This document shows, piece after piece, positions 1 through 64,000 of a DNA stretch of 64,000 nt. The notes below the pieces were generated by a model that saw only the letters and a list, made by a program, of their open reading frames with translations, did not search any database and was not told the origin of the DNA. Origin of the DNA: Methanosarcina barkeri MS (lineage in GTDB: Archaea; Halobacteriota; Methanosarcinia; Methanosarcinales; Methanosarcinaceae); contig NZ_CP009528.1 in NCBI RefSeq assembly GCF_000970025.1, positions 917,168 to 981,167 on the forward strand. Direction: 5' to 3'. Numbering within the stretch: position 1 is the first letter of the stretch; each line of letters begins with the position of its first letter. The translations under genes and the position numbers were made by a program.

Positions 1-688
1 TCTCATCCGGTGGCACAATTCCGGTTTTTGCTCCCATTTCGATTGCCATGTTGCAGAGTGTCATTCTGCCGGAAACCGATAATTCGGAGATGGCCTGTCC
101 GTAAAACTCTGCAGCCTTATAGGTGGCACCGTCAATTCCGGTCTTTCCGATAAGGTAAAGGGTCAGGTCTTTTGCATAAACCCCTTTTCCAAGCCTTCCT
201 TCAACCGTGAACCTGAAACTCTCAGGCACCTTAAACCAGAGCTTACCTGTGGCAAAAATTTCAGCCATATCGGTAGCTCCCACGCCTGTGGCAAAAGCTC
301 CGAAAGCCCCATAGGTGCAGGAATGCGAATCAGCACCCACAAGCAGTTTTCCAGGCAGTGCAAATCCATTTTCGGGAAGTACCTGATGACAGATTCCTTC
401 TCCAAGCTCATAAAAATTCGGAATTCCTTGCTCTTTTACCCATTCCCTTATTTCTTTTTGCAAAGTAGCTGATGTCTCATTATTTGCAGGCGCGATGTGG
501 TCGAAAGGGATTACAATCCTTGAGGGGTCCCAGACCTTCTTCATTTCCATTTCTTTAAAAGCATTAACTGCAAGTACGGAGGTGCCGTCATGCGCCATTG
601 CATAATCAATATCTGCAAGGACAAAATCGTTTGCTTTTGCCTCTGCTCCCGCTGCCCGGGAAAAAATTTTTTCACTAATTGTTCCCAA
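1..688 (-). CDS. leuC: 3-isopropylmalate/homoaconitate dehydratase large subunit (partial, N-terminal part)
   Basis: This is an aconitase-family large subunit, the [4Fe-4S] half of a two-subunit hydro-lyase that isomerises 2- or 3-substituted malates in leucine or coenzyme B/lysine-type biosynthesis. About 229 residues are visible and the gene runs off the left edge; the family is about 420 residues. Visible family motifs include [14 protein letters not shown], the active-site stretch [11 protein letters not shown], and [20 protein letters not shown]. The reading frame has no good ATG. A TTG at 688 sits 8 nt after a GGAG Shine-Dalgarno and is taken as the start. LeuC and the archaeal HacA cannot be told apart from this fragment. 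Confidence 0.85.
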
Positions 689-887
689 AAGTAAGTCTCC
701 TATTTGATAATCAAGTGATAATGAGGTATAAGATATTCAGATTCCTGAACTAACTATACAGAAATAACTGTACATATCTTACATATTAAGAATAGAATCC
801 CAATATTACAAATATAAATTATACTAAATCTTTCAGCCTCTTGAAACTGGTTAGATAGGTATTCTACAAAGCAAAATAAAATAATCT

Positions 888-3074
888 TTATTTAATTAAA
901 TGTGGCGCTGATGCCGATGCATGATTATTCTTTTCTACTACAGTGAACCTGATAATGAACTCTGTCCCATTGCTCTTTTTCAGTTCAAGTTCTCCGTCTA
1001 ACTGGTCGACAAGGAAAGTTACAAGCTGAAGCCCCAGACTATCAAGTTCTTTTATATCAAGGTCTTCAGAAATACCAACACCGTTATCAGAAATTGTCAA
1101 TATGAAACTGGTACTTTTATATTCTTCATTTTTACTTTTTTCTATGATGCTTCCATTTTCTCCGTTTTTATGGAACTTGATTTGGATTTCTCCGTTTTCT
1201 CTGTCAGGGAATGCATACTTCAGGGAATTGGAAACAAGCTCATTGACAATTATTCCTAATGGAATTGCTGTGTCCATGTCAAGTAATATGTTCTCTTCCA
1301 GATCCATATTTAAGCTGACATCAGCATTACCGATTTTGTAGGTCACGAATAGAGCATCAGCAAGTTCCTTGATGTACAGCGAAAAGTTAAGTTTATCGAG
1401 CTCTTCACCTTTATATAGTTCTTCATGGATAAGAGCCATTGATTTCACGCGGTCCTGGCTCTCTCTGAAGGCTTCCAGTACTTCCGATTCATTAATAATC
1501 TTTCTGTTTCTGAACTTTTCAGCTTGAAGGTCCAGTAGTGATGAGATTACCTGAAGATTATTTTTGATTCTGTGATGGATTTCTTTCTTACGGGCAATCT
1601 CAAAATTTCTGAGAGCTTCTTCAACTTCCTTTCGCTTGGTTATGTCAGTATGAAGGTTTAGAGTTCCCAAAAACTTACCATTTTTATCAAAAATAGATTT
1701 GGAATTAGTATGCGTCCATAGAGGGTAGCCATTTTTACGTATAAATTTAATCTCAAGGCTCTCATTGATGTTTTCTCCTTTTTTGCTAAAAACATGCTTG
1801 ATGACGGCTTTACTTTCATCACTGAGAAAGTCCCACATCAACCTGCCAATGAGTTCTTCTGAACTGTAACCAAACATATCTTCAACCTGCTTATTGACAA
1901 AAGTAATTCTTTCTTCCGCATCAATTATGCTTATGCCTTCGTTTGCTGTCTCTACAATGTTGCGGTATCTCTCCTCACTTTCTTGAAGTCTTTCTTCTGC
2001 TTTTTTTTGCTCGGTGACATCAATGTCCATCTCAAGGATCATAGGAGAACCGTCAACGTCAGTGAACGGTAAATTATAGGCATCATAAACACTTCCGTCC
2101 GGACCGCTTACCTCCCACTGATGAGGTTGACCGGTTTCAAGTACTTTATGTGATTCGCAGAATTTACAAGGCCTAGTGAATCCAAAATAATATTCATAGC
2201 AGTGTCGGCCACCAGGGTCCCCGAATCTTTTGCGGAATCTGCGGTTGGCAAAAGCGACATGATAGTCAGATGTTAACAGGATTATCATTGCCGGCAGCGT
2301 ATCCAGCACGTTATAAAGACGTTGGCGTTCATTTATTGTTTCTTGGTTCCACTTCTCCAGTTCCTCATTTGTTCTTTTAAGCTCTTTTTCAGCCTTTTTA
2401 CACTGAGTAATGTCAGAACACATGCTCATGTTACCGGTATGTTTTCCCTCTGCATCAAGGAGAGGCGTAGAGCTCACAAGCGACCAGACAATACTGCCAT
2501 CCTTGCGGCAGAACTTCATTTCGTACCCTTTTTCTTTGATGCCTTCATGTTGGGATTTTGTTCTGATACGCGAACTTTCCATGTCATCTTTATCGACAAA
2601 GTCAAAGGCTGATTTCCCTATCATTTCTTCTGTTGTGTACCCGAGCATTTCAGCCATTTTTTGAGTAACAAAAGTCGTAACTTCTTCAGTGTCGGTAATC
2701 CAGATACCTTCGTTTGTTGTCTCTATGATGCTGCGGTACTTTCTCTCACATTCCAACAGTTTTTCTTCAAGGCTCGCATGGTTACTTATGTCAAATCCAT
2801 AAATATTGATGCATTCTTCTTCCGGTAAAGGGTGAATATTGATCCGGTATACTCTTTTTCCCACTCTGACGTCCTTTGTTTCCGGACTATTCCTAGAAAT
2901 TGTTTTTAGCACTAAATCTTCGATAGAAGACGGCAGTTTTTCTCCGATTTTCGTGCCCCACTCCTGCAATAAGGGTTCACTAGATTCATTTGAGTAAAGA
3001 ACAGTACCATCCTTATAGACACTAAGCATAGGATTCGGATTATTTGCTAGAAGTTTTTCAATTTTTGTATTCAT
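888..3074 (-). CDS. Multi-PAS sensory histidine kinase (HisKA_2 type)
   Basis: Soluble sensor kinase of 728 residues with no membrane segment. From the N-terminus it shows a PAS-like segment (about 1-100), a PAS domain (about 110-225), a cysteine-bearing PAS domain (about 250-360, with HCYEYYFGFTRPCKFC), another PAS domain (about 365-490), a HisKA_2 phosphoacceptor region (EIHHRIKNNLQVISSLLDLQAE near 500) and a HATPase_c domain with N-box VNELVSNSLKYAF and G-boxes DNGVGI and LGLQLV. The cysteine cluster suggests a metal or redox-sensitive sensor, which is inference. No response regulator gene lies next to it, which is common for methanogen kinases. Confidence 0.88.
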   Translation of the reverse strand: MNTKIEKLLANNPNPMLSVYKDGTVLYSNESSEPLLQEWGTKIGEKLPSSIEDLVLKTISRNSPETKDVRVGKRVYRINIHPLPEEECINIYGFDISNHASLEEKLLECERKYRSIIETTNEGIWITDTEEVTTFVTQKMAEMLGYTTEEMIGKSAFDFVDKDDMESSRIRTKSQHEGIKEKGYEMKFCRKDGSIVWSLVSSTPLLDAEGKHTGNMSMCSDITQCKKAEKELKRTNEELEKWNQETINERQRLYNVLDTLPAMIILLTSDYHVAFANRRFRKRFGDPGGRHCYEYYFGFTRPCKFCESHKVLETGQPHQWEVSGPDGSVYDAYNLPFTDVDGSPMILEMDIDVTEQKKAEERLQESEERYRNIVETANEGISIIDAEERITFVNKQVEDMFGYSSEELIGRLMWDFLSDESKAVIKHVFSKKGENINESLEIKFIRKNGYPLWTHTNSKSIFDKNGKFLGTLNLHTDITKRKEVEEALRNFEIARKKEIHHRIKNNLQVISSLLDLQAEKFRNRKIINESEVLEAFRESQDRVKSMALIHEELYKGEELDKLNFSLYIKELADALFVTYKIGNADVSLNMDLEENILLDMDTAIPLGIIVNELVSNSLKYAFPDRENGEIQIKFHKNGENGSIIEKSKNEEYKSTSFILTISDNGVGISEDLDIKELDSLGLQLVTFLVDQLDGELELKKSNGTEFIIRFTVVEKNNHASASAPHLIK

Positions 3075-3493
3075 ATTCCCCTTCAGGCTCCTCTCTATGA
3101 CGGTTATATGCCTACTGTCGATGATTCGTTTACATTAAGTGTCCACTGCAACTATATAAATATATAATATTGTTTAAATATTATACATTCAACTCGACTC
3201 TGCATTAAGATAATAATTGTTACGAGAACTCCTTGAAGTTGATTATTTACCGCTTCGATAAACGCAATTAGCATATAAGCAAACAACGTCAGTTTTCTAC
3301 AATACAAGGAATAAGTGTACCAATTCAGATCTGTTTTAGAAGGAGTTGGCAATTCATATATTAAAGTAAATGAAAAGGTAGTAGAAATAATTTTCATTAA
3401 ATTAAAAATTATTTACAATTGCTCTAAAGCCAAAATTCCATTCTTCTTTTAAAATTTAATAAAAACCAGAAAAGAGAAAAAAGGTATAAGCCT
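3075..3493. other. Gene-free stretch between kinase start and nitroreductase end
   Basis: AT-rich. It should hold the promoter of the kinase: a TATA-like run (ATAAATATATAATATTG) lies around 3156-3173. A small open frame on the minus strand has no ribosome site and no recognisable similarity and was not accepted. Confidence 0.4.
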
Positions 3494-3985
3494 TTATTTA
3501 TACTCGTCATAAGCTACTATTTCTTCAAGAGATTTCCTTGGCCTGGCAGCGGGCGATTCGGCTGGGATTCCCACGGTCAGTAAAGCTACAACTTTTTTGT
3601 CCTGAGGAATCTTGAGTAGTTTTTTGACTTCGTCTTCGTCGAAAGCGCCAATCCAGCAGGTGCCCAGTCCTAGCTCGACAGCCTCCAGGACAATGTGTTC
3701 AAGGGCGATGGCAAGGTCGACCTGGTGCCATTTTTGGGAGGGATCTCCAATGCCTGCAATGATGCTTGAGGCGGTACCCACGAATGGCTGATTATTGCAA
3801 GCAGCAACAAGCTGTTTTTTTACTTCCTCATTTTCGACAACAATAAATTTCCAGTTCTGCCTGTTTGCAGCCGATGGCGCAAGCCTTGCAGCCTCAAGCA
3901 GTTTCTCAAGCTTATCCTTCGGTATTCGCTCGTCTTTGTAAGTCCTTATGCTTCTCCTATCCTTGATTATGTCAAATACACCCAT
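3494..3985 (-). CDS. Nitroreductase family protein (FMN-dependent)
   Basis: A 163-residue member of the nitroreductase fold. These homodimeric FMN enzymes use NAD(P)H or reduced partners to reduce nitro compounds, quinones or flavins; the true substrate cannot be read here. The FMN phosphate motif RRSIRTY is at residues 10-16, SAANRQNWKFIVV follows at about 38-50, and GLGTCWIGAFDEDEVKKLL (about 106-124) is the second conserved block. The ATG has an AGGTGA ribosome site 7 nt upstream. The length is slightly short (usual 165-200) but complete, and it appears monocistronic. Confidence 0.88.
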   Translation of the reverse strand: MGVFDIIKDRRSIRTYKDERIPKDKLEKLLEAARLAPSAANRQNWKFIVVENEEVKKQLVAACNNQPFVGTASSIIAGIGDPSQKWHQVDLAIALEHIVLEAVELGLGTCWIGAFDEDEVKKLLKIPQDKKVVALLTVGIPAESPAARPRKSLEEIVAYDEYK

Positions 3986-4075
3986 GTTAGTTTCACCTGC
4001 GGTTAGAAGGTAATTGGTTATTTCTATAATATCACTGTAACTATTTAGGTAGCCTTGTAAAGACTATCTAAATAG

Positions 4076-4906
4076 TTACTTCCCAATATTTCTTCTTTTT
4101 CTTACATCATCTTGCTTCCCAACTCTATCTACTGCTCTCTCTAATTCCCGTACCTTTTTAGCATCCTGTATCCATAGATTATCGTTATCGGTCTTTGCGG
4201 TAAGAAATATCAAACCCCATATCAAAGCAACAACTGCAAAAATAAGGAGATAAATACCCGATCCGTTTACATCTATAGCTTCCAGTGAATAAAGGATCAA
4301 CAGTATTGCAGAGGCAAACAATAGGGAAACTCTGTACAAAAAAAGCCTGATATCCTTCTTTCCTTCTATTTTGTTACCTGTGTAAATACTACCTTTTAAC
4401 TCACAGGTCCCAAATGGAAATAACCAATTGATCCCTGAAATCGTACAGGAATCTTCGAGTAAATGTAAAAATTGACCAGATATCAAACCTAAAAATAAGA
4501 AACCTATAAGAGTAGCATTTATTCCATGGAAAATAAAACAGCCTATTATTGCTGTCAACAAAGTGAGTACAAAGGAGCTTATGAATACTCCTATCGGCGA
4601 ATGCATTATGCCTCTATGCTGTTCCTCTACAACGTATTGAAGATTCATCTTTTCTTTTAAGTTAAAGAAACTGAAAGAAAAAACTATCAGCTTATGAAGA
4701 GGAACCATAATATCATAAATTATTTTGAAATCATAGTGTAACTTGGGCTTTTCGTCACTGTCTGCATCAGGTATCAGCGAGCCTATGACAGTAGACGCAA
4801 GTAAACAGAAGGCGTATACAGGGTGAGAATTCTCTGAAAATATCAGGGGAATCGTAAATGGAAATACTGTTCCAAGTGTTATAGAAACGTGATCTTTCCC
4901 CAACAT
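4076..4906 (-). CDS. YdjM-type membrane-bound metal-dependent hydrolase
   Basis: A 276-residue multi-pass membrane protein of the YdjM/DUF457 family (PF04307). The family is annotated as putative metal-dependent hydrolases and its biochemistry is poorly known. Histidine/aspartate motifs are spread as in the family: DHVSITLG near the N-terminus, GSLIPDADSD at about 40-50, HRGIMHSPIGVF at about 98-109 and GQFLHLLEDSCT at about 145-156. Roughly five to six hydrophobic segments alternate with these motifs, and the C-terminus is charged and cytosolic. It stands alone, with AT-rich sequence on both sides. Confidence 0.78.
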   Translation of the reverse strand: MLGKDHVSITLGTVFPFTIPLIFSENSHPVYAFCLLASTVIGSLIPDADSDEKPKLHYDFKIIYDIMVPLHKLIVFSFSFFNLKEKMNLQYVVEEQHRGIMHSPIGVFISSFVLTLLTAIIGCFIFHGINATLIGFLFLGLISGQFLHLLEDSCTISGINWLFPFGTCELKGSIYTGNKIEGKKDIRLFLYRVSLLFASAILLILYSLEAIDVNGSGIYLLIFAVVALIWGLIFLTAKTDNDNLWIQDAKKVRELERAVDRVGKQDDVRKRRNIGK

Positions 4907-5180
4907 ATAAAAAAATACAGGTCTGAATCTATATTAATTTATTTTATATAATATTCAAAAAATCTCAAATGAATATTCAGAGATAGAAAAATCCCCCAGT
5001 GAATTCAGAATGGAATTCTCATTCTTCAGGCGAAGTTTTAAGCATATTTACGACTCATATTTATCGCAGCTTGCATATCTAATAAAGTTCTTTTCCTGGA
5101 ATATTTCAGGATAAAGCTGCTTTCTAATTCAATTTTTCAGGAGAAGGGCGAGAAAATAAGTTTATTATAGGGGATTTAAT

Positions 5181-5600
5181 ATGACGTCAAAATTGATGGA
5201 CTACTTTAACAAGCAACCGAGAATTGGGGTTCTCAGCACAGCAAGTAAAGACGGAAAGGTAGATTCGGCTGTTTTCGGCTCACCTCAGATGATCGATGAA
5301 AAGACCGTTGTAGTTGCAACTGGTAAGAACCGCACGTTTTCAAACCTTCAGGAAAATCCTTATGCAATGTTCCTGATAATGGAACCGGGAGCAGATATTA
5401 TGGCATGGAAAGGGATCAGGGTTTATCTGAAATTGAAGGAATCTGCAACGTCGGGGGAGATGCTTGATATGATCAAAAGCCAGATAGCAAAAATGGCCGG
5501 CGAGGAAGCGGCAAAGATGATATACGCAACTGCCACCTTCGAGATTATTGAGCTGAGGCCTCTCGTTGATATGGGACAGGGCTGGGAGAAATCAATCTGA
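5181..5600 (+). CDS. Pyridoxamine 5'-phosphate oxidase-family flavin-binding protein, copy 1
   Basis: A 139-residue split-barrel protein of the PNPOx-like FMN-binding superfamily. It opens with a typical strand-turn-strand (RIGVLSTASKDGKVDSAVFGSPQMIDEKTVVVATGKNRTFSNLQENP), where the KNRTFSNLQENP part is the usual FMN-phosphate region. Members are oxidoreductases or flavin/F420 binders, so the substrate is open. The start has an AGGGGA site. A second copy (6286-6696) is close to identical over most of its length, so this is a tandem duplication. Confidence 0.8.
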   Translation: MTSKLMDYFNKQPRIGVLSTASKDGKVDSAVFGSPQMIDEKTVVVATGKNRTFSNLQENPYAMFLIMEPGADIMAWKGIRVYLKLKESATSGEMLDMIKSQIAKMAGEEAAKMIYATATFEIIELRPLVDMGQGWEKSI

Positions 5601-6285
5601 GTTATCAAAGTCATGGAAACCAAAATAGAAAATCAAAGTCAAATATGAAATCAAAGTCAAAGTTGTGGTGATACACAGGCTGTAAATAGATATATTATGC
5701 CACTACTACGGTTCGAATGGCTATTAATAATCAAGAATTTTTATATCCGATATTTTTCTTTTTTTCCAATCACTATCTTTTCGACATATACAAGTTCAAC
5801 TTTGCTGCCCAGCGGTTCCCGCCTGAACTCCTGATACCCCAGTTTATGATGATCAGGAACCGGCATCCATCATGTGCTTGAGAACAATTGAAAATACTCA
5901 TGTCAGGTAGAAGGACTCGTTTTGTATTCAATGCCTTTCATTCTTTACTCCTGAGTAACATTTGCTTTAACAACTGGAACCACAATCAACATAAAAGAAA
6001 TCTATATTATATTCTTTTCTTTTATATTTTATAAATTTGTTTTTATTGAATGCTTTTGGCTTATTATTCATGGATTTTAGTCATATTCTCATTTATAGAT
6101 TATCTAAGTTCTTCCTGGAGTACAGATTGGCAAAATAAAAAGTTTTAAACATAATTAAGATGATTATTGTTACAGTCTGCTGATTAATTATATTTTTCAT
6201 GACAATATTTTGTGACCAAGCAGCTTCGCAAACTCAACTCTTAAAGGAAAGAGTGCTAAAACGGGCTATTAGAGGAGGTTTAGAT
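5601..6285. other. Intergenic region between the duplicated flavin-protein genes
   Basis: No gene is supported. Just after the first copy there is a short direct repetition of AAATCAAAGTCAAA units (about 5630-5660). The last 100 bases carry the ribosome site and probable promoter of the second copy. An in-frame extension of the second copy to 6199 has no ribosome site and no match in the first copy. Confidence 0.35.
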
Positions 6286-6696
6286 ATGACGTCAAAATTG
6301 ATAGACTACTTTAACAAGCAACCGAGAATTGGAGTTCTCAGCACAGCGAGTAAAGATGGAATGGTAGATTCGGCTATTTTCGGCTCACCCAATATGATCG
6401 ATGAAAAGACCGTTGTAATTGCAACAGGTAAGAACCGTACGTTTTCAAACCTTCAGGAAAACCCTTACGCGATATACATGATAATGGAACAAGATACGGA
6501 ATGGAAAGGTATCAGGGTTTATATGAAGATGAAGGAATCTGCAACATCGGGGGAAATGCTTGATACGATTAAAAGCCATATCGCAAAAATGGCCGGGGAG
6601 GAGGTTGCGCAGATGATGTATGCAACGGTTACCTTCGAGATCATTGAGCTGAGACCTCTCGTTGATATGGGACAGGGCTGGGAGAAATCGATCTGA
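6286..6696 (+). CDS. Pyridoxamine 5'-phosphate oxidase-family flavin-binding protein, copy 2
   Basis: Paralogue of 5181-5600, 136 residues, with the same MTSKLxDYFNKQPRIGVLSTASKDG start and the same RPLVDMGQGWEKSI ending. The ATG at 6286 is chosen because a strong GAGGAGG site lies 7 nt upstream and because it matches the start of copy 1. Relative to copy 1 it lacks a few residues in the middle (IMEQDTEWKGIRV against IMEPGADIMAWKGIRV). A MITE-like element begins about 40 bases downstream. Confidence 0.82.
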   Translation: MTSKLIDYFNKQPRIGVLSTASKDGMVDSAIFGSPNMIDEKTVVIATGKNRTFSNLQENPYAIYMIMEQDTEWKGIRVYMKMKESATSGEMLDTIKSHIAKMAGEEVAQMMYATVTFEIIELRPLVDMGQGWEKSI

Positions 6697-6735
6697 GTAT
6701 TCAAAGTTGTGGAAATCAGAATAAATAATAAAATT

Positions 6736-6991
6736 TACATTCGGCAGCAAGCACACCCCAACATTTAAATATTTTTAATTATTATTTTTTGTAGGTTCAG
6801 TTCTAAATCAGTATCATGCAGACTGCATATCTAATTCAATTTGTCATTTCTCTCTTTTATTATAAATATATATTATTTATGTTATGGGTAACCGTTAATA
6901 ATTTTTGATTTAAATTGAATTTTAAAAGTTCTGAAAAAAACGATATCAATAGAAAAATTGAATGGATTTTTATGTCGATATGCCGAAAGTA
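6736..6991 (+). repeat. 256-bp MITE-like element, copy 1 (TACNTTCGGCA ends)
   Basis: A non-coding AT-rich segment bounded by inverted ends: TACATTCGGCAG at 6736-6747 and, inverted, TACTTTCGGCAT at 6980-6991. The whole interval is repeated in opposite orientation at 57784-58039 with high identity, for example ACGATATCAATAGAAAAATT and TAGGTTCAGTT blocks in both. No open frame is shared, which fits a miniature inverted-repeat element mobilised in trans. Confidence 0.7.
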
Positions 6992-7311
6992 GGTTAAATA
7001 GTTTAATCAAGTTTATCTACAAAAATTCAAAAAAATAATCAAAGTTACGCTGGCGCACCCTGCTACAAGCAATGGGGTATGTTCGCACCACTGCTCCAAA
7101 TTCCATTAAAGGAAATAATAACCCTAAACAATTTAGTTTGAGCAGAAGTTAATAACCAAAGATGAAATTGAGAAATTATTTATCATCAACGGTTACCGGG
7201 GAAGTTTTCCATCCCCGCAGAAAGCTAGCGGGGTATTCGACTGAAATAATTGTACAACAAAATGGATAAGTTGAAATATAATATATTAATATTTTTTTAT
7301 GAGGTATACCT
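6992..7311. other. Leader/promoter region of the DUF4352 lipoprotein gene with a GC-rich hairpin
   Basis: Mostly AT-rich. A GC-rich hairpin (CCCCGC-9 nt-GCGGGG) sits at about 7212-7232 and looks foreign to its surroundings. The last 30 bases carry a TATA-like run and the ribosome site of the next gene. Confidence 0.35.
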
Positions 7312-7935
7312 ATGAAGAAAATAACAATTTTTTCAATTTTGATAATTTCACTGGCTACTGTGGTGGCCGCTGGCTGTGCATCCGATACAGCCGGTAATGG
7401 AGTGCAGGATGTTAAAACTGATGAAAACATAGAAGACAATGCTTCACAAGATCAGGTTACTCAGTCAGAGCAGACAGCATCAGTGAAGGGAAGTTTCAAC
7501 AACCCCGCGACAACAGGAGAAACTGTAGTTATTGAAGCTACCGGGCAATCTTATGAAGTTTCGGTTACCGAGGTCCAAAGAGGAGAGAAGGCAAACTACA
7601 TTGTAAAGAACGAAAATGAGTTCAATGAGAATCCTGCCTCTGGGTATGAATATCTGTTAGTGAAAACGAAAGTGACTTATACTAAAGGAGAGGGGCCGGA
7701 AAATCTTGGTAGTACCGAGTTTAAGGTTTTTTGCGATGGTGTCGAATGTACAGAGAGTTGGGTAGTATTACCAAATGATTACATTAAGTTTGATAGCGGT
7801 GATGTTATGCCAGGGGCAACAAAAGAAGGATGGATTGCATATACAGTTCCAACTGGCAAAGAAGCGATTCTCAGCTTCCAACCAAACATGTTTGACGAAA
7901 ATACTGCTTATATTTCACTTGGAATAATTCAATAA
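7312..7935 (+). CDS. DUF4352 domain lipoprotein
   Basis: A 207-residue exported lipoprotein. The N-terminus is a lipoprotein signal peptide (MKKITIFSILIISLATVVAAGC) with lipobox VAAGC, so Cys22 should carry the lipid anchor. An acidic linker (about 25-60) leads into a DUF4352 immunoglobulin-like domain (about 65-205: GETVVIEATGQSYEVSVTEVQRG, YEYLLVKTKVTYTKGEGPENLG, PGATKEGWIAYTVPTGKEAILSFQP). DUF4352 proteins are surface-exposed with no known catalytic role. It is a single gene preceded by an AGGT ribosome site. Confidence 0.82.
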   Translation: MKKITIFSILIISLATVVAAGCASDTAGNGVQDVKTDENIEDNASQDQVTQSEQTASVKGSFNNPATTGETVVIEATGQSYEVSVTEVQRGEKANYIVKNENEFNENPASGYEYLLVKTKVTYTKGEGPENLGSTEFKVFCDGVECTESWVVLPNDYIKFDSGDVMPGATKEGWIAYTVPTGKEAILSFQPNMFDENTAYISLGIIQ

Positions 7936-8046
7936 TGATTTTGCCGTTATGGCAATTTTTCTTCTATCAAAAATGAAAAATTAAAAAGTCAATCTAAATA
8001 AAGAAGAATACCGACTCAAATTTTAGAATGGGATTATCTCAGATTT

Positions 8047-8991
8047 TTAGATTATCCCATTCTTTTCCAGAAACCCTTCAAGAGGCACAGAGTGAGTCTG
8101 AAAGCCGCACACCTTGTAAGGGTCAGCACCCATTGAAAGGGCTACGAACTGGGCAATGTTCATGTGCACCATGTCATATTTTACGCCAAACTCTTTTTCG
8201 ATAACAGGCTGGTAGCGGTCGTACTGGATCTGGCAATTCGGGCACATATGAAGCATAAGCTCCACACCTGCTCTTTGAAGGCTGTCGAGTTTTGCCTTTG
8301 TCACCTGAAGCGAGGTGTTTTTGTTAAGGTGAAGCTGGGAAAAGCCCATCCCGCAGGTAAGAGTCCGGTCTTCGTACCAGCGTACAGGCTCGGCTCCGCA
8401 GGCTGCGGCTATGTTATCTATCAACTGGGGGTTTTCAGGGTTTCCGAGGACATCGAGATACTGAACTTTATAGTAATGGCAAGCATGATGGGCTGCAGTT
8501 TTGATTCCTGATAAATCGAATTTTTTCTGCTCCTGGATTTTATCGACCTTGCTTAAAAGAATCTCTACTGCATGGTAGATGTTTGTCCTCGGGTTCATGT
8601 CGTCTTTTTCGTAAACAAGGTTTTCAAGGCCCTTTTCCCGGAAGATAGAGTTCACTTTTTCCCGGACCTCGGTGTTGGTATTCAGGGTTTCACAGGCTTC
8701 CTTATTTACGGCATAACAGGTTGAACAGAGGCAGGTTATATTGGGATACCCACATCTTCTTGCAACTGCAAAGTTTCGGGCTGCAATGGCTGCTGTTGTC
8801 AGTCCTTCAAATATATCAGTATAATGGCCTATTCCTGTGCAGCAGGACTGCTCATTGTTTATACAGTAGTCTATTCCAAGCCTGTCAAAGACATAACAAG
8901 TGGAGGTTTCCACCCCTGGGTACTCCTGCTCGACCATGCAGCTCTTAAATAATAAAAGCTGGCTGTCCGGGATATCTTCTATCGTTTTCAA
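8047..8991 (-). CDS. hdrB: CoB-CoM heterodisulfide reductase subunit B (HdrB2-like)
   Basis: Catalytic subunit that binds non-cubane [4Fe-4S] clusters and cleaves the CoM-S-S-CoB disulfide. Two CCG-type cysteine regions are visible: SCMVEQEYPG, SCCTGIG and CLCSTC in the first; HACHYYK, TCGMGF and MCPNC in the second. The frame is open to 9135, but a TTG at 8991 has GGAG 9 nt upstream and gives 314 residues, close to family length; a start at 9135 would overlap hdrC by about 190 nt. Even so it overlaps the end of hdrC by 47 nt, so the two are probably translationally coupled. Last gene of hdrA2-hdrC2-hdrB2. Confidence 0.87.
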   Translation of the reverse strand: MKTIEDIPDSQLLLFKSCMVEQEYPGVETSTCYVFDRLGIDYCINNEQSCCTGIGHYTDIFEGLTTAAIAARNFAVARRCGYPNITCLCSTCYAVNKEACETLNTNTEVREKVNSIFREKGLENLVYEKDDMNPRTNIYHAVEILLSKVDKIQEQKKFDLSGIKTAAHHACHYYKVQYLDVLGNPENPQLIDNIAAACGAEPVRWYEDRTLTCGMGFSQLHLNKNTSLQVTKAKLDSLQRAGVELMLHMCPNCQIQYDRYQPVIEKEFGVKYDMVHMNIAQFVALSMGADPYKVCGFQTHSVPLEGFLEKNGII

Positions 8992-9655
8992 AGCCGAAAT
9001 CTCCGCTTCTATTTTCTCTCTTGATGTACTGGTTCTCCAGGAGTTGATGCAAAAGTTTTTCCTGTATTTTTGCCTTGATCCATTTTTCCCTTTCAAAATA
9101 GCCTGTGGCTTCAAGAATGGTCTGAACTTCCCCATGTGTGTTCCTGATATCCTTTGAACTCAGCCCCAGTTCATCACGAATTGACTCAAGGTTCTTTTTA
9201 AAACTGATCCAGCGTTCCCCGAGGTCTCTCTCCATATTCTTAGCTCCAGGACCCGGTATCTTGCTAGCTCCGTTTTCTGCAAGATATTCTCCGATCTCAA
9301 GGAAGTAGGCAAGCTTTTCAACTCCTATACCCTCGTTGATGGCCATCTGCCTGAGCACCTGTACAATTGTTACAGGGCTATTATTTCTGGGACAACGCAG
9401 GTTACAGGAATAACAGTAGAAACAGGACCAGATCATTTCGGACTCAAGTACACTACGGTCGTTTTCCAGTACTTTTTTTACAATCTGGCGCGGGCTGTAG
9501 TCTGTAAAGCGGGCTGCAGGACAGGAGGCCGTGCAGGCTCCGCACTGAATGCAACGGTCAAGCCCCAGAGAGGCAGGTGTCCGGATGCTTTTCTTTGCGG
9601 TTTCTGCAAGGGTTTTACATTCCGGGGTATCGTATTCGTTTACATGTGAAATCAT
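8945..9655 (-). CDS. hdrC: CoB-CoM heterodisulfide reductase subunit C (HdrC2-like)
   Basis: Iron-sulfur electron carrier between HdrA and HdrB, 236 residues. It carries two [4Fe-4S] binding motifs, CIQCGACTASCP (about 35-46) and CFYCYSCNLRCP (about 81-92), followed by the helical region typical of HdrC. Its ATG overlaps the hdrA stop by 4 nt (ATGA), and its 3' end overlaps hdrB, so the three genes form one tightly packed operon. Soluble, as in the cytosolic HdrABC type rather than membrane-bound HdrDE. Confidence 0.92.
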   Translation of the reverse strand: MISHVNEYDTPECKTLAETAKKSIRTPASLGLDRCIQCGACTASCPAARFTDYSPRQIVKKVLENDRSVLESEMIWSCFYCYSCNLRCPRNNSPVTIVQVLRQMAINEGIGVEKLAYFLEIGEYLAENGASKIPGPGAKNMERDLGERWISFKKNLESIRDELGLSSKDIRNTHGEVQTILEATGYFEREKWIKAKIQEKLLHQLLENQYIKRENRSGDFGFENDRRYPGQPAFII

Positions 9656-12060
9656 TTGATCATCTCTCCTTCCTGGGCAAGGTTGGTAAAAGTGCTTGCA
9701 AGCCCTCTTGTGTTTGGAACATAAGCTTTTTTGAAATAGAGCCGGTTTCCTGAATCTCCAAGTTCTTTCTTCAGTTTCTCAAAATGGCTGACAGTTAAAG
9801 GATATATAATCTCAGCTTTTGGGCTATCTGGAGGGTCCTCCACGAAAAGGACAGCCGATGCTCCGCGTTTGAAGGCATAAAGTAACAGGTATTTATCAAC
9901 CACGAGGTTTGTGGGCACTTTGATTAACTTGACATTTGACGGATAGGTCAGTGCACTATTTCCTATATTATCACAGGTTAAGGACGCGATCCCGCTGTTT
10001 ACAAAGCCAATCAGATCTCCTTCTTCGACTACCCCTTCAACTTCGGCTTTTAGCTGGCTTTTTGTAAAGCCTTCAATCTGAATAGCTCCATTCTGACAGA
10101 GTTCAGTACAGTATCCGCACCCAGTACAGACAAGCGGGTCTACGATAATCTTTCCATTCTCATTCAAAGAAAAAGCCTCGAACGGGCACTTGAGACATTC
10201 CTTACACTGATTACAGAGAAGCTGATTGATAATCGGAATTTCGTTTACAAGGGCTTTGGGGCTGTCGGCAATAAAGGCCCTTGCTCTTACAGCTGCAAGT
10301 CCTGCCTGGGAAATAGTATCCGTAACATCCTTAGGGCTCTGGGCAGTGCCACAGACAAAGATCCCGTCCAGTGAGCTGTCTACAGGCCTCAATTTCGAGT
10401 GCCTTTCTTTGATAAAACCGCTTTCATTCTGGCTAATATTCAGTATGCTGGCAATTTTTCGGGTTCCCTTTGAAGGGACCATAGCCGCAGAGAGTACAAC
10501 GAGATCAGCAGGCAGTTCTGTTATTTTCTGGTTAAGGGTATCTTCGAGTCTGACAAGAAGGCTTTTATCCGGCTTCTCGATAATTTCGGCAGGTCTTCCC
10601 CTTACAAATCTAACTCCCATATCCTGGACTGCCCGATAGTAGTTTTCGTAAAAACCAAGAGCTCGCAAATCGACATAACAGATCGTGACCTCAGTACCCG
10701 GATATTTTTTCATTATCAAGTTCGAGTGCTTTAAAGCTGCCATGCAGCAGTACCTGGAACAATAGCGGTTTCCACTTTCTTTTTCGTCCCTTGAGCCCAC
10801 ACACTGGATCATAACTATCCTTTTAGGGATTCCTGGACTATTCTCAGAGGAATTTTCTAAGGAACTTTTACTACCACAGGTGCCTGTTGAGCTGACAGCA
10901 TCAGGGTTCAGGCTGAAGTCCGAAGGCCTGACCAGTGTTCCTTTTGTAGGGCCATTGATCCCGAGCATTCTGGCAAGTTCCATCTGGGTCATAACGTTTT
11001 TGAAAATTCCATACCCGTACTGGGGTTTCTGGGATGCGTTATACTCCTCAAACCCGGTAGCAACAATAACTGCACCTACATTGAGCTCTATAATCTCTTC
11101 CTTCTGTGAGAAGTCAATAGCTCCGGATTTACAGGCCTCTGCGCATTTTCCGCATGTTTCGCCCTTGAACTGCAGGCAGTAGTCAGGATCTATGCAGTAA
11201 ATTTTCGGGACGGACTGGGAGAAACGCAGGGAGATTGCCTTTTTGTCCATGTACCCACAGTTGAACTCATTTTCAACCAGGACAGGGCAGACGCGGCTGC
11301 ATCGGCCACAGCCTGTACAGTTATCGTGTACGTATCTCGGTTTTTTCCTTAGCTTTACTGTGAAGTTGCCAGCACTTCCGCTTAAGCTTTCTACCTCAGT
11401 CCAGGTTAGAAGGGTTATTTTCGGGTTAGCTATTACTTCATTCATCAGCGGGCTTAGCGAGCACATAGCGCACTCTTCCGCAAGTTTGTCAGGAGAAAAA
11501 ACTTTGCCTATTTTTGCCATATTCCCACCGATACTGGTGTCTTTCTCGACCAGGTAGGTGGAAATTCCGTTGTCTGCAAGGTTAATTGCCGCAGTTATTC
11601 CTGCAATTCCTCCGCCAATAACGAGGGCCTGCGGAACGATATTTACTTTTATTTCTTCAAGGGGTTCATCATTTTTCAGGCGGTTGAGTTTTCCCTGAAG
11701 AAGTGAGAGGGCTTTCTCAGTCGCTCCGGCTTTGTCCGGATGCACCCAGGCACAGTGTTCCCTGAGATTTGCTATTTCAAGCATTGCCCGGTTCAAGCCT
11801 GCTTCCTGGATACACTTTTTAAAAAGAGTGCCGTGTTTGGAAGGCGTGCACGAACCTATTACTATCCGGTCGAGGTTCCCTTCAGAAATTTTATTTTTAA
11901 TAAGGGTCTGTCCTTCTCTTGAACAGAGATACTCATAATCGAAGACCGGGATCCCTTCTGCCTTAAGGGTTTTCTTAAGTGTATTAATATCAATACGTTC
12001 GGAAATGTTCCCACTGCAATGGCAGATAAATACAGCGGTTTTGTCCAGGGCAGCGTTCAT
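9652..12060 (-). CDS. hdrA: Heterodisulfide reductase subunit A fused to an MvhD-like domain (HdrA2-like)
   Basis: Flavin-based electron-bifurcating subunit of 802 residues. An N-terminal cysteine region (FICHCSGN, YLCSREGQ, GSCTP) precedes a thioredoxin-reductase-like FAD domain with VIGGGIAGITAA (about 146-157), the HdrA motif EECAMCSLSPLMNE, ferredoxin-type motifs (NCTGCGRCSRVCP; CLQFKGETCGKCAEAC), QCVGSRDEKESGNRYCSRYCC, and two more cluster motifs near 615-650. The last 130 residues resemble MvhD. Fused HdrA2 works with HdrB2C2 on ferredoxin and F420H2 in Methanosarcina acetivorans (Ferry laboratory); assignment here is by architecture. The region about 385-412 is a serine-rich insertion. 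No Shine-Dalgarno precedes the ATG. Confidence 0.92.
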   Translation of the reverse strand: MNAALDKTAVFICHCSGNISERIDINTLKKTLKAEGIPVFDYEYLCSREGQTLIKNKISEGNLDRIVIGSCTPSKHGTLFKKCIQEAGLNRAMLEIANLREHCAWVHPDKAGATEKALSLLQGKLNRLKNDEPLEEIKVNIVPQALVIGGGIAGITAAINLADNGISTYLVEKDTSIGGNMAKIGKVFSPDKLAEECAMCSLSPLMNEVIANPKITLLTWTEVESLSGSAGNFTVKLRKKPRYVHDNCTGCGRCSRVCPVLVENEFNCGYMDKKAISLRFSQSVPKIYCIDPDYCLQFKGETCGKCAEACKSGAIDFSQKEEIIELNVGAVIVATGFEEYNASQKPQYGYGIFKNVMTQMELARMLGINGPTKGTLVRPSDFSLNPDAVSSTGTCGSKSSLENSSENSPGIPKRIVMIQCVGSRDEKESGNRYCSRYCCMAALKHSNLIMKKYPGTEVTICYVDLRALGFYENYYRAVQDMGVRFVRGRPAEIIEKPDKSLLVRLEDTLNQKITELPADLVVLSAAMVPSKGTRKIASILNISQNESGFIKERHSKLRPVDSSLDGIFVCGTAQSPKDVTDTISQAGLAAVRARAFIADSPKALVNEIPIINQLLCNQCKECLKCPFEAFSLNENGKIIVDPLVCTGCGYCTELCQNGAIQIEGFTKSQLKAEVEGVVEEGDLIGFVNSGIASLTCDNIGNSALTYPSNVKLIKVPTNLVVDKYLLLYAFKRGASAVLFVEDPPDSPKAEIIYPLTVSHFEKLKKELGDSGNRLYFKKAYVPNTRGLASTFTNLAQEGEMIK

Positions 12061-12631
12061 TATATTAAATCTTTCAGGGATTCATATTTAAGACTTGCCG
12101 GAATACTTACATAACTAACCCAATTAGGACAGAGCACCTGTAATTATTGCAAAATACGGATAATTTTTAATTAAAAAAGTGAACTTTGAATTTTCTTTTG
12201 CTTTGTTCATACTATAATTCAATTTCCTTAGCAAATGGAATTACAATCAAAATGCGTTTATTCTATATATACAGGGAGGCTGTAAAGGGAGGCTTGCAGA
12301 ACTCTGGGAGTATAGATTGTTCTTCAGTCTATAAATTCTGAGCCTTCTGCCTCCAAAAAAATAATATGTAAAATTGTCTAAAAGTTTTTATAGGCGCATA
12401 ATTATATATATGGAGAAAGTATTATTATTTAAATCAACAGAGAAAAACAGATTTTGTGAGATACTCCCACAGATCAGAAACTCATATAAATAGAAATATA
12501 TTTAATAAAAGCAATAAAATATGCTGAAAATATAACAAATCTAAAATAATATGTTTCTATTGATCTGAAATACTGGATGGGAAAATAATATCGGAAGCAG
12601 TCACATTCTGCTCTTTCGGTATAATTGGTAG
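12061..12631. other. Gene-free region between hdrA and the first regulator gene
   Basis: Divergent promoter region, strongly AT-rich. It holds the hdr TATA box and, on the other side, runs such as CATAATTATATATATGG (about 12399-12415) that may serve the regulator. No further gene is seen. Confidence 0.35.
12083..12092 (-). promoter_or_regulatory. TATA box of the hdrA2C2B2 operon
   Basis: On the minus strand CTTAAATATG lies about 23-32 nt before the hdrA ATG, and no ribosome site is present between them. This predicts a leaderless or very short-leader transcript. Confidence 0.35.
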
Positions 12632-13033
12632 ATGATAGTTGTGGCAGATAATGGGTTTACATCAAAGGACAACGAATTTAAGATGGGAGAGATTGAATAC
12701 GAGATGGTGGAGCTTTTAAGAAGGCTTAATATTAATAGACCAGTTGCTCTCACCCTTGCATGCCTTTCTAAAGGAGAGGAAATTTCTTCCCAACGCATCG
12801 AAATGGTATCAGGCTTGAGACAGCCAGAAGTTAGTATCGCAATGCGCTATCTCCGTGAAAATGACTGGGTAGATATGCGGGAAGAAAAGAAGAATCAGGG
12901 CAAAGGCAGACCGGTTAAATTGTATAAACTGACGGTTCGGATGGAAACGATTATCAATTCAATAGAAGAAGACGTAATGGCTGAAAGTAAGGCCGTGCTT
13001 CAGAATATAGAACGCCTCAAGAGCCTTTCCTGA
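12632..13033 (+). CDS. Winged-helix transcriptional regulator, paralogue 1
   Basis: A 133-residue DNA-binding protein of ArsR/MarR-like winged-helix fold. The helix-turn-helix is read as EEISSQRIEMVSGLRQPEVSIAMRYLRENDWVDMREEKKNQGKGRPVKLYKLT (about 50-102): a recognition helix (RQPEVSIAMRYL) followed by the basic wing GKGRPVKLY. A helical C-terminus (about 103-133) probably dimerises. No ligand domain is present, and the target is unknown. The paralogue at 14239-14652 shares the same HTH nearly unchanged. A start further in (MGEIEYEM, residue 18) is possible. Confidence 0.78.
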   Translation: MIVVADNGFTSKDNEFKMGEIEYEMVELLRRLNINRPVALTLACLSKGEEISSQRIEMVSGLRQPEVSIAMRYLRENDWVDMREEKKNQGKGRPVKLYKLTVRMETIINSIEEDVMAESKAVLQNIERLKSLS

Positions 13034-14238
13034 AATCAATTTTAGAGCAGAAATATCACAAACTTTTTTCATAAATTCTCAGAAAACTTAATTCTTAATT
13101 CTAACGTCTGGGTTTTATAACCCGGATTCTACTTCTTATCTGTTATAACCCGGATTCTATTTCTTATCTGTTAAGTGCATTATAAAGGTAGGATAGTTGA
13201 GGAAAGTTTAGCTCTTTTTCGTAATTAGTTTATCTTTTCTCAATACTTGTAATACCATTTTTTCTTCTTATGATCTTCTTTTTCCATTTTTGCAATGCCT
13301 TTTCTCAGTCAGTCTCTTTTCGGTTCTTTTGATATCTGGTTTTCCACTTGAATCTAAACTTCAAAAACGACAAAGGAACAGCAATTTTTCGGATATTAAA
13401 TCAGGATTTCGCGCTTGAAGTACAAAATTAAGCAAATAGACTCTCCAGTTAAACTTGTAATTTATAAAGTTATAGGTCCAGATTATTGATTTTCTCAGTT
13501 CAACTGTATAAATTTTAGAAAATATAGTATATAATGGATACGAGGAAGAAACATCTCAATAGAGGTAAAGAGGGCATCTAGTAAGCTTTAGCAATTTTTA
13601 GTATAAAAATGTCCTACAAATTCTTTTTACACTTTTATAAATTTAAAAAACTTGAGTTCAACAAAAGTTGAGTTTGAAGCAAAACCTGGGTTTTTAAAAA
13701 GTCAAAATTAATACTAAGTTTGTAACAAAGTTTGTATTCTCTTCAAATTGTATGGGGAAAAGTAAATTTCATGTATTTCTAAAAATTTAAAAATTTAACA
13801 ATGCACAAAAAACAACTTCAAGTAAAACAACTTTAAGTGATGCATTCAACTTTACAACTATATGGTAAAATTGTTGTGTATTTCTCAAGTTGGAATATTC
13901 TCCATTGAATTTTAGAGGATACCAACGTTTGGTCATAAAAGAAAGTCAGAATTAAAAAATACCATATTTTATAAGAGAATCCTGATTGAGATGGAAGAGA
14001 ACCAGACTCCTAAATTTTTAGATACTTTTAAAGTTTTTAGATAACTTTAAAGTTCTATGAATAAAAAGACAAGAATTAGTAATCGGTGTCGAAAACGAAA
14101 AACACTATCATCTGGTCACTTTTTATATGAGTGAACGTTTCAAACACTCTATTAATTATTATCAATTAATATATATTAAAAAAAACATAAGCAAATATTT
14201 ATATTAATCTACTATATAATAGTTCTTTGGGTGATTAA
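13034..14238. other. 1.2-kb gene-free region between the two regulator genes
   Basis: AT-rich with no supported gene. A perfect-register tandem pair of a 28-bp unit (TTATAACCCGGATTCTACTT...) occupies 13115-13142 and 13143-13170. Short runs such as TTTTTAGATACTTTTAAAG recur near 14020-14050. The long upstream region may carry regulatory sites for paralogue 2. Confidence 0.4.
14198..14206 (+). promoter_or_regulatory. TATA box of winged-helix regulator paralogue 2
   Basis: TTTATATTA about 33-41 nt before the ATG, with a GGGTGA ribosome site between, predicts a short leader of about 12 nt. Confidence 0.35.
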
Positions 14239-14652
14239 ATGGTAGATAAAAGTGGTCCAGTTATGGATATATCTAACACAAAAAAAGAGATCCCGGTAGC
14301 TATGGGACCAGACGAACATGAAATGATAGAACTATTTAGAAGAATTAACGTTAGTAGACCAATTGCTTTTACGCTTGCATGCCTTGCAAAAGGAAATGAG
14401 ATCTCGTCCCAGAACATTGAAATGGTATCAGGCTTGAGACAACCTGAAGTCAGTGTTGCAATGCGGTATCTCCGCGAAAATAACTGGATTGACATCCGGG
14501 AAGAAAAGAAATCAAAGGGTAAAGGCAGACCGGTAAAGTTATACAGGCTTACAGTCCCAATGGACTATATTGTTAGCAAGATCGAAGAAGATATTGTAGC
14601 CGAAAGCAAAATCGTGTTCAAAAATATTGAACGCCTGAAGCACATTGCCTGA
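14239..14652 (+). CDS. Winged-helix transcriptional regulator, paralogue 2
   Basis: A 137-residue paralogue of 12632-13033 with the same winged-helix region (NEISSQNIEMVSGLRQPEVSVAMRYLRENNWIDIREEKKSKGKGRPVKLYRLT). The N-terminal 25 residues differ, while the predicted dimerisation helix (ISKIEEDIVAESKIVFKNIERLKHIA-like) is kept. The start is supported by GGGTGA 4-5 nt upstream. The near-identical recognition helices suggest that both proteins bind the same or similar operators, possibly their own long upstream regions; this is inference. Confidence 0.8.
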   Translation: MVDKSGPVMDISNTKKEIPVAMGPDEHEMIELFRRINVSRPIAFTLACLAKGNEISSQNIEMVSGLRQPEVSVAMRYLRENNWIDIREEKKSKGKGRPVKLYRLTVPMDYIVSKIEEDIVAESKIVFKNIERLKHIA

Positions 14653-14949
14653 AACTATTCATGGGGATTTGCCCCAATCTAAATTTTCCCTGACGATTAA
14701 TTTTTTCATTACATGAACACTCAATAAAGATATTCATTTAAAGGGCATTTATAAAATCTCCTGTTTTATGTAATATCTTTAATTTACTTTTTAGGAGATT
14801 GTTTTTTCTCAGTTTATGTTTTTTCGGAGTTCACTCTTATTCTAAGTTTATCAGTTTTCTAAGTTTAGTTTTGTTAAGTTTATCGTCTTTCTAAGTTTAT
14901 TGGTTTTTCTGAAATTGTTTCTTTCGAGTTTATTCTTCTAAAGCGGGAA

Positions 14950-15030
14950 AGCTCCAAAAATATGATGAAAAGCTCCAAAAATATGATGAAAAACTCCAAA
15001 AATATAATGAAAAGCTCCAAAAGTCTCAAC
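14950..15030. repeat. 21-bp tandem repeat, four copies
   Basis: Units starting AGCTCCAAAAATATGATG begin at 14950, 14971, 14992 and 15013 with a few changes. They fill part of the gene-free stretch 14653-15066, which otherwise holds only T-rich runs of TCTAAGTTTAT type. Confidence 0.7.
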
Positions 15031-15066
15031 AAAAGTTCAAAATAGAATAATGTCCAAAAAAATATT

Positions 15067-15143
15067 TGGTGGGCCCGCTGCGATTCGAACGCAGGACCTC
15101 ACGGTTATCAGCCGTGCGCTCCACCAAGCTAAGCTACGGGCCC
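15067..15143 (-). tRNA. tRNA-Ile (GAT), copy 1
   Basis: A 73-base cloverleaf on the minus strand with acceptor stem GGGCCCG/CGGGCCC, anticodon loop CTGATAA (anticodon GAT) closed by the stem CACGG/CCGTG, T-loop GTTCGAATC, discriminator A, and an encoded CCA (15067-15069). It differs from the next copy by one base in the D-arm region. Confidence 0.93.
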
Positions 15144-15204
15144 GATCGAAAGTAAATAAAATTATAATACCTGAAAATTCTCCTGAGAAAGGATTATCAT
15201 ATTG

Positions 15205-15281
15205 TGGTGGGCCCGCTGCGATTCGAACGCAGGACCTCACGGTTATCAGCCGTGCGCTCCACCAGGCTAAGCTACGGGCCC
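15205..15281 (-). tRNA. tRNA-Ile (GAT), copy 2
   Basis: Same structure as copy 1, about 60 bases upstream of it on the same strand, again with an encoded CCA (15205-15207). The only change is G for A within the D-arm segment. The two were probably produced by tandem duplication and may be co-transcribed. Confidence 0.93.
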
Positions 15282-15451
15282 AAATATCAGGTTTTTTAAA
15301 ATCACCGAAGTAGAAAGGCTTTTCAGGAAAGCTTCCCAATCCGACAACACTTCTAATACTCAATTTACTACTTATAACTTTTGCTTGAAGCTCTTTAATT
15401 TCTAAGCTTCAATAATTTATTTGCAAGACGTCGAGCCTATATAGCGACAGC

Positions 15452-15460
15452 TTTATATAA
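15452..15460 (+). promoter_or_regulatory. TATA box of the tRNA-Ala gene
   Basis: TTTATATAA, a textbook archaeal box A, lies 45 nt before the mature tRNA-Ala 5' end, leaving room for a 5' leader of about 20 nt to be removed by RNase P. Confidence 0.5.
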
Positions 15461-15504
15461 GATATTGAGTGTATGAGGGATGCTGATGAAGCAAAGCCTG
15501 AAAT

Positions 15505-15576
15505 GGGCCGGTAGATCAGGGGAAGATCGCTACCTTGGCATGGTAGAGGCCTCGGGTTCAATTCCCGACCGGTCCA
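15505..15576 (+). tRNA. tRNA-Ala (GGC)
   Basis: A 72-base tRNA with acceptor stem GGGCCGG/CCGGTCC, which contains the G3:U70 pair that marks alanine tRNAs, anticodon loop TTGGCAT (anticodon GGC) on a CTACC/GGTAG stem, and T-loop GTTCAATTC. The CCA end is not encoded, unlike in the two tRNA-Ile genes nearby. Confidence 0.94.
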
Positions 15577-15878
15577 CTTAAAAACTTTAATAGTTCTGAT
15601 TAATACTCTTTTTTATACTATATCTTGTTGTATAAAGGCTGATTTTAAAGCACCTTTGAGTTTATCTCAAAATTCAAATCATTCCTACAACTTGGGAATG
15701 AGCAATGTTAGCTTTAAAGCTTCAAAATAATATACTGTTAGTTATATACGAGCCTAACTAAACATATTTTATGAATCTTGATTTCTGAATCTTGACCTGG
15801 CGCTGAAAACAAAGGTTTTGTCTAAAGAAGATGTTAAATTGCTTCCAATATATCTGAAATTCTGTTATACTAAGTGAT
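15577..15878. other. Gene-free stretch between tRNA-Ala and the deaminase gene
   Basis: AT-rich with no supported gene, RNA or repeat. A T-rich run just after the tRNA (CTTTTTTATA, about 15606) could end its transcript. Confidence 0.3.
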
Positions 15879-16499
15879 TTGAAAGAGTTTATGAAACACT
15901 TCATTACACAGGACACGCCTGTTACGGAAGAAGTGCTTAATGTCATCGCTCATTTGCCCACAAAAAGTCTTCCTGCGATAGTTGAAGATAAATTTTTTGT
16001 TAAACTGAGAGACCAAAATATTATGCGTATAGCAGTTTTACTTACGCAAAAAAGCTATGACGAAGGTGGATGCCTCATCGGTGGCGTTATCATCGATAAC
16101 AATACGCGTCGGATTGTTGGGAAAGGACACGATACGCTTGTGCAGGATGGTGACCCTTACAACCACGGTGAAACGTCAGCAATACGCGATGCAGGACGAC
16201 AGGACTTCAGTAATACCACGATTTTCACAATGCTTAGTCCCTGTGACGTTTGTGCCACGTTAATATATATGCGCCAATTCGACCGTGTGGTCGTCGGTGA
16301 TGTTACAAGTGCCTTGGGTAATGAAGTGCCTTGGGTAATGAACAGATGCTTTGCGAGAAGGGTGTCAAAGTCTATATCCTTGAAGACTCCGTGGGGAATA
16401 GCATTGTATGCAAAATATCGGGCTGAAAAACCGGAGCTTGACATGGAAGATTGGAAAGGCCTGGCTGCCGTTTGCAAAGCCACTCAATCGACTTTATAA
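15879..16499 (+). CDS. Cytosine deaminase-like protein with a scrambled internal segment
   Basis: Zinc-dependent deaminase of the CDA superfamily, closest in motif layout to yeast-type cytosine deaminase (GGxxIGG, GKGHDTLVQ, HGETSAIRDAGR, TMLSPCDVC). The zinc ligands (His in HGE, two Cys in SPCDVC) and the catalytic Glu are intact. A 17-bp tandem duplication (16309-16325/16326-16342) shifts the frame after LGNE, and an extra base near 16388 restores it before GIALYAKYRAEKPELDMEDWKG. About 20 residues between are therefore out of frame. Removing both indels would give EQMLCEKGVKVYILEDPWGIALY, as expected for the family. The start (TTG at 15879 or ATG at 15891) is uncertain, and about 45 N-terminal residues are not family-typical. 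Confidence 0.68.
   Translation: MKEFMKHFITQDTPVTEEVLNVIAHLPTKSLPAIVEDKFFVKLRDQNIMRIAVLLTQKSYDEGGCLIGGVIIDNNTRRIVGKGHDTLVQDGDPYNHGETSAIRDAGRQDFSNTTIFTMLSPCDVCATLIYMRQFDRVVVGDVTSALGNEVPWVMNRCFARRVSKSISLKTPWGIALYAKYRAEKPELDMEDWKGLAAVCKATQSTL
16309..16342 (+). repeat. 17-bp tandem duplication inside the deaminase gene
   Basis: GTGCCTTGGGTAATGAA occurs twice without a gap (16309-16325 and 16326-16342). Its length is not a multiple of three, so it shifts the deaminase reading frame. Confidence 0.92.
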
Positions 16500-16579
16500 A
16501 GTCAAACAGTCCAAATAATCCTGGTCAATACCAATATTTTTTCATGTCTTGAACCGTCTTTAAATGGCTCGATATTTGC

Positions 16580-16731
16580 CCTTGGAGACAGCAGTTTTAG
16601 ATCCGACTATATGCTCTAAAGGTTTTAGCGATTACAGCCCGGCAAAGACGGAAGAAAAGAATAAAGTGGAAATGGCAGAGGGAGAAACAGTAAAAGATGA
16701 GAAAAGTATCTTGGGCTTGAATGTTGGGTAA
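16580..16731 (+). pseudogene. Possible gene remnant (flavodoxin-like end)
   Basis: Two short frames look coding but are separated by a stop and frameshift: IFALGDSSF-like (compare GLGDSSY of flavodoxins), then CSKGFSDYSPAKTEEKNKVEMAEGETVKDEKSILG up to a stop at 16729-16731. The similarity is too short to name the family with confidence. It may be the tail of a decayed gene. Confidence 0.25.
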
Positions 16732-16773
16732 AAAAGTTGGTTGTAAGGTGGTTCACAAGGTTTGACCTGCACA

Positions 16774-16970
16774 AATGAAGTCTATTACGGGATCAGTTTT
16801 GAAGTTGTCCTGAATTTTCTTCATTTTACGGATACGCGTTAATGAAGTCTATTACGGGATCAGTTTTGAAGCTGTCCTGAATTTGCTTCATTTTACAGAT
16901 ACGCGCAATGAAGTCTATTACGGGATCAAATTTCAAGCTGTCCTGAATTTACTCCAATTTACAGATTGCT
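16774..16970 (+). repeat. 66-67-bp tandem repeat, three copies
   Basis: Units begin with AATGAAGTCTATTACGGGAT at 16774, 16841 and 16907. The third is the most diverged at its end. The repeat unit has no stable long open frame shared by all three. It lies in the gene-free stretch between the deaminase and the IS. Confidence 0.88.
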
Positions 16971-17150
16971 CCCTCATGAACCAATTAATATTATGTACAT
17001 TACTATATAAAAAAGTAACGATGAAATATAATTTTATTTACTCAGTTTCCATGGTTAACGTGCTCATCCAAAAATTGGTCACCTACAGTTACCTATTTGA
17101 TGTTTATTACAACGGGAGCGCAGAGGATCATGAATACTCCATTCTTTAAA

Positions 17151-17273
17151 GGCTGTCCGACAATTACTTTCGGTAATAAAAGAATTCCTTCTTAAATTCC
17201 TTTTTTGATTTAAATGCTTTATTTGCTTCCTTTTTAGCACTTTTTTATTACTATCTGTAATTGTCAGACAGCC
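17151..17273. mobile_element. 123-bp MITE with about 33-bp inverted ends
   Basis: The left end (17151, GGCTGTCCGACAATTAC) and the right end (reverse complement GGCTGTCTGACAATTAC, ending at 17273) are near-perfect inverted repeats. The similarity continues inward through GTAATAAAA for about 33 bases on each side. The interior is AT-rich and non-coding. No clear target duplication was found. Confidence 0.72.
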
Positions 17274-17419
17274 TGTTTATGGTGGTGTAGCCGCCCGTAA
17301 TTTGATTTTTCAGAATATACCTTAACAATCACTTAATGGTATGTGATAGCTTTGGTCATTGTACGTGGGTTCGAGCGTATTTTTTCCAACCTTGATAATT
17401 CCTGATTTCGAAGGAATAG

Positions 17420-18698
17420 GAGGCTCTCAAATTAGAATTTTGACTTAAAAACTTATTCTTTTTTCCACTAACTCTGATAGCACTTGTCTCTGTTTGGTAG
17501 TGGCAACTTAAAACAATACCTTCTATGCCTTTCTCATGTCAAAAAACAGTATGTTATACAAAGGAGTCCTCTTCGAGGACTCCTTCGATAATTATTTGAG
17601 CAGAGAAAGTACTTCAATTTGCCAATTCCTGTACTTTCTTTGCATTGACGATATTGCAAAGCACGTCGAACGTACTTTTTACACCAACAAAAGTTGGCAC
17701 TTTAAGTACAGTGTTTCTTCTATGATAAAACTGTTTGTTGTGAAGTGTTTCAGGCAACTCTCATATGATAAAACCATTTCTTCCTTAACAGAAGAAGAAG
17801 CTATCCTGCTTTCTTTTTATGATGAAAATGGCCAGATTAAACTTCCTTCAGGTGGAACCCTTCATCATTTTATGAAGTATAGACTTGGAGAAAAAGGAGT
17901 CAATGAGATAATGATGCTTATAGGTGAGAAAATTCTCAAACTTTCTCAGGAAAAGGAAGCAAAAATTGATTCCACTCCACTTGAAGCTTCAAGATACGAC
18001 AAACATGCTGATTATAATCCTCATTATGAATGCAAAATGGATAAGGCACATATTACAATGGTTGGAACTTATCCAATTTTCATGACTCATACAAAAGGAC
18101 TTTCTGGTGACTCTCCAGAACTTATCGACCATATTGAGGCTCTAAAGAACATGAACGCTAATCTGGAATTTTATTCTGCTGACGGAGGTTATGATTCATT
18201 CCTCAATCATTCTGATATTTGGTATAATCTGAACGCAAAACCGATTATTTCCTACGCTTCAAATGCAGTAATCAATCAAGAAGGTGAAGAGGAACGAATC
18301 GATCACTGGGTGAATAAAAAGTGGAAACTCGGTGGAGATATTCATGCACCAATGGAAAACAAACTCAGATTTCTATATGAAATTGGAAGGAAAGAACAGG
18401 TAGGAATGTACCTAAGAAACCAAAATATCAGAGATGAGACTTTTGATGATCAGTATAAAAAGAGAGCTGAATGTGAAAAGATACATGGACATATTAAAGG
18501 TACAGTAAAGTTCGATATCAGAAGAGTGAGAAATCAGAGTAGAAAACTCTACTCTCTATTGAGTTTCATAGCATATCAACTACTGGTGTTGACAGAAATG
18601 CAAAATAAAGTTGAGAATAAGAATTCGTTTGGGGGATACTTTTAAAAAAGTGAGTATCAAATTAGATTTGAGATTTTAAAAGCTAATTTGAGATTCTC
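17420..18698 (+). mobile_element. Complete 1279-bp insertion sequence with 5-bp target duplication
   Basis: Terminal inverted repeats are GAGGCTCTCAAATTAG at 17420-17435 and, inverted, GAGAATCTCAAATTAG at 18683-18698. Directly outside them the 5-bp sequence AATAG is repeated (17415-17419 and 18699-18703), as expected of a target-site duplication. The element carries one full-length DDE transposase gene and appears intact, so it may be active or recently inserted. Confidence 0.88.
17536..18645 (+). CDS. DDE transposase of the IS (IS5/IS1182-like group)
   Basis: A 369-residue transposase. An N-terminal helical region (SSMIKLFVVKCFRQLSYDKTISSLTEEE) is followed by an RNase H-like core: IDSTPLEASRYDKHADYNPHYECKMDKAHITM holds the first catalytic Asp (about 143), YSADGGYDS the second (about 215), and the final Glu is probably in the KRAECEKIHGHIKG region (about 320-330). 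It fills the element between the two inverted ends. The exact IS family is not assigned without a search. The reading frame is intact. Confidence 0.88.
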   Translation: MSKNSMLYKGVLFEDSFDNYLSRESTSICQFLYFLCIDDIAKHVERTFYTNKSWHFKYSVSSMIKLFVVKCFRQLSYDKTISSLTEEEAILLSFYDENGQIKLPSGGTLHHFMKYRLGEKGVNEIMMLIGEKILKLSQEKEAKIDSTPLEASRYDKHADYNPHYECKMDKAHITMVGTYPIFMTHTKGLSGDSPELIDHIEALKNMNANLEFYSADGGYDSFLNHSDIWYNLNAKPIISYASNAVINQEGEEERIDHWVNKKWKLGGDIHAPMENKLRFLYEIGRKEQVGMYLRNQNIRDETFDDQYKKRAECEKIHGHIKGTVKFDIRRVRNQSRKLYSLLSFIAYQLLVLTEMQNKVENKNSFGGYF

Positions 18699-18943
18699 AA
18701 TAGAAACCTTTTACTATTACATACCCTGCTAATACATGCCCTGCTAATCTTGAAGAAAACAGATTTCTCTCAGTGCCTTACTGATACGAAGCATCACTAT
18801 TTTTTAATATATGTAATCTTTTATATTCTTGTATTTATATACTCTTTTTGTTCAAGCTGGGGAATTTGTAAGTAGTTGCTCAAAATGAAAAGACAGCTAC
18901 TGTAAACTCTTTTCTCATCAACAATGGTATTTGGGGGATTAAA

Positions 18944-19942
18944 ATGAAAAAAATAACATATGATAACACAAACAGCAAACATGCCTTCATAAAAGTTTTA
19001 GGAATTGCAGTGCTGGCTCTTTTAATGATTGTGAGTATAGCAGGCGCAGTACCATATGCATATATTGCGAACTCCGGCAGCAACAATATCTCTGTAATTG
19101 ACACAGCCACAAACACAGTTACAGCCACTGTGCCTGTAGGAAACTACCCGGTTGGCGTTTTAGTCTCTCCGGATGGAACAAAGGCATATATTGCGAACGC
19201 ATTCAGCAACAATGTTGATGTAATTGATAATGCAACTAACACTGTTATATCAACTGTGAATGTAGGTAAATGGCCTTTAGGAGTTTCAGTCATTCCGGAT
19301 GGAACAAAGGCATATGTGACGAACGGAGGCAATGACAACGTTTCTATAATTGACACTGCAACTAATATGGTTACATCAACGGTGGATGTAGGTAAATGGC
19401 CTCTAGGAGTTTCAGTCATCCCAGATGGAACAGAGGTGTATGTTGCAAACGCATTCAGCAACAATGTTTCTGTAATTGACACTGCAACTAACACTGTTAC
19501 AGCCACCGTGCCTGTGGGCTATATTCCTGTTGGAGTTGCAGCTTCCACGGATGGACAAATGGTGTATACTACTAACACTGGCAGCAACAGTGTTTCTGTA
19601 ATTGACACTGAAACTAAAACTGTTATATCAACGGTAAATGTTGGAGATTATCCTGTTGGAGTTGCAGTGTCTCCGGATGGAAACAAGGTATATGTGGCCA
19701 ACGCTGGCAGCAACAACGTTTCTGTAATTGACGCATCAACCAATTCCGTTGCAGCCACAGTAAATGTAGGGAGTATTCCTCATGGGGTTGCAGTAACTCC
19801 TGACGGAACAAAGGTATATGTGGCGAACTCCGACTACAATGGAACTGTCTCTGTAATTGACACTGCAACAAACACGGTTACAGCCACTGTGCCTGTAGGA
19901 AACTATCCTGTTTCCATTGGGCTGTTTATAGTTCCTATTTAA
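18944..19942 (+). CDS. YVTN seven-bladed beta-propeller surface protein
   Basis: A 332-residue secreted protein. A signal peptide (about residues 12-32, VLGIAVLALLMIVSIAGAVP) precedes seven repeats of about 42 residues, each of the pattern YVANxxSNNVSVIDTATNTVTATVPVGxxPxGVAVSPDGTK. These YVTN repeats close into one beta-propeller and are abundant in Methanosarcina cell-surface proteins, where they are thought to mediate adhesion or envelope structure. The GGGGG ribosome site precedes the ATG. No C-terminal anchor remains in frame, but a typical surface-protein C-terminus lies in another frame right after the stop. Confidence 0.9.
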   Translation: MKKITYDNTNSKHAFIKVLGIAVLALLMIVSIAGAVPYAYIANSGSNNISVIDTATNTVTATVPVGNYPVGVLVSPDGTKAYIANAFSNNVDVIDNATNTVISTVNVGKWPLGVSVIPDGTKAYVTNGGNDNVSIIDTATNMVTSTVDVGKWPLGVSVIPDGTEVYVANAFSNNVSVIDTATNTVTATVPVGYIPVGVAASTDGQMVYTTNTGSNSVSVIDTETKTVISTVNVGDYPVGVAVSPDGNKVYVANAGSNNVSVIDASTNSVAATVNVGSIPHGVAVTPDGTKVYVANSDYNGTVSVIDTATNTVTATVPVGNYPVSIGLFIVPI

Positions 19943-19943
19943 T

Positions 19944-20039
19944 CAGATAGAAGCTCACATTAAGAATGGAAAACTTTCATCAGATGGAGGAGAGTCGTTG
20001 ATTGATTTGGCAAACATTGTAATTAATGCTAAAAACTGA
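19944..20039 (+). pseudogene. Out-of-frame C-terminal remnant of a surface protein
   Basis: A 31-residue frame starting one base after the YVTN stop reads QIEAHIKNGKLSSDGGESLIDLANIVINAKN and ends with TGA. This pattern (IxSGKLSxExGxxLIDLANxI) resembles the C-terminal helical tail of other Methanosarcina surface proteins. It suggests a frameshifted or deleted C-terminal part of this or a neighbouring gene. Confidence 0.4.
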
Positions 20040-20095
20040 GTAAGCAAAGATTATTAGGAGTGAGCACACAACAGGCTTAAAAGTGGTTAAAATTC

Positions 20096-20120
20096 GAGGA
20101 GTTAAAGAACTCCTCTTTAA
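20096..20120 (+). terminator. Hairpin terminator after the YVTN gene
   Basis: Perfect 8-bp stem GAGGAGTT/AACTCCTC with a 4-base loop (20096-20115), followed by TTTAACTATTT. Confidence 0.5.
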
Positions 20121-20171
20121 CTATTTAATTGAAGATATGTAGGCTCTAATTGATGATATGTAGACTCTGTT

Positions 20172-20320
20172 TCAAAACCTAGTGATTTTTGTATTTCTTT
20201 ATTGAAAATCTGAATTAACAAGAATCCAGTATTCATCAAAATCAATATTCGACATCTTAAAACTTCAATTTCTGAGTTATATCACAAGGACTGTGGCCAA
20301 TTACAAAATCTAGTGATTTT
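20172..20320. repeat. Truncated copy of a MITE-like element (second copy at 55110-55407)
   Basis: Blocks shared with 55110-55407 in the same order are CAAAACCTAGTGATTTTTG (left end), GAAAATCTGAATTA, CATCAAAATCAATATTCG and ATCACAAGGACTGTGG followed by ACAAAATCTAGTGATTTT. Relative to the other copy this one has lost an internal stretch and the right inverted end. It abuts the damaged 3' end of the MEDS pseudogene. Confidence 0.65.
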
Positions 20321-20402
20321 AGACTCCTTGAAAAATGATTAGTTTTTTAAGGGATATTAAACCTTATTTTCCTAATTAAATATAGTTTCAACCCTTCTCC
20401 CG

Positions 20403-21348
20403 TTAAGGTACATTCATTAAAGAATCTATTTGCTGTTTTAAGAAATTAAATGCTTTAATTGGTAAATTAAACGTTGATTTTTCCTTACTATTAACCTCGA
20501 ATTTTGTATGGATGAAAACGATATCAGATACCTTATTTAAAAATAAACATAAATTGTAAAATAATAAAGTATTTATCTCGATCTCTCCTTGATTTAAAAG
20601 AGTATTTTCAGATGTCATCCACAATCTTGCCGCAATGGCTTTGTTTGCACGAACAACTCTATGTTTATCGTCGATTATGGCTACCAGGTCTGGCACAGCA
20701 TCAAAGGTATATTCCCAATTTTTTGTAGCCTGAATAGCTTCTTTTTCTGCTCTTCTCCTTCCGGAATTTTCTATCTGCTCCCATTTTCCGTCCTTTTTGA
20801 TCAAAGCAAATTGATGGCTGGATACTACATCAATAATCTCGGCCGTACTGCACATATCGAGATAACATGGGCATAGGGCTATCGCATTGTGTTTATCGAT
20901 AATAACATCTACTTTATTCTCATAATCAATAAATCCATTCCAGCCTTTTTTCCCAGCCCGCGATTGTCCCCTGGAGCTCTCAGTCCATCATAGCCCCTTG
21001 CCAGAGCCTGGTTAATTTTTTTCACCCAGCTATTTACGACTCTGTCTGGATCGAAAATACCCTCCTTTAAATACCCACTGGTGTAAGGGATGATTTCTAT
21101 TTGTCCTTTCTCCAGATAAACATCAAAATCAGGAACATTTCTTTTCATGGATGTTTTTGCCTCTTCCACTTCCAGAGGCTGTGAGGTAATCCATATGCAT
21201 AGCTCGTTATTTTCCAGCCCGGCTTTAAAATAAGGGACAAGTATATCCATCAAGTCTTCTTTTGTCTGATAGAACTGGCAGAAGTGTGTTCCCCAGGGGG
21301 TACTTCGCCAACAGTATCAATCCCAGAATCTCGAGTGTTTTTTCTCAT
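20403..21348 (-). pseudogene. Broken MEDS-PAS sensory protein gene
   Basis: A sensor of the MEDS (DcmR-like methanogen/methylotroph) family followed by a PAS domain, disrupted twice. The ATG at 21348 starts MRKNTRDSGIDTVGEVP; then a run of five C (minus strand, 21296-21300) breaks the frame before WGTHFCQFYQTKEDLMDILVPYFKAGLENNELCIWITSQPLE. A second frameshift lies at about 20943-20965, before NGFIDYENKVDVIIDKHNAIALCPCYLDMCSTAEIIDVV. The PAS region (FDAVPDLVAIIDDKHRVVRANKAIAARLWM) is cut off after about 45 residues and replaced by unrelated AT-rich sequence. Not expected to be functional. Confidence 0.82.
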
Positions 21349-21875
21349 GGGTATTGTCTCCGGGTTTTGAGAATACCAGGATAAAAATTTCTTTGTACCT
21401 GGGTATTTGATTTCATTTTTATCTTACGATTTCCATTTATATCTGATCGCGCTTTTTAAAGGTCTCAAGAAACTCAATAGTGCACAGTTCTTCTCGAAAG
21501 CTTACTATTGGCTAATTGAAGGAGATTTCCATTTGTCTTACGACCTTTTTTCCTGACTATTGGAACTTGTTATTTTGGAACTAATGGATTCTTATTCAAA
21601 TGCTTTTTAACCACAAGAGATAAAATGAATTAATAATTAAATGAAAATAAAAGTAGATGTGGCAAGTATATTAAGCTTATTGATTCTATTGTCAAGAAGG
21701 AATAATCTCCAAATTTCAAATGAGACACAGCCACAAAACTGAGAAATGGCTACATTTTTCATTGGATTTATATAAGTCTACTTTTGTTGTCAAGTTCATA
21801 AACTTTTGTTATCAAGTTTATATTTATATACCGAGAATAATGAAAAAACTGTTAGCTAATTTTTGCAAAAGTAAA
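21349..21875. other. Gene-free stretch upstream of the MEDS pseudogene
   Basis: AT-rich with no supported gene. A minisatellite begins immediately to the right. Confidence 0.3.
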
Positions 21876-22095
21876 TGATTGGGTAATTGAAAGATTGATA
21901 ATTGAAAGATTGATAATTGAAAGATTGATAATTGAAAGATTGATAATTAAAAGATTGATAATTGAAGGATTGATAATTAAAAGATTGATTAATTGAATGA
22001 TTGACAATTAAAAGGTTGATAATTAAAAGATTGATTAATTGAATGATTGACAATTAAAAGGTTGATAATTAAAGGATTGATACTTTAAAGATTGA
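21876..22095. repeat. 15-bp minisatellite (GATAATTGAAAGATT type)
   Basis: About 13-14 tandem units of TTGATAATTGAAAGA, with ordered variants (AATTAAAAG, AATTGAAGG, and the longer ATTAATTGAATGATTGACAA block present twice). An apparent ORF of repeated NYQSF residues on the minus strand is only this repeat read in frame. Confidence 0.9.
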
Positions 22096-22129
22096 TACTT
22101 TAAAAATTGATAATTAAAAGACCAGTTAA

Positions 22130-22702
22130 TTAACAGATAGAATTGTCTTCGTGATCGCAGGTAACTCTCATACTCTTTTGGTCATACTGGCCTTTTTCCA
22201 GTAATTCTGCTCGTCCGATAGTATCTTCTCCCCATTTTTGTTTAACTGCCTCACTCCACTGGAGTTTATCGTCCCCAATCATAGATTTTGGAATTGCAAA
22301 GATGTTTTCTCTTGTTGTTCTGGAAATCCCAGATTTTGACAACTTATACTTATTCGTTTTTGGATCGTATACCATCTGGTGATCGAGTTTAAATTCACTA
22401 ACTGCCTCGGAAAATTTACATTTAACCTGGTTTAATTCTTCTTTTGGATCTTTTCCCTTCCTTCGCTTCATTTTTTCCATTTCAATTTCTTCTTTTCTTA
22501 TATCTTCCAGATACCATAAACTCCTATCAACTTCACTTTTAAATACAATCATATGCCATTTAAGAGACAGTGAGTACGGTTTTCTTAAATATTCTTGCAA
22601 TTCGGCAATCAGATCGGAATCATCTGTCTTACTTTCAATTACTTCCATTATTCTTTTCATTTTGGCCAGATTTGCCTTCTGTCTTTCCTGACTTGTTACC
22701 AT
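22130..22702 (-). CDS. Hypothetical charged cytosolic protein
   Basis: A 190-residue protein of unknown family. It has no signal peptide and no membrane segment, is rich in Lys/Glu and is largely helical. A coiled-coil-prone stretch lies at about 60-85 (EDIRKEEIEMEKMKRRKGKDPKEEL). The C-terminal part is less charged (IFAIPKSMIGDDKLQWSEAVKQKWGEDTIGRAELLEKGQYDQ). Its stop lies just beyond the minisatellite, so the last residues could be affected by repeat growth. Treated as real because it is long, has an ATG and uses codons like its neighbours. Confidence 0.6.
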   Translation of the reverse strand: MVTSQERQKANLAKMKRIMEVIESKTDDSDLIAELQEYLRKPYSLSLKWHMIVFKSEVDRSLWYLEDIRKEEIEMEKMKRRKGKDPKEELNQVKCKFSEAVSEFKLDHQMVYDPKTNKYKLSKSGISRTTRENIFAIPKSMIGDDKLQWSEAVKQKWGEDTIGRAELLEKGQYDQKSMRVTCDHEDNSIC

Positions 22703-22832
22703 AACTATTCACGACATAATAATTTTTATTACACTGTTATATACAGAAAGCATATTTTAAACCTTCGATATTAGATACTAAAAGTTAATTTTGGTAAAAA
22801 TTTAGACTTATTTGCTATAAAATATCAAGATA

Positions 22833-22995
22833 ATGAGGGTCGCAGGAATAGTTGCTATGCTTGGAGTTTTTTCTGGGTTTGAATTCATTTTTAATTCTTG
22901 AGCCTGCACTCTTTATTGTGGGGTTCACGGCTGTTTACTCATATCTTGAATATCAAAAAGAATTGAACGGAACCAAATCTCAAATTAAAACTTGA
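22833..22995 (+). pseudogene. Frameshifted small two-helix membrane protein
   Basis: The sequence reads MRVAGIVAMLGVFSG, then after a one-base frame change near 22875 LNSFLILEPALFIVGFTAVYSYLEYQKELNGTKSQIKT and a stop. Joined, it would be a protein of about 53 residues with two hydrophobic helices. The uninterrupted frame stops after 22 residues. Confidence 0.4.
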
Positions 22996-23115
22996 AAATG
23001 AAGGTTACAGGAATTCCTGTAATTCCGGATTCTGAAATTTCTATTTAATCGGTTTTTGACTTCTATTTTATCATCACGTTTATCTAGCATGTTCTCGTTT
23101 GTTTTATTGATTTTT

Positions 23116-23598
23116 ATGGCCGAGGATATAACAAAAGACACCAGTAGAAGAATTGAGAATGGGGATACAATCTCAGTTAATTATGTAGGAAAACTTGAAG
23201 ATGGTACGATTTTTGATACTTCCTTAAAGGAAGTTGCTATCGAGGCAGGGAAATACAATCAAATGAGAAATTATGAACCCCTTACATTTACCGTCGGCGC
23301 AGGCCAGATGATAAAAGGATTTGATGAGGGCGTTGTCGGAATGCAAGTGGGGGAAGAAAAAACCATTACAATCCCGCCTGATGAAGCATATGGAGAGTAC
23401 AGGGAAGAGTTCGCAAGAGAGATCCCGAATAATACTGTTAATTTTACTCCGGAGGTTGGAATGAAGCTGGCTACGGACAACGGTCTGACAGGCACTATCA
23501 CAAATATAAACGAAAATAACTTTGTTGTAGACTTCAACCATGAGCTTGCAGGCAAGACCCTGATTTTCTCAGTAACAATCGTTTCTGTGGAGGAGTGA
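23116..23598 (+). CDS. FKBP-type peptidyl-prolyl isomerase, cytosolic copy
   Basis: A 160-residue FKBP with the long archaeal/SlyD-like architecture: FKBP core (NGDTISVNYVGKLEDGTIFDTS, GAGQMIKGFDEGVVGMQVGEEKTITIPPDEAYGEY), an inserted-in-flap chaperone domain (about 95-140), and the closing strand FNHELAGKTLIFSVTIVSVEE. It catalyses cis-trans isomerisation of X-Pro bonds and assists folding. The ATG at 23116 (MAEDITKD) is preferred over the longer frame from 23056 because the extension is hydrophobic and unlike the family. First of three tandem paralogues. Confidence 0.87.
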   Translation: MAEDITKDTSRRIENGDTISVNYVGKLEDGTIFDTSLKEVAIEAGKYNQMRNYEPLTFTVGAGQMIKGFDEGVVGMQVGEEKTITIPPDEAYGEYREEFAREIPNNTVNFTPEVGMKLATDNGLTGTITNINENNFVVDFNHELAGKTLIFSVTIVSVEE

Positions 23599-23603
23599 AA
23601 GAG

Positions 23604-24173
23604 ATGAAGACCAGGAAAAAAGCAGTTTTTTTCATAGCTATACTGCTCCTGGTAAGCTCGATTTTTGGCAGCGGATGCACGGATAAAAGGAGTGAGGGAG
23701 GAGACAGCAGAGCAGTAAAGTCCGGAGATTCGGTCAAGGTCGACTACACCGGGAAGCTTGAAGACGGCACGGTTTTTGATACCTCAAGAGAAGACGTTGC
23801 AAAGCAGGTCGGCATATACGTCGAAGGAAAGGAGTATGCCCCTCTTAGCTTTGTCGTTGGTTCGGGACAGGTAATCTCGGGTTTTGACGAGGGTGTAATC
23901 GGAATGAAAGTAGGGGAAGAAAAGACCCTGACGATCCCTCCAGATAAAGCTTATGGAGAACATGAGGAAGCAAGAGTCCTGACTGTTCCGATTGAAGAAT
24001 TAAATCTAACAAACAAATCCCAAATTCCTGAAGTGGGGCAAACCTTGAGAGATATGTACGGGAACCAGTACAAAGTAACAGCTGTAAACGACACGCATCT
24101 CACTCTTGATGCCAATCACGAGCTTGCAGGCAAAACCCTGATTTTTGATATAAAACTCATCTCAATAGAATAA
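23604..24173 (+). CDS. FKBP-type peptidyl-prolyl isomerase, lipoprotein copy
   Basis: A 189-residue paralogue with an N-terminal lipoprotein signal (MKTRKKAVFFIAILLLVSSIFGSGC), so it should act outside the membrane, anchored through Cys25. The mature part repeats the same FKBP core (SGDSVKVDYTGKLEDGTVFDTS, GSGQVISGFDEGVIGMKVGEEKTLTIPPDKAYGEH), flap insert, and ending NHELAGKTLIFDIKLISIE. The ATG at 23604 follows a GGAGGAG site; the GTG at 23595 lies too close to it. It starts 6 bases after the previous stop, so the two are co-transcribed. Confidence 0.88.
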   Translation: MKTRKKAVFFIAILLLVSSIFGSGCTDKRSEGGDSRAVKSGDSVKVDYTGKLEDGTVFDTSREDVAKQVGIYVEGKEYAPLSFVVGSGQVISGFDEGVIGMKVGEEKTLTIPPDKAYGEHEEARVLTVPIEELNLTNKSQIPEVGQTLRDMYGNQYKVTAVNDTHLTLDANHELAGKTLIFDIKLISIE

Positions 24174-24294
24174 GTTTAAGTTACTGAAGAGCAAATTTAA
24201 AGTTACTATATTTCTTTAAAATGTTTGTCCTTTCAGTATCTGGGGAGATGTTGAATGACGTAGATACCGAAAGAATAATACACAGGAGAAAGGG

Positions 24295-24768
24295 ATGATG
24301 GAAAATTCTCGTACTGTGAAAAAAGGAGATTACCTTCTTATTGATTTTACTTGTAAGTTTGAAGACGGAACGATCTTTGATACCACTTTGAAGGAAAAAG
24401 CTCTTGAAGCAGGGATTTATGATGAAGAAAAGGGTTACAGGCCTTTTTTTTTCAGAACGGATTCATTCCAGGTAATAAAAGGTATCGATAGGGGAGTGCT
24501 TGGAATGAAAGAGGGTGAAGAAAAAACCCTCACAATCCCACCTGAAGAAGCCTACGGAGAATATAAGAATTACCTTGTTCAGGAGATCCCTCTCGAAAAG
24601 CTTGGACTTCAGAGTCCTCCTGAGCCAGGAACGAAAATCATAACACCCGCTGGGAGTGAGGTTAAAGTGCTCAACTCCACAGAAACTTCTGCTACCCTGG
24701 ATTTTAACCATGAACTTGCAGGCAAAACTCTCATCCTTGAAATAAAACTGGTCTCGATCATAAGTTGA
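24295..24768 (+). CDS. FKBP-type peptidyl-prolyl isomerase, second cytosolic copy
   Basis: A 157-residue third paralogue without a signal peptide. It keeps KGDYLLIDFTCKFEDGTIFDTT, IKGIDRGVLGMKEGEEKTLTIPPEEAYGEY and FNHELAGKTLILEIKLVSI, but the strand before the flap is altered (FFFRTDSFQVIKG in place of FTVGAGQMIKG), which may change prolyl binding. An AGGAG site lies 6-7 nt before the first of two adjacent ATG codons. About 120 nt separate it from copy 2. Confidence 0.87.
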   Translation: MMENSRTVKKGDYLLIDFTCKFEDGTIFDTTLKEKALEAGIYDEEKGYRPFFFRTDSFQVIKGIDRGVLGMKEGEEKTLTIPPEEAYGEYKNYLVQEIPLEKLGLQSPPEPGTKIITPAGSEVKVLNSTETSATLDFNHELAGKTLILEIKLVSIIS

Positions 24769-24797
24769 TTCCGGGCTCAAAATCAGGGGGGTAGAGT

Positions 24798-25205
24798 ATG
24801 GAAAAAGAAGAAAAAGTTATGGTGCTGCTGCTGTTTATGACATTGACTTCTCTCATGACAGCCTATATCTGCTTTGGACCGGAACTTACAGCTTCTGGAC
24901 AGGAGGCAGGAGACGAAGCCGGGCAGTATACCAGGGAGTCCGGTGAAGGTGAGAAGGTGTTCCTTGAAGCCCAGGTTTTGAGTAAACGGTTAACCTATAC
25001 AGGTGGGCATCTGCTTTTACAGGTAGACTGCAACTCCGAAGTCCTGAGCGTCTTTATTCCAAAAACTGCAGGTGCTGAAGCTCTGAATAATTCAATTCAG
25101 AAAGGAGATTTCATCAGCGTAACAGGCACCGTTTCGAATTACGAAGGGAAAAGGGAAATCAAAGTGGAAAGAAATGAAGATATTCTTCTGATTGATCATC
25201 ATTAA
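24798..25205 (+). CDS. Membrane-anchored OB-fold-like protein
   Basis: A 135-residue protein with one N-terminal hydrophobic segment (about 7-27, signal or anchor), an acidic linker, and a C-terminal domain of about 75 residues (FLEAQVLSKRLTYTGGHLLLQVDCNSEVLSVFIPKTAG...GDFISVTGTVSNYEGKREIKVERNEDILLI). That pattern resembles an OB fold of the tRNA-anticodon/YdeI-like kind; the function is unknown. A GGGGGG site precedes the ATG, and the gene starts 30 nt after the third FKBP, so it probably belongs to that operon and acts at the envelope. Confidence 0.65.
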   Translation: MEKEEKVMVLLLFMTLTSLMTAYICFGPELTASGQEAGDEAGQYTRESGEGEKVFLEAQVLSKRLTYTGGHLLLQVDCNSEVLSVFIPKTAGAEALNNSIQKGDFISVTGTVSNYEGKREIKVERNEDILLIDHH

Positions 25206-25372
25206 TCTGGTTGATCGTTATTAATCTGATTGATCGCTATAATCTGATTAATCGTTATTAATCTAATTGATCGCTATAATCTGATTAATCGTTATTAATC
25301 TAATTGATCGCTATAATCTGATTAATTGTCATTAATCTGGTTGATCGTCATTAATTGAATAACCATTATCAA
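25196..25372. repeat. Degenerate tandem repeat (ATTAATCTGATTGATCG type)
   Basis: Interlocking units of TTATTAATCTAATTGATCGC and TATAATCTGATTAATCG alternate about five times, giving a higher-order period of roughly 45 bases. It fills most of the interval between the OB-fold gene and the pyrophosphorylase gene. Confidence 0.8.
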
Positions 25373-25438
25373 TAACCTTTGAGATCACGAAAACAAAATC
25401 GTTAATAATATATTCATATAAGGACATCTGGGAAAAAT

Positions 25439-26617
25439 ATGAAAGCGTGTATCATGTGTGGAGGGGCTGGGACGAGGCTCAGGCCGCTAACTTTCAAGCA
25501 TCCTAAACCCAGCATACCGATTCTTAATAAGCCTTCAGTCCGACATCTGATCGAGCATCTTTCAAGGGAAGGATTCAATGAAATAGTCATGACCCTGGGG
25601 TACATGGGAGAGCGCATAGAAGAACAGCTCGGAGACGGGCACATGTTTGGGGTACATATCGACTATGTGTATGAGAAGGAAAAACTCGGAACTGCAGGCG
25701 GCATTAAAAACGCTGAGAAATATCTGAAAGACGAGCCATTTATAGTGCTTGGTGGAGATCACGTCCTTAACTTGGACCTACGGGAGATGTACCGTTTCCA
25801 TGAAGCAAACGATGCCCCAGTCACAATAGGGCTTCTTTCGATTGACGACCCAAGAGAATTCGGAATTGCGGATATGGACATTAACAACCGGATCCACCGC
25901 TTTCTGGAAAAACCGAAAGCAGGCCAGATATTCAGCAACCTTGCAAGCACTGGCATTTATGTTTGCAGCCCTTCGATATTTGAATGGATACCTGAAGGCA
26001 AGAAATACGATTTTGCAAAAGATCTTTTCCCCTTCATGCTTGCAGCCGACAAAAAAATCAATGGTGTACTTGTGAGAGGACAATGGACTGACGTTGGAAG
26101 TTCGGCAGCTTACAGGCAGGCACAGCGCTGGATGCTTGATGCTCTTCCTGGAACTACAATCGAAGGCAATTTCACAACCCGGAACGCAAGAATAAAAGGT
26201 CCTCTGTCCATAGGAAATAATGTATGTATAGGTTCAAATTCTTCTCTTGTAGGGCCAATAGTAATAGGGGAAAACACAACTATAGGCGATAATGTCCTTA
26301 TCGGGCCTTACAGCGTGATAGGTTCAAACTGCACTATAGAAGACAATGCAAAGATCCTTTCATCCTATCTTTTTGATAATGTGTCAATAGGGAAGGGTTC
26401 TAACATCTCAGGTGGAGTGGTAGCAGACGACACAACCATCGGAGAACACTGTTTCCTCGAAAATGGAACCGTTATCGGGCATAAAGTACTGATCGGAAGT
26501 AATTCAACAATACATTCCGGAGTTAAGATCTGGCCCGAAGTTGTTATAGATAAAGACTCAAGCATAAAGGAAACCGTGATCAATTCCGATTATGATGCTG
26601 CACATGAAGGCTCGTAA
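25439..26617 (+). CDS. NDP-sugar pyrophosphorylase with left-handed beta-helix domain
   Basis: A 392-residue sugar-1-phosphate nucleotidyltransferase. The N-terminal domain (1-235) has the signature MCGGAGTRLRPLTFKHPKPSIPILNKP, LGTAGGIKNAEKYL and GGDHVLNLDL, where the Asp binds the metal. From about 245 on, hexapeptide repeats ([IV]GxxxxI type: IKGPLSIGNNVCIGSNSSLVGPIVIGENTTIGDN) form a left-handed beta-helix. Family members make GDP-mannose, UDP-GlcNAc or dTDP-glucose, so the sugar is not settled here. The product would feed glycan synthesis. Single gene. Confidence 0.88.
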   Translation: MKACIMCGGAGTRLRPLTFKHPKPSIPILNKPSVRHLIEHLSREGFNEIVMTLGYMGERIEEQLGDGHMFGVHIDYVYEKEKLGTAGGIKNAEKYLKDEPFIVLGGDHVLNLDLREMYRFHEANDAPVTIGLLSIDDPREFGIADMDINNRIHRFLEKPKAGQIFSNLASTGIYVCSPSIFEWIPEGKKYDFAKDLFPFMLAADKKINGVLVRGQWTDVGSSAAYRQAQRWMLDALPGTTIEGNFTTRNARIKGPLSIGNNVCIGSNSSLVGPIVIGENTTIGDNVLIGPYSVIGSNCTIEDNAKILSSYLFDNVSIGKGSNISGGVVADDTTIGEHCFLENGTVIGHKVLIGSNSTIHSGVKIWPEVVIDKDSSIKETVINSDYDAAHEGS

Positions 26618-26685
26618 AATTAGAATTCCAAAGGACAGAATCCAGTCTAAATAAATTAACTGGACTTCTGAATCCTCATTTTTCA

Positions 26686-26755
26686 GGTTGCTTCAGATTG
26701 AAATCGCTTTTTGGAATTCTGGTTGCTTCAGATTGAACTTGCTTTTTGAAACTCT
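26686..26755. repeat. 35-bp tandem duplication upstream of the lipid kinase gene
   Basis: Units starting GGTTGCTTCAGATTGAA lie at 26686-26720 and 26721-26755 with five or six differences. The second overlaps the spurious N-terminal extension of the next open frame. Confidence 0.8.
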
Positions 26756-26861
26756 GGATGAATTTCAATTTTACGCTGTTATTTTTCATATACATCTTTC
26801 TACGGGCATCTGTGAAGTGTTCAGGACGCGCAGAACAGAGCAACACTGAAACAGATATAAC

Positions 26862-26870
26862 TTTATACTA
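26862..26870 (+). promoter_or_regulatory. TATA box for a leaderless transcript
   Basis: TTTATACTA is centred about 27 nt before the ATG at 26893, where archaeal transcription would start. There is no ribosome site, which supports a leaderless mRNA and that start codon. Confidence 0.4.
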
Positions 26871-26892
26871 TATCTTGCCAAGTCTTTTTGCC

Positions 26893-27489
26893 ATGTTGTC
26901 CAGTGAATTTTTCTTTGAAGTCCTGAGAAAAAGTGTACATCTGGTTTCAATCCTGATAGTGCTTATCTACGAACTTTACGGAAAAGAAACCATCCTATGG
27001 GTGCTCATGCTGTTTCTTGTAGTTGTTCTCGTTCTTGACTACTTCCGGGTCGAGCATGGAATTCGAATACCTTTTTTCCATATTATGTACAGAAAAAGCG
27101 AAGTTGACCGCTTCGGAGGGCATATTTTCTTTGCGCTTGGGGCAATTTCAGTAATATCTCTGTTCAGCCGAGAGATCGCTTACGCTGCAATCCTTATGGC
27201 CACCTTCGGGGACCTGGCTGCAGCTCTCATCGGTAAATTCTACGGAAAGAGGAGAGTTTTTCAAAAAATCTTTAAAAATGATAAATCAATTGAAGGTTCA
27301 GTTTCGGAATTTGTTATTGATTTCCTCATAGGGCTGCTTATTCTCGGAAATCCCATTGTTTCTCTAGTGATGGCTTTTCTTGCAACCCTTACTGAAACTG
27401 CAGTCAATAAAATTGATGATAACCTTATAGTGCCGGTTTTCGCCGGTTTTTTCGGGCAGATCACCATGAATTTTCTGGCATATTTGTGA
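26893..27489 (+). CDS. Dolichol/diacylglycerol kinase-like membrane protein (CTP-dependent type)
   Basis: A 198-residue integral membrane protein with about five helices. It resembles the SEC59/VTE5/Dgk1 group of CTP-dependent lipid kinases: LRKSVHLVSILIVLIYELYG at the N-terminus, LDYFRVEHGI, GGHIFFALGAI, and FGDLAAALIGKFYGKRRVFQ(K) with KSIEGSVSEF further on. It may phosphorylate dolichol or another polyprenol or archaeal lipid. The frame extends back to 26746, but that stretch contains the tandem repeat and a promoter; the ATG at 26893 with a TATA box at the right distance is preferred. Confidence 0.75.
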   Translation: MLSSEFFFEVLRKSVHLVSILIVLIYELYGKETILWVLMLFLVVVLVLDYFRVEHGIRIPFFHIMYRKSEVDRFGGHIFFALGAISVISLFSREIAYAAILMATFGDLAAALIGKFYGKRRVFQKIFKNDKSIEGSVSEFVIDFLIGLLILGNPIVSLVMAFLATLTETAVNKIDDNLIVPVFAGFFGQITMNFLAYL

Positions 27490-27543
27490 CAATTTACCAA
27501 AAGAATCTCATAGAATAAGTTCTGACACCTATGCAAATCTGGT

Positions 27544-30500
27544 TCAGATTAAAGAATTATACTCCTTATATATTTCTCTCAAGAAACCGCCATACCCTTT
27601 TAGTTCAAAGCAATTGCATATCCTATCTGCAATTTCTTTTTGATCATTTTCATACAACATCCTAACAATTTTTTTGGTCTCATCTTCATAATAGTAAGGA
27701 TATTTCCCGTTTTCAAGCATCTCAATATATATTTCTCCAACTTCCAACGGCGTTTTTTGAGCATGGATTATAAGATCCTCTATGAAATCTGGAATGGAAT
27801 CTAAGTTTCTAACAGAAAATTTAATCCACTCAAGTATTTCAGAATCTATATAATCAATCAACGATATCCACGAAAGAAGATCAGAAGCTACGACTTGATA
27901 ATCCTTATCTCCTTCATTACTCAATAAAATATCATACAGTGAGTTCCAAAGAGGTTTGATTTTGCTACTTACTTTCTCAGTTATTTTATTGTTTTGAGTT
28001 TCGAAATATCGGATAATCTCTGAAATCCTTTGTGGATCAGATTTTTCAAGCAATTGAAAAATTAAACTCTCTTTATCATCTAATTTCTCCCATCCTTCAA
28101 TATACCCTATGCATATGTGTTGCACGAGTCTTTCATTAATGTGATTATCTTCAAATTTGGTCTGAATGGCTTTCTTATAATGCCCTTTTTCTCTAAGAAG
28201 AAAATATATTCGTTTATCAATTTTGGAACAATAAAAAAGGTAACCTGTAAAAGCTGCTTCCCAATATTTGTCTTGGTCAACCAAAAATATTTTGTCTATA
28301 TTCTTTTTTGTCCAAGATTCATCTAAATAAAAAAGGTGTGAAATGTACTTTCCCAATATGTAAGAAAATTCAACTGATGGCTCAAAATCCCTATCTAGCC
28401 TAGTATTAAACTCAGACTTGATCGATTCTTTCCACTTTCTTTCTTCACCTTCAATAATCAAATGTGAGAAATACATGGAATAGTCAATCAATGCAGAGAA
28501 TATTTTCCCCTTTGAAGAATTAAGTACTGAGGTTGTGAGGTCTCTCATATTATAAAAATCTGAGTTTGCTTTTTGAGCCAGAGTTAGTAGAATATCTTCA
28601 GCAAGAGATAAAGTACCGTTTTCAAAAGTATGGTCTTTTAGAAGTCCTTCATCAATAAGATCTGCAATTTGAGAAACAATCCTATTTCTGTAGTTGGATT
28701 CATCTTCAGCTTGTTTAATGTTCCAAAAGTTGGTTGATTCAAGTAATTGGGAAATAAAGTTCAATACATTATTCCAAAAAAAGTTTCTTCTATTTCTGCA
28801 AGCTTCAGTCAAACCCCATAAAATATAATATTGATATATTTCAGGAACACTTAAATATGGACTAAGATTTTCCGAAAATTTTTCAGGTTTATTGGAAATG
28901 CATTTTTGCAAAGTTTCAGCGAGCCCTTCTTTAGAAGGAGTTCTTACTCCGGTTTTTTCTCTAAATTCACTCAAATATTCTGCAATTTCATTATTTGATT
29001 TAGCCAAAAGTTCAGATTCGCTTATCGGACTTATACTTCCTTCAAAACTTTCAAAATGTATGATATCGCCTGGATAACTAATTCCTTCTGGATTTATTTT
29101 GTCATATTTAAGATATAATGAGGTTATATCAGGATTATTCGCTTCTTGGATAGAGGAAAGCCAACATTTCTTTTTATAAGCTAAATACTCATCACGAGAA
29201 GATAATTGCAGATCATCAGCATGGTAATCTGCAGATTCAATCCAGTTGACAGCCATATTCAGTTCGCTTCTTGAAAAACTAAGACAATTTTTGCTTAATA
29301 ATTCATATACTTCATGTTTAAGAGAATAATCATCAATAGGATTGAAATTTAACGCCCAAAAGATTTTGTGTAAGGAATTATAATGGTAACTTATAGTGTG
29401 AATTGCAATTCTTCTGAATATTGGATGAGATTTATATAGTAATTCTAAAATTGTTTGATTTAATACTTCTGGATCGGTAGCCTCAAAAATGTCTCTAACA
29501 AAGGAAACACATTGATATGCGTATTTTTCTTTATTTATATTCTGGTCACTATTTTCAATCGTAGTAACTGACGCTGTTCGAAACTGCGTATCGTCTTCAG
29601 AGATAATATCTTCAATTTTATGAAGAATAATTTTGGCTGCGTCCATCCCGCATAAATCGATAATTTCAGTCTTATACTCAAAAATTGCCTTACGAAGCCA
29701 ATAATTTTCAACCAGAGATGAATACTTATAAAAGTCATCAGATTTCTCATAATTGAAAATCACCTCAAGTAACTTTAGCAACAGATCTATCTTTTGATTG
29801 GAAATTAAAAAAGGAAAGGCGGATTTATAGATTTGACTTGTAATAAATACTTTGTTAATTTTTGTATTTAAAGCACGTTCAAGGAATACGATATGCTTTT
29901 CTTCTACTATTTCGACAGGCAATTTGAAAATAATATCGATGAGTATCGAGTCAGTATGATAGTTTTCAATTCTTGCACCATTTTCACGGTATCCAATTAT
30001 TGAATCAATGATTTGTGAAATGTCTTTTGTTATTTCACTATCAGGACTAGCGGCATTTTTAGTAGCAAGGTTTCTCAAATAACCAAGAACATTCCAATAT
30101 TTCACTTCAAAATAAATTTTTTTATCACTTGAAACTTCTTTTGGAGACGGATTTTTCTTCGGGTCAAGGTATTTTTTTTCATGTAAAAGTTTCAACCAAG
30201 GAAAAGGATTATCACATGAAGCAAGAGCTTCGAAAAAATAATTTCTTTGTGGTTCATCGTTCAATATAATTTGGAATATCCGATTTGCCGATGCATTATC
30301 AAAGCTAGCAATACATTTGTCAATCTCTCTGAAAGACTCCGATAAATAAGTTGATATTTGATTTACTTCACTATTCCATTGCTTGATTACTTCATATAGT
30401 TGATTATATCCCCTCTCATCTTTTTTATAAGGTACGACGGTTATTCCTAGAGAACGATAATAAGAACGGTCAAACTCTACAATACGGTTTTCACCGCTAT

Positions 30501-31221
30501 AATACGGCAGAAGGATAAAATGTCTCATTTCTGTACCTTGACTATGATCGAACTTCGTGATCAAATAATCCAGCACTTCAAATTCTTCCAAACCATATCC
30601 TAAAAATAGTACAACATAGGTAGAAAATAATTTTTGCATAAAATGCTGAAAATAAGGATTATTATACTTTTGTAAGTAATCTGAGACTGTAAAAACTAAT
30701 GAGTCGGGACTTAAAAGAGAACCATGTATTTGGTAGAGCTTAGATTTATCAATATCATCATTAGTAGAATTTAGTTTGAAGTCCTTTTCTTTATAAACTA
30801 TGTTCGGTCTTTCAAATTTGCTATGAAAACAATCGTCAACGTTAGTTGTAACAAAAAGTCCTCTTAAACCATACAACTCATGATAAATATTTTGTGATTC
30901 ATAAAGGTCTTCCTTTGGTTTGAGGGATTCTTTAATTATATTGATTAAATCACTCTCAAAGCCTTTTTGTGTCAATATGTATTTGCAAATTGTAATTGAT
31001 TTCTTTGGATCATAAGCAGAGAGAGTTTCTTTTTCCTTGAAATTTATACATGATTTTGAAAAACAGAATTCTATAAGATTATTAGCCAACGTTTTCCAAC
31101 TTGCACAACCAACTATTCTTGATACCCCAGCACCAATGAAAACTGCCAATGTATTGCTATTAACTGCATCGATTATCTGTGGGGGAAGTTTTGGAATGGG
31201 AACAATTTCACCAAGGGCCAT
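27544..31221 (-). CDS. Large SIR2-like domain protein (candidate antiviral effector)
   Basis: A 1225-residue protein. Residues about 20-290 form a SIR2-like NAD-binding fold: FIGAGVSR (28-35), FVTTNVDDCF (123-132), the catalytic-type His in YQIHGSLL (163-170), and LFLGYGLEEFEVLDYL (205-220). The remaining 900 residues are helical repeat-like, without a recognisable ATPase motif; a segment near 350 reads FPWLKLLHEKKYLDPKKNP, and the C-terminus may match DUF4020. Related SIR2 proteins (DSR, ThsA, SIR2-APAZ) destroy NAD+ on phage infection. It is monocistronic with a TAAGGA site, flanked by housekeeping genes, and visibly more AT-rich than they are, suggesting transfer. Its defence role is inferred. 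Confidence 0.83.
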   Translation of the reverse strand: MALGEIVPIPKLPPQIIDAVNSNTLAVFIGAGVSRIVGCASWKTLANNLIEFCFSKSCINFKEKETLSAYDPKKSITICKYILTQKGFESDLINIIKESLKPKEDLYESQNIYHELYGLRGLFVTTNVDDCFHSKFERPNIVYKEKDFKLNSTNDDIDKSKLYQIHGSLLSPDSLVFTVSDYLQKYNNPYFQHFMQKLFSTYVVLFLGYGLEEFEVLDYLITKFDHSQGTEMRHFILLPYYSGENRIVEFDRSYYRSLGITVVPYKKDERGYNQLYEVIKQWNSEVNQISTYLSESFREIDKCIASFDNASANRIFQIILNDEPQRNYFFEALASCDNPFPWLKLLHEKKYLDPKKNPSPKEVSSDKKIYFEVKYWNVLGYLRNLATKNAASPDSEITKDISQIIDSIIGYRENGARIENYHTDSILIDIIFKLPVEIVEEKHIVFLERALNTKINKVFITSQIYKSAFPFLISNQKIDLLLKLLEVIFNYEKSDDFYKYSSLVENYWLRKAIFEYKTEIIDLCGMDAAKIILHKIEDIISEDDTQFRTASVTTIENSDQNINKEKYAYQCVSFVRDIFEATDPEVLNQTILELLYKSHPIFRRIAIHTISYHYNSLHKIFWALNFNPIDDYSLKHEVYELLSKNCLSFSRSELNMAVNWIESADYHADDLQLSSRDEYLAYKKKCWLSSIQEANNPDITSLYLKYDKINPEGISYPGDIIHFESFEGSISPISESELLAKSNNEIAEYLSEFREKTGVRTPSKEGLAETLQKCISNKPEKFSENLSPYLSVPEIYQYYILWGLTEACRNRRNFFWNNVLNFISQLLESTNFWNIKQAEDESNYRNRIVSQIADLIDEGLLKDHTFENGTLSLAEDILLTLAQKANSDFYNMRDLTTSVLNSSKGKIFSALIDYSMYFSHLIIEGEERKWKESIKSEFNTRLDRDFEPSVEFSYILGKYISHLFYLDESWTKKNIDKIFLVDQDKYWEAAFTGYLFYCSKIDKRIYFLLREKGHYKKAIQTKFEDNHINERLVQHICIGYIEGWEKLDDKESLIFQLLEKSDPQRISEIIRYFETQNNKITEKVSSKIKPLWNSLYDILLSNEGDKDYQVVASDLLSWISLIDYIDSEILEWIKFSVRNLDSIPDFIEDLIIHAQKTPLEVGEIYIEMLENGKYPYYYEDETKKIVRMLYENDQKEIADRICNCFELKGYGGFLREIYKEYNSLI

Positions 31222-31446
31222 TATTTATTTCCTTATTTTGGTACAGAATTTTCTACAGAGTTCAGTAGGTAAAAATGGATTCAAGAGTTTAAATATAAAA
31301 TATCTTTTGAACTACAGTAATGCAGAGAAGAGTTATTAATCCTTAAAAAGTAATCGTTTTTAATTAACTGATGAAGCCTAAAATATGGAATCCACAGAAA
31401 AGAGGAAGAAAAAACCCTTTTCAGGTTTTATTTTCAAGTTCAGGTC

Positions 31447-33927
31447 TCAACCTTGCGTATTCTTGAGCTTTCTCATTTCCCTTATGCGCCTGGCAAGGAT
31501 TTCTCCAAGATAAAGCACAAGCGCAGTAAGGAGTACATACACTTTCAGGCTTACCTGCTCATCGGATTGTTTCACTGAATTCTGCCGCGCGTCTTTCAGT
31601 AGAAGGGCTCTTGCATCCTTCTCATTGTAAATTTTTCCTCCGGTAGAAAGGACAAGAGGCTCTATATCCTCATTGAGTCCTACATCCCTGTACTCAAGCG
31701 GGTAATTTACTGCAAGCGGGTAGCCTGAGATATCATGAATCCCAATACTATTTGGATTCACATTTGTCTCATAGGTATTCTTTCCGGTTAGAGCAAGGTC
31801 CAGAGCATTGCCATCTAGTTTTAGCTGCGGGATTCCTTCATCGTACATTGTAAGTGTCAGGTTGGAGGGAGTGCCAAGCCAGGTATCCGGGCTGTCCACA
31901 ACAGTTCCTTCTTCAGCTCTCGGGTTCGCTATTGCCCAGTTGATCATGCTTGAAATTAGTCTGGCACTCGATCCGTTATAAACATTAGTCGCCCAGCGAG
32001 AACCGTCCCCTTGCCCATTGTCTGTGGTAAAAGCTGCAACTCTTCCTAGTCCGAAGCGCCATGTAGTAAGTACTGGTTTTCCATTTGAAGTAGTTATAAC
32101 CAAACGTTCAGCCCCGGCTTTTGGAGTCACGTCGTTATATCCTGTGATATTGGAAGTAAGGTTCACATCTTTCGTAATGAAGCTATTTGGAGAATAAACA
32201 TAGAGAGAATAATCAGAAGTTGCATTTTCTTCTGTCTCTTTTTCTTCTTCGTTCTCTTCTTCCTGAGACTTATCGGTTGACTTAAAGACTATGTTTGCCC
32301 TTTCACTCATATTAATGTGGAAATAGTTTTTCTCAAGCCCGAGTTCCTTCATAAACATCTCAGCATAATAATTTCTGGATTTGTCAATCTGGGAAGGAGC
32401 TACTGAACGAATATGGATAAAGTACAGGTTTACACCGAGTTTCTGCAGTTCTTTTGCAGCTTGAAGGCTTGGCTTGTAGGAATCTTCGATTGCTCCGTCT
32501 GAAATAATAATAGCATCAAGTTCGCCTTCCTTGCCGGTAAGCATTTCCTTTGAAATGTTGAGTCCTGCATCTAAGGAAGTCTTGCTTTCCTCGTCAGGAG
32601 CCAGTTTCTCGATTTTGTCTTTAAGAGTTGCCTGGTTCTGAGCAAGTCCAAGGAAAACAAAACCTCCTGAAACATCATATCCCTTGCTTCCGAATGCGAT
32701 AATTTCGGCGTTTGCATCTTTGAGATTTTCGTTCTGAAGAATATATATGGCATTTCCCAGGATGTCTCCCTGGGTTTTGTGGGCTGTAGTACTGGGAGAA
32801 ACGTCGAGGATCAGGACAAGGTTTCGTCCTCCCTTATATTCGGAAGGCCTTGAAATCACAGGTAGGATTTTTTCAAACGAGGAATTAAGATAATTGCCAT
32901 AATTATATGCTCTTTCTCCTCCTACAACTACCAGTCCACCTCCATTAGTAACATACTTTCTAATTTCTTTTACTTGTGTCTCCGTAAGATTATCGGCGAA
33001 CTGGTTATCAAGTGCCAGAGTTTTGCTACTGTTCAGAGCACTTGCTCCAGGATAAGTAGTGAAAACAGAAGTGTTGTAAAGTTTGTTAAGGATTTGAGCA
33101 AGGGGTGAATTCGGCTCACCGGTAACAAGAGTGAGCTTTGGTTTGGGAATTACATACACGGATTTATAAAATTTATTGTTAATACTACTCAGATCTTCTC
33201 CGGAAGGAGTAATCTTTACACTGATATTGTGAGCACCAAGAGTGCTAAAAGTGTGCCTGAGATTAGGGGAAATAGTATACTGTGTTGAGTTTTGAGTAAC
33301 GTCGCCACTTTGGGAAAGTTCCCCATCTACGTATGCTTCATAGGAATAGCTAACACTTTGATTTGAAGCCTGGCGGACAACTATATCAAATTCGTTTGGG
33401 TTATCCACAATTACACTTTTGTCCCCATGAATTTCTACACTGAGGTCATTTGTCTTAAGTTCAGGCTCGACAAGGTAGACTGAAGTATTGGTTTCTTTGG
33501 CAAAGCCGAGGGCATCAACAAGGCTCTTCCCGGAGTTGTTATTCCCATCAGTAATCAGAACAATCTGATTACCAGTGCCAGAGTACTGAGTTACAGCATC
33601 TCCAAGATTTGTTTTATCGCCTGTAAGCTGGACTAAGGTTGTAGAGGTATCAGCTGCAAGGGCTTTATACAGGTCATTACCTGTTTCATTAGAAAAAAGC
33701 CCCATACTTGAGGTCTTATCCTGAATTAGTACAAGTGAAGGATTGTCTTCATTAACAGTCTGCGTAACCGTTGTAAATGGAGCAGCCAAAGCGAGTATAA
33801 GGAGGAAAGCTACAAGCATCCTCCATTCCACAATCTTCGTTTTTGTCTTCCGCAGGAGATAGAACCCGGCAATTGTCACAGGAATGATGAGTAAAAGCAT
33901 TTCCGGGTGTTCAAGGGATATATTCAT
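31447..33927 (-). CDS. vWA-domain membrane protein with glutamine-amidotransferase-like segment
   Basis: An 826-residue envelope protein. It starts with two hydrophobic helices (about 9-25 and 36-58) followed by a degenerate von Willebrand A region (LVLIQDKTSSM), an Ig-like part, a GATase1-like segment (VTNGGGLVVVGGERAYNYGNYLNSSFEKILPV, about 328-360) and a second vWA domain with a MIDAS-like DVSPSTTAHK (about 374). A Glu-rich linker (about 555-575) and a C-terminal helix (VYVLLTALVLYLGEILARR) complete it. Last gene of the MoxR operon; it overlaps the previous gene by 4 nt (ATGA). Such operons build or remodel extracytoplasmic complexes, but the target here is unknown. Confidence 0.82.
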   Translation of the reverse strand: MNISLEHPEMLLLIIPVTIAGFYLLRKTKTKIVEWRMLVAFLLILALAAPFTTVTQTVNEDNPSLVLIQDKTSSMGLFSNETGNDLYKALAADTSTTLVQLTGDKTNLGDAVTQYSGTGNQIVLITDGNNNSGKSLVDALGFAKETNTSVYLVEPELKTNDLSVEIHGDKSVIVDNPNEFDIVVRQASNQSVSYSYEAYVDGELSQSGDVTQNSTQYTISPNLRHTFSTLGAHNISVKITPSGEDLSSINNKFYKSVYVIPKPKLTLVTGEPNSPLAQILNKLYNTSVFTTYPGASALNSSKTLALDNQFADNLTETQVKEIRKYVTNGGGLVVVGGERAYNYGNYLNSSFEKILPVISRPSEYKGGRNLVLILDVSPSTTAHKTQGDILGNAIYILQNENLKDANAEIIAFGSKGYDVSGGFVFLGLAQNQATLKDKIEKLAPDEESKTSLDAGLNISKEMLTGKEGELDAIIISDGAIEDSYKPSLQAAKELQKLGVNLYFIHIRSVAPSQIDKSRNYYAEMFMKELGLEKNYFHINMSERANIVFKSTDKSQEEENEEEKETEENATSDYSLYVYSPNSFITKDVNLTSNITGYNDVTPKAGAERLVITTSNGKPVLTTWRFGLGRVAAFTTDNGQGDGSRWATNVYNGSSARLISSMINWAIANPRAEEGTVVDSPDTWLGTPSNLTLTMYDEGIPQLKLDGNALDLALTGKNTYETNVNPNSIGIHDISGYPLAVNYPLEYRDVGLNEDIEPLVLSTGGKIYNEKDARALLLKDARQNSVKQSDEQVSLKVYVLLTALVLYLGEILARRIREMRKLKNTQG

Positions 33928-35807
33928 AGTTCACCCCGCCGGCGCACGATCATAATTTCAGCTAGTATGAGGAGGAACATAACTACTATCAGGTAATCAG
34001 TAATGTCATTTTTGGCAGTATAAGTATCAGCCCTCACAAGTTTGGACTTATCTTCCTCAGCCGCCCGCTGAACAACATCAGATGCATCAACTGTTGTGTT
34101 TGATTCCTTGTCACTATAAAGGTTGACTGCAATCTTCTTTCCTGATATTTCGTAAATTCCCGCCTCATCAAATAGAATATGGTTTGAAGTGAATGTTTTC
34201 GAGGGAGTCTTGATTTCTTCAGTCTTCGAAAGAGACGTTAAAGTACCTGTATTCAGGTTATATTCAGAAATATCACCTGTCCCTCCGAGCCATTCAACAA
34301 GTTTTATCCAGAACACAGGATACTCAGGCAAGTTATGGAAATTATTCCAGGCATTGTCCCCGAGTTCATCATCCAGCCCCATATAGAAAACGGTCCCTTT
34401 ACCTACCTGCCAGTAACTCAAGATCGGAACTCCATTTTCTAGAGCTACCAGGGTTGTCGAGCCGGTTCTTTCAGTTGCGTCCAGGTATGTGTGGACTGAG
34501 ATCTCATCACTTCTAATGTCCTTTGTAATACTGCTCTGCTGAACTTCCTTAACTCCAAGATCGGTTCCATTTGTTTCGTTCTCAATTCCGGTAGGTTTTA
34601 CAGGTAAGATCTTAATTAGGCCAACCTCAGTTTTCTCGGGGGCTAAGGCGCCGCTTGCGATGAAAACTGCATTGCCTCCGTTTCTTACATAATTTTCAAT
34701 TGTATCTACTGAATCACTAGCAATTGGAGTTTCTTTCTGCGCAAGAACTACAAGTGTGTAATTGTCAAGGGAAGAAGGCACGGCTTTTGTGACACTGAGA
34801 TTGCTGTTCGGAAGCAGGGAGAGTGCCGTTTTCGAAGGTAGTTTCCCATCGTCAGTGATAAAGAGTATACGCTGCTCTAAAGTCTCTGGAATGGAAATGT
34901 AAGCTTTATTGTCAACAGGTAAACTATCTTTCACATTAAGCTGAACCGTTGTAATCCCTGGCCCAAGGTTTTCAAGTGTGAACTGTTTTGTCCCTCTTGC
35001 CGGGACGTCAAGGGAAAATGACGTTGAGTTTCCTGAAGCTCCGCTTCCGGTCTCGATTTCAACTTTCTCGCTTTGATCTTTATAGTTCTTAATTACACCT
35101 GTGTAGCCGTATTTTCCGTTCGTGGCTTCGATCCATCCGTTGATGACCCCTATGTTATCGGCAGACTTTCCGACTTTTACGAAATTGACTGAAATCCCGT
35201 AAGACTCGGCCAGGTTTTTGGAACTAACAGGATCGTCTCCTTTCGAATTCGTGAAATCCGATATAACGATGATTTTTCCCCCTCCTTCTTTTGATAAAAG
35301 ACGCATACCTGTAGTTATGGCTGCAGACAGGTCGGCAGTACCTGCCCCCGGCTGAACCTGACTTAATATCTCCTTTGCAGAGGACGCATCGCCTCCATCA
35401 AGAGCAAGACGAGGCGTATCCGAAGCCAGGATTATGCTATTTTTCTTGCTCACATAACCATCGGCAATCTTAACAGCATCATCAAAACGAGAGTCAACCT
35501 GCATACTTGCAGAGGTATCAAGGACCAGCACTGTATGCTCTCCGCTCAGCGGTTCCTGTGAAGTATAGTAATACCCTGCTGCGCCAATGGAAAGAAGAAT
35601 AAGCATCAGGAGCTGGATCAGGAAAAGCGGGTCCTGCACAATTTTGGTAAGTGATGCATATACCCGTTTTCTCTCCCTCTCAAGTTTTAGTACAAACATG
35701 AGCGAAGGAATTGCAAGTACCTTCGGTCTGGGACGGAGCATGTAAATAATGATAAGCGGGATTACACTCAGGAGAGCAATAAGAGCAAGGGGGTTTTCAA
35801 AAGGCAT
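33924..35807 (-). CDS. BatA-like vWA membrane protein
   Basis: A 627-residue protein with the BatA/aerotolerance-regulator N-terminal domain (MPFENPLALIALLSVIPLIIIYMLRPRPKVLAIPSLMFVLKLERERK), a transmembrane helix at about 60-78, a vWA domain whose MIDAS is complete (VLVLDTSASM at about 94-103), a CARDB-like Ig domain (about 230-310), a second Rossmann-like region and a C-terminal helix (ITDYLIVVMFLLILAEIMIV). Spaced 2 nt from the DUF58 gene and overlapping the next by 4 nt. Confidence 0.86.
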   Translation of the reverse strand: MPFENPLALIALLSVIPLIIIYMLRPRPKVLAIPSLMFVLKLERERKRVYASLTKIVQDPLFLIQLLMLILLSIGAAGYYYTSQEPLSGEHTVLVLDTSASMQVDSRFDDAVKIADGYVSKKNSIILASDTPRLALDGGDASSAKEILSQVQPGAGTADLSAAITTGMRLLSKEGGGKIIVISDFTNSKGDDPVSSKNLAESYGISVNFVKVGKSADNIGVINGWIEATNGKYGYTGVIKNYKDQSEKVEIETGSGASGNSTSFSLDVPARGTKQFTLENLGPGITTVQLNVKDSLPVDNKAYISIPETLEQRILFITDDGKLPSKTALSLLPNSNLSVTKAVPSSLDNYTLVVLAQKETPIASDSVDTIENYVRNGGNAVFIASGALAPEKTEVGLIKILPVKPTGIENETNGTDLGVKEVQQSSITKDIRSDEISVHTYLDATERTGSTTLVALENGVPILSYWQVGKGTVFYMGLDDELGDNAWNNFHNLPEYPVFWIKLVEWLGGTGDISEYNLNTGTLTSLSKTEEIKTPSKTFTSNHILFDEAGIYEISGKKIAVNLYSDKESNTTVDASDVVQRAAEEDKSKLVRADTYTAKNDITDYLIVVMFLLILAEIMIVRRRGEL

Positions 35808-35809
35808 TT

Positions 35810-36691
35810 TTAGCGTCTCCTTCTCCTGATGGTATAGTAAAAAGCATCAAAAATGGGGGTGTCGGTTGTAAAAGTATAGAATTCAGCCCCTGTCTTCATA
35901 CAGGCTTTTTTAATTCTTGCGCTGTGATCATCGAGCTTTTTAAGATAGCGTTCTTTAAACTTCTCACTAACATAAGTCCTGACTTCTTCTCCGGTTTCAA
36001 GGTCTATAAGCTTGCTGTTACCCTGGATAGGGAGTACTTTTTCCGTGGGGTCTAGCACCTGGATCAAAATCAGGTCATGGTCAGATAACCTGGAAACTGC
36101 GGTTTCTATTGCCTCGGGTTCTTGAAGAAAGTCCGAGATAAGGATTACAAGGGACCTGGACTTGATTTCCCTGCTGTATTTTATGACAGCTTCCCCTATA
36201 GAAGTGCTTCCAGATAGTTCAAGCTCTGTCAGTCTATCAATTGCACGTAAAAGGTTTTTTCTCCCGCGGCTGGGTTTGTGTATATCGACTTCCTGTGCAA
36301 AGGTTGAGATTGCGAACCTATCGTTATATTTTGTTACCATGTAGGCGTAGCCTGCCGCGAGCATGGCAGCATATTCAAATTTTGAAGTTCCTTTTTCAGG
36401 GTAGTTCATACTTTTACTGGCGTCCAGAAGTATATGGGTTGTAAGGGTTTTCTCTTCCTCAAACTGCCGCACATAGAGCTTCTCAGTCCTCGCATAGGCT
36501 TTCCAGTCGATATCTTTCAGGCTGTCGTTAAGATCATATTCCCTGAACCCGATAGTATCAATGCCGTGCCCGCTTCGGGTTGAGGGACGGTTTCCGGCGT
36601 AAACAGTAGATACCCTTTTCCGGACAGAGAAGGTAAAGCGGTCAAGCTGCCTGAAAAAGTCCGTTTCTATGTTTTGTTTTGTGCGAGTCAT
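35810..36691 (-). CDS. DUF58 family protein with vWA fold
   Basis: A 293-residue cytosolic protein of the DUF58 family, which nearly always pairs with MoxR ATPases. It shows the family motif RSGHGIDTIGFREYDLNDSLKDIDWKAYARTEKLYVRQFEEEKTLT and a vWA-like MIDAS, LLDASKSMNYPEKG (about 93-106). It is thought to be the adaptor that MoxR remodels together with the vWA membrane proteins. A hairpin with a T-run precedes it on the minus strand, between it and moxR. Confidence 0.9.
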   Translation of the reverse strand: MTRTKQNIETDFFRQLDRFTFSVRKRVSTVYAGNRPSTRSGHGIDTIGFREYDLNDSLKDIDWKAYARTEKLYVRQFEEEKTLTTHILLDASKSMNYPEKGTSKFEYAAMLAAGYAYMVTKYNDRFAISTFAQEVDIHKPSRGRKNLLRAIDRLTELELSGSTSIGEAVIKYSREIKSRSLVILISDFLQEPEAIETAVSRLSDHDLILIQVLDPTEKVLPIQGNSKLIDLETGEEVRTYVSEKFKERYLKKLDDHSARIKKACMKTGAEFYTFTTDTPIFDAFYYTIRRRRR

Positions 36692-36705
36692 TCTGGATCG
36701 TCAAT

Positions 36706-36728
36706 AAAAAGTCCGGTTTATTCCGGAC
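36706..36728 (-). terminator. Hairpin with T-run between moxR and DUF58 genes
   Basis: On the minus strand the 6-bp stem GTCCGG/CCGGAC (loop AATAAA) is followed directly by TTTTTATTGA. It could act as a partial terminator within the operon and so lower expression of the downstream membrane genes relative to moxR. Confidence 0.4.
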
Positions 36729-36800
36729 CCGGAAAAACCTTCAGGGTTATTTTAACTTCTTCTACAGTTCCTTCCCTTACCTGGGAATCCCACTCATGTT

Positions 36801-37775
36801 TCATTTGAGCTTCCGGATAATCTCCTCAATAGCCTGATCAGGAGTCATCCCGCTTCTTTCGGCTTCGAAGGTCAGGATAAGCCTGTGGCGGAGAACCGGA
36901 TATGCCATATAATCGACATCCTCTTTGCTTACGAAATTCCTGCCTTCTATAAGGGCTCTGGCTTTTGCGGCAAGAATAAGGCCGATAGATGCTCGTGGAG
37001 AAGCCCCGTACTCGATATGCTCTTTGTCTTTTCTTGTCATGCCCACAATAGAAAGAACACGCTGTTTTAGCTCCTCGGAGATTGGGACCTGCCTGGTCAG
37101 TTTCTGCAAATCGAGGAGTGTGGATTTATCAAGGCCTCTGGACACTTTTGGGACTTCGGATTTTGTATAGCGGTTTATTATTTCCATTTCTTCTTCATGG
37201 GAAGGATAATCTACAAGGATTTTTAAGAGAAAACGGTCGAGCTGGGCTTCAGGCAAGGGATATGTGCCTTCCATTTCTATGGGGTTCTGGGTGGCAAGAA
37301 TGAAAAAGGGACGGTCAAGCATGAATGTATCGTTTCCGACCGTTACCTGTTTTTCCTGCATAGCTTCCAGCAGGGCTGACTGGGTCTTAGGGGATGCCCT
37401 GTTAATCTCATCCGCAAGAACAACATTTGCAAAGACCGGCCCTGGCTGGAACCTGAATTCTTTTTTGTTGTCCTGCTCTTCAATAACATTTGTCCCTGTA
37501 ATGTCAGAGGGCATGAGATCAGGAGTACACTGAATCCTGCTGAATTTCAGGTTCATTGCCTTTGACACTGTGGAGATCATAAGCGTTTTTCCAAGCCCTG
37601 GATTGCTCTCAACTAGGGCATGCCCTTCACAGAGTATTGCGATCACGATTTGCTCCACTACTCTATTCTGGCCCACCACAACATTTCCAATATCTTCAAA
37701 AAAACTTTTGAAAATTGTGCCTGCGTTCTGGTAGGTCGTTGTAGCCTGACCAGAATCGGTATTATTTTCATTCAT
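36801..37775 (-). CDS. MoxR-type AAA+ ATPase
   Basis: A 324-residue MoxR ATPase. Walker A is ESNPGLGKT (about 57-65), Walker B VVLADEINRASPKTQSALLEAMQE (about 114-137), sensor 1 FILATQNPIEMEGTYPLPEAQLDRF (about 159-183), and the lid domain carries YGASPRASIGLILAAKARAL. MoxR proteins act as chaperone-like ATPases for activation of partner enzymes through DUF58/vWA proteins. Here it is followed by exactly such partners, and preceded by a membrane protein gene, all on one strand. Confidence 0.92.
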   Translation of the reverse strand: MNENNTDSGQATTTYQNAGTIFKSFFEDIGNVVVGQNRVVEQIVIAILCEGHALVESNPGLGKTLMISTVSKAMNLKFSRIQCTPDLMPSDITGTNVIEEQDNKKEFRFQPGPVFANVVLADEINRASPKTQSALLEAMQEKQVTVGNDTFMLDRPFFILATQNPIEMEGTYPLPEAQLDRFLLKILVDYPSHEEEMEIINRYTKSEVPKVSRGLDKSTLLDLQKLTRQVPISEELKQRVLSIVGMTRKDKEHIEYGASPRASIGLILAAKARALIEGRNFVSKEDVDYMAYPVLRHRLILTFEAERSGMTPDQAIEEIIRKLK

Positions 37776-37968
37776 ATCCGCTTCACCCTTTAAGTTCCTG
37801 TTTTTAGAGGCTTAAGAAGCCCGATTTTCTGGATGTCACATGCTCATGCAGCAGTATTTCTCCAGAGCGGTGTATCTCCGGTACACTGTCTGTAATTCAA
37901 AAACTGCTTTTAGACAACCTTCGATTAACCTGATTCAGATAAATTCAACTTTATATAAATGTTCTAAA

Positions 37969-38862
37969 TTATTCTTCTGCAAGTCCTTCAAAGTAACTCT
38001 GGATAACGTTCTTGTATCCTTCAGGTAAATTATCATAATAAGCCTGGGAAGCCTCCGCTTCAGGATTTACCAGACCTGATTGGGTAAATGACTCGTTCGT
38101 CTGTTCTCCTTCTTCCTGGCTTGTAAAGCCCTGACCTGTACCTGGGGGAATCGTCAGATCAACATCTTTACCTTCCACCACAACAACGGCAGGCTTTCCG
38201 AATATGTTTTCCTGGCTGGTGTTATTCGAGGTCCCGCCGTTTTCTTCCACAGGGTAAAGGTCAGAGTTTGAATTCGAAACTAAGGGAAGCTTGTCAATTA
38301 CTCCGTTAAGGTCAGTAGGGCTGAGAGTTGTCTGGTATCCGGTTCCGGCAACATATGCGAGAACGGCAACTGCAAAAACTATTACAAACAGATCTTTTGC
38401 AAGTTTTCTCCTGTCAAAGAAGGAAGAGGACTCTACTGGTTTTGAATCAATTATGACTCCACCTATAAGGTCCCGGGCAATAATGTTATTCGTATTACGG
38501 TTATCATAGGCAGTCCTTAATCTCTCCTTGAGTATAGGGTGTGTCTCTTCTATAAGAGCAATAGCATCTTTCTTTTCAGTCTTGTAATGTCTGATAGCTG
38601 TAAGGATAAGAGAAAGGACAAAAGCCAGAATAATAAGCCCCAGAGTTTCAAAAACAACCCCAAAGCCCAGAATGCTGTATTTCGCACCGGTATAAGGTTC
38701 GAAGATGCTAAACATTAAAAATAAATCTCTCATATTGAAAAGCACGAAAAGTACATAGAGGACAAAATAAGTTGCAAGCAGGTCTGCAAAGGCATAGAGT
38801 CCTCTATATTTTTTTAAAGCCGATTCGTGTTTGTTTACTATTTCTTCAATACTCAGAGCCAT
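37969..38862 (-). CDS. Hypothetical membrane protein heading the MoxR operon
   Basis: A 297-residue protein with an N-terminal helical stretch, three to four hydrophobic segments (about 24-45, 62-92, 152-172) and a soluble extracytoplasmic C-terminal half. This half contains a short beta-like segment (KPAVVVVEGKDVDLTIPPGTG) and a low-complexity Glu/Ser/Thr tail. It lies 193 nt upstream of moxR in the same direction and is likely its operon partner. No named family is recognised with confidence (similar proteins are listed as uncharacterised). Confidence 0.7.
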   Translation of the reverse strand: MALSIEEIVNKHESALKKYRGLYAFADLLATYFVLYVLFVLFNMRDLFLMFSIFEPYTGAKYSILGFGVVFETLGLIILAFVLSLILTAIRHYKTEKKDAIALIEETHPILKERLRTAYDNRNTNNIIARDLIGGVIIDSKPVESSSFFDRRKLAKDLFVIVFAVAVLAYVAGTGYQTTLSPTDLNGVIDKLPLVSNSNSDLYPVEENGGTSNNTSQENIFGKPAVVVVEGKDVDLTIPPGTGQGFTSQEEGEQTNESFTQSGLVNPEAEASQAYYDNLPEGYKNVIQSYFEGLAEE

Positions 38863-39172
38863 CTCGCTCCCTTTTGCAACCTGGAAAAAGGCTGTGATCT
38901 TAAATAATTATGAGAACGAATTCTGTATTTACGGAACATGCAAATATACTGTCAGAAGATATTCTAGGAAGAGAATAGAAAAAGATAGTATATAAAAGTA
39001 CACGTTCCTGAATCTGAATTTTTTAGATTCGCACAACAATACAATTTTTGTTAAATTTTGTCTTTAAATTTACGGTTTTAAATATATTAAGACTGCTTTA
39101 TGGTCTTCTGCCTAAATTCGCAGGATTTTATTTAACCTTTTACTTGTTTTAAAGTGGAATAACTGCGATCAC
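38863..39172. other. Gene-free stretch between MoxR operon and prephenate dehydratase
   Basis: AT-rich. It should contain the promoter of the MoxR operon; a TAAATATATTAAG run near 39077-39090 is near the 3' end of pheA instead. No gene is seen. Confidence 0.3.
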
Positions 39173-40054
39173 TTAAGTTTTGAAAGCGGGATAGGAACCC
39201 AGTATTTTTAGCGTATCGGTTTTATTTTTTATGTCTTTTAATGTCTCTTTTATAAGTACATCACTTGTGTGCCCTTCAAAATCAATATAGAAGTAATAAT
39301 CCCCAAGTTCTTTTTTAGAAGGTCTGGATTCAATCCTGGTAAGGTTAATATTGTTCTTTGCAAAAGCCCCGAGTATTTCATATAATGCTCCTGGCCTGTC
39401 TTTTTCCAGATATACTATAATAGAGGTCTTGAATGCTGAACGGCTGGAATTTTCAAGCTTATCCGGTTTATCTTCAGTGTCACATAAAACCTGCTCATCC
39501 GTGCTTTTTCCTGCGGCTCTCAAAACAATGAAGCGGGTGTAGTTTTCTTTTCTGTCCTGTATATTTGGAAGGAGAATCTTCAGCCTGTAACACTCTGCAG
39601 CTTCAGGAGAAGCTATTGCTGCCATTTCTTCAAATTCTCCTGCGAGCCTTGCTGCATGGGAAGTACTACCTGTGCTCCTTAGTTCAGCCTCAGGGAAATA
39701 TTTTTTTAGAAAATGCCTGCACTGGGCAAGTCCCTGAGGATGGGAAAGAACAACCTTAATCTTCTCAGTTCCTCCTTTCGAGAGCAGGCAATGCTCAATT
39801 TTTACAACAATCTCTCCTACTATCTCAACCTCATTCTCATAAAGTAAATCAAGAGTAACGCCTACCGAACCTTCAATAGAGTTTTCTATAGGAACTACTG
39901 AAAGATCGGATTTTCCCTGTTCCACAGCTAGAAATGCGTCCTCTATATCTGCAAAATGTTGAATTTCTACACTATCTAGCCTATGTCTTAGAGTCCAGAT
40001 TTGTGCAGCTTTCTCCGAGTACGAGCCTTCGAGCCCTAACACACCGATAATCAT
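39173..40054 (-). CDS. pheA: Prephenate dehydratase with ACT domain
   Basis: Converts prephenate to phenylpyruvate in phenylalanine biosynthesis. The 293-residue protein has the periplasmic-binding-like catalytic domain (IGVLGLEGSYSEKAAQIW at the start, VVPIENSIEGSVGVTLDLL at about 60, NYTRFIVL at about 170) and a C-terminal ACT regulatory domain (GALYEILGAFAKNNINLTRIESRPSKKELGDYYFYIDFEGH), which normally binds phenylalanine as feedback inhibitor. A longer frame to 40108 begins with GTG inside a dispersed repeat, so the ATG at 40054, where family similarity starts, is preferred. No ribosome site is evident. Confidence 0.9.
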   Translation of the reverse strand: MIIGVLGLEGSYSEKAAQIWTLRHRLDSVEIQHFADIEDAFLAVEQGKSDLSVVPIENSIEGSVGVTLDLLYENEVEIVGEIVVKIEHCLLSKGGTEKIKVVLSHPQGLAQCRHFLKKYFPEAELRSTGSTSHAARLAGEFEEMAAIASPEAAECYRLKILLPNIQDRKENYTRFIVLRAAGKSTDEQVLCDTEDKPDKLENSSRSAFKTSIIVYLEKDRPGALYEILGAFAKNNINLTRIESRPSKKELGDYYFYIDFEGHTSDVLIKETLKDIKNKTDTLKILGSYPAFKT

Positions 40055-41082
40055 CTGAGGGGTTAATTGCGTTGATGGTAATAATATTTTTTGCCCGAGT
40101 CCCGCCACCTGATTCTCATCTCTGGAGGGTGGGTCCTTTTCGCTGCCTGATTCCCATCTCTGGAGGACGGTACCTTTTTAGCTTTGCTCAATAGTAAATT
40201 TATGGTAAAGATAAACTGATTTTCAACCAGTTATGAGGGCTGATTTTTCAGTATAATTTTCGACTTTCTCTTGCTGTCTAAGAATCTAAAATTCGGTTGT
40301 AATCTCCTTTCTCTTTTGAAGTTATGATTACATACTTAAGGGTTACTACATATATGAGAATAGATAGGATCAGGAAAACAATGAGATCTTTATCCGGTTT
40401 TGACTATTATTTTTCCAGAACATTGGTTTGACAATAAGTACTGTTGCCCCAGGGAGTTCTAGAAATCTTTGGTTCAGGAAGTGTTCACTTGATATATAAG
40501 CTTGTACATAAAGGTGAATACTAAAAGGCCTAAGAATTGGCATAAGCATTATTCCTAGGGAGCATAATTAAGCCAAGTATGGCAAAATTGTTGCACATTT
40601 TTTTCTGATTTGAAATTTTTCCCTTAATTCTCCTTTAAATTCGAATAGGATATTATTTAATTTTTAAATTTTTATCTTTATTAATATGTTTTCATATAAA
40701 TTCCAAATTTTTATATACTAATTTTAACTAAATAAAGATATTCGTTAATTAAAATAGTACAACTTGCATTGTTATTTAAAACTGTACTTGGTCAAATCAA
40801 TTGCGTTCATGATCTTTATATGAAACACAAATGAAAGCGTATCACATTATAGTAGTGCATTTGTTTGGTTTTAAGTTACAAATATATGTATCAAAATTGT
40901 ATATTCTTCCTAATATATTTAATCTATAATTATTATTTTACATTAAATTTTCTTAAATTATATTATTAATTATATTATATTTAAAATTCCATGGCTTTTA
41001 AGGTACATCAATAAAATCTTCCATCTAATATTTCTATAATATTGGTTTCAAAAAAGAGATACTAAAAAAGAGGTAATAGTTA
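40055..41082. other. 1-kb gene-free region upstream of pheA and the double glycosyltransferase
   Basis: Divergent promoter region. A 43-bp direct repeat around ATCTCTGGAGG occupies about 40100-40190 and belongs to a dispersed repeat family. The rest, especially 40650-41050, is extremely AT-rich, with no supported gene or RNA. Confidence 0.4.
40141..40193. repeat. Dispersed intergenic repeat, copy 1 (GAGGACGGT type)
   Basis: CGCTGCCTGATTCCCATCTC followed by TGGAGGACGGTACCTTTTTA and CTTTGCTCAATAG matches 51743-51800 with small gaps. A more diverged unit (40100-40140) lies just before it. Confidence 0.55.
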
Positions 41083-42666
41083 TTGAGTACAGAGCTGCAT
41101 ATGGGTAACAGCTCGCAGTGTATGACTGAAAATGAAAATCTGCGCGCTAAAGGCACGGTTCCCCAAAATGTAACCGTGATTCTTCCGGTCTATAACGAGG
41201 AAGTTTCAGTAGGTAGCGTGGTTTTACAGGCGAAGGAATTAGCCAATAAAGTAATTGTTGTGGACAATGCAAGTTCGGACAATACGGTTAAAGTAGCTGA
41301 GCTTGCAGGTGCAGAAGTAATTCGCAAACTTGGACATAGAAGGCCGGACTTTCCACTAACAATGGGTATCCAGCATGCCCTAGATTCTGATGTTCTTCTG
41401 TTCATGGATATCAGTATTTGTCACGATTCCAAACTAATTCCTAAAATGCTTGAGCCTATCCAAAAAGATGATTTCGATATGGTAATTGGCACCTGTTTTG
41501 TCCAATCAAACAGACTACAGGAAAACATCTCTTTTTTGAATGAGATTCAGACCGAAAATAGACCAATAGGATTTTTTGCTTTCTCTAAGCAATGCTTTGA
41601 GGTACTAAGTTCCTCTGATATTTACACTTCTTCTGCAAGTGCCATTATTTCTTTTGCTGAAAATAATAATTTGAAAGCAAAGCATCTTGATCTTAAAGAA
41701 GAGCACACTTTCAGCCTTTTTAAAAGGTATAATATTGGAGTTGTAGTACCTGCATACAATGAGGAAGCTTTGTTAGGCGCAACGATAATGGGAATTCCTG
41801 AGTATGTAAGCCGCATTTACATAGTAGATGATTGTAGTTCTGATCGAACTCCTGAAGTGATCAAAAGTTTAAAAGACTCCAGAATAGTTTCCTTAAGACA
41901 TGAAGTGAATATGGGTGCTGGAAAATCCGTTGTTGACGGATATAAAATGGCTCTGAAAGACAAAATGGACATAGTTGTTGTCATGGACGGCGACAACCAG
42001 ATGGATCCATCTCAGATGCCTCGCCTTTTAATGCCTATAATAGAAGATAAGGCTGACTACACTAAAGGAAACAGGCTTATTACCAGAAAAGCCAGAGAAG
42101 GAATGAGCACCTGGCGGTTCATTGGAAACACTCTACTTTCACTGCTGACTAAAATCGGAAGCGGTTACTGGGACTTAATGGATCCTCAAAACGGTTATGC
42201 TGCCGCATCTCGAAAAGCTCTGGAAACGATCGATCTTGATTCCGTATACACATATTATGGTTACTTAAATGATATACTAATTAAACTCAATGCATACGGC
42301 ATGAGAGTAACCGACGTTGTAATCCCTGCCCGCTATGGAAATGAAAAATCTTCTATAAAGTATCACAAATACATCTTAAAAGTTGCTCCTATGCTCTTTA
42401 AAGGATTTATCTGGAGGATTAAAACCAAGTATGTACTTTTGAGCTTTCACCCATTAGTGTTTTTTTATCTTGCCAGCATGATACTTTTACCCTGTGGACT
42501 GCTTTTTGATTTCTGGATTTTGGTACAAAAAGTAATGCGCAATTCTGTTTCTCCAAACTATCCTCTGTTAGGAGTATTTATTACTCTGATGGGTATGCAG
42601 TTATTGCTTTTTGCAATGTTCTTTGATATGCAGTCGGACAAGATCAAATATTCGAAGACAGTTTGA
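41083..42666 (+). CDS. Double GT2 glycosyltransferase with C-terminal membrane anchor
   Basis: A 527-residue protein with two consecutive family-2 glycosyltransferase domains. Domain 1 (about 27-200) has PVYNEEVSVG and VDNASSDNT but lacks a clean DxD metal motif (LFMDISICHDS). Domain 2 (about 215-440) is complete: VVPAYNEEALLG, VDDCSSDRTPE, NMGAGKSVVDGY and VVMDGDNQMDP. Two hydrophobic helices (about 460-480 and 500-520) anchor it in the membrane. Domain 2 resembles dolichol-phosphate sugar synthases or EPS transferases. TTG at 41083 has GAGGT 8 nt upstream; an ATG at 41101 is the alternative. Confidence 0.85.
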   Translation: MSTELHMGNSSQCMTENENLRAKGTVPQNVTVILPVYNEEVSVGSVVLQAKELANKVIVVDNASSDNTVKVAELAGAEVIRKLGHRRPDFPLTMGIQHALDSDVLLFMDISICHDSKLIPKMLEPIQKDDFDMVIGTCFVQSNRLQENISFLNEIQTENRPIGFFAFSKQCFEVLSSSDIYTSSASAIISFAENNNLKAKHLDLKEEHTFSLFKRYNIGVVVPAYNEEALLGATIMGIPEYVSRIYIVDDCSSDRTPEVIKSLKDSRIVSLRHEVNMGAGKSVVDGYKMALKDKMDIVVVMDGDNQMDPSQMPRLLMPIIEDKADYTKGNRLITRKAREGMSTWRFIGNTLLSLLTKIGSGYWDLMDPQNGYAAASRKALETIDLDSVYTYYGYLNDILIKLNAYGMRVTDVVIPARYGNEKSSIKYHKYILKVAPMLFKGFIWRIKTKYVLLSFHPLVFFYLASMILLPCGLLFDFWILVQKVMRNSVSPNYPLLGVFITLMGMQLLLFAMFFDMQSDKIKYSKTV

Positions 42667-43011
42667 AAATGTATTTTGAATATTGTACTCACATTTGTAG
42701 GGATGTAATCAAGTTTGCGATGCGAAAATTAAGGCTTACAAACTATTGACATGGAAAGGCATATGTTCATTAAACTTTTCATAAAATAAATGGTACAGTC
42801 TATTAATTAAAAAATTTTTTGAAGTGAATTGTATTTGATTCCCTGTTAATGGCAGAAGTTTAGGGAGAAAAGTTGAAGACTTATTCTCTATTGCTTTCAT
42901 TAGTAAACCTATAATTATTTAAAAACTTTCATCTTCTAACTAGCTGTTATTTTTATCAAAAATAGGATTTCTCAAGATAAAATTCATTCTTTATATCGTA
43001 GGTTGCTAAGG

Positions 43012-43155
43012 AATACCACATTCCTGTCAAATACCACATTCCTGTCAAATACCACATTCCTGTCAAATACCACATTCCTGTCAAATACCACATTCCTGTC
43101 AAATACCACATTCCTGTCAAATACCACATTCCTGTCAAATACCACATTCTTGTCA
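43012..43155. repeat. 18-bp minisatellite, eight copies
   Basis: Eight units of AATACCACATTCCTGTCA without gaps; seven are identical, and the last has one change (TTCTTG). The near-perfect homogeneity suggests recent expansion. Confidence 0.95.
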
Positions 43156-43268
43156 AATCCATTACTTGAGACATTCCTTACATGTTTGAAATATAGAGTC
43201 CCATCTTATTGATAATCAGATCCAAACTATAGTAAAAAAGTGTTTTTTCTGTACTGAAACCTGCAAGT

Positions 43269-43386
43269 CTTTTGAAAAAATGCTTGACCGAAAACCCCAG
43301 CAATGACCTAGTCTGCGTGATCACAATCCTTTAAAAAAAAGCTTGACCGAAAATTCCAGTAACGACCTGGTTTGTGTGGTCAACTG
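43269..43386. repeat. 59-bp direct repeat pair
   Basis: Two tandem units each contain GCTTGACCGAAAA, then CCAGYAAYGACCT and GTGTGGTC/GCGTGATC; the GCTTGACCG motif starts at 43282 and 43341. Confidence 0.75.
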
Positions 43387-43570
43387 GCGCAACGGTTTCG
43401 GATCAACGGTTGTGCTCAAGCAGATTGAGGAAAACGAATTATTTTATAAAGTTGTTGTTTTCTCTTTTTCCGTTTTTCCGTTTTTTCTGTAGCTATAAGT
43501 TTTATATTGGATTTTCTGTAGGTTTCAGCAGTGTAAATCCAGTTTTTGACAATTTGCTGCGATTTTTGGA

Positions 43571-45103
43571 TTAATAACTGCGTTCTACGGTGTAAGTAAC
43601 TTTCTTTGAGCCATCTGCGGGTATGGTTATCTCCCATTCAGCTGTATAGGCATCTTTTTTCTCGTATGGGTCAGAGGTGGTTGTGATTTCCCAGTCGCCG
43701 TAGAAGTTTTCTACGATTTTTACTTTCTGGGACTCGGATTTGTGGTTTTTGATTTCGGTTTCGTAACTTTCTTTCCAGACGTTCGAGCTGATTTTATCGT
43801 AATTTATCTGGGTTCTTTTGCCTGTTACATCAAAAGAGTTTCCTACAACAACTTTTATCTCTTCATCTTTTGGAGTGTGCTTTATGTTGTCTTCTCCAAG
43901 GAACTGAAGCTGGCCTTCTGAGTCAGTTTTGTATACTCTTAGAACTCCGGCAGGAAGAGGCATTCCAAGGCCTTTTTCTTTTGAATTGTTTAAGCTAAGG
44001 GCGACCTGGACATTACTGCTTTTTGAGACATCAAAAACCAGTTCCTTTTCTACAGGCACGGAATTGACAGAGAGAAGGGAAAGTTGTTTTACTTGATTGT
44101 TCCTGAGGGTAGCCGGCCTTTGAAGGGTATATAGGTGATACTCAAAGAATGATTCCTCAACGAAACTCTCCACAGCTTCGTCATATGCAACTCCTTCTTC
44201 TGCAACTGCCTTCCTCGCAGGTGTTTCCTGTGGTGCAGTTACGCGGTTAACTTCTCCTGCAACCAGTTTCAGTTTGGCGTTTTCATAGGTTGTTCCTGCT
44301 TCATTATTAACAGTAACCCAACCCTGGATATCGGCTTTCTTGTCATCCGCACTGGTCTTTACGATATAGTTTGCTTTCCAGCTCATCCCATTTGTAAGAT
44401 AGGAAGTGAGGACATCCCTCTTGCCTGCGGCAGTTGAGTAGACCTGCCAGATAAGGGTAGGTTTTGTGAGCAGTCCGGCAGAGTCCGGAAACTCCACTTT
44501 CGATATTTCGGAAAGGGTTACAACCTTCCCGGCACTTAACCTGAGCACCAGTCCCTTATTGTCATCATAGCTCATGAGAACCCCTGTGTATGTGCCTCCT
44601 TCTTTTTCGGTGACAGTAATTTCCTTATCTAGAAATTTTCCCAGAAGCTCCTGGCTGCTCATGAGGTCGTATTCATAATTCTGCTCCAGTACGACAGTAT
44701 TCTTATTTTTCGTATCCTCAAACATTACTGATGTCGGATCAATAAGAGCAGCAACATCCTTATATTCAACCCTGTTCACTCCAGAATCAAGATCGAGTTC
44801 CCTTTTTTCTTTTACAAGGGCAAGGTTATTATTGTAAACAGTAACCTCAGTACCTGAATCAATTGCCTGAGCACCTGCTGTGAGAATCTCCAGTGGGTTT
44901 GAAGCCTGTACTCTGGTAACTATGCTCGAACTGGATTCTATTCCGTTAGCTGTAGTTTCAGATCTATCTGCTTGGGCTGCTTGAGCCGTGCTTGCTGTAA
45001 TATCAGGATGGAAGGTAAAATCAGGATACACGAAGGCTGCAGATGCAGTTAAAATCAATCCTGATGCCAGAATCATCCAGATGTTACTTTTCTTTATTTT
45101 CAT
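43571..45103 (-). CDS. Secreted DUF4139 domain protein
   Basis: A 510-residue exported protein with a signal peptide (NIWMILASGLILTASAAFV). It matches the DUF4139 family: TVYNNNLALVKEKRELDLDSGVNRVEYKDVAALIDPTSVMFED (about 85-127), LIWQVYSTAAGKRDVLTSYLTNGMSWKANYIV (about 225-256) and a beta-rich C-terminus ending in a WEITIPADGSKKVTYTVERSY strand. The family is widespread and its function is not established; an envelope or mucoid-phenotype role has been suggested for bacterial relatives. It is a single gene. Confidence 0.8.
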   Translation of the reverse strand: MKIKKSNIWMILASGLILTASAAFVYPDFTFHPDITASTAQAAQADRSETTANGIESSSSIVTRVQASNPLEILTAGAQAIDSGTEVTVYNNNLALVKEKRELDLDSGVNRVEYKDVAALIDPTSVMFEDTKNKNTVVLEQNYEYDLMSSQELLGKFLDKEITVTEKEGGTYTGVLMSYDDNKGLVLRLSAGKVVTLSEISKVEFPDSAGLLTKPTLIWQVYSTAAGKRDVLTSYLTNGMSWKANYIVKTSADDKKADIQGWVTVNNEAGTTYENAKLKLVAGEVNRVTAPQETPARKAVAEEGVAYDEAVESFVEESFFEYHLYTLQRPATLRNNQVKQLSLLSVNSVPVEKELVFDVSKSSNVQVALSLNNSKEKGLGMPLPAGVLRVYKTDSEGQLQFLGEDNIKHTPKDEEIKVVVGNSFDVTGKRTQINYDKISSNVWKESYETEIKNHKSESQKVKIVENFYGDWEITTTSDPYEKKDAYTAEWEITIPADGSKKVTYTVERSY

Positions 45104-45525
45104 GAAAGAGGAGTTGGTGACTTTCTTATTTATATTTAGCTTTAACTGCAGTTATGTTCGAAGTTATCTATCGATTTTCAATATAGCTTTTTATAAGGCT
45201 TTAAATATGGCTTCAGGATTTTGAGTAGCTTCCGACCATGTTCCCTATTCGATTTATCATTTTTCAAAGGATACAGGCTATAATAATTCTATTTTCTATC
45301 TTTAGAACAACAGGACAGAAGACAGTTATAAATAATATACACAATTACATAGTTAATAATTTCATAAAGTTTAAAGTTAATTGATATTTGATATAATCTG
45401 AAAAAGACATACATAACAGGAAATGAGCTAAAAGATAAATCGAAAAATAAACAAGTTCAAAAACGAATCAGATAGCAGAGAATCGGGTAATCGAAAAATA
45501 TGGAAAAGAATAAGGGTCTGTTCTT
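45104..45525. other. Divergent promoter region
   Basis: Separates the DUF4139 gene and the PKD surface-protein gene, which point away from each other. AT-rich with TATA-like runs (ATAAATAATATAC near 45330). No gene is seen. Confidence 0.3.
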
Positions 45526-47076
45526 ATGAACCTCATTAAAGCCTTCAGAAACAAAAGCCTGATTCAACTCTCAGGCCTTATTTCAGGCTTCGTTCTGATT
45601 ATTCTGTTTGCCTGGATAATCCTCCCTGCCTCAGCCGCAGGGATAGAGGTAAACAGGGAGATTTCTGCTGGAACGGTTAACCCAGGTGAAAGTTTTGCGG
45701 TAACCGTACATATAATTACGGAGCAGGATATTGAAGCTCTGACGCTCGATGAGAATCTCCCTGAAGGATGGCAGGTAAGCCAGTGGGAAAATAATGGGGC
45801 TGTGTTCCAGAAAACCAGCACATTCAAAGCATCCACTCTAGAATGGATCTGGGTTGAGAACTTTTCAGCAGGGGAAGAAAAGACAGTTGTATATAATGTG
45901 ACCGTGCCTTCGAATTTCGAGCCTGGAAACTTTACACTTTCTGGCAGGATTTCTGCTTATTCTGTTTCCGCTACCCCAGTGGAAGGATTTTCAGAAATAG
46001 TGGTTATTTCTCCGCCTGAAGCAAACTTTTCCGCAATTCCTCTCCTTGGACCTGCCCCTCTGATTGTCCAGTTCACGGATTTATCTACCTTCAATCCTGA
46101 TTCCTGGGAGTGGGACTTTGATGGAAACGGGAACATTGACTCAAACGAAAGGAATCCGGTTTACACATACGAGAGTCCTGGAGTCTACACTGTTATATTA
46201 AAGGCGACTAACAGTACTTATGGAAATAGTACGTATGGGAATAGTACTCGGACAAAAGTAGGATATATAACTGTGACCGAGAAATCGTCAGGTTCTGGAG
46301 AAAATGTGGGAAATGAAGAAAGTAGCGGAGGAAATAGAGGAGGAAATAGTGGAGGAGGCGGGGGCGGCGCAGGCTCTCCAGAATCAACCGGGAATGTCGA
46401 TCTGAAGGAAATTTCTAATGAACAGGTTTTCAAAGGCATTCATACGTGTTTCACTTTTAAAGGCGAAGCAAATGAAATCGTCACCGTGGAGTTCGATCCG
46501 AAAAAGAATTTCGGAAAAACAACTGCTATTGTAGAAATACTAAAAAATACATCCTCAATTGTTAAGGAACCTGCACCCGGAACTGTCTACAGGAATGTAA
46601 ATATCTGGATTGGGAATAATGGCTTTTCAAGTCAGGAAAATTTTGAAAATGCCAGCATAAATTTCAGGGTAAGCAGGGTCTGGATTACCGAACAGGGAGG
46701 AAGCAAAGATACTGTAGCCCTGTATCGCTACAGTGAGGAAGTATGGAACTCACTGCCTACAACCTTCAGTAGAGAAGATGAAGTTTACTTTTACTTTACC
46801 GCAGAAACTCCAGGCTTTTCTCCCTTTGCGATATCAAGTATGAAAATAAATACTAAGTCTATTGAATTCCTTCAAACTAAAAATGAAGAAAATAAGGGTA
46901 ATAATAAAAGTAATCTGTCTGAAGGAAAAAAACAAGAAAATATAACAAATGTAAACTTAGAGCTTAATAAAGAAAATGATGAAGAAAAAAGAGATGTTCC
47001 GAACCCTGCTGTTTTCTTGACTGTTATCGGATTTCTGACTTCGTATGTAATATTGAGTAAGAGGAAGCACAGGTAA
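45526..47076 (+). CDS. PKD-domain surface protein with PGF-pre-PGF-type domain
   Basis: A 516-residue secreted protein: signal peptide (about 17-37), an NEW3/CARDB-like Ig domain (about 40-160), one PKD domain (about 165-245, SAIPLLGPAPLIVQFTDLSTFNPDSWEWDFDGNGNIDS), a Gly-Ser linker (about 255-285), and a PGF-pre-PGF-like domain (about 290-440). A Lys/Asn-rich stalk leads to a C-terminal membrane helix with a basic end (VFLTVIGFLTSYVILSKRKHR). The end lacks a PGF-CTERM sorting signal, so it is probably kept on the membrane by the helix. A role in cell surface structure is inferred. Confidence 0.85.
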   Translation: MNLIKAFRNKSLIQLSGLISGFVLIILFAWIILPASAAGIEVNREISAGTVNPGESFAVTVHIITEQDIEALTLDENLPEGWQVSQWENNGAVFQKTSTFKASTLEWIWVENFSAGEEKTVVYNVTVPSNFEPGNFTLSGRISAYSVSATPVEGFSEIVVISPPEANFSAIPLLGPAPLIVQFTDLSTFNPDSWEWDFDGNGNIDSNERNPVYTYESPGVYTVILKATNSTYGNSTYGNSTRTKVGYITVTEKSSGSGENVGNEESSGGNRGGNSGGGGGGAGSPESTGNVDLKEISNEQVFKGIHTCFTFKGEANEIVTVEFDPKKNFGKTTAIVEILKNTSSIVKEPAPGTVYRNVNIWIGNNGFSSQENFENASINFRVSRVWITEQGGSKDTVALYRYSEEVWNSLPTTFSREDEVYFYFTAETPGFSPFAISSMKINTKSIEFLQTKNEENKGNNKSNLSEGKKQENITNVNLELNKENDEEKRDVPNPAVFLTVIGFLTSYVILSKRKHR

Positions 47077-47157
47077 TTATTGAAAAAGGACGGAACAAAA
47101 ATGAAAAAGTGGGTAGGAAAGTAAGAGGCCAGGAAATCAATAAAAGTAGCCATACTA

Positions 47158-48471
47158 TCAAGTGTCATGGCAGGAAATCAGCTCACCAGCAACCAGGCCA
47201 AGCAAACAATCTACATTCTCTTTCCGTATAGCAGGTTCATAATAACCTGCTGTAAGAGTAAGTGTTTCCTGGTAGGTTGAAATCCCAAGCATAAAAGCAG
47301 GGGCACGGAAAGCCGGAGTTACCAAGTAAGCGTCTTTGATAACTGTTTCTCCAAAAAGAAGGGGGTAAGGACTGATAACTCCTAAATTAGTGAGCATAGG
47401 AGAAGACCTTCTACTTGTTAGAGATCTTTCCCATTCTTTTTTGTTCATCTTAAGAACTTCCCGAAAACCCATACCGGACATTAATTCACAGGCAAAAGCG
47501 CTTTTTATTCCTGGAAAGCCAGTTTTAATGCTTTTCATGATGGATATAACTCTTTCCAGAGTGGCAACAAAAGGTTCGCACTTGATTTCAGACAGTCTCA
47601 AACTTTCTATTCCAGATAAATTAGAAATAGCTATATTTTCTCCTTCCGGCAAATAACGGCGTAAATCCACTGTAAACTGTATTTCCATAGGAGAATCAGA
47701 TCCAGGTTTTATCATGTTAAATAACGCCCGAAAGAAAGCTGTCAGGATAATATCGTTTATTGTTGCTCCGTGGGTTTTTGCATAGGCCGAAATATTTTGA
47801 AAATCTCGTTGGTAGATTCTGCTTATAGAGAACCGTATCGATTCTGGTTCTACAGATTGTTTCCAGGGAAAAGCCCATGTAGGCTCTAATTCTTCACTTT
47901 CAGAAGTGAAAGCAGACTTGAGGTCAGTTATTCCAAGGGCCTCAAGTACAGCACTCTGGTCTCTTTTTCCTTGTACGTTCGGTTCAGGTTCAAAAGAAGA
48001 ATCTATATAAAGCTGAGTATATATGCCAGCCAGTAGTTTAAGGTATTCTTTGGCGCTTCGGCCATCGCAGCAGGCATGATTGAGTTTGATACATAGAGTA
48101 TCTTCCTGACCACATCGCACCAGCAGTGCCAGCACCTGTGGGTCATGGTCCATGCTTAAAGGCTCCAGCAGGAATTTCATAATTGATTCTTCCCTGTCCT
48201 GCGTTTCTTCCAGCCTGCACCATGAAATCCTTTCGGGATCAGCGAGGCGTTGCCAGAAGGGCCTGTCGTCCCTTTCGACGAACAGGCAGCCCAGTACAGG
48301 CTCGGCGTCAGTGGACAATCTTACGGCTCGAGCCAATTTTACCTCATCCAGCCTATTTTCGAAACGTATCACAGCTTGAAGTGTATAATTTGAAATCCCA
48401 TAGCGAGCCACATAATTGAATTGGTCCTGTAAGGTGGCAGGCATCGTTCTGGAAATTTTTTGAGACTTCAT
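47158..48471 (-). CDS. Condensation-domain/PapA-like acyltransferase
   Basis: A 437-residue CoA- or carrier-dependent acyltransferase of the condensation/alcohol-acetyltransferase superfamily. The active-site motif HxxxDG is present as LNHACCDGRSAKEYLKLLAGIY (about 122-143), and the N-terminal MPATLQDQFNYVARYGISNYTLQAVIRFENRLDEVKL is typical. Substrates are not predictable. The frame opens at a TTG (48513); GTG 48477 and ATG 48471 are alternatives, and the ATG is used here. It follows the nucleotidyltransferase gene without a gap, so the two are coupled. Confidence 0.78.
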   Translation of the reverse strand: MKSQKISRTMPATLQDQFNYVARYGISNYTLQAVIRFENRLDEVKLARAVRLSTDAEPVLGCLFVERDDRPFWQRLADPERISWCRLEETQDREESIMKFLLEPLSMDHDPQVLALLVRCGQEDTLCIKLNHACCDGRSAKEYLKLLAGIYTQLYIDSSFEPEPNVQGKRDQSAVLEALGITDLKSAFTSESEELEPTWAFPWKQSVEPESIRFSISRIYQRDFQNISAYAKTHGATINDIILTAFFRALFNMIKPGSDSPMEIQFTVDLRRYLPEGENIAISNLSGIESLRLSEIKCEPFVATLERVISIMKSIKTGFPGIKSAFACELMSGMGFREVLKMNKKEWERSLTSRRSSPMLTNLGVISPYPLLFGETVIKDAYLVTPAFRAPAFMLGISTYQETLTLTAGYYEPAIRKENVDCLLGLVAGELISCHDT

Positions 48472-48490
48472 CTCCACAAATAGATCTCTT

Positions 48491-49432
48491 TTAGATATGC
48501 CCGCACTTCTCAAGCCAGGTAAGAGACTTTATCCATTCTCCTTTTGGCTCCCTTGAAGTACCCACCACAAGCCGCTTAATGTCTCCGACTTCTTCGACGA
48601 TGCCGCGAGCTTCTATTAACTCTCCTGGAAGTGCCTGGCCTGCATAGGTGTGGGTATACGAGAGCACGTGGTCGATCTCATCGTGTTCGACCTTGTAATA
48701 CGCAGGACTGTCAAAAGCAAAGTCGGCATTTGTAACTCTGGCTTCTATTTTCATTTTGACGGTGTCCTTCCCGCGCAGAAGAGGTTCTTTTATCTGGTCC
48801 CATTCCCTTACGAAAAGGAGGTCAAAATAAGTGCCTTCAACCATGCCCCGGTTACCTTTTCTCGATTCGTGCAGCATGAACTCATCAAATGAAATCTCAG
48901 GAATTCTCTTTCTGTAGATTCTCTGCCACATCTCCTCATCAATTTCTTCAATGGGTCCTTCCTGCTGTTTTGCAGCAGCTATTGCATCCCTTGCCCTGAA
49001 CCATACAGGGCCGTATACAACAAAGTCAATATCCGAATTTTCATTCTGGAGGCCTGCGAGCATCGAGCCAGTAACTCCCATGCTTGTCCTGGGAATGCCT
49101 GCCCGGTCAAGGGTCTTTACGATTGCTCTGACGCGACTGTCAGAATTTACAAGTCTGGGAATCGCATCCGAGGGGTGAAGCACCTGTTTTACTTCAGATT
49201 CAGGCACCACATGAACATCCTGTACCCATTCAGGCTTGTACTTCCTCATGAACTCAAAAGCCGGACCAAAATCATATTTTTTATATCGTATCCCGTTTAA
49301 TTCTCTTTCCCCATTCTCATCGGGCACGTAGCGGAGTGTGGCGCGGATTCCATTGCTACGGAAATAGTCGGAAACCGCAAAAAGCCAGTTATCTTTCGTG
49401 ACAAGAAAATCCCTCAAGCGTGTTTTTAGCAT
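48491..49432 (-). CDS. Nucleotidyltransferase (pol-beta type) domain protein
   Basis: A 313-residue protein with a minimal nucleotidyltransferase core at about 115-145: GVTGSMLAGLQNENSDIDFVVYG, i.e. the GS motif followed by DxD (SDIDF). The rest is specific to an archaeal group annotated as predicted nucleotidyltransferases, with FDLLFVREWDQIKEP holding a third acidic residue. The substrate is unknown. It is the upstream partner of the acyltransferase gene in a two-gene operon. Confidence 0.78.
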   Translation of the reverse strand: MLKTRLRDFLVTKDNWLFAVSDYFRSNGIRATLRYVPDENGERELNGIRYKKYDFGPAFEFMRKYKPEWVQDVHVVPESEVKQVLHPSDAIPRLVNSDSRVRAIVKTLDRAGIPRTSMGVTGSMLAGLQNENSDIDFVVYGPVWFRARDAIAAAKQQEGPIEEIDEEMWQRIYRKRIPEISFDEFMLHESRKGNRGMVEGTYFDLLFVREWDQIKEPLLRGKDTVKMKIEARVTNADFAFDSPAYYKVEHDEIDHVLSYTHTYAGQALPGELIEARGIVEEVGDIKRLVVGTSREPKGEWIKSLTWLEKCGHI

Positions 49433-49989
49433 TTATACCATCATCCCTGGAACTTATAGGAGCACTTTAGAGTACTCGTGTTTAAGGAACATTAACGGCT
49501 GGGTTTTATAATAATTTAATAAATAATAGGAAATGTATTGTAATATTCCTGTATATAATTATCAAGTTGTATATAATTATCAGGTGTTTTAAAAAAGCCT
49601 TTTGAAAAAAAGCCTTTTAAAAAAAGGCTTTAGCGAAAAGTTCTGGAACAAACAGCATAGTAAAATGGATAATATATCTGGAGTTACAGATACTTAAAGG
49701 AAATATGCTGAAGGAATCAGATAAACACAAATAAATTATATTAAAATAGAACATCCTGAAGTAAAAAATACTTAATGAGCTGATCCCAAAACTCAAAATT
49801 GCTTCTCTGAATCCTGTATTCCGAATAATCAATCAAGTTTCTGATCATGAAAACAATCCTGAAAATTCTTGATGATTAAGAACGAAATGACTTTTGGGAT
49901 AGGCTCAATATTACGGCCAGTCGTATGAAGATGATAAATACTACGTACCAGTAAACGGAACAGACTGCAAATGCAGAACATCCGAGGGA
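49433..49989. other. Divergent intergenic region with a strong hairpin
   Basis: Contains a perfect 10-bp inverted repeat AAAGCCTTTT/AAAAGGCTTT with a 3-base loop (49609-49631), preceded by another AAGCCTTTT. The region is otherwise AT-rich and without a gene. Confidence 0.4.
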
Positions 49990-51267
49990 ATGCTTTTGAG
50001 AGAAAATCCGAGTGCAGAGGCGCTTGAAGCCTGGATTATACAGCTCAGGCGCGAATTTCATAGATACCCCGAACTTAGTTTTGGAGAATACGAGACCCAG
50101 AAGAAAATTCTGAAAATCCTTGGAGAACTGGGAGTAGAAGCCAGAAAAATTGCAGATACCGGCGTATTTGCAAGCATTCGGGGGAAGTTACCTGGGCCCT
50201 GTATCGCCCTTCGATCAGATACTGATGGACTGCAGGTACAGGAAGAGTTGACTGAAAGAAATAGTGACTATATCTCCAGAAATGATGGAGTAATGCACGC
50301 CTGCGGACATGATGGACATATGGCAATGCTTTTTGGGGCTGCACGGCTTTTTCAGGAGAACAGGAATTTTCCGGGTGAAGTTCGCCTTATCTTCCAGCCT
50401 GCCGAGGAAATTCCACCAGGAGGTTCGGAGAGGGTAATTGCAGAGGGGGGGCTTGAAGGTGTGGATGCAGTTATGGGTATACACATCTTTACCAATCACG
50501 AATCAGGAAGTGTGGGATTCCGTCCCGGGCCTTTCATGGCAAGCACTAACCGTTTTGAAGTGATCGTTAAAGGAAAGGGAGGCCATATCTCAAAGCCTAA
50601 AAGCTGCATTGATCCCGTTCGAATAGCAACGGATTTTCTAAGTAACCTTTATCCTGCTCTGGAAAAGCAGCTTGAACCGGATAAGTATGTCATTGGAGTG
50701 GGAAGGATTCAAGGAGGAGCTCAGTTCAACAGAATTCCTGATACTGTAGAGATTCTTGGAAGTTATCGATCCTTTGACCGAGAGACTACTGATATCATTG
50801 ACAGGACAATGAAAGAGTGCCTGGATGAGGTAGTAAAAAGATATGTAAAGCCGGGAGACGAATTTTCAGGCTTTCCGGACTACGAGCTTGATATACTGCA
50901 CGGCTATCCTGTCCTTGTGAATGACCCCATGTTCACAAACGCTGTAAATTCTAAGCTGCAGGAGAGTTTCCCGAAACTTACAATCTATCCTGAACTCGAA
51001 AAAACTTTTGCCGCTGAAGATTTTGCAAGTTACCTGCAGAAAGTTCCAGGAATTTTCATTTCCCTGGGTGATCTAAACCCGGAAAAAAAGATAGTGGAAA
51101 TCAATCACTCTTGCAAGTTTGATATTGATGAGGATATACTGATTACTGGTACTGAAATATTTTATACTGTTTCCCTGGATTTTCTCAAAAACCCGGAAAA
51201 ATATCTCAGTTCCCAGAGTCATTTGAACCCCGAACCCTTAAGAAAGAGCCTGAAAACCAACAGGTAA
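49990..51267 (+). CDS. M20 family amidohydrolase (N-acyl amino acid/hippurate hydrolase type)
   Basis: A 425-residue metal-dependent amidohydrolase of peptidase family M20D. Ligand motifs are in order: LRSDTDGLQVQE (about 78), HACGHDGHMAMLFGAARL (about 103), FQPAEEIPPGGSERVI with the catalytic Glu pair (about 138), IHIF (about 165), and TFAAEDFASYLQKVPG (about 345). The lid dimerisation domain (about 185-295) is intact. It cleaves N-acyl amino acids or similar amides; the substrate is unknown. An ATG start is used. A GNAT gene follows 37 nt downstream. Confidence 0.9.
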   Translation: MLLRENPSAEALEAWIIQLRREFHRYPELSFGEYETQKKILKILGELGVEARKIADTGVFASIRGKLPGPCIALRSDTDGLQVQEELTERNSDYISRNDGVMHACGHDGHMAMLFGAARLFQENRNFPGEVRLIFQPAEEIPPGGSERVIAEGGLEGVDAVMGIHIFTNHESGSVGFRPGPFMASTNRFEVIVKGKGGHISKPKSCIDPVRIATDFLSNLYPALEKQLEPDKYVIGVGRIQGGAQFNRIPDTVEILGSYRSFDRETTDIIDRTMKECLDEVVKRYVKPGDEFSGFPDYELDILHGYPVLVNDPMFTNAVNSKLQESFPKLTIYPELEKTFAAEDFASYLQKVPGIFISLGDLNPEKKIVEINHSCKFDIDEDILITGTEIFYTVSLDFLKNPEKYLSSQSHLNPEPLRKSLKTNR

Positions 51268-51304
51268 ATAGGAAATGAACTGTACGGTTTGCAGAGTGAG
51301 TTAA

Positions 51305-51742
51305 ATGATAATCCAGAGATATGACGATTCCAGAAAGGAAGAAGTTCGTGACGTTGTGCTTGGAGTGTTGAAGGAACACGGCTTTGAACCCGACAGGCTA
51401 AAAGATGCTGACCTCAATGACATAAATGGTTATTATTTTGGAAGTGGAGGCGCGTTTTTCGTAGGGATCGTCGACGGCAAAGTCGTAGGTACAGCAGGCA
51501 TCCGAAAACTCAGCGGAAATCGGTGCGAAATCCGGCGTATTTATCTTAAAAAAGCCTTCAGGGGTAAAGGCAACGGAAAACAGCTCTTCAGGACTGCTCT
51601 CGATTTTGCTGAAAAAAACTGCTCAGGTGTGTTTCTTAAAACCGATTCGACTCTCACAAAAGCGATAGACATGTATCTCAAGCACGGCTTTACTTTCAAG
51701 AAAGAAGAGACAGGGTACCTGTATTTCGAAAAAATGTTTTAA
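51305..51742 (+). CDS. GNAT family N-acetyltransferase
   Basis: A 145-residue acetyl-CoA-dependent acetyltransferase. The acetyl-CoA loop is read in EIRRIYLKKAFRGKGNGKQLFRTALDFA (about 79-106: RxxGxG as RGKGNG), and the C-terminal YLKHGFTFKKEETGYLYFEKMF is typical. It is probably co-transcribed with the amidohydrolase, suggesting an acylation/deacylation pair, although GNAT substrates cannot be read from sequence. Confidence 0.85.
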   Translation: MIIQRYDDSRKEEVRDVVLGVLKEHGFEPDRLKDADLNDINGYYFGSGGAFFVGIVDGKVVGTAGIRKLSGNRCEIRRIYLKKAFRGKGNGKQLFRTALDFAEKNCSGVFLKTDSTLTKAIDMYLKHGFTFKKEETGYLYFEKMF

Positions 51743-51800
51743 CGCTCGAGTCCCGTCTCGAGAGGACGGTGTCCTTTTCGCTAACTTTGTTCGTTCAATA
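51743..51800. repeat. Dispersed intergenic repeat, copy 2 (GAGGACGGT type)
   Basis: Starts right after the GNAT stop. CGCTCGAGTCCCGTCTCGAG is itself an imperfect palindrome, and GGACGGTGTCCTTTTCGCT follows. Related to 40141-40193. Confidence 0.6.
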
Positions 51801-52109
51801 GGGTTGAATCTGACCTTCCGCATGTGCCTAATCTATTTTTCTATTAATATATAAATATTAAAAAAATATATTGTCTTTATCTGGATTCATGCGTCTTCGG
51901 TTAAGGAATCAGTTAACTATAACTACTACATTTATATAACCATCTTGATTTACTCTACAGGTTTACAGAAAAATATGATAATAGTAACACGTTTCTAACA
52001 GAGCGTATCTTAACCATGATGAAGGTATCCGGATTTAATTATGCTTGTTACAACACGTTCTCTTGATCACCACTGAATCGTTTCTGGTTTTCTATCAAAA
52101 ATGCAAAAA
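51801..52109. other. Gene-free stretch between the GNAT and GH16-like genes
   Basis: AT-rich and convergent (both genes end here). No gene or structured RNA is seen. Confidence 0.3.
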
Positions 52110-52919
52110 TTACTGGATGTGGATTTTATGCTTAACTGATGACCAGTGAAAGGAGCTTATAATCACTTCTACTGGTTTGTCATTACTTGGTGGTATACTA
52201 TGCTGCAACCAAAGGTTCATCATTACTTTTGCTTTTACTTTTGGAATATCTTTCTTATTTGTACAGTACCAATTAGCAATGATTTTACCATTTGACGCTC
52301 TAGCAGTGTAATATATGTAAGTTGGTTGCCAGTCGAATGTATAAGTCACGTCAGTTGCGTTTATATAACTGGAAGTAGGTGACACAAATGTTACTGTTTG
52401 GTCTGGTTGGCATGTGAAATGTAGATGGTCTGAGCTTGAGTTACCCCACTGACCTGATTCAATATCAATCTCATGATCATCGTCTGTATATGTGAAGAGT
52501 CCAAGTACTACATTTTTATCAAGATTTAATGATTGTGAAGATACTACCCATGTATATCTTCCATATTTAAAGTTTTTAACACTATCCAGCTCAGCACAAT
52601 TCCAATGACCATCTTTATAGTTTATTTCAAGGTGTAGTTTACCATCTGAATCTACATATGTGTTATTTGGGTTCCAATAGTTTGATCCAGGACCTTTTAT
52701 ACCACTTTTAAGTGTCCAATCATATCCCGACCAACGAAGTACACTTGCATTTGATTGTAGTTTCTCTGAATCTGCATATGCGTCATTTGGGTTCCAATGA
52801 CTTGATCCAGGACTTTTTATATCACTTTTATGTGTCCAATCATATCCCGACCGACTAAGTGCACTTGCATTTGATATAAGTAATATAATCCCAATTAATA
52901 TGAATATCGATTTTCGCAT
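52110..52919 (-). CDS. Secreted GH16-like (concanavalin-fold) protein with duplicated N-terminus
   Basis: A 269-residue protein with a signal peptide (MRKSIFILIGIILLISNASA) and a jelly-roll domain like glycoside hydrolase family 16. The catalytic ExDxE motif is present in HEIDIESGQWGN (about 152-163), so it may cleave a beta-glucan or galactan-type polymer. The first strand unit is duplicated: RSGYDWTHKSDIKSPGSSHWNPNDAYADS and, about 40 residues later, RWSGYDWTLKSGIKGPGSNYWNPNNTYVDSDGKLHL. Only the second copy fits the fold. Single gene. Confidence 0.8.
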   Translation of the reverse strand: MRKSIFILIGIILLISNASALSRSGYDWTHKSDIKSPGSSHWNPNDAYADSEKLQSNASVLRWSGYDWTLKSGIKGPGSNYWNPNNTYVDSDGKLHLEINYKDGHWNCAELDSVKNFKYGRYTWVVSSQSLNLDKNVVLGLFTYTDDDHEIDIESGQWGNSSSDHLHFTCQPDQTVTFVSPTSSYINATDVTYTFDWQPTYIYYTARASNGKIIANWYCTNKKDIPKVKAKVMMNLWLQHSIPPSNDKPVEVIISSFHWSSVKHKIHIQ

Positions 52920-53888
52920 GTTTTCACCATTATTCCAAATCCTGTTTATTTTTTGTAAAGTTTTATTACAAACAATCTTGTAATAAAATATAAATTCATA
53001 ATTGATATATAAAAATGTACATATAATATACCAATATTAAACTAGGATTTTAAATATTTAATTTAGGTAAAATGTCATCAAAAATCGTTTTTATTAATCT
53101 CTGGTGAGTAAATTTTGATACTTTTTTATTTTCTGGCCTATGTATTTTTACTTAAAATCATGCCAAACAATCAAATTTTAATTTCACTGAAATAAATTAT
53201 TTTTTTAACCTTAACTCTGTTACGAATAGGAAATATCTTTTTCAATAACAATGCTCTTGATTATGTTTCACTCCGAATAATTAAAACACAGGGTCAAATT
53301 TTTCAGTGTATCTCCAGCGGAGAGAAAGATAACAAATTGATGTTAGGGCCTATAGATCTTGAATTTAAAAATAAGTACTTTTTTATACCCTATAGGGAAT
53401 AAATTTTCTTCATATTTTTCAGTTTATTTCATACAAAACTTCTGATATCTAAAGAATAAATAGCACTAAATGTATAAAAAATTTCTGGTAAAATTGAAAG
53501 CAATAGGGAGGGAAAATGCAAAAATACGTTAAAAACAACATCAAAAGACACAATCTTTTAATTGGCTTATTCCCTACGTGAGGGAGAGTTAAGGTTTTTA
53601 ATGAAAAAGAAAACAGTTTCATTGCAAAAAAATTATGAAATAAATACACTGAAATAACTAGAAATTTAAGGGTATACATTATACCAGTAAATCTTTTGTT
53701 AGTGTACCAAAAGTTAATCTGTTACAAAAATTTTCGTCTCGTACTTTTAGGCTATAATTGGCATTCTTATATATCAATTGTAAAGTTTTTTAATTGTTTT
53801 TGTAAAATATCAAGATTTTTTGCAACGGAACCAATGAATATTATGATAAAGCAACAGGCTATTCTGCATATTATTGCATTGGAATCTC
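52920..53888. other. 1-kb gene-free region
   Basis: Very AT-rich. Small open frames here lack ribosome sites and similarity. It holds the promoter of the GH16-like gene at its left end and the 3' flank of the glycosyltransferase at its right. Confidence 0.35.
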
Positions 53889-55100
53889 TCAGCGGCTTAC
53901 AATGCCGGTCCGATCTAGCTTGTTCCAGTTTGCCTCCTCTCTACGCAACTCAACGATGATCGCCCATAGCATTACTACATCCATCATAAAGGAATATAGT
54001 ACCCATAATGGTATCACGTAGAAGTATTTTAAATCAAGCCAAGCTCGGTCAAGGGCAATAGAAAATAATAATGCAAAAATGGAAGAGAACATACCAAGCC
54101 AACCCATGATGCCTATCCAGTTCAAAGGGATGGGATTAATGTTGCGAAGTAGCAAGATTGGCAACAGTATGATTGATATCAACTGTAGCAAAGGTATGAT
54201 AATCATTGATGTTAAGTTAATAGGCAAATAAAAGGCAAAAAGACCATACTTTGGATTGAATAACATATCTCGGTGAATATAAGCGGTTTTAAGTAGCCCA
54301 CGCGCCCATCGCACGCGCTGCTTCCACAGGCCCGTGATAGTTGAGGGTGCTTCTGCATATACTATGGCCCAAGGTTGAAACACTATTTTGTAACCTGCCT
54401 TGTGCACACGCCAGGTCAATTCCATATCTTCGCCTATAAATCCCTCTAAGAAGGGACCAGTCTTTTCAAGAGTGCTAGATCGATAGGCGCCTATATTGCC
54501 AGACACGACAGGAAGGCAATCGATAGTAGATAGCGCTCTGCGCACAAAGCCTGTGCCTACGTGAGTGAGCAAGTTCGCCAATTGTGTCTGAAGCTTATCA
54601 AGGTTAATGGGAGCATCGTTGCCGCATACTGCACCTACATCTTCGCTGATAAAACCACTGAGCATCTTGCTTATGGTATCAGGAGCAAAGATGCCATCAG
54701 CGTCGACGAAGAATAGTACTTCTCCTTTGGCCAGGTTCAGTCCCACATTAAGAGCTGAGGCTTTGCCTCCATTTTTCTTGGTTACCACAATTACGTGGGA
54801 GTTCGTTTCATAACGCTGCATCTCTTCAAGTGTATTATCAGACGAACCATCATCCACCAGGATGACCTCATATTCTGAATAGTTTGATGCTAAAATGGAC
54901 TCTATACAATGGCCTATCACTTTTCCTTCATTATAGGCTGGTACCACTATAGAGACAAAGGGATTCTCGCTGCTGAATATATGCTGCTTGCTCTTGCGCA
55001 TTTCGAAAGCTAAAGATAGTGGATAATATGGAATTGTCAGAATACCTACAGAAAAGCAGGTGAATCCTATAATATAGAAGAATAAAAGAAGTGGCTCCAT
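53889..55100 (-). CDS. Processive GT2 glycosyltransferase (PgaC/IcaA-like)
   Basis: A 403-residue membrane glycosyltransferase. One N-terminal helix (about 3-25) leads to the GT2 domain: VSIVVPAYNEGKVIG (about 50), VDDGSSDNT (about 81), KNGGKASALNVGL, the metal motif FVDADG (about 130), EDMELTWRVHKAGYK (about 218), and the processivity motif QRVRWARG (about 260: QxxRW). Three or four helices follow. This layout matches poly-N-acetylglucosamine or cellulose-type synthases. With the PIG-L deacetylase and ATP-grasp genes upstream it suggests a modified exopolysaccharide. Confidence 0.87.
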   Translation of the reverse strand: MEPLLLFFYIIGFTCFSVGILTIPYYPLSLAFEMRKSKQHIFSSENPFVSIVVPAYNEGKVIGHCIESILASNYSEYEVILVDDGSSDNTLEEMQRYETNSHVIVVTKKNGGKASALNVGLNLAKGEVLFFVDADGIFAPDTISKMLSGFISEDVGAVCGNDAPINLDKLQTQLANLLTHVGTGFVRRALSTIDCLPVVSGNIGAYRSSTLEKTGPFLEGFIGEDMELTWRVHKAGYKIVFQPWAIVYAEAPSTITGLWKQRVRWARGLLKTAYIHRDMLFNPKYGLFAFYLPINLTSMIIIPLLQLISIILLPILLLRNINPIPLNWIGIMGWLGMFSSIFALLFSIALDRAWLDLKYFYVIPLWVLYSFMMDVVMLWAIIVELRREEANWNKLDRTGIVSR

Positions 55101-55109
55101 GACTCTGTT

Positions 55110-55407
55110 CCAAAATCCAGTGATTTTTGCATTTTTGATAGAAAATCTGAATTAGCAAGAAGAATCCAGTTTTTGTCAAAATCAATATTCGCTATCTAAA
55201 GATTTCAATTCCGAAGTGCCCGCAACAAAATAACCTATGCAACATATTCTTGTATCTTTGATTTGCGATCTTGATAGTGAAAATCAAAATGCCCAATCGG
55301 TAATATGCAGAGGTTATTCTGTGACGGGGCCTAAGTTGTATCATAAGGATTGTGATCAATTACAAAATCTAGTGATTTTGAATTTTACATTCATCACTGG
55401 ATTTTGG
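55110..55407. mobile_element. 298-bp MITE-like element with CCAAAATCCAGTGAT ends
   Basis: Perfect 15-bp inverted ends: CCAAAATCCAGTGAT at 55110-55124 and ATCACTGGATTTTGG at 55393-55407. The interior is non-coding and shares ordered blocks with 20172-20320. It sits between the ATP-grasp and glycosyltransferase genes and thus interrupts the polysaccharide operon. Confidence 0.72.
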
Positions 55408-55423
55408 TATTGGATCGACTCCA

Positions 55424-56278
55424 TTAGCAAACTCCAAAATCTTCCAAAACTGCATCCAGTACTTCTTTGGCTCGGGCAATATTTGCCCCAAACCTGGCAT
55501 TGATCTCCAGAACTACAGGATTGTGATCGTTTCGACGGCGAATATCTATATCCATTGGGCCGGTCAGATTCATAGACTTTGCTGCAGATATAGCTATATC
55601 TGCCACGTCTGGAGCGTTTACGCGCTTCACTTCAGTTGCGTTGCCCACGATTCCCTCTTTTAACCTAGTCTTTTCTAAAACTACGATAACAGATTTTTTC
55701 CCAATATATACCTCAGGTGCGTAATCCGTTCCAGGGATAAACTCCTGCAATATATATCTGTCATCAAGCATGGAGATTGCAGGCCAATCCTCTATGTTTC
55801 TAATAATTACCTCTCTACCGCCTCTACCTACTCGCGGCTTACTCAGGCATGGCCATCCCAAATTAAGCGAGATCTCCTCAGGCGAAGAGACCTGTGAAGG
55901 TAGTAAGTACCTGGGAACACATACTCCATTGCTCGAAAGCCGTTTATATGTCAGAAATTTATCATCTGCATCGGAGACTGCTTGATATTGGCTAATGACT
56001 GTCGGTATGTCGCTCCATTTTTTCCATTCCGAGGCTATGATTGGCAATTCCTCACTCACAGTTGGAATTAGCAGTTGGATGCTCTCCTCGACCGTAAGAG
56101 TATATAATTTTTCCAAAAACAATGGGTGTGAAGCAGGGGGAATCCTATGCATCTTGACCCCTGGAAGCGAGATCCTCTGCATATCAACGCCAATGACGGT
56201 ATGTCCTTTTTCTAAAAGGAGTAATGCAACATTACGACCGGCTGGGCCTCCAATACCAGTCACCATAATTTTTACCAT
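55424..56278 (-). CDS. ATP-grasp enzyme (carbamoyl-phosphate synthase-like)
   Basis: A 284-residue protein. A Rossmann-like N-terminal domain (MVKIMVTGIGGPAGRNVALLLLEKGHTVIGVD) precedes an ATP-grasp domain: GWPCLSKPRVGRGGREVIIRN (about 140-160), YILQEFIPGTDYAPEVYIGKK (about 173-193), and the metal-binding end VVLEINARFGANIARAKEVL (about 255-274). ATP-grasp enzymes ligate a carboxylate to an amine or thiol via an acyl-phosphate. In this setting it probably adds an amino acid or similar group to a sugar or precursor; this is inference. Confidence 0.83.
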   Translation of the reverse strand: MVKIMVTGIGGPAGRNVALLLLEKGHTVIGVDMQRISLPGVKMHRIPPASHPLFLEKLYTLTVEESIQLLIPTVSEELPIIASEWKKWSDIPTVISQYQAVSDADDKFLTYKRLSSNGVCVPRYLLPSQVSSPEEISLNLGWPCLSKPRVGRGGREVIIRNIEDWPAISMLDDRYILQEFIPGTDYAPEVYIGKKSVIVVLEKTRLKEGIVGNATEVKRVNAPDVADIAISAAKSMNLTGPMDIDIRRRNDHNPVVLEINARFGANIARAKEVLDAVLEDFGVC

Positions 56279-56355
56279 AAATCATCCTTCTTGCCCAATT
56301 TATGACGTATCTTTTTAAATTTACGATTGTTTATATTATATGATCACATATGCAA

Positions 56356-57264
56356 TTAAATTTGTAAATTAATCCGAATTGCCTCAAAGCCTTCTGCTTC
56401 TCCCAATTTTGCTTGAGCACCTCGGAAGATGGCTTTTCCATAGACCTGCTCTGGCTGTACATATTTCTTTTTGTTTTGATCTTTATGTTCCTGAATACTT
56501 TCTATTTTAATATCTACATACTGTTCAATATTTATAAAAACATTTGGTTGGAAGTCCTGGGTAGTAGAAGGGCTTTCATAGCATAATATAGTGCTCAGAT
56601 TGCGGCAAGCACGCAGTGTTGCATCATGAACTGCTCTATGATCCTGATGTAGATCGTGAATTGAGTGTGTAAATACCATATCCGGTTTCAACTCGTTTAC
56701 GATTATTTCGATTTTTTTGCTAATCTCCAAGATGAACTGGTCCAGTTTAGTATCAGGAAAATCCATAATTTCGACCTTATTTATACCTAAGAATTCAGCG
56801 CTTTTCGTTGCTTCTATAAGCCTAGAGGAACTATTACCCCCACGTTCCCCTTTGCTGACGATCAAGCTCATTATAGTGTTCCCTGCATCGGAAAGCTCTG
56901 CGATAGAGCCTCCACAGGCGATCTCGATGTCATCTGGATGGGCTCCAATCACCAAAATTTTCCTCGGTTTTGGACTCGGTTCAACTATCAATTTCATCCA
57001 CACAATTCCTATCAGGAGTATACTCTGTCCTATGATGCCCAGGCAATCGGCAGCTAACTGGTACAATATATTTGAATCTGGGCTTATTAGGCAGAAAAAT
57101 TGAAGGATAGCTGAAAAGATGTTGATAATTAATACGAGCCAAATAATGATTCTAGACCTACGGACCATTCTCTCCAGCGGCAGCTGTTTCGTTAAAATGA
57201 ATATAATCACTATAGTGAAAATTATGTAATTAATCAGATGTGTAACGTTTGCCAAGTCAAACAT
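56356..57264 (-). CDS. Membrane-anchored PIG-L family deacetylase
   Basis: A 302-residue protein with three N-terminal hydrophobic helices (within the first 100 residues) and a C-terminal PIG-L/LmbE-type zinc deacetylase domain. Zinc ligands are in VIGAHPDDIEIACGG (HPDD) and HSIHDLHQDHRAVHDATL (HxDH). Family members remove acetyl groups from N-acetylglucosamine derivatives. A TTG at 57306 extends the frame, but an ATG at 57264 has GGAG 11 nt upstream and is preferred. It is the first gene of the PIG-L, ATP-grasp, GT2 cluster. Confidence 0.85.
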   Translation of the reverse strand: MFDLANVTHLINYIIFTIVIIFILTKQLPLERMVRRSRIIIWLVLIINIFSAILQFFCLISPDSNILYQLAADCLGIIGQSILLIGIVWMKLIVEPSPKPRKILVIGAHPDDIEIACGGSIAELSDAGNTIMSLIVSKGERGGNSSSRLIEATKSAEFLGINKVEIMDFPDTKLDQFILEISKKIEIIVNELKPDMVFTHSIHDLHQDHRAVHDATLRACRNLSTILCYESPSTTQDFQPNVFINIEQYVDIKIESIQEHKDQNKKKYVQPEQVYGKAIFRGAQAKLGEAEGFEAIRINLQI

Positions 57265-57590
57265 ATGTACTCTAACTCCAATCTTATCTTTTGGTTGGGG
57301 TTCCAATTTTTATAATTCTCTCAAAAATTTGGTGGTTTACTAATAGTCAGTTGATATTTTTCCAGAAGATACACACATTCGCATTCCGCTCTCTATTTCT
57401 TTTTCATATACACTCAATTTTCCTGTATGTAGACAAGCTTAAAAAACAAATGAAATTAAACAAATAGGACTTATGCTATTCATTTTTCAGTTCAACTGCT
57501 TATGTCCTAAAGCAAAGATGCTCTAAGACAAAATATCAACCATCCAATAACGCACAACCCATATTAGACATAAATGGAAAATCTTAGAAA

Positions 57591-57619
57591 TACAGTAGTT
57601 TTCCTATAAAACTACTGTA
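57591..57619. repeat. Perfect palindrome TACAGTAGTTTT-CCTAT-AAAACTACTGTA
   Basis: Two 12-bp perfect arms around a 5-base centre. Its 23-bp core recurs exactly, in opposite orientation, at 58444-58466. A half-site (TACAGTAGTTTT) is at 57676-57687, and weaker forms lie at 58356-58384 and around 59676-59708. Confidence 0.85.
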
Positions 57620-57783
57620 TTTTCCTCCTTTATCTTAACATATATTTCTTAATAATAGTTTTATCCAACCAATAATACAGTAGTTTTAAGTAAATGACTT
57701 TACTATAAACTATGTAAATTTATAAATTGACTTAAAATTTTTTGATTGACAGGGTAATTTAAATAGTCACAGTTCATGACTCC

Positions 57784-58039
57784 CACATTCGGCAGGTCGA
57801 CATAAAAATCCATTTAATTTTTCTATTGATATCGTTTTTTTTCAAAACTTTTACAATTTTATTTAAATCAAAATTTCTAAATGTTAACCATTACATAATT
57901 AATATATATTTATAATAAATGGGAAAAATGACAAATGAAATTTGATATACAGTCTGCATGACACTGATTTAAAACTGAACCTACAATAAAGAACACTTGA
58001 AACTATTTAAATGTTATAATGTGCTTGCTGCCGAATGTA
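57784..58039 (-). repeat. 256-bp MITE-like element, copy 2 (TACNTTCGGCA ends)
   Basis: Reverse-complement copy of 6736-6991, ending in CTGCCGAATGTA at 58028-58039. The opposite end (ACATTCGGCAGGTCGAC) is at 57785-57801. The interior shows about 85 percent identity by eye. Confidence 0.7.
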
Positions 58040-58443
58040 GGATTTTTAGAGATATCAAATATTTAAAAGTAAAATTTAAATATAATATATTCTGTACTGT
58101 TCTATAAGTTCTGTAAAATCACAATTGGAACTAAACTGAGAAAACGCAGAAGGTTTCAATAAACCTCTATGTATACTCAAATATTCTTAAAAATTTACTG
58201 CTAGAATTAGCATAAATAAGACTAAAGGGATGGATTTTAGGAAAATCGATGTAGAAAATTGTAATTATGATCTACGAAGTGGATCTGCAAACAGGCTACG
58301 CAGCATAATAAAAATTTATTGTGCACTATAAAGAGACTAAATTCAAATGGCTTTAATACAGTTATTTTCTTAACAATACTGTATTTTTACATTGATATAT
58401 TTTATTTCAATGACAAAAATACCTAAAAATCTATAGAATAACC

Positions 58444-58466
58444 AGTAGTTTTATAGGAAAACTACT
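58444..58466. repeat. Perfect palindrome AGTAGTTTT-ATAGG-AAAACTACT
   Basis: The 23-bp core is the exact reverse complement of the core at 57594-57616. Both lie upstream of the recombinase gene stop, in gene-free DNA. Confidence 0.85.
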
Positions 58467-58522
58467 ACATTTATCTACACGATCGTACAAAACCAATGTC
58501 AGATAAGTAGATTAAGTTAAGT

Positions 58523-58582
58523 AAGACAACAACTTCATAATCTCACATCTCATCAAACTATGACTTCTTTAGTTGTTGTCTT
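58523..58582. repeat. Long inverted repeat AAGACAACAACT/AGTTGTTGTCTT
   Basis: Perfect 12-bp arms (58523-58534 and 58571-58582) separated by 36 bases. With one bulge the arms extend to about 17 bp through TTAAG. Confidence 0.7.
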
Positions 58583-58971
58583 CTTAAATCTTATTTAGTA
58601 TCCTTTTTCCGTATGTATTCCAAACTAAAATTTGATTTTGAATTTACAGAAAACGCATATGATATTCTTTGAATAACAGGCACAAATAAATGAAAGTACT
58701 CTCCCCTCTCTTTTTTGACTATTAATCCCTCATTACCTTGGGTAGTAATGTTGTCCGAATTTTGGTTTTTCAAACCATTGCTAAACTAATCAGTGAATTG
58801 CCATAGAATGTTTAAATTTGAGAAGGAGTAAAAAATCAAAAGGAGCATGGAGAAGCCAGTTTTGTTCCGCACTTTCATGCTAATTATAAATAATTCCTAC
58901 AAATATAATTCACGCGGTTGATTTGAAAGCAAACCTCCAAAGATTTTAGACCAGCTAGGTTATTATTCTTT

Positions 58972-59586
58972 TTAACTATCTGTTCTAAGAACACCCCATT
59001 CCATTAATCTTTTTTTGATCTGGTGCATCTCTATATCCGTAAAGCTGAGTCCTTGATAATGATAAAGAGATGTCTGAGGATCGTGTCCCTGTCTTTGGTA
59101 AACTTTAAAAGGCGGTACTCCTGAACTTAGCATCCAAGATTCAATACTTTTTCTTGTAGTTTTTGCTGAGATTCCAAATGGATTAAAATCAGTTTTAACA
59201 GCCCATCTTTTAAGGTCTTGGTTCCAGGTGTCAATATCTGGAGGAGCGTGCCAGTTAAAAAATTGATCAAGAATATAGGGAAAAGTTGAGGGTAACAAAT
59301 CAATGGTTCTCTCCTTCGCTTTTCGTTTCACTTTCTTCTGTGCATCTTCATTAAGACGAATTTGGTTCCTGCTCTCAGAGTACCATTCAGGATGATCGTA
59401 TAGCCTTTGAATTTCAGCATACCTCATGCCAGTGATTGTTGATAGCTCAAAAAGAGTTTTATGTCTCTTTTTTGGAATTCCTGCCTTAAACTTATCATAT
59501 TCTACAGGAACAAAGATACGGATTCCATTTACATAAATGGCTTCTTTGTCCCTTGTAAATCCTGAAACCGGATACTTTTCTTTCAT
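58972..59586 (-). CDS. Tyrosine recombinase/integrase-like protein (catalytic domain only)
   Basis: A 204-residue protein resembling archaeal site-specific recombinases. The first catalytic Arg is in LSTITGMRYAEIQRLYDHPEW (about 50-70), followed by a basic beta-hairpin (KRKAKERTIDLL). Box II reads ISAKTTRKSIESWML (Arg kept, with Lys in place of the usual His of HxxR), then RQGHDPQTSLYHYQGLSFTD with a Tyr in the expected nucleophile position. The separate N-terminal DNA-binding domain is missing or very short. No integrated element boundaries were found. It lies about 180 bases from the old end of the CRISPR array. Confidence 0.75.
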   Translation of the reverse strand: MKEKYPVSGFTRDKEAIYVNGIRIFVPVEYDKFKAGIPKKRHKTLFELSTITGMRYAEIQRLYDHPEWYSESRNQIRLNEDAQKKVKRKAKERTIDLLPSTFPYILDQFFNWHAPPDIDTWNQDLKRWAVKTDFNPFGISAKTTRKSIESWMLSSGVPPFKVYQRQGHDPQTSLYHYQGLSFTDIEMHQIKKRLMEWGVLRTDS

Positions 59587-59769
59587 TTATTATTATACAG
59601 TTGTTTTTCATAAAAATACTTTATTATTGTTTGACTAAAATTTGTATTGGTGAATGTCCCTTGAGATAATATGAAAAATACAGTATTTTGATAATAACTA
59701 CTGCATTTAATTATTAATATTATGTTAAGACATTGAGAGGAAAACCAATAGTACTAACACCTATTAAAG

Positions 59770-61324
59770 TGAGATCACAGTAAATGTGTGGGGAACTCTC
59801 CCTTAATCCGCGCGACTCATCTTACATTAACGGTTCATCCCCACGCCTGTGGGGAACTCAGAATCGGTTCTCATTTCGATAGGTATGCATCCGGTTCATC
59901 CCCACGCCTGTGGGGAACTCTTCTCATATCCTTTCCATTTCCCACAAAATTCCGGTTCATCCCCACGCCTGTGGGGAACTCCAGCTATAGGAAATCAAAT
60001 GCCAGAGGGAAAACGGTTCATCCCCACGCCTGTGGGGAACTCGTATCGCGGATAATACGAATAATCACAGAATCCGGTTCATCCCCACGCCTGTGGGGAA
60101 CTCTGTTTGAGACTAGGATTCATAGAGACGTTAAGCGGTTCATCCCCACGCCTGTGGGGAACTCATCCTAGTCTCAAACACTACTTCTCCATATCTCGGT
60201 TCATCCCCACGCCTGTGGGGAACTCGTTTCAGTGTTCTTTGTGGATTCTCCTTCCCAACGGTTCATCCCCACGCCTGTGGGGAACTCTTATGCATATGTC
60301 GACGGGTTGACAAGCGGGGCGGTTCATCCCCACGCCTGTGGGGAACTCTCTATGGCACGTTTGGTACTGGTAAAACGATGCGGTTCATCCCCACGCCTGT
60401 GGGGAACTCGAGGAGGGTGCATAATGACATTTTCATTGTGGCGGTTCATCCCCACGCCTGTGGGGAACTCGTCATTACAGATTTTGATTACTTCTAATGC
60501 AACGGTTCATCCCCACGCCTGTGGGGAACTCATCAAGACCAATCACGTAATTTGTCCGTGACTCGGTTCATCCCCACGCCTGTGGGGAACTCTTTCTAGT
60601 TCCCGTTATGATATTGCGGTACAACGGTTCATCCCCACGCCTGTGGGGAACTCCAGCGGCATGCCAGTGCAGAGGAGATGGGGAACGGTTCATCCCCACG
60701 CCTGTGGGGAACTCCTCACAATAACATTTTCCATCCTGTTCAATCTCGGTTCATCCCCACGCCTGTGGGGAACTCCAGAGCAGTTTCTTCACCTACACTC
60801 CCGTCAGCGGTTCATCCCCACGCCTGTGGGGAACTCATATGAATTAACCGCACCAACTGACTGTAAAACGGTTCATCCCCACGCCTGTGGGGAACTCGCG
60901 GATGCCTGCCATGACCCTTCGTTTGCCGCCGGTTCATCCCCACGCCTGTGGGGAACTCACCTAGTGATAAAAAACGGAGATTGTTATGAACGGTTCATCC
61001 CCACGCCTGTGGGGAACTCCCAAGTTCTTTATTGTCTTTGTCTGATAGAACCGGTTCATCCCCACGCCTGTGGGGAACTCGACATCTTTAAATAGTTTGC
61101 ACTCTATTATTACGGTTCATCCCCACGCCTGTGGGGAACTCAACATCAATCAGGGAATATACACAAGAGGCATCGGTTCATCCCCACGCCTGTGGGGAAC
61201 TCTTATGTACACTAGTGAGGCCGTTGTTAGGGACCGGTTCATCCCCACGCCTGTGGGGAACTCAATTCTAGACATGTCCAGAAGGTCCCTTGAACCGGTT
61301 CATCCCCACGCCTGTGGGGAACTC
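59770..61324 (-). CRISPR. Type I-E CRISPR array: 25 intact repeats plus one degenerate, 25 spacers
   Basis: The 29-bp repeat (plus-strand form begins CGGTTCATCCCCACGCC and ends GTGGGGAACTC) is palindromic around CCCCAC/GTGGGG. Intact copies start at 59831 and recur every 61-62 bases up to 61296-61324. Spacers are 32-33 nt. A degenerate repeat at 59770-59798 keeps only its last 12-13 bases and marks the old end. Repeat polarity (GAGTTCCCC...ATGAACCG on the minus strand, as in E. coli I-E) and the adjacent cas genes put the leader at the right, so spacers near 61.3 kb are newest. No array variants with mutated internal repeats were seen. Confidence 0.97.
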
Positions 61325-61441
61325 TGTTTGTCTTTTATACTATTTGTCGGAAAAACTTTTCCGCTACTATATACAACGTTTTTTATAATGTATTTTATAT
61401 AAAAAATAAAATATTTCAAAAACATAATATCTCCGGTTAAT
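61325..61441 (-). promoter_or_regulatory. CRISPR leader
   Basis: A 117-bp AT-rich interval between cas2 and the newest repeat. It contains the 16-bp inverted repeat CGGAAAA-AC-TTTTCCG (61348-61363) 24 bases from the first repeat and TATA-like runs (TATATAAAAAATAAAATA). It should hold the promoter for the array transcript and the site recognised by the Cas1-Cas2 integrase. Confidence 0.7.
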
Positions 61442-62639
<1,198 letters not shown>

Positions 62640-62667
62640 GCTGGTAAGTCCCCATCACAGTTAATTC

Positions 62668-63386
62668 TCATCTTGCAGGGCGGATAAGCATTAGTCCACA
62701 TCCAAAACTTTTTGCTGGGCCAATCCCCTTGTAGAGTGCGTTTATTAGAGATTCAGGGTTTGTTACAGTTAATATCCCAGAAAAATCAATGGTACTTATA
62801 TTTACACTGTGTTTCCCTTTTACCCCACGATTTTTATCTTTGGGCTTAAAGAACCTATTACATCGATAACCTGTAGCTATTACCTGCCCTTCCTCTACTT
62901 CAAAACCATTGTTATCTCCTTTTTTTCTGAGCCATTCAAATCCCTCTTTCTGGACTATTTCGGGAACTTGAGGTCTCTTGTTTTTTGAAATAACTTCTTT
63001 TTCCATTCTGGTCTTTGCGTCCATCACAACATCATGTCGATGCTGATGAGGTTTCCCATTTTCATCCTCGTCCCATCTTGTTACAATAGGATTAGCTCTC
63101 AATGAAAAAACAAGCTTCTGACCTGTGGAAAGCAGAGGTTTGTATTCCTTTGATTCTATTTGCCATAAATCTACATTTGCTTCAGGTTCTTGCTCCGACA
63201 AAATATAAAATAAAGGAAAACCGTTTTTTTCATCCTGCCTGTACAAAAAATCCCTTTGTTTATCAGGGTTACTTGCAAATAGAGACCATATAATACGGTG
63301 AAATTATCTCCAAAATTCCAGGAGAGCTTCCAGAACTCTTTATTTGTCACAATATCAGGTTTTAAGTTTGCTTTACTTAGATACAT
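62668..63386 (-). pseudogene. cas6e: Cas6e endoribonuclease gene with a frameshift
   Basis: Cas6e cuts the pre-crRNA within each repeat and stays on the crRNA in Cascade. Translation starts MYLSKANLKPDIVTNKEFWKLSWNFGDNF from the ATG at 63386; a one-base deletion at a T run (63300-63305) then breaks the frame. The correct continuation (HRIIWSLFASNPDKQRDFLYRQDEKNGFPLFYILSEQEP...) lies in another frame and runs to GIGPAKSFGCGLMLIRPAR, the family C-terminus with its glycine-rich RNA-binding loop. All other parts appear intact, so this is either a recent inactivation, a programmed event or a sequencing error. Confidence 0.85.
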
Positions 63387-63387
63387 C

Positions 63388-64000
63388 TTATTCCCCCAAT
63401 TCCAGCATCGTATAGTGTTCTTTTCTATCAGCAAACTGCCACCTTTTTCGGCTCAGAGTAAGATCTCTGCGAGTAACCGTATGAACTGGTACAAGTCCGT
63501 CCTCTTCACCTTCCCAGTAAAGCCTTACTTGCCCTGATTTATTCAGTAATTTGAGAAATGCTTCACACTTAAACTCAGCTTTTTCGAGAGCTTCTTTTAG
63601 ACTTTCTCCACTAACTATTTGAGCTTCTACAGGCAGAGCTGGAGGACAGGACTTTCTTCCCAGATATAAGACAAACTCAGGCTCTTTTAATTTGTTTTCA
63701 ATCAGTTCCAAAGAATAGGGGCAACCTTCAGGACATTTTTCTTTTGCCCAGATAGCAATCGTATACAAAGAGTCGCTATAATAGTCTCTTGTAGAAAGAA
63801 CTGCTGTTAATTTCTCTTTCTCAACTGCAAGCTCATCTTTTCGGGAAAGAATATGTTTCTGCTTTTTTATCGAACTTGTCGAGGGGATCTGTGCTGTGTG
63901 ATAATCCCTTAAAAAAGTTCCCGGATAATTCACAAGCACGGCAAAGTTATAAGCTTCTGCAAGTTTCTTGTGTTTACCGTCTTCACTCCTTCTGATACCA
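63388..64000 (-). CDS. cas5e: Cascade subunit Cas5e (partial, C-terminal 203 residues)
   Basis: Cas5e caps the 5' handle of the crRNA in type I-E Cascade. The gene enters from the right edge. The visible protein begins GIRRSEDGKHKKLAEAYNFAVLVNYPGTFLRDYHTAQ, a typical Cas5e core (GxxR, LAxLxFAVRxDxPGxxLRDYHTA). It continues through KAEFLVYLGRKSCPPALPV-like sequence (FVLYLGRKSCPPALPV, near 150) to the end DRKEHYTMLELGE. It stops one base before the cas6e start codon, so both are in one operon. cas3, cse1, cse2 and cas7 are presumably beyond 64000. Confidence 0.92.
   Translation of the reverse strand, partial: GIRRSEDGKHKKLAEAYNFAVLVNYPGTFLRDYHTAQIPSTSSIKKQKHILSRKDELAVEKEKLTAVLSTRDYYSDSLYTIAIWAKEKCPEGCPYSLELIENKLKEPEFVLYLGRKSCPPALPVEAQIVSGESLKEALEKAEFKCEAFLKLLNKSGQVRLYWEGEEDGLVPVHTVTRRDLTLSRKRWQFADRKEHYTMLELGE

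Follow-up and report, generated by a model that had tools for sequence, protein, structure and literature searches.

The cas6e gene of an otherwise complete type I-E CRISPR-Cas locus in Methanosarcina barkeri MS is interrupted by a 7-nt deletion, and the newest spacer of the adjacent array is identical to a site on the chromosome of the same cell. This self-targeting spacer, which had escaped the initial annotation of the locus, is the probable reason why the loss of cas6e is tolerated. We propose, with a probability slightly above one half, that the loss of crRNA processing was selected by the self-targeting spacer, as an escape from autoimmunity. This would account for the puzzling lesion: the one processing gene is lost, and the newest spacer is a perfect self-match. 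The window, i.e. the whole 64,000-nt stretch of DNA that was analysed, is part of a single-contig 4.53-Mb chromosome, and coordinates are those of the window unless stated otherwise. The features of the locus are as follows.

63388 to 64000, minus strand: cas5e (TIGR01868, 166 bits), which runs on past the window and is 247 aa in full
63171 to 63386, minus strand: 5' fragment of cas6e, in the original ATG frame, 71 codons, ending at a TAG
63297 to 63311, minus strand: junction of the 7-nt deletion in cas6e, GGAGATAAT/TTCACC (the slash marks the junction), just 5' of the catalytic-His codon, from an alignment with five intact relatives
62668 to 63303, minus strand: 3' part of cas6e, in a different frame from the ATG, with TIGR01907 and PF08798 matches
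61728 to 62639, minus strand: cas1e, intact (TIGR03638, 374 bits)
61442 to 61819, minus strand: cas2e, intact (TIGR01873, 95.7 bits), an ORF that overlaps the 3' end of cas1
61325 to 61441, minus strand: leader between cas2 and the first repeat, from the sequence and the array orientation
61264 to 61295, minus strand: spacer 1 (leader-proximal, newest), 32/32 match to the cell's own chromosome at ~C2:546095-546129, with AAG on the PAM side
59831 to 61324, minus strand: I-E array, 25 identical 29-nt repeats (GAGTTCCCCACAGGCGTGGGGATGAACCG), followed by a truncated repeat at the trailer end

ORFs and NCBIfam matches reveal a complete I-E set in the order cas3-cas8e-cse2-cas7-cas5-cas6e-cas1-cas2, in which cas6e is broken. 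The cas8e, cse2, cas7, cas5, cas1 and cas2 genes exceed the cut-offs of their I-E families, cas3 was assigned from its core and HD domains, above the cut-offs of both models, and the genes that lie beyond the window (cas3, cas8e, cse2 and cas7) are all open frames. Compared with the nearest relative, G012, dN/dS was 0.04–0.18 for the cas genes except cse2, where synonymous changes are too few for the ratio to be judged. The initial annotation had described a loss of Cas6e in an otherwise intact locus, with cas1, cas2 and cas5e undamaged, and this description holds: these three genes are open and match their families, and no damage is apparent in the remaining cas genes or in any of the 25 repeats. 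The array lies beside cas2, its 29-nt repeat has a predicted hairpin of -12.8 kcal/mol and its spacers are 32 nt long.

The cas6e ATG lies at 63386 (minus strand) and its frame stops at a TAG (63171) after 71 codons. The encoded fragment reads MYLSK...FGDNF, and its first ~28 residues (MYLSKANLKPD..FGDN) match those of relatives. The remainder, FHRIIWSLF...IRPAR (to 62668), is directly preceded by a TAA. It comprises 211 aa, nearly all of which are covered by the TIGR01907 (140 bits) and PF08798 (159 bits) matches, and it still encodes the catalytic His and the C-terminal G-rich loop (GIGPAKSFGCGL). The start and the remainder of the gene had been assigned to different frames, which is borne out, and the join maps to 63297–63311. 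Pyrrolysine read-through of the TAG as a rescue was ruled out by the TAA directly before the downstream frame.

The cas6e DNA was aligned with that of five intact Methanosarcina relatives; all five encode the gene in one frame. Seven nucleotides present in each of them are missing here: G012 reads GGAGATAGTTACCGGGTTCATCGT, and the window genome reads GGAGATAAT and then, after a gap of seven, TTCACCGT, with a breakpoint that is ambiguous by 1 nt. The initial annotation had joined the frames at a T run near 63303. The site is right, but the run is only three T long and the loss of a single T is ruled out by the seven missing bases; one more T, which was to provide an unbroken frame, would open it yet leave the gene with two codons fewer than in the four closest relatives. 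Among the 31 genomes of the genus that were searched, six have a Cas6e match and the window genome is alone in having an internal stop. The closest relatives by cas6e are Methanosarcina, and a search of plasmids returned no match to the cas6e region. It is very unlikely that cas6e is really intact and that the break is a sequencing or assembly error, as such an error would have had to drop seven bases from a non-homopolymer stretch of a chromosome assembled in a single contig, and an intact cas6e would leave the self-targeting spacer to be explained in some other way.

The junction is followed by a Phe and then by a His (residue 2 of the remainder), which aligns with H20 of E. coli CasE. Because this His is encoded after the junction in the other frame, the ATG-started product loses it, together with all that follows. 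Further along the downstream frame, the first common start codon is a TTG, 18 codons beyond the His; a product restarted there has neither the N-terminus nor the His. No single open frame combines the N-terminal strand with the catalytic His, as a functional Cas6e would, and cas6e is very probably non-functional, whatever the order of events. We infer that the I-E array transcript is left unprocessed. The earlier claim that no Cascade forms without Cas6e is too absolute, as the E. coli I-E system can dispense with Cas6e if unit-length crRNA comes from another source, though at reduced strength in a plasmid assay (PMC4499155). For this reason complete inactivity of the system is presumed rather than certain; unit-length crRNA made in another way could still arm Cascade.

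A bypass that keeps the I-E system working, through -1 ribosomal frameshifting or through an I-B Cas6b, appears highly improbable. The two cas6e frames would be joined by a -1 shift at AATTTC, and frameshifting had been suggested initially; however, the junction has no canonical X XXY YYZ slippery heptamer, the joined product would be two residues short, and the gene is in one frame in 5/5 relatives. The proposal that another cas6 might exist elsewhere was correct in that two Cas6b genes are present in the genome, both found by Cas6b models only, the generic Cas6 models PF10040 and TIGR01877 giving no match in this genome. However, the Cas6b examined belongs to a type I-B locus (with cas1, cas3, cas5, a TM1802-type large subunit and a long array) whose 37-nt repeat is almost unstructured (-2.6 to -3.1 kcal/mol) and unrelated to the 29-nt I-E hairpin; judging from the repeats, cross-processing by Cas6b seems unlikely. 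A working system would also be expected to attack the chromosome via spacer 1. There is a similarly slim chance that a low-level, Cas6e-independent I-E activity is tolerated, in which Cas6b, other RNases or the transcript ends would provide the guides and a host transporter gene would be targeted.

When the spacers of the I-E array were compared with the genome, one strong match was found outside the array, that of spacer 1 to a site in a cation-efflux (CDF) gene; about 1e-11 matches of this kind are expected by chance. This genome hence carries a spacer identical to host chromosomal sequence outside the array, together with an interference gene apparently inactivated by the cas6e frame break. 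The AAG that adjoins the self protospacer is the PAM favoured by the E. coli I-E system (PMC4499155) and a candidate PAM of this archaeal system, for which phage and viral collections and other Methanosarcina genomes provided no protospacer usable for PAM inference. G004 also has this protospacer, which is therefore ordinary chromosomal sequence, and the donor of spacer 1 could be the cell itself or the incoming DNA of a relative. None of the 207 I-E spacers examined in three control genomes with an intact cas6e (64 in G012, 55 in G009 and 88 in G011) has a perfect self-match outside the arrays; one imperfect match, with 4 mismatches and beside CAG, was found in G011. Nor was a perfect self-match found for the approximately 120 I-B spacers of the window genome, for which the hits outside arrays were repeat-like or non-spacer. 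A self-match is therefore not a general feature of these arrays. The targeted cation-efflux gene itself looks broken, by an in-frame TGA where G004 has GGA (L030 5511 = G000:C2:546510); the protospacer and the AAG are untouched by this change.

In the sequence of events that we favour, Cas1-Cas2 would have captured spacer 1 from the cell's own DNA or from that of a close relative, and a working Cascade with the spacer-1 guide would have sent Cas3 to cut the chromosome; a cell devoid of Cas6e, which no longer turns the array transcript into guides, would survive. Mutation of cas genes is one known way to survive self-targeting, and disabled cas genes alongside self-targeting spacers have been documented (PMC6990116). 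The lethality of self-targeting is here likely rather than assured, because Haloferax tolerates it by repair (PMC7521656).

The main rival is the reverse order, in which cas6e was lost first, by drift or for another cause, and the chromosomal spacer was taken up later by naive adaptation, being harmless without guides. We hold this order to be the less probable one. Naive adaptation takes host as well as foreign DNA (PMC4499155), spontaneous uptake of chromosomal spacers was seen on long culture in a Haloferax strain deleted for cas6b (PMC7521656), and the open I-B locus would have been left as a possible defence. Nevertheless, a long-dead system with active Cas1-Cas2 should gather more self-derived spacers than the single, newest one observed here. 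In addition, no more than roughly one naive (non-primed) acquisition in two has AAG as its PAM in E. coli (PMC4499155), so that the AAG next to the protospacer leans towards the spacer having come first. Finally, the cas6e remainder shows no non-synonymous excess (four nonsynonymous and six synonymous codons changed on this lineage; dN/dS of 0.13 compared with G012, on small counts), and any prior decay was therefore short. Escape from autoimmunity by the deletion is thus favoured because the self-spacer is single, in the newest position and matches a protospacer next to an AAG; the causal link is a correlation of one lesion with one spacer in one genome. The lesion looks recent, though the counts are small, because dN/dS is low across the locus, cse2 apart, and all 25 repeats are identical; together with the open cas genes, this agrees with a recent origin, one of the options named in the initial annotation.

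The locus resembles the E. coli Cascade type I-E system in gene order, family matches, 29-nt hairpin repeat and 32-nt spacers, and in the AAG next to the self protospacer; it differs in its archaeal host and in the interruption of cas6e by the 7-nt deletion. It shares a perfect chromosomal match, a disabled cas gene and a kept array with the known cases of self-targeting spacers accompanied by inactivated cas genes (described by Stern et al., 2010, and in subsequent studies; review in PMC6990116), whereas here the lesion affects only the crRNA-processing gene, and the adaptation and other effector genes are open. The Haloferax volcanii cas6b deletion strain (PMC7521656) is likewise an archaeon that lacks its Cas6 and holds chromosomal spacers, but it is a laboratory I-B mutant, compared with a natural I-E lesion with one self-spacer here. 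Whichever order is true, the case adds an example to a known class of events and involves no new mechanism. A literature search for Methanosarcina barkeri, CRISPR and self-targeting together found no paper. If the loss of cas6e was an escape from autoimmunity, the locus would represent a clean natural case in a methanogen, with crRNA processing lost and the adaptation and remaining effector genes open. Because Methanosarcina is genetically tractable, both the cost of self-targeting and the order of events are accessible to experiment.

Several minor observations were made on the CRISPR loci. Spacers 19 and 20 of the I-E array (60104–60196) have 16 nt in common, on opposite strands (TGTTTGAGACTAGGAT), and therefore come from the same spot of one element, for which viral contigs gave no match. 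A 204-aa ORF at the trailer end of the array (58972–59586) is, by eye, presumably a tyrosine recombinase. For cas8e (cse1), the apparent start codon is ATC instead of ATG, preceded by a GGAGG site (L002 ~8447-8577, just past the window). A lost cas8e start as a second strain-specific lesion was ruled out, as the same ATC is found in G012, and ATC or ATA at that place in G009, G026 and G011; a conserved non-standard start codon is possible. In G009 and G026 an in-frame ATG is also present a few codons upstream. Near-identical genes for a CARF-type/winged-helix regulator lie beside the I-E and I-B loci (L002 11509-12111 and L029 2557-3168). A second long array with the I-B repeat, in about 100 copies (L115, G000:C2:248101-255528), is located near the second Cas6b gene at C2:241881.
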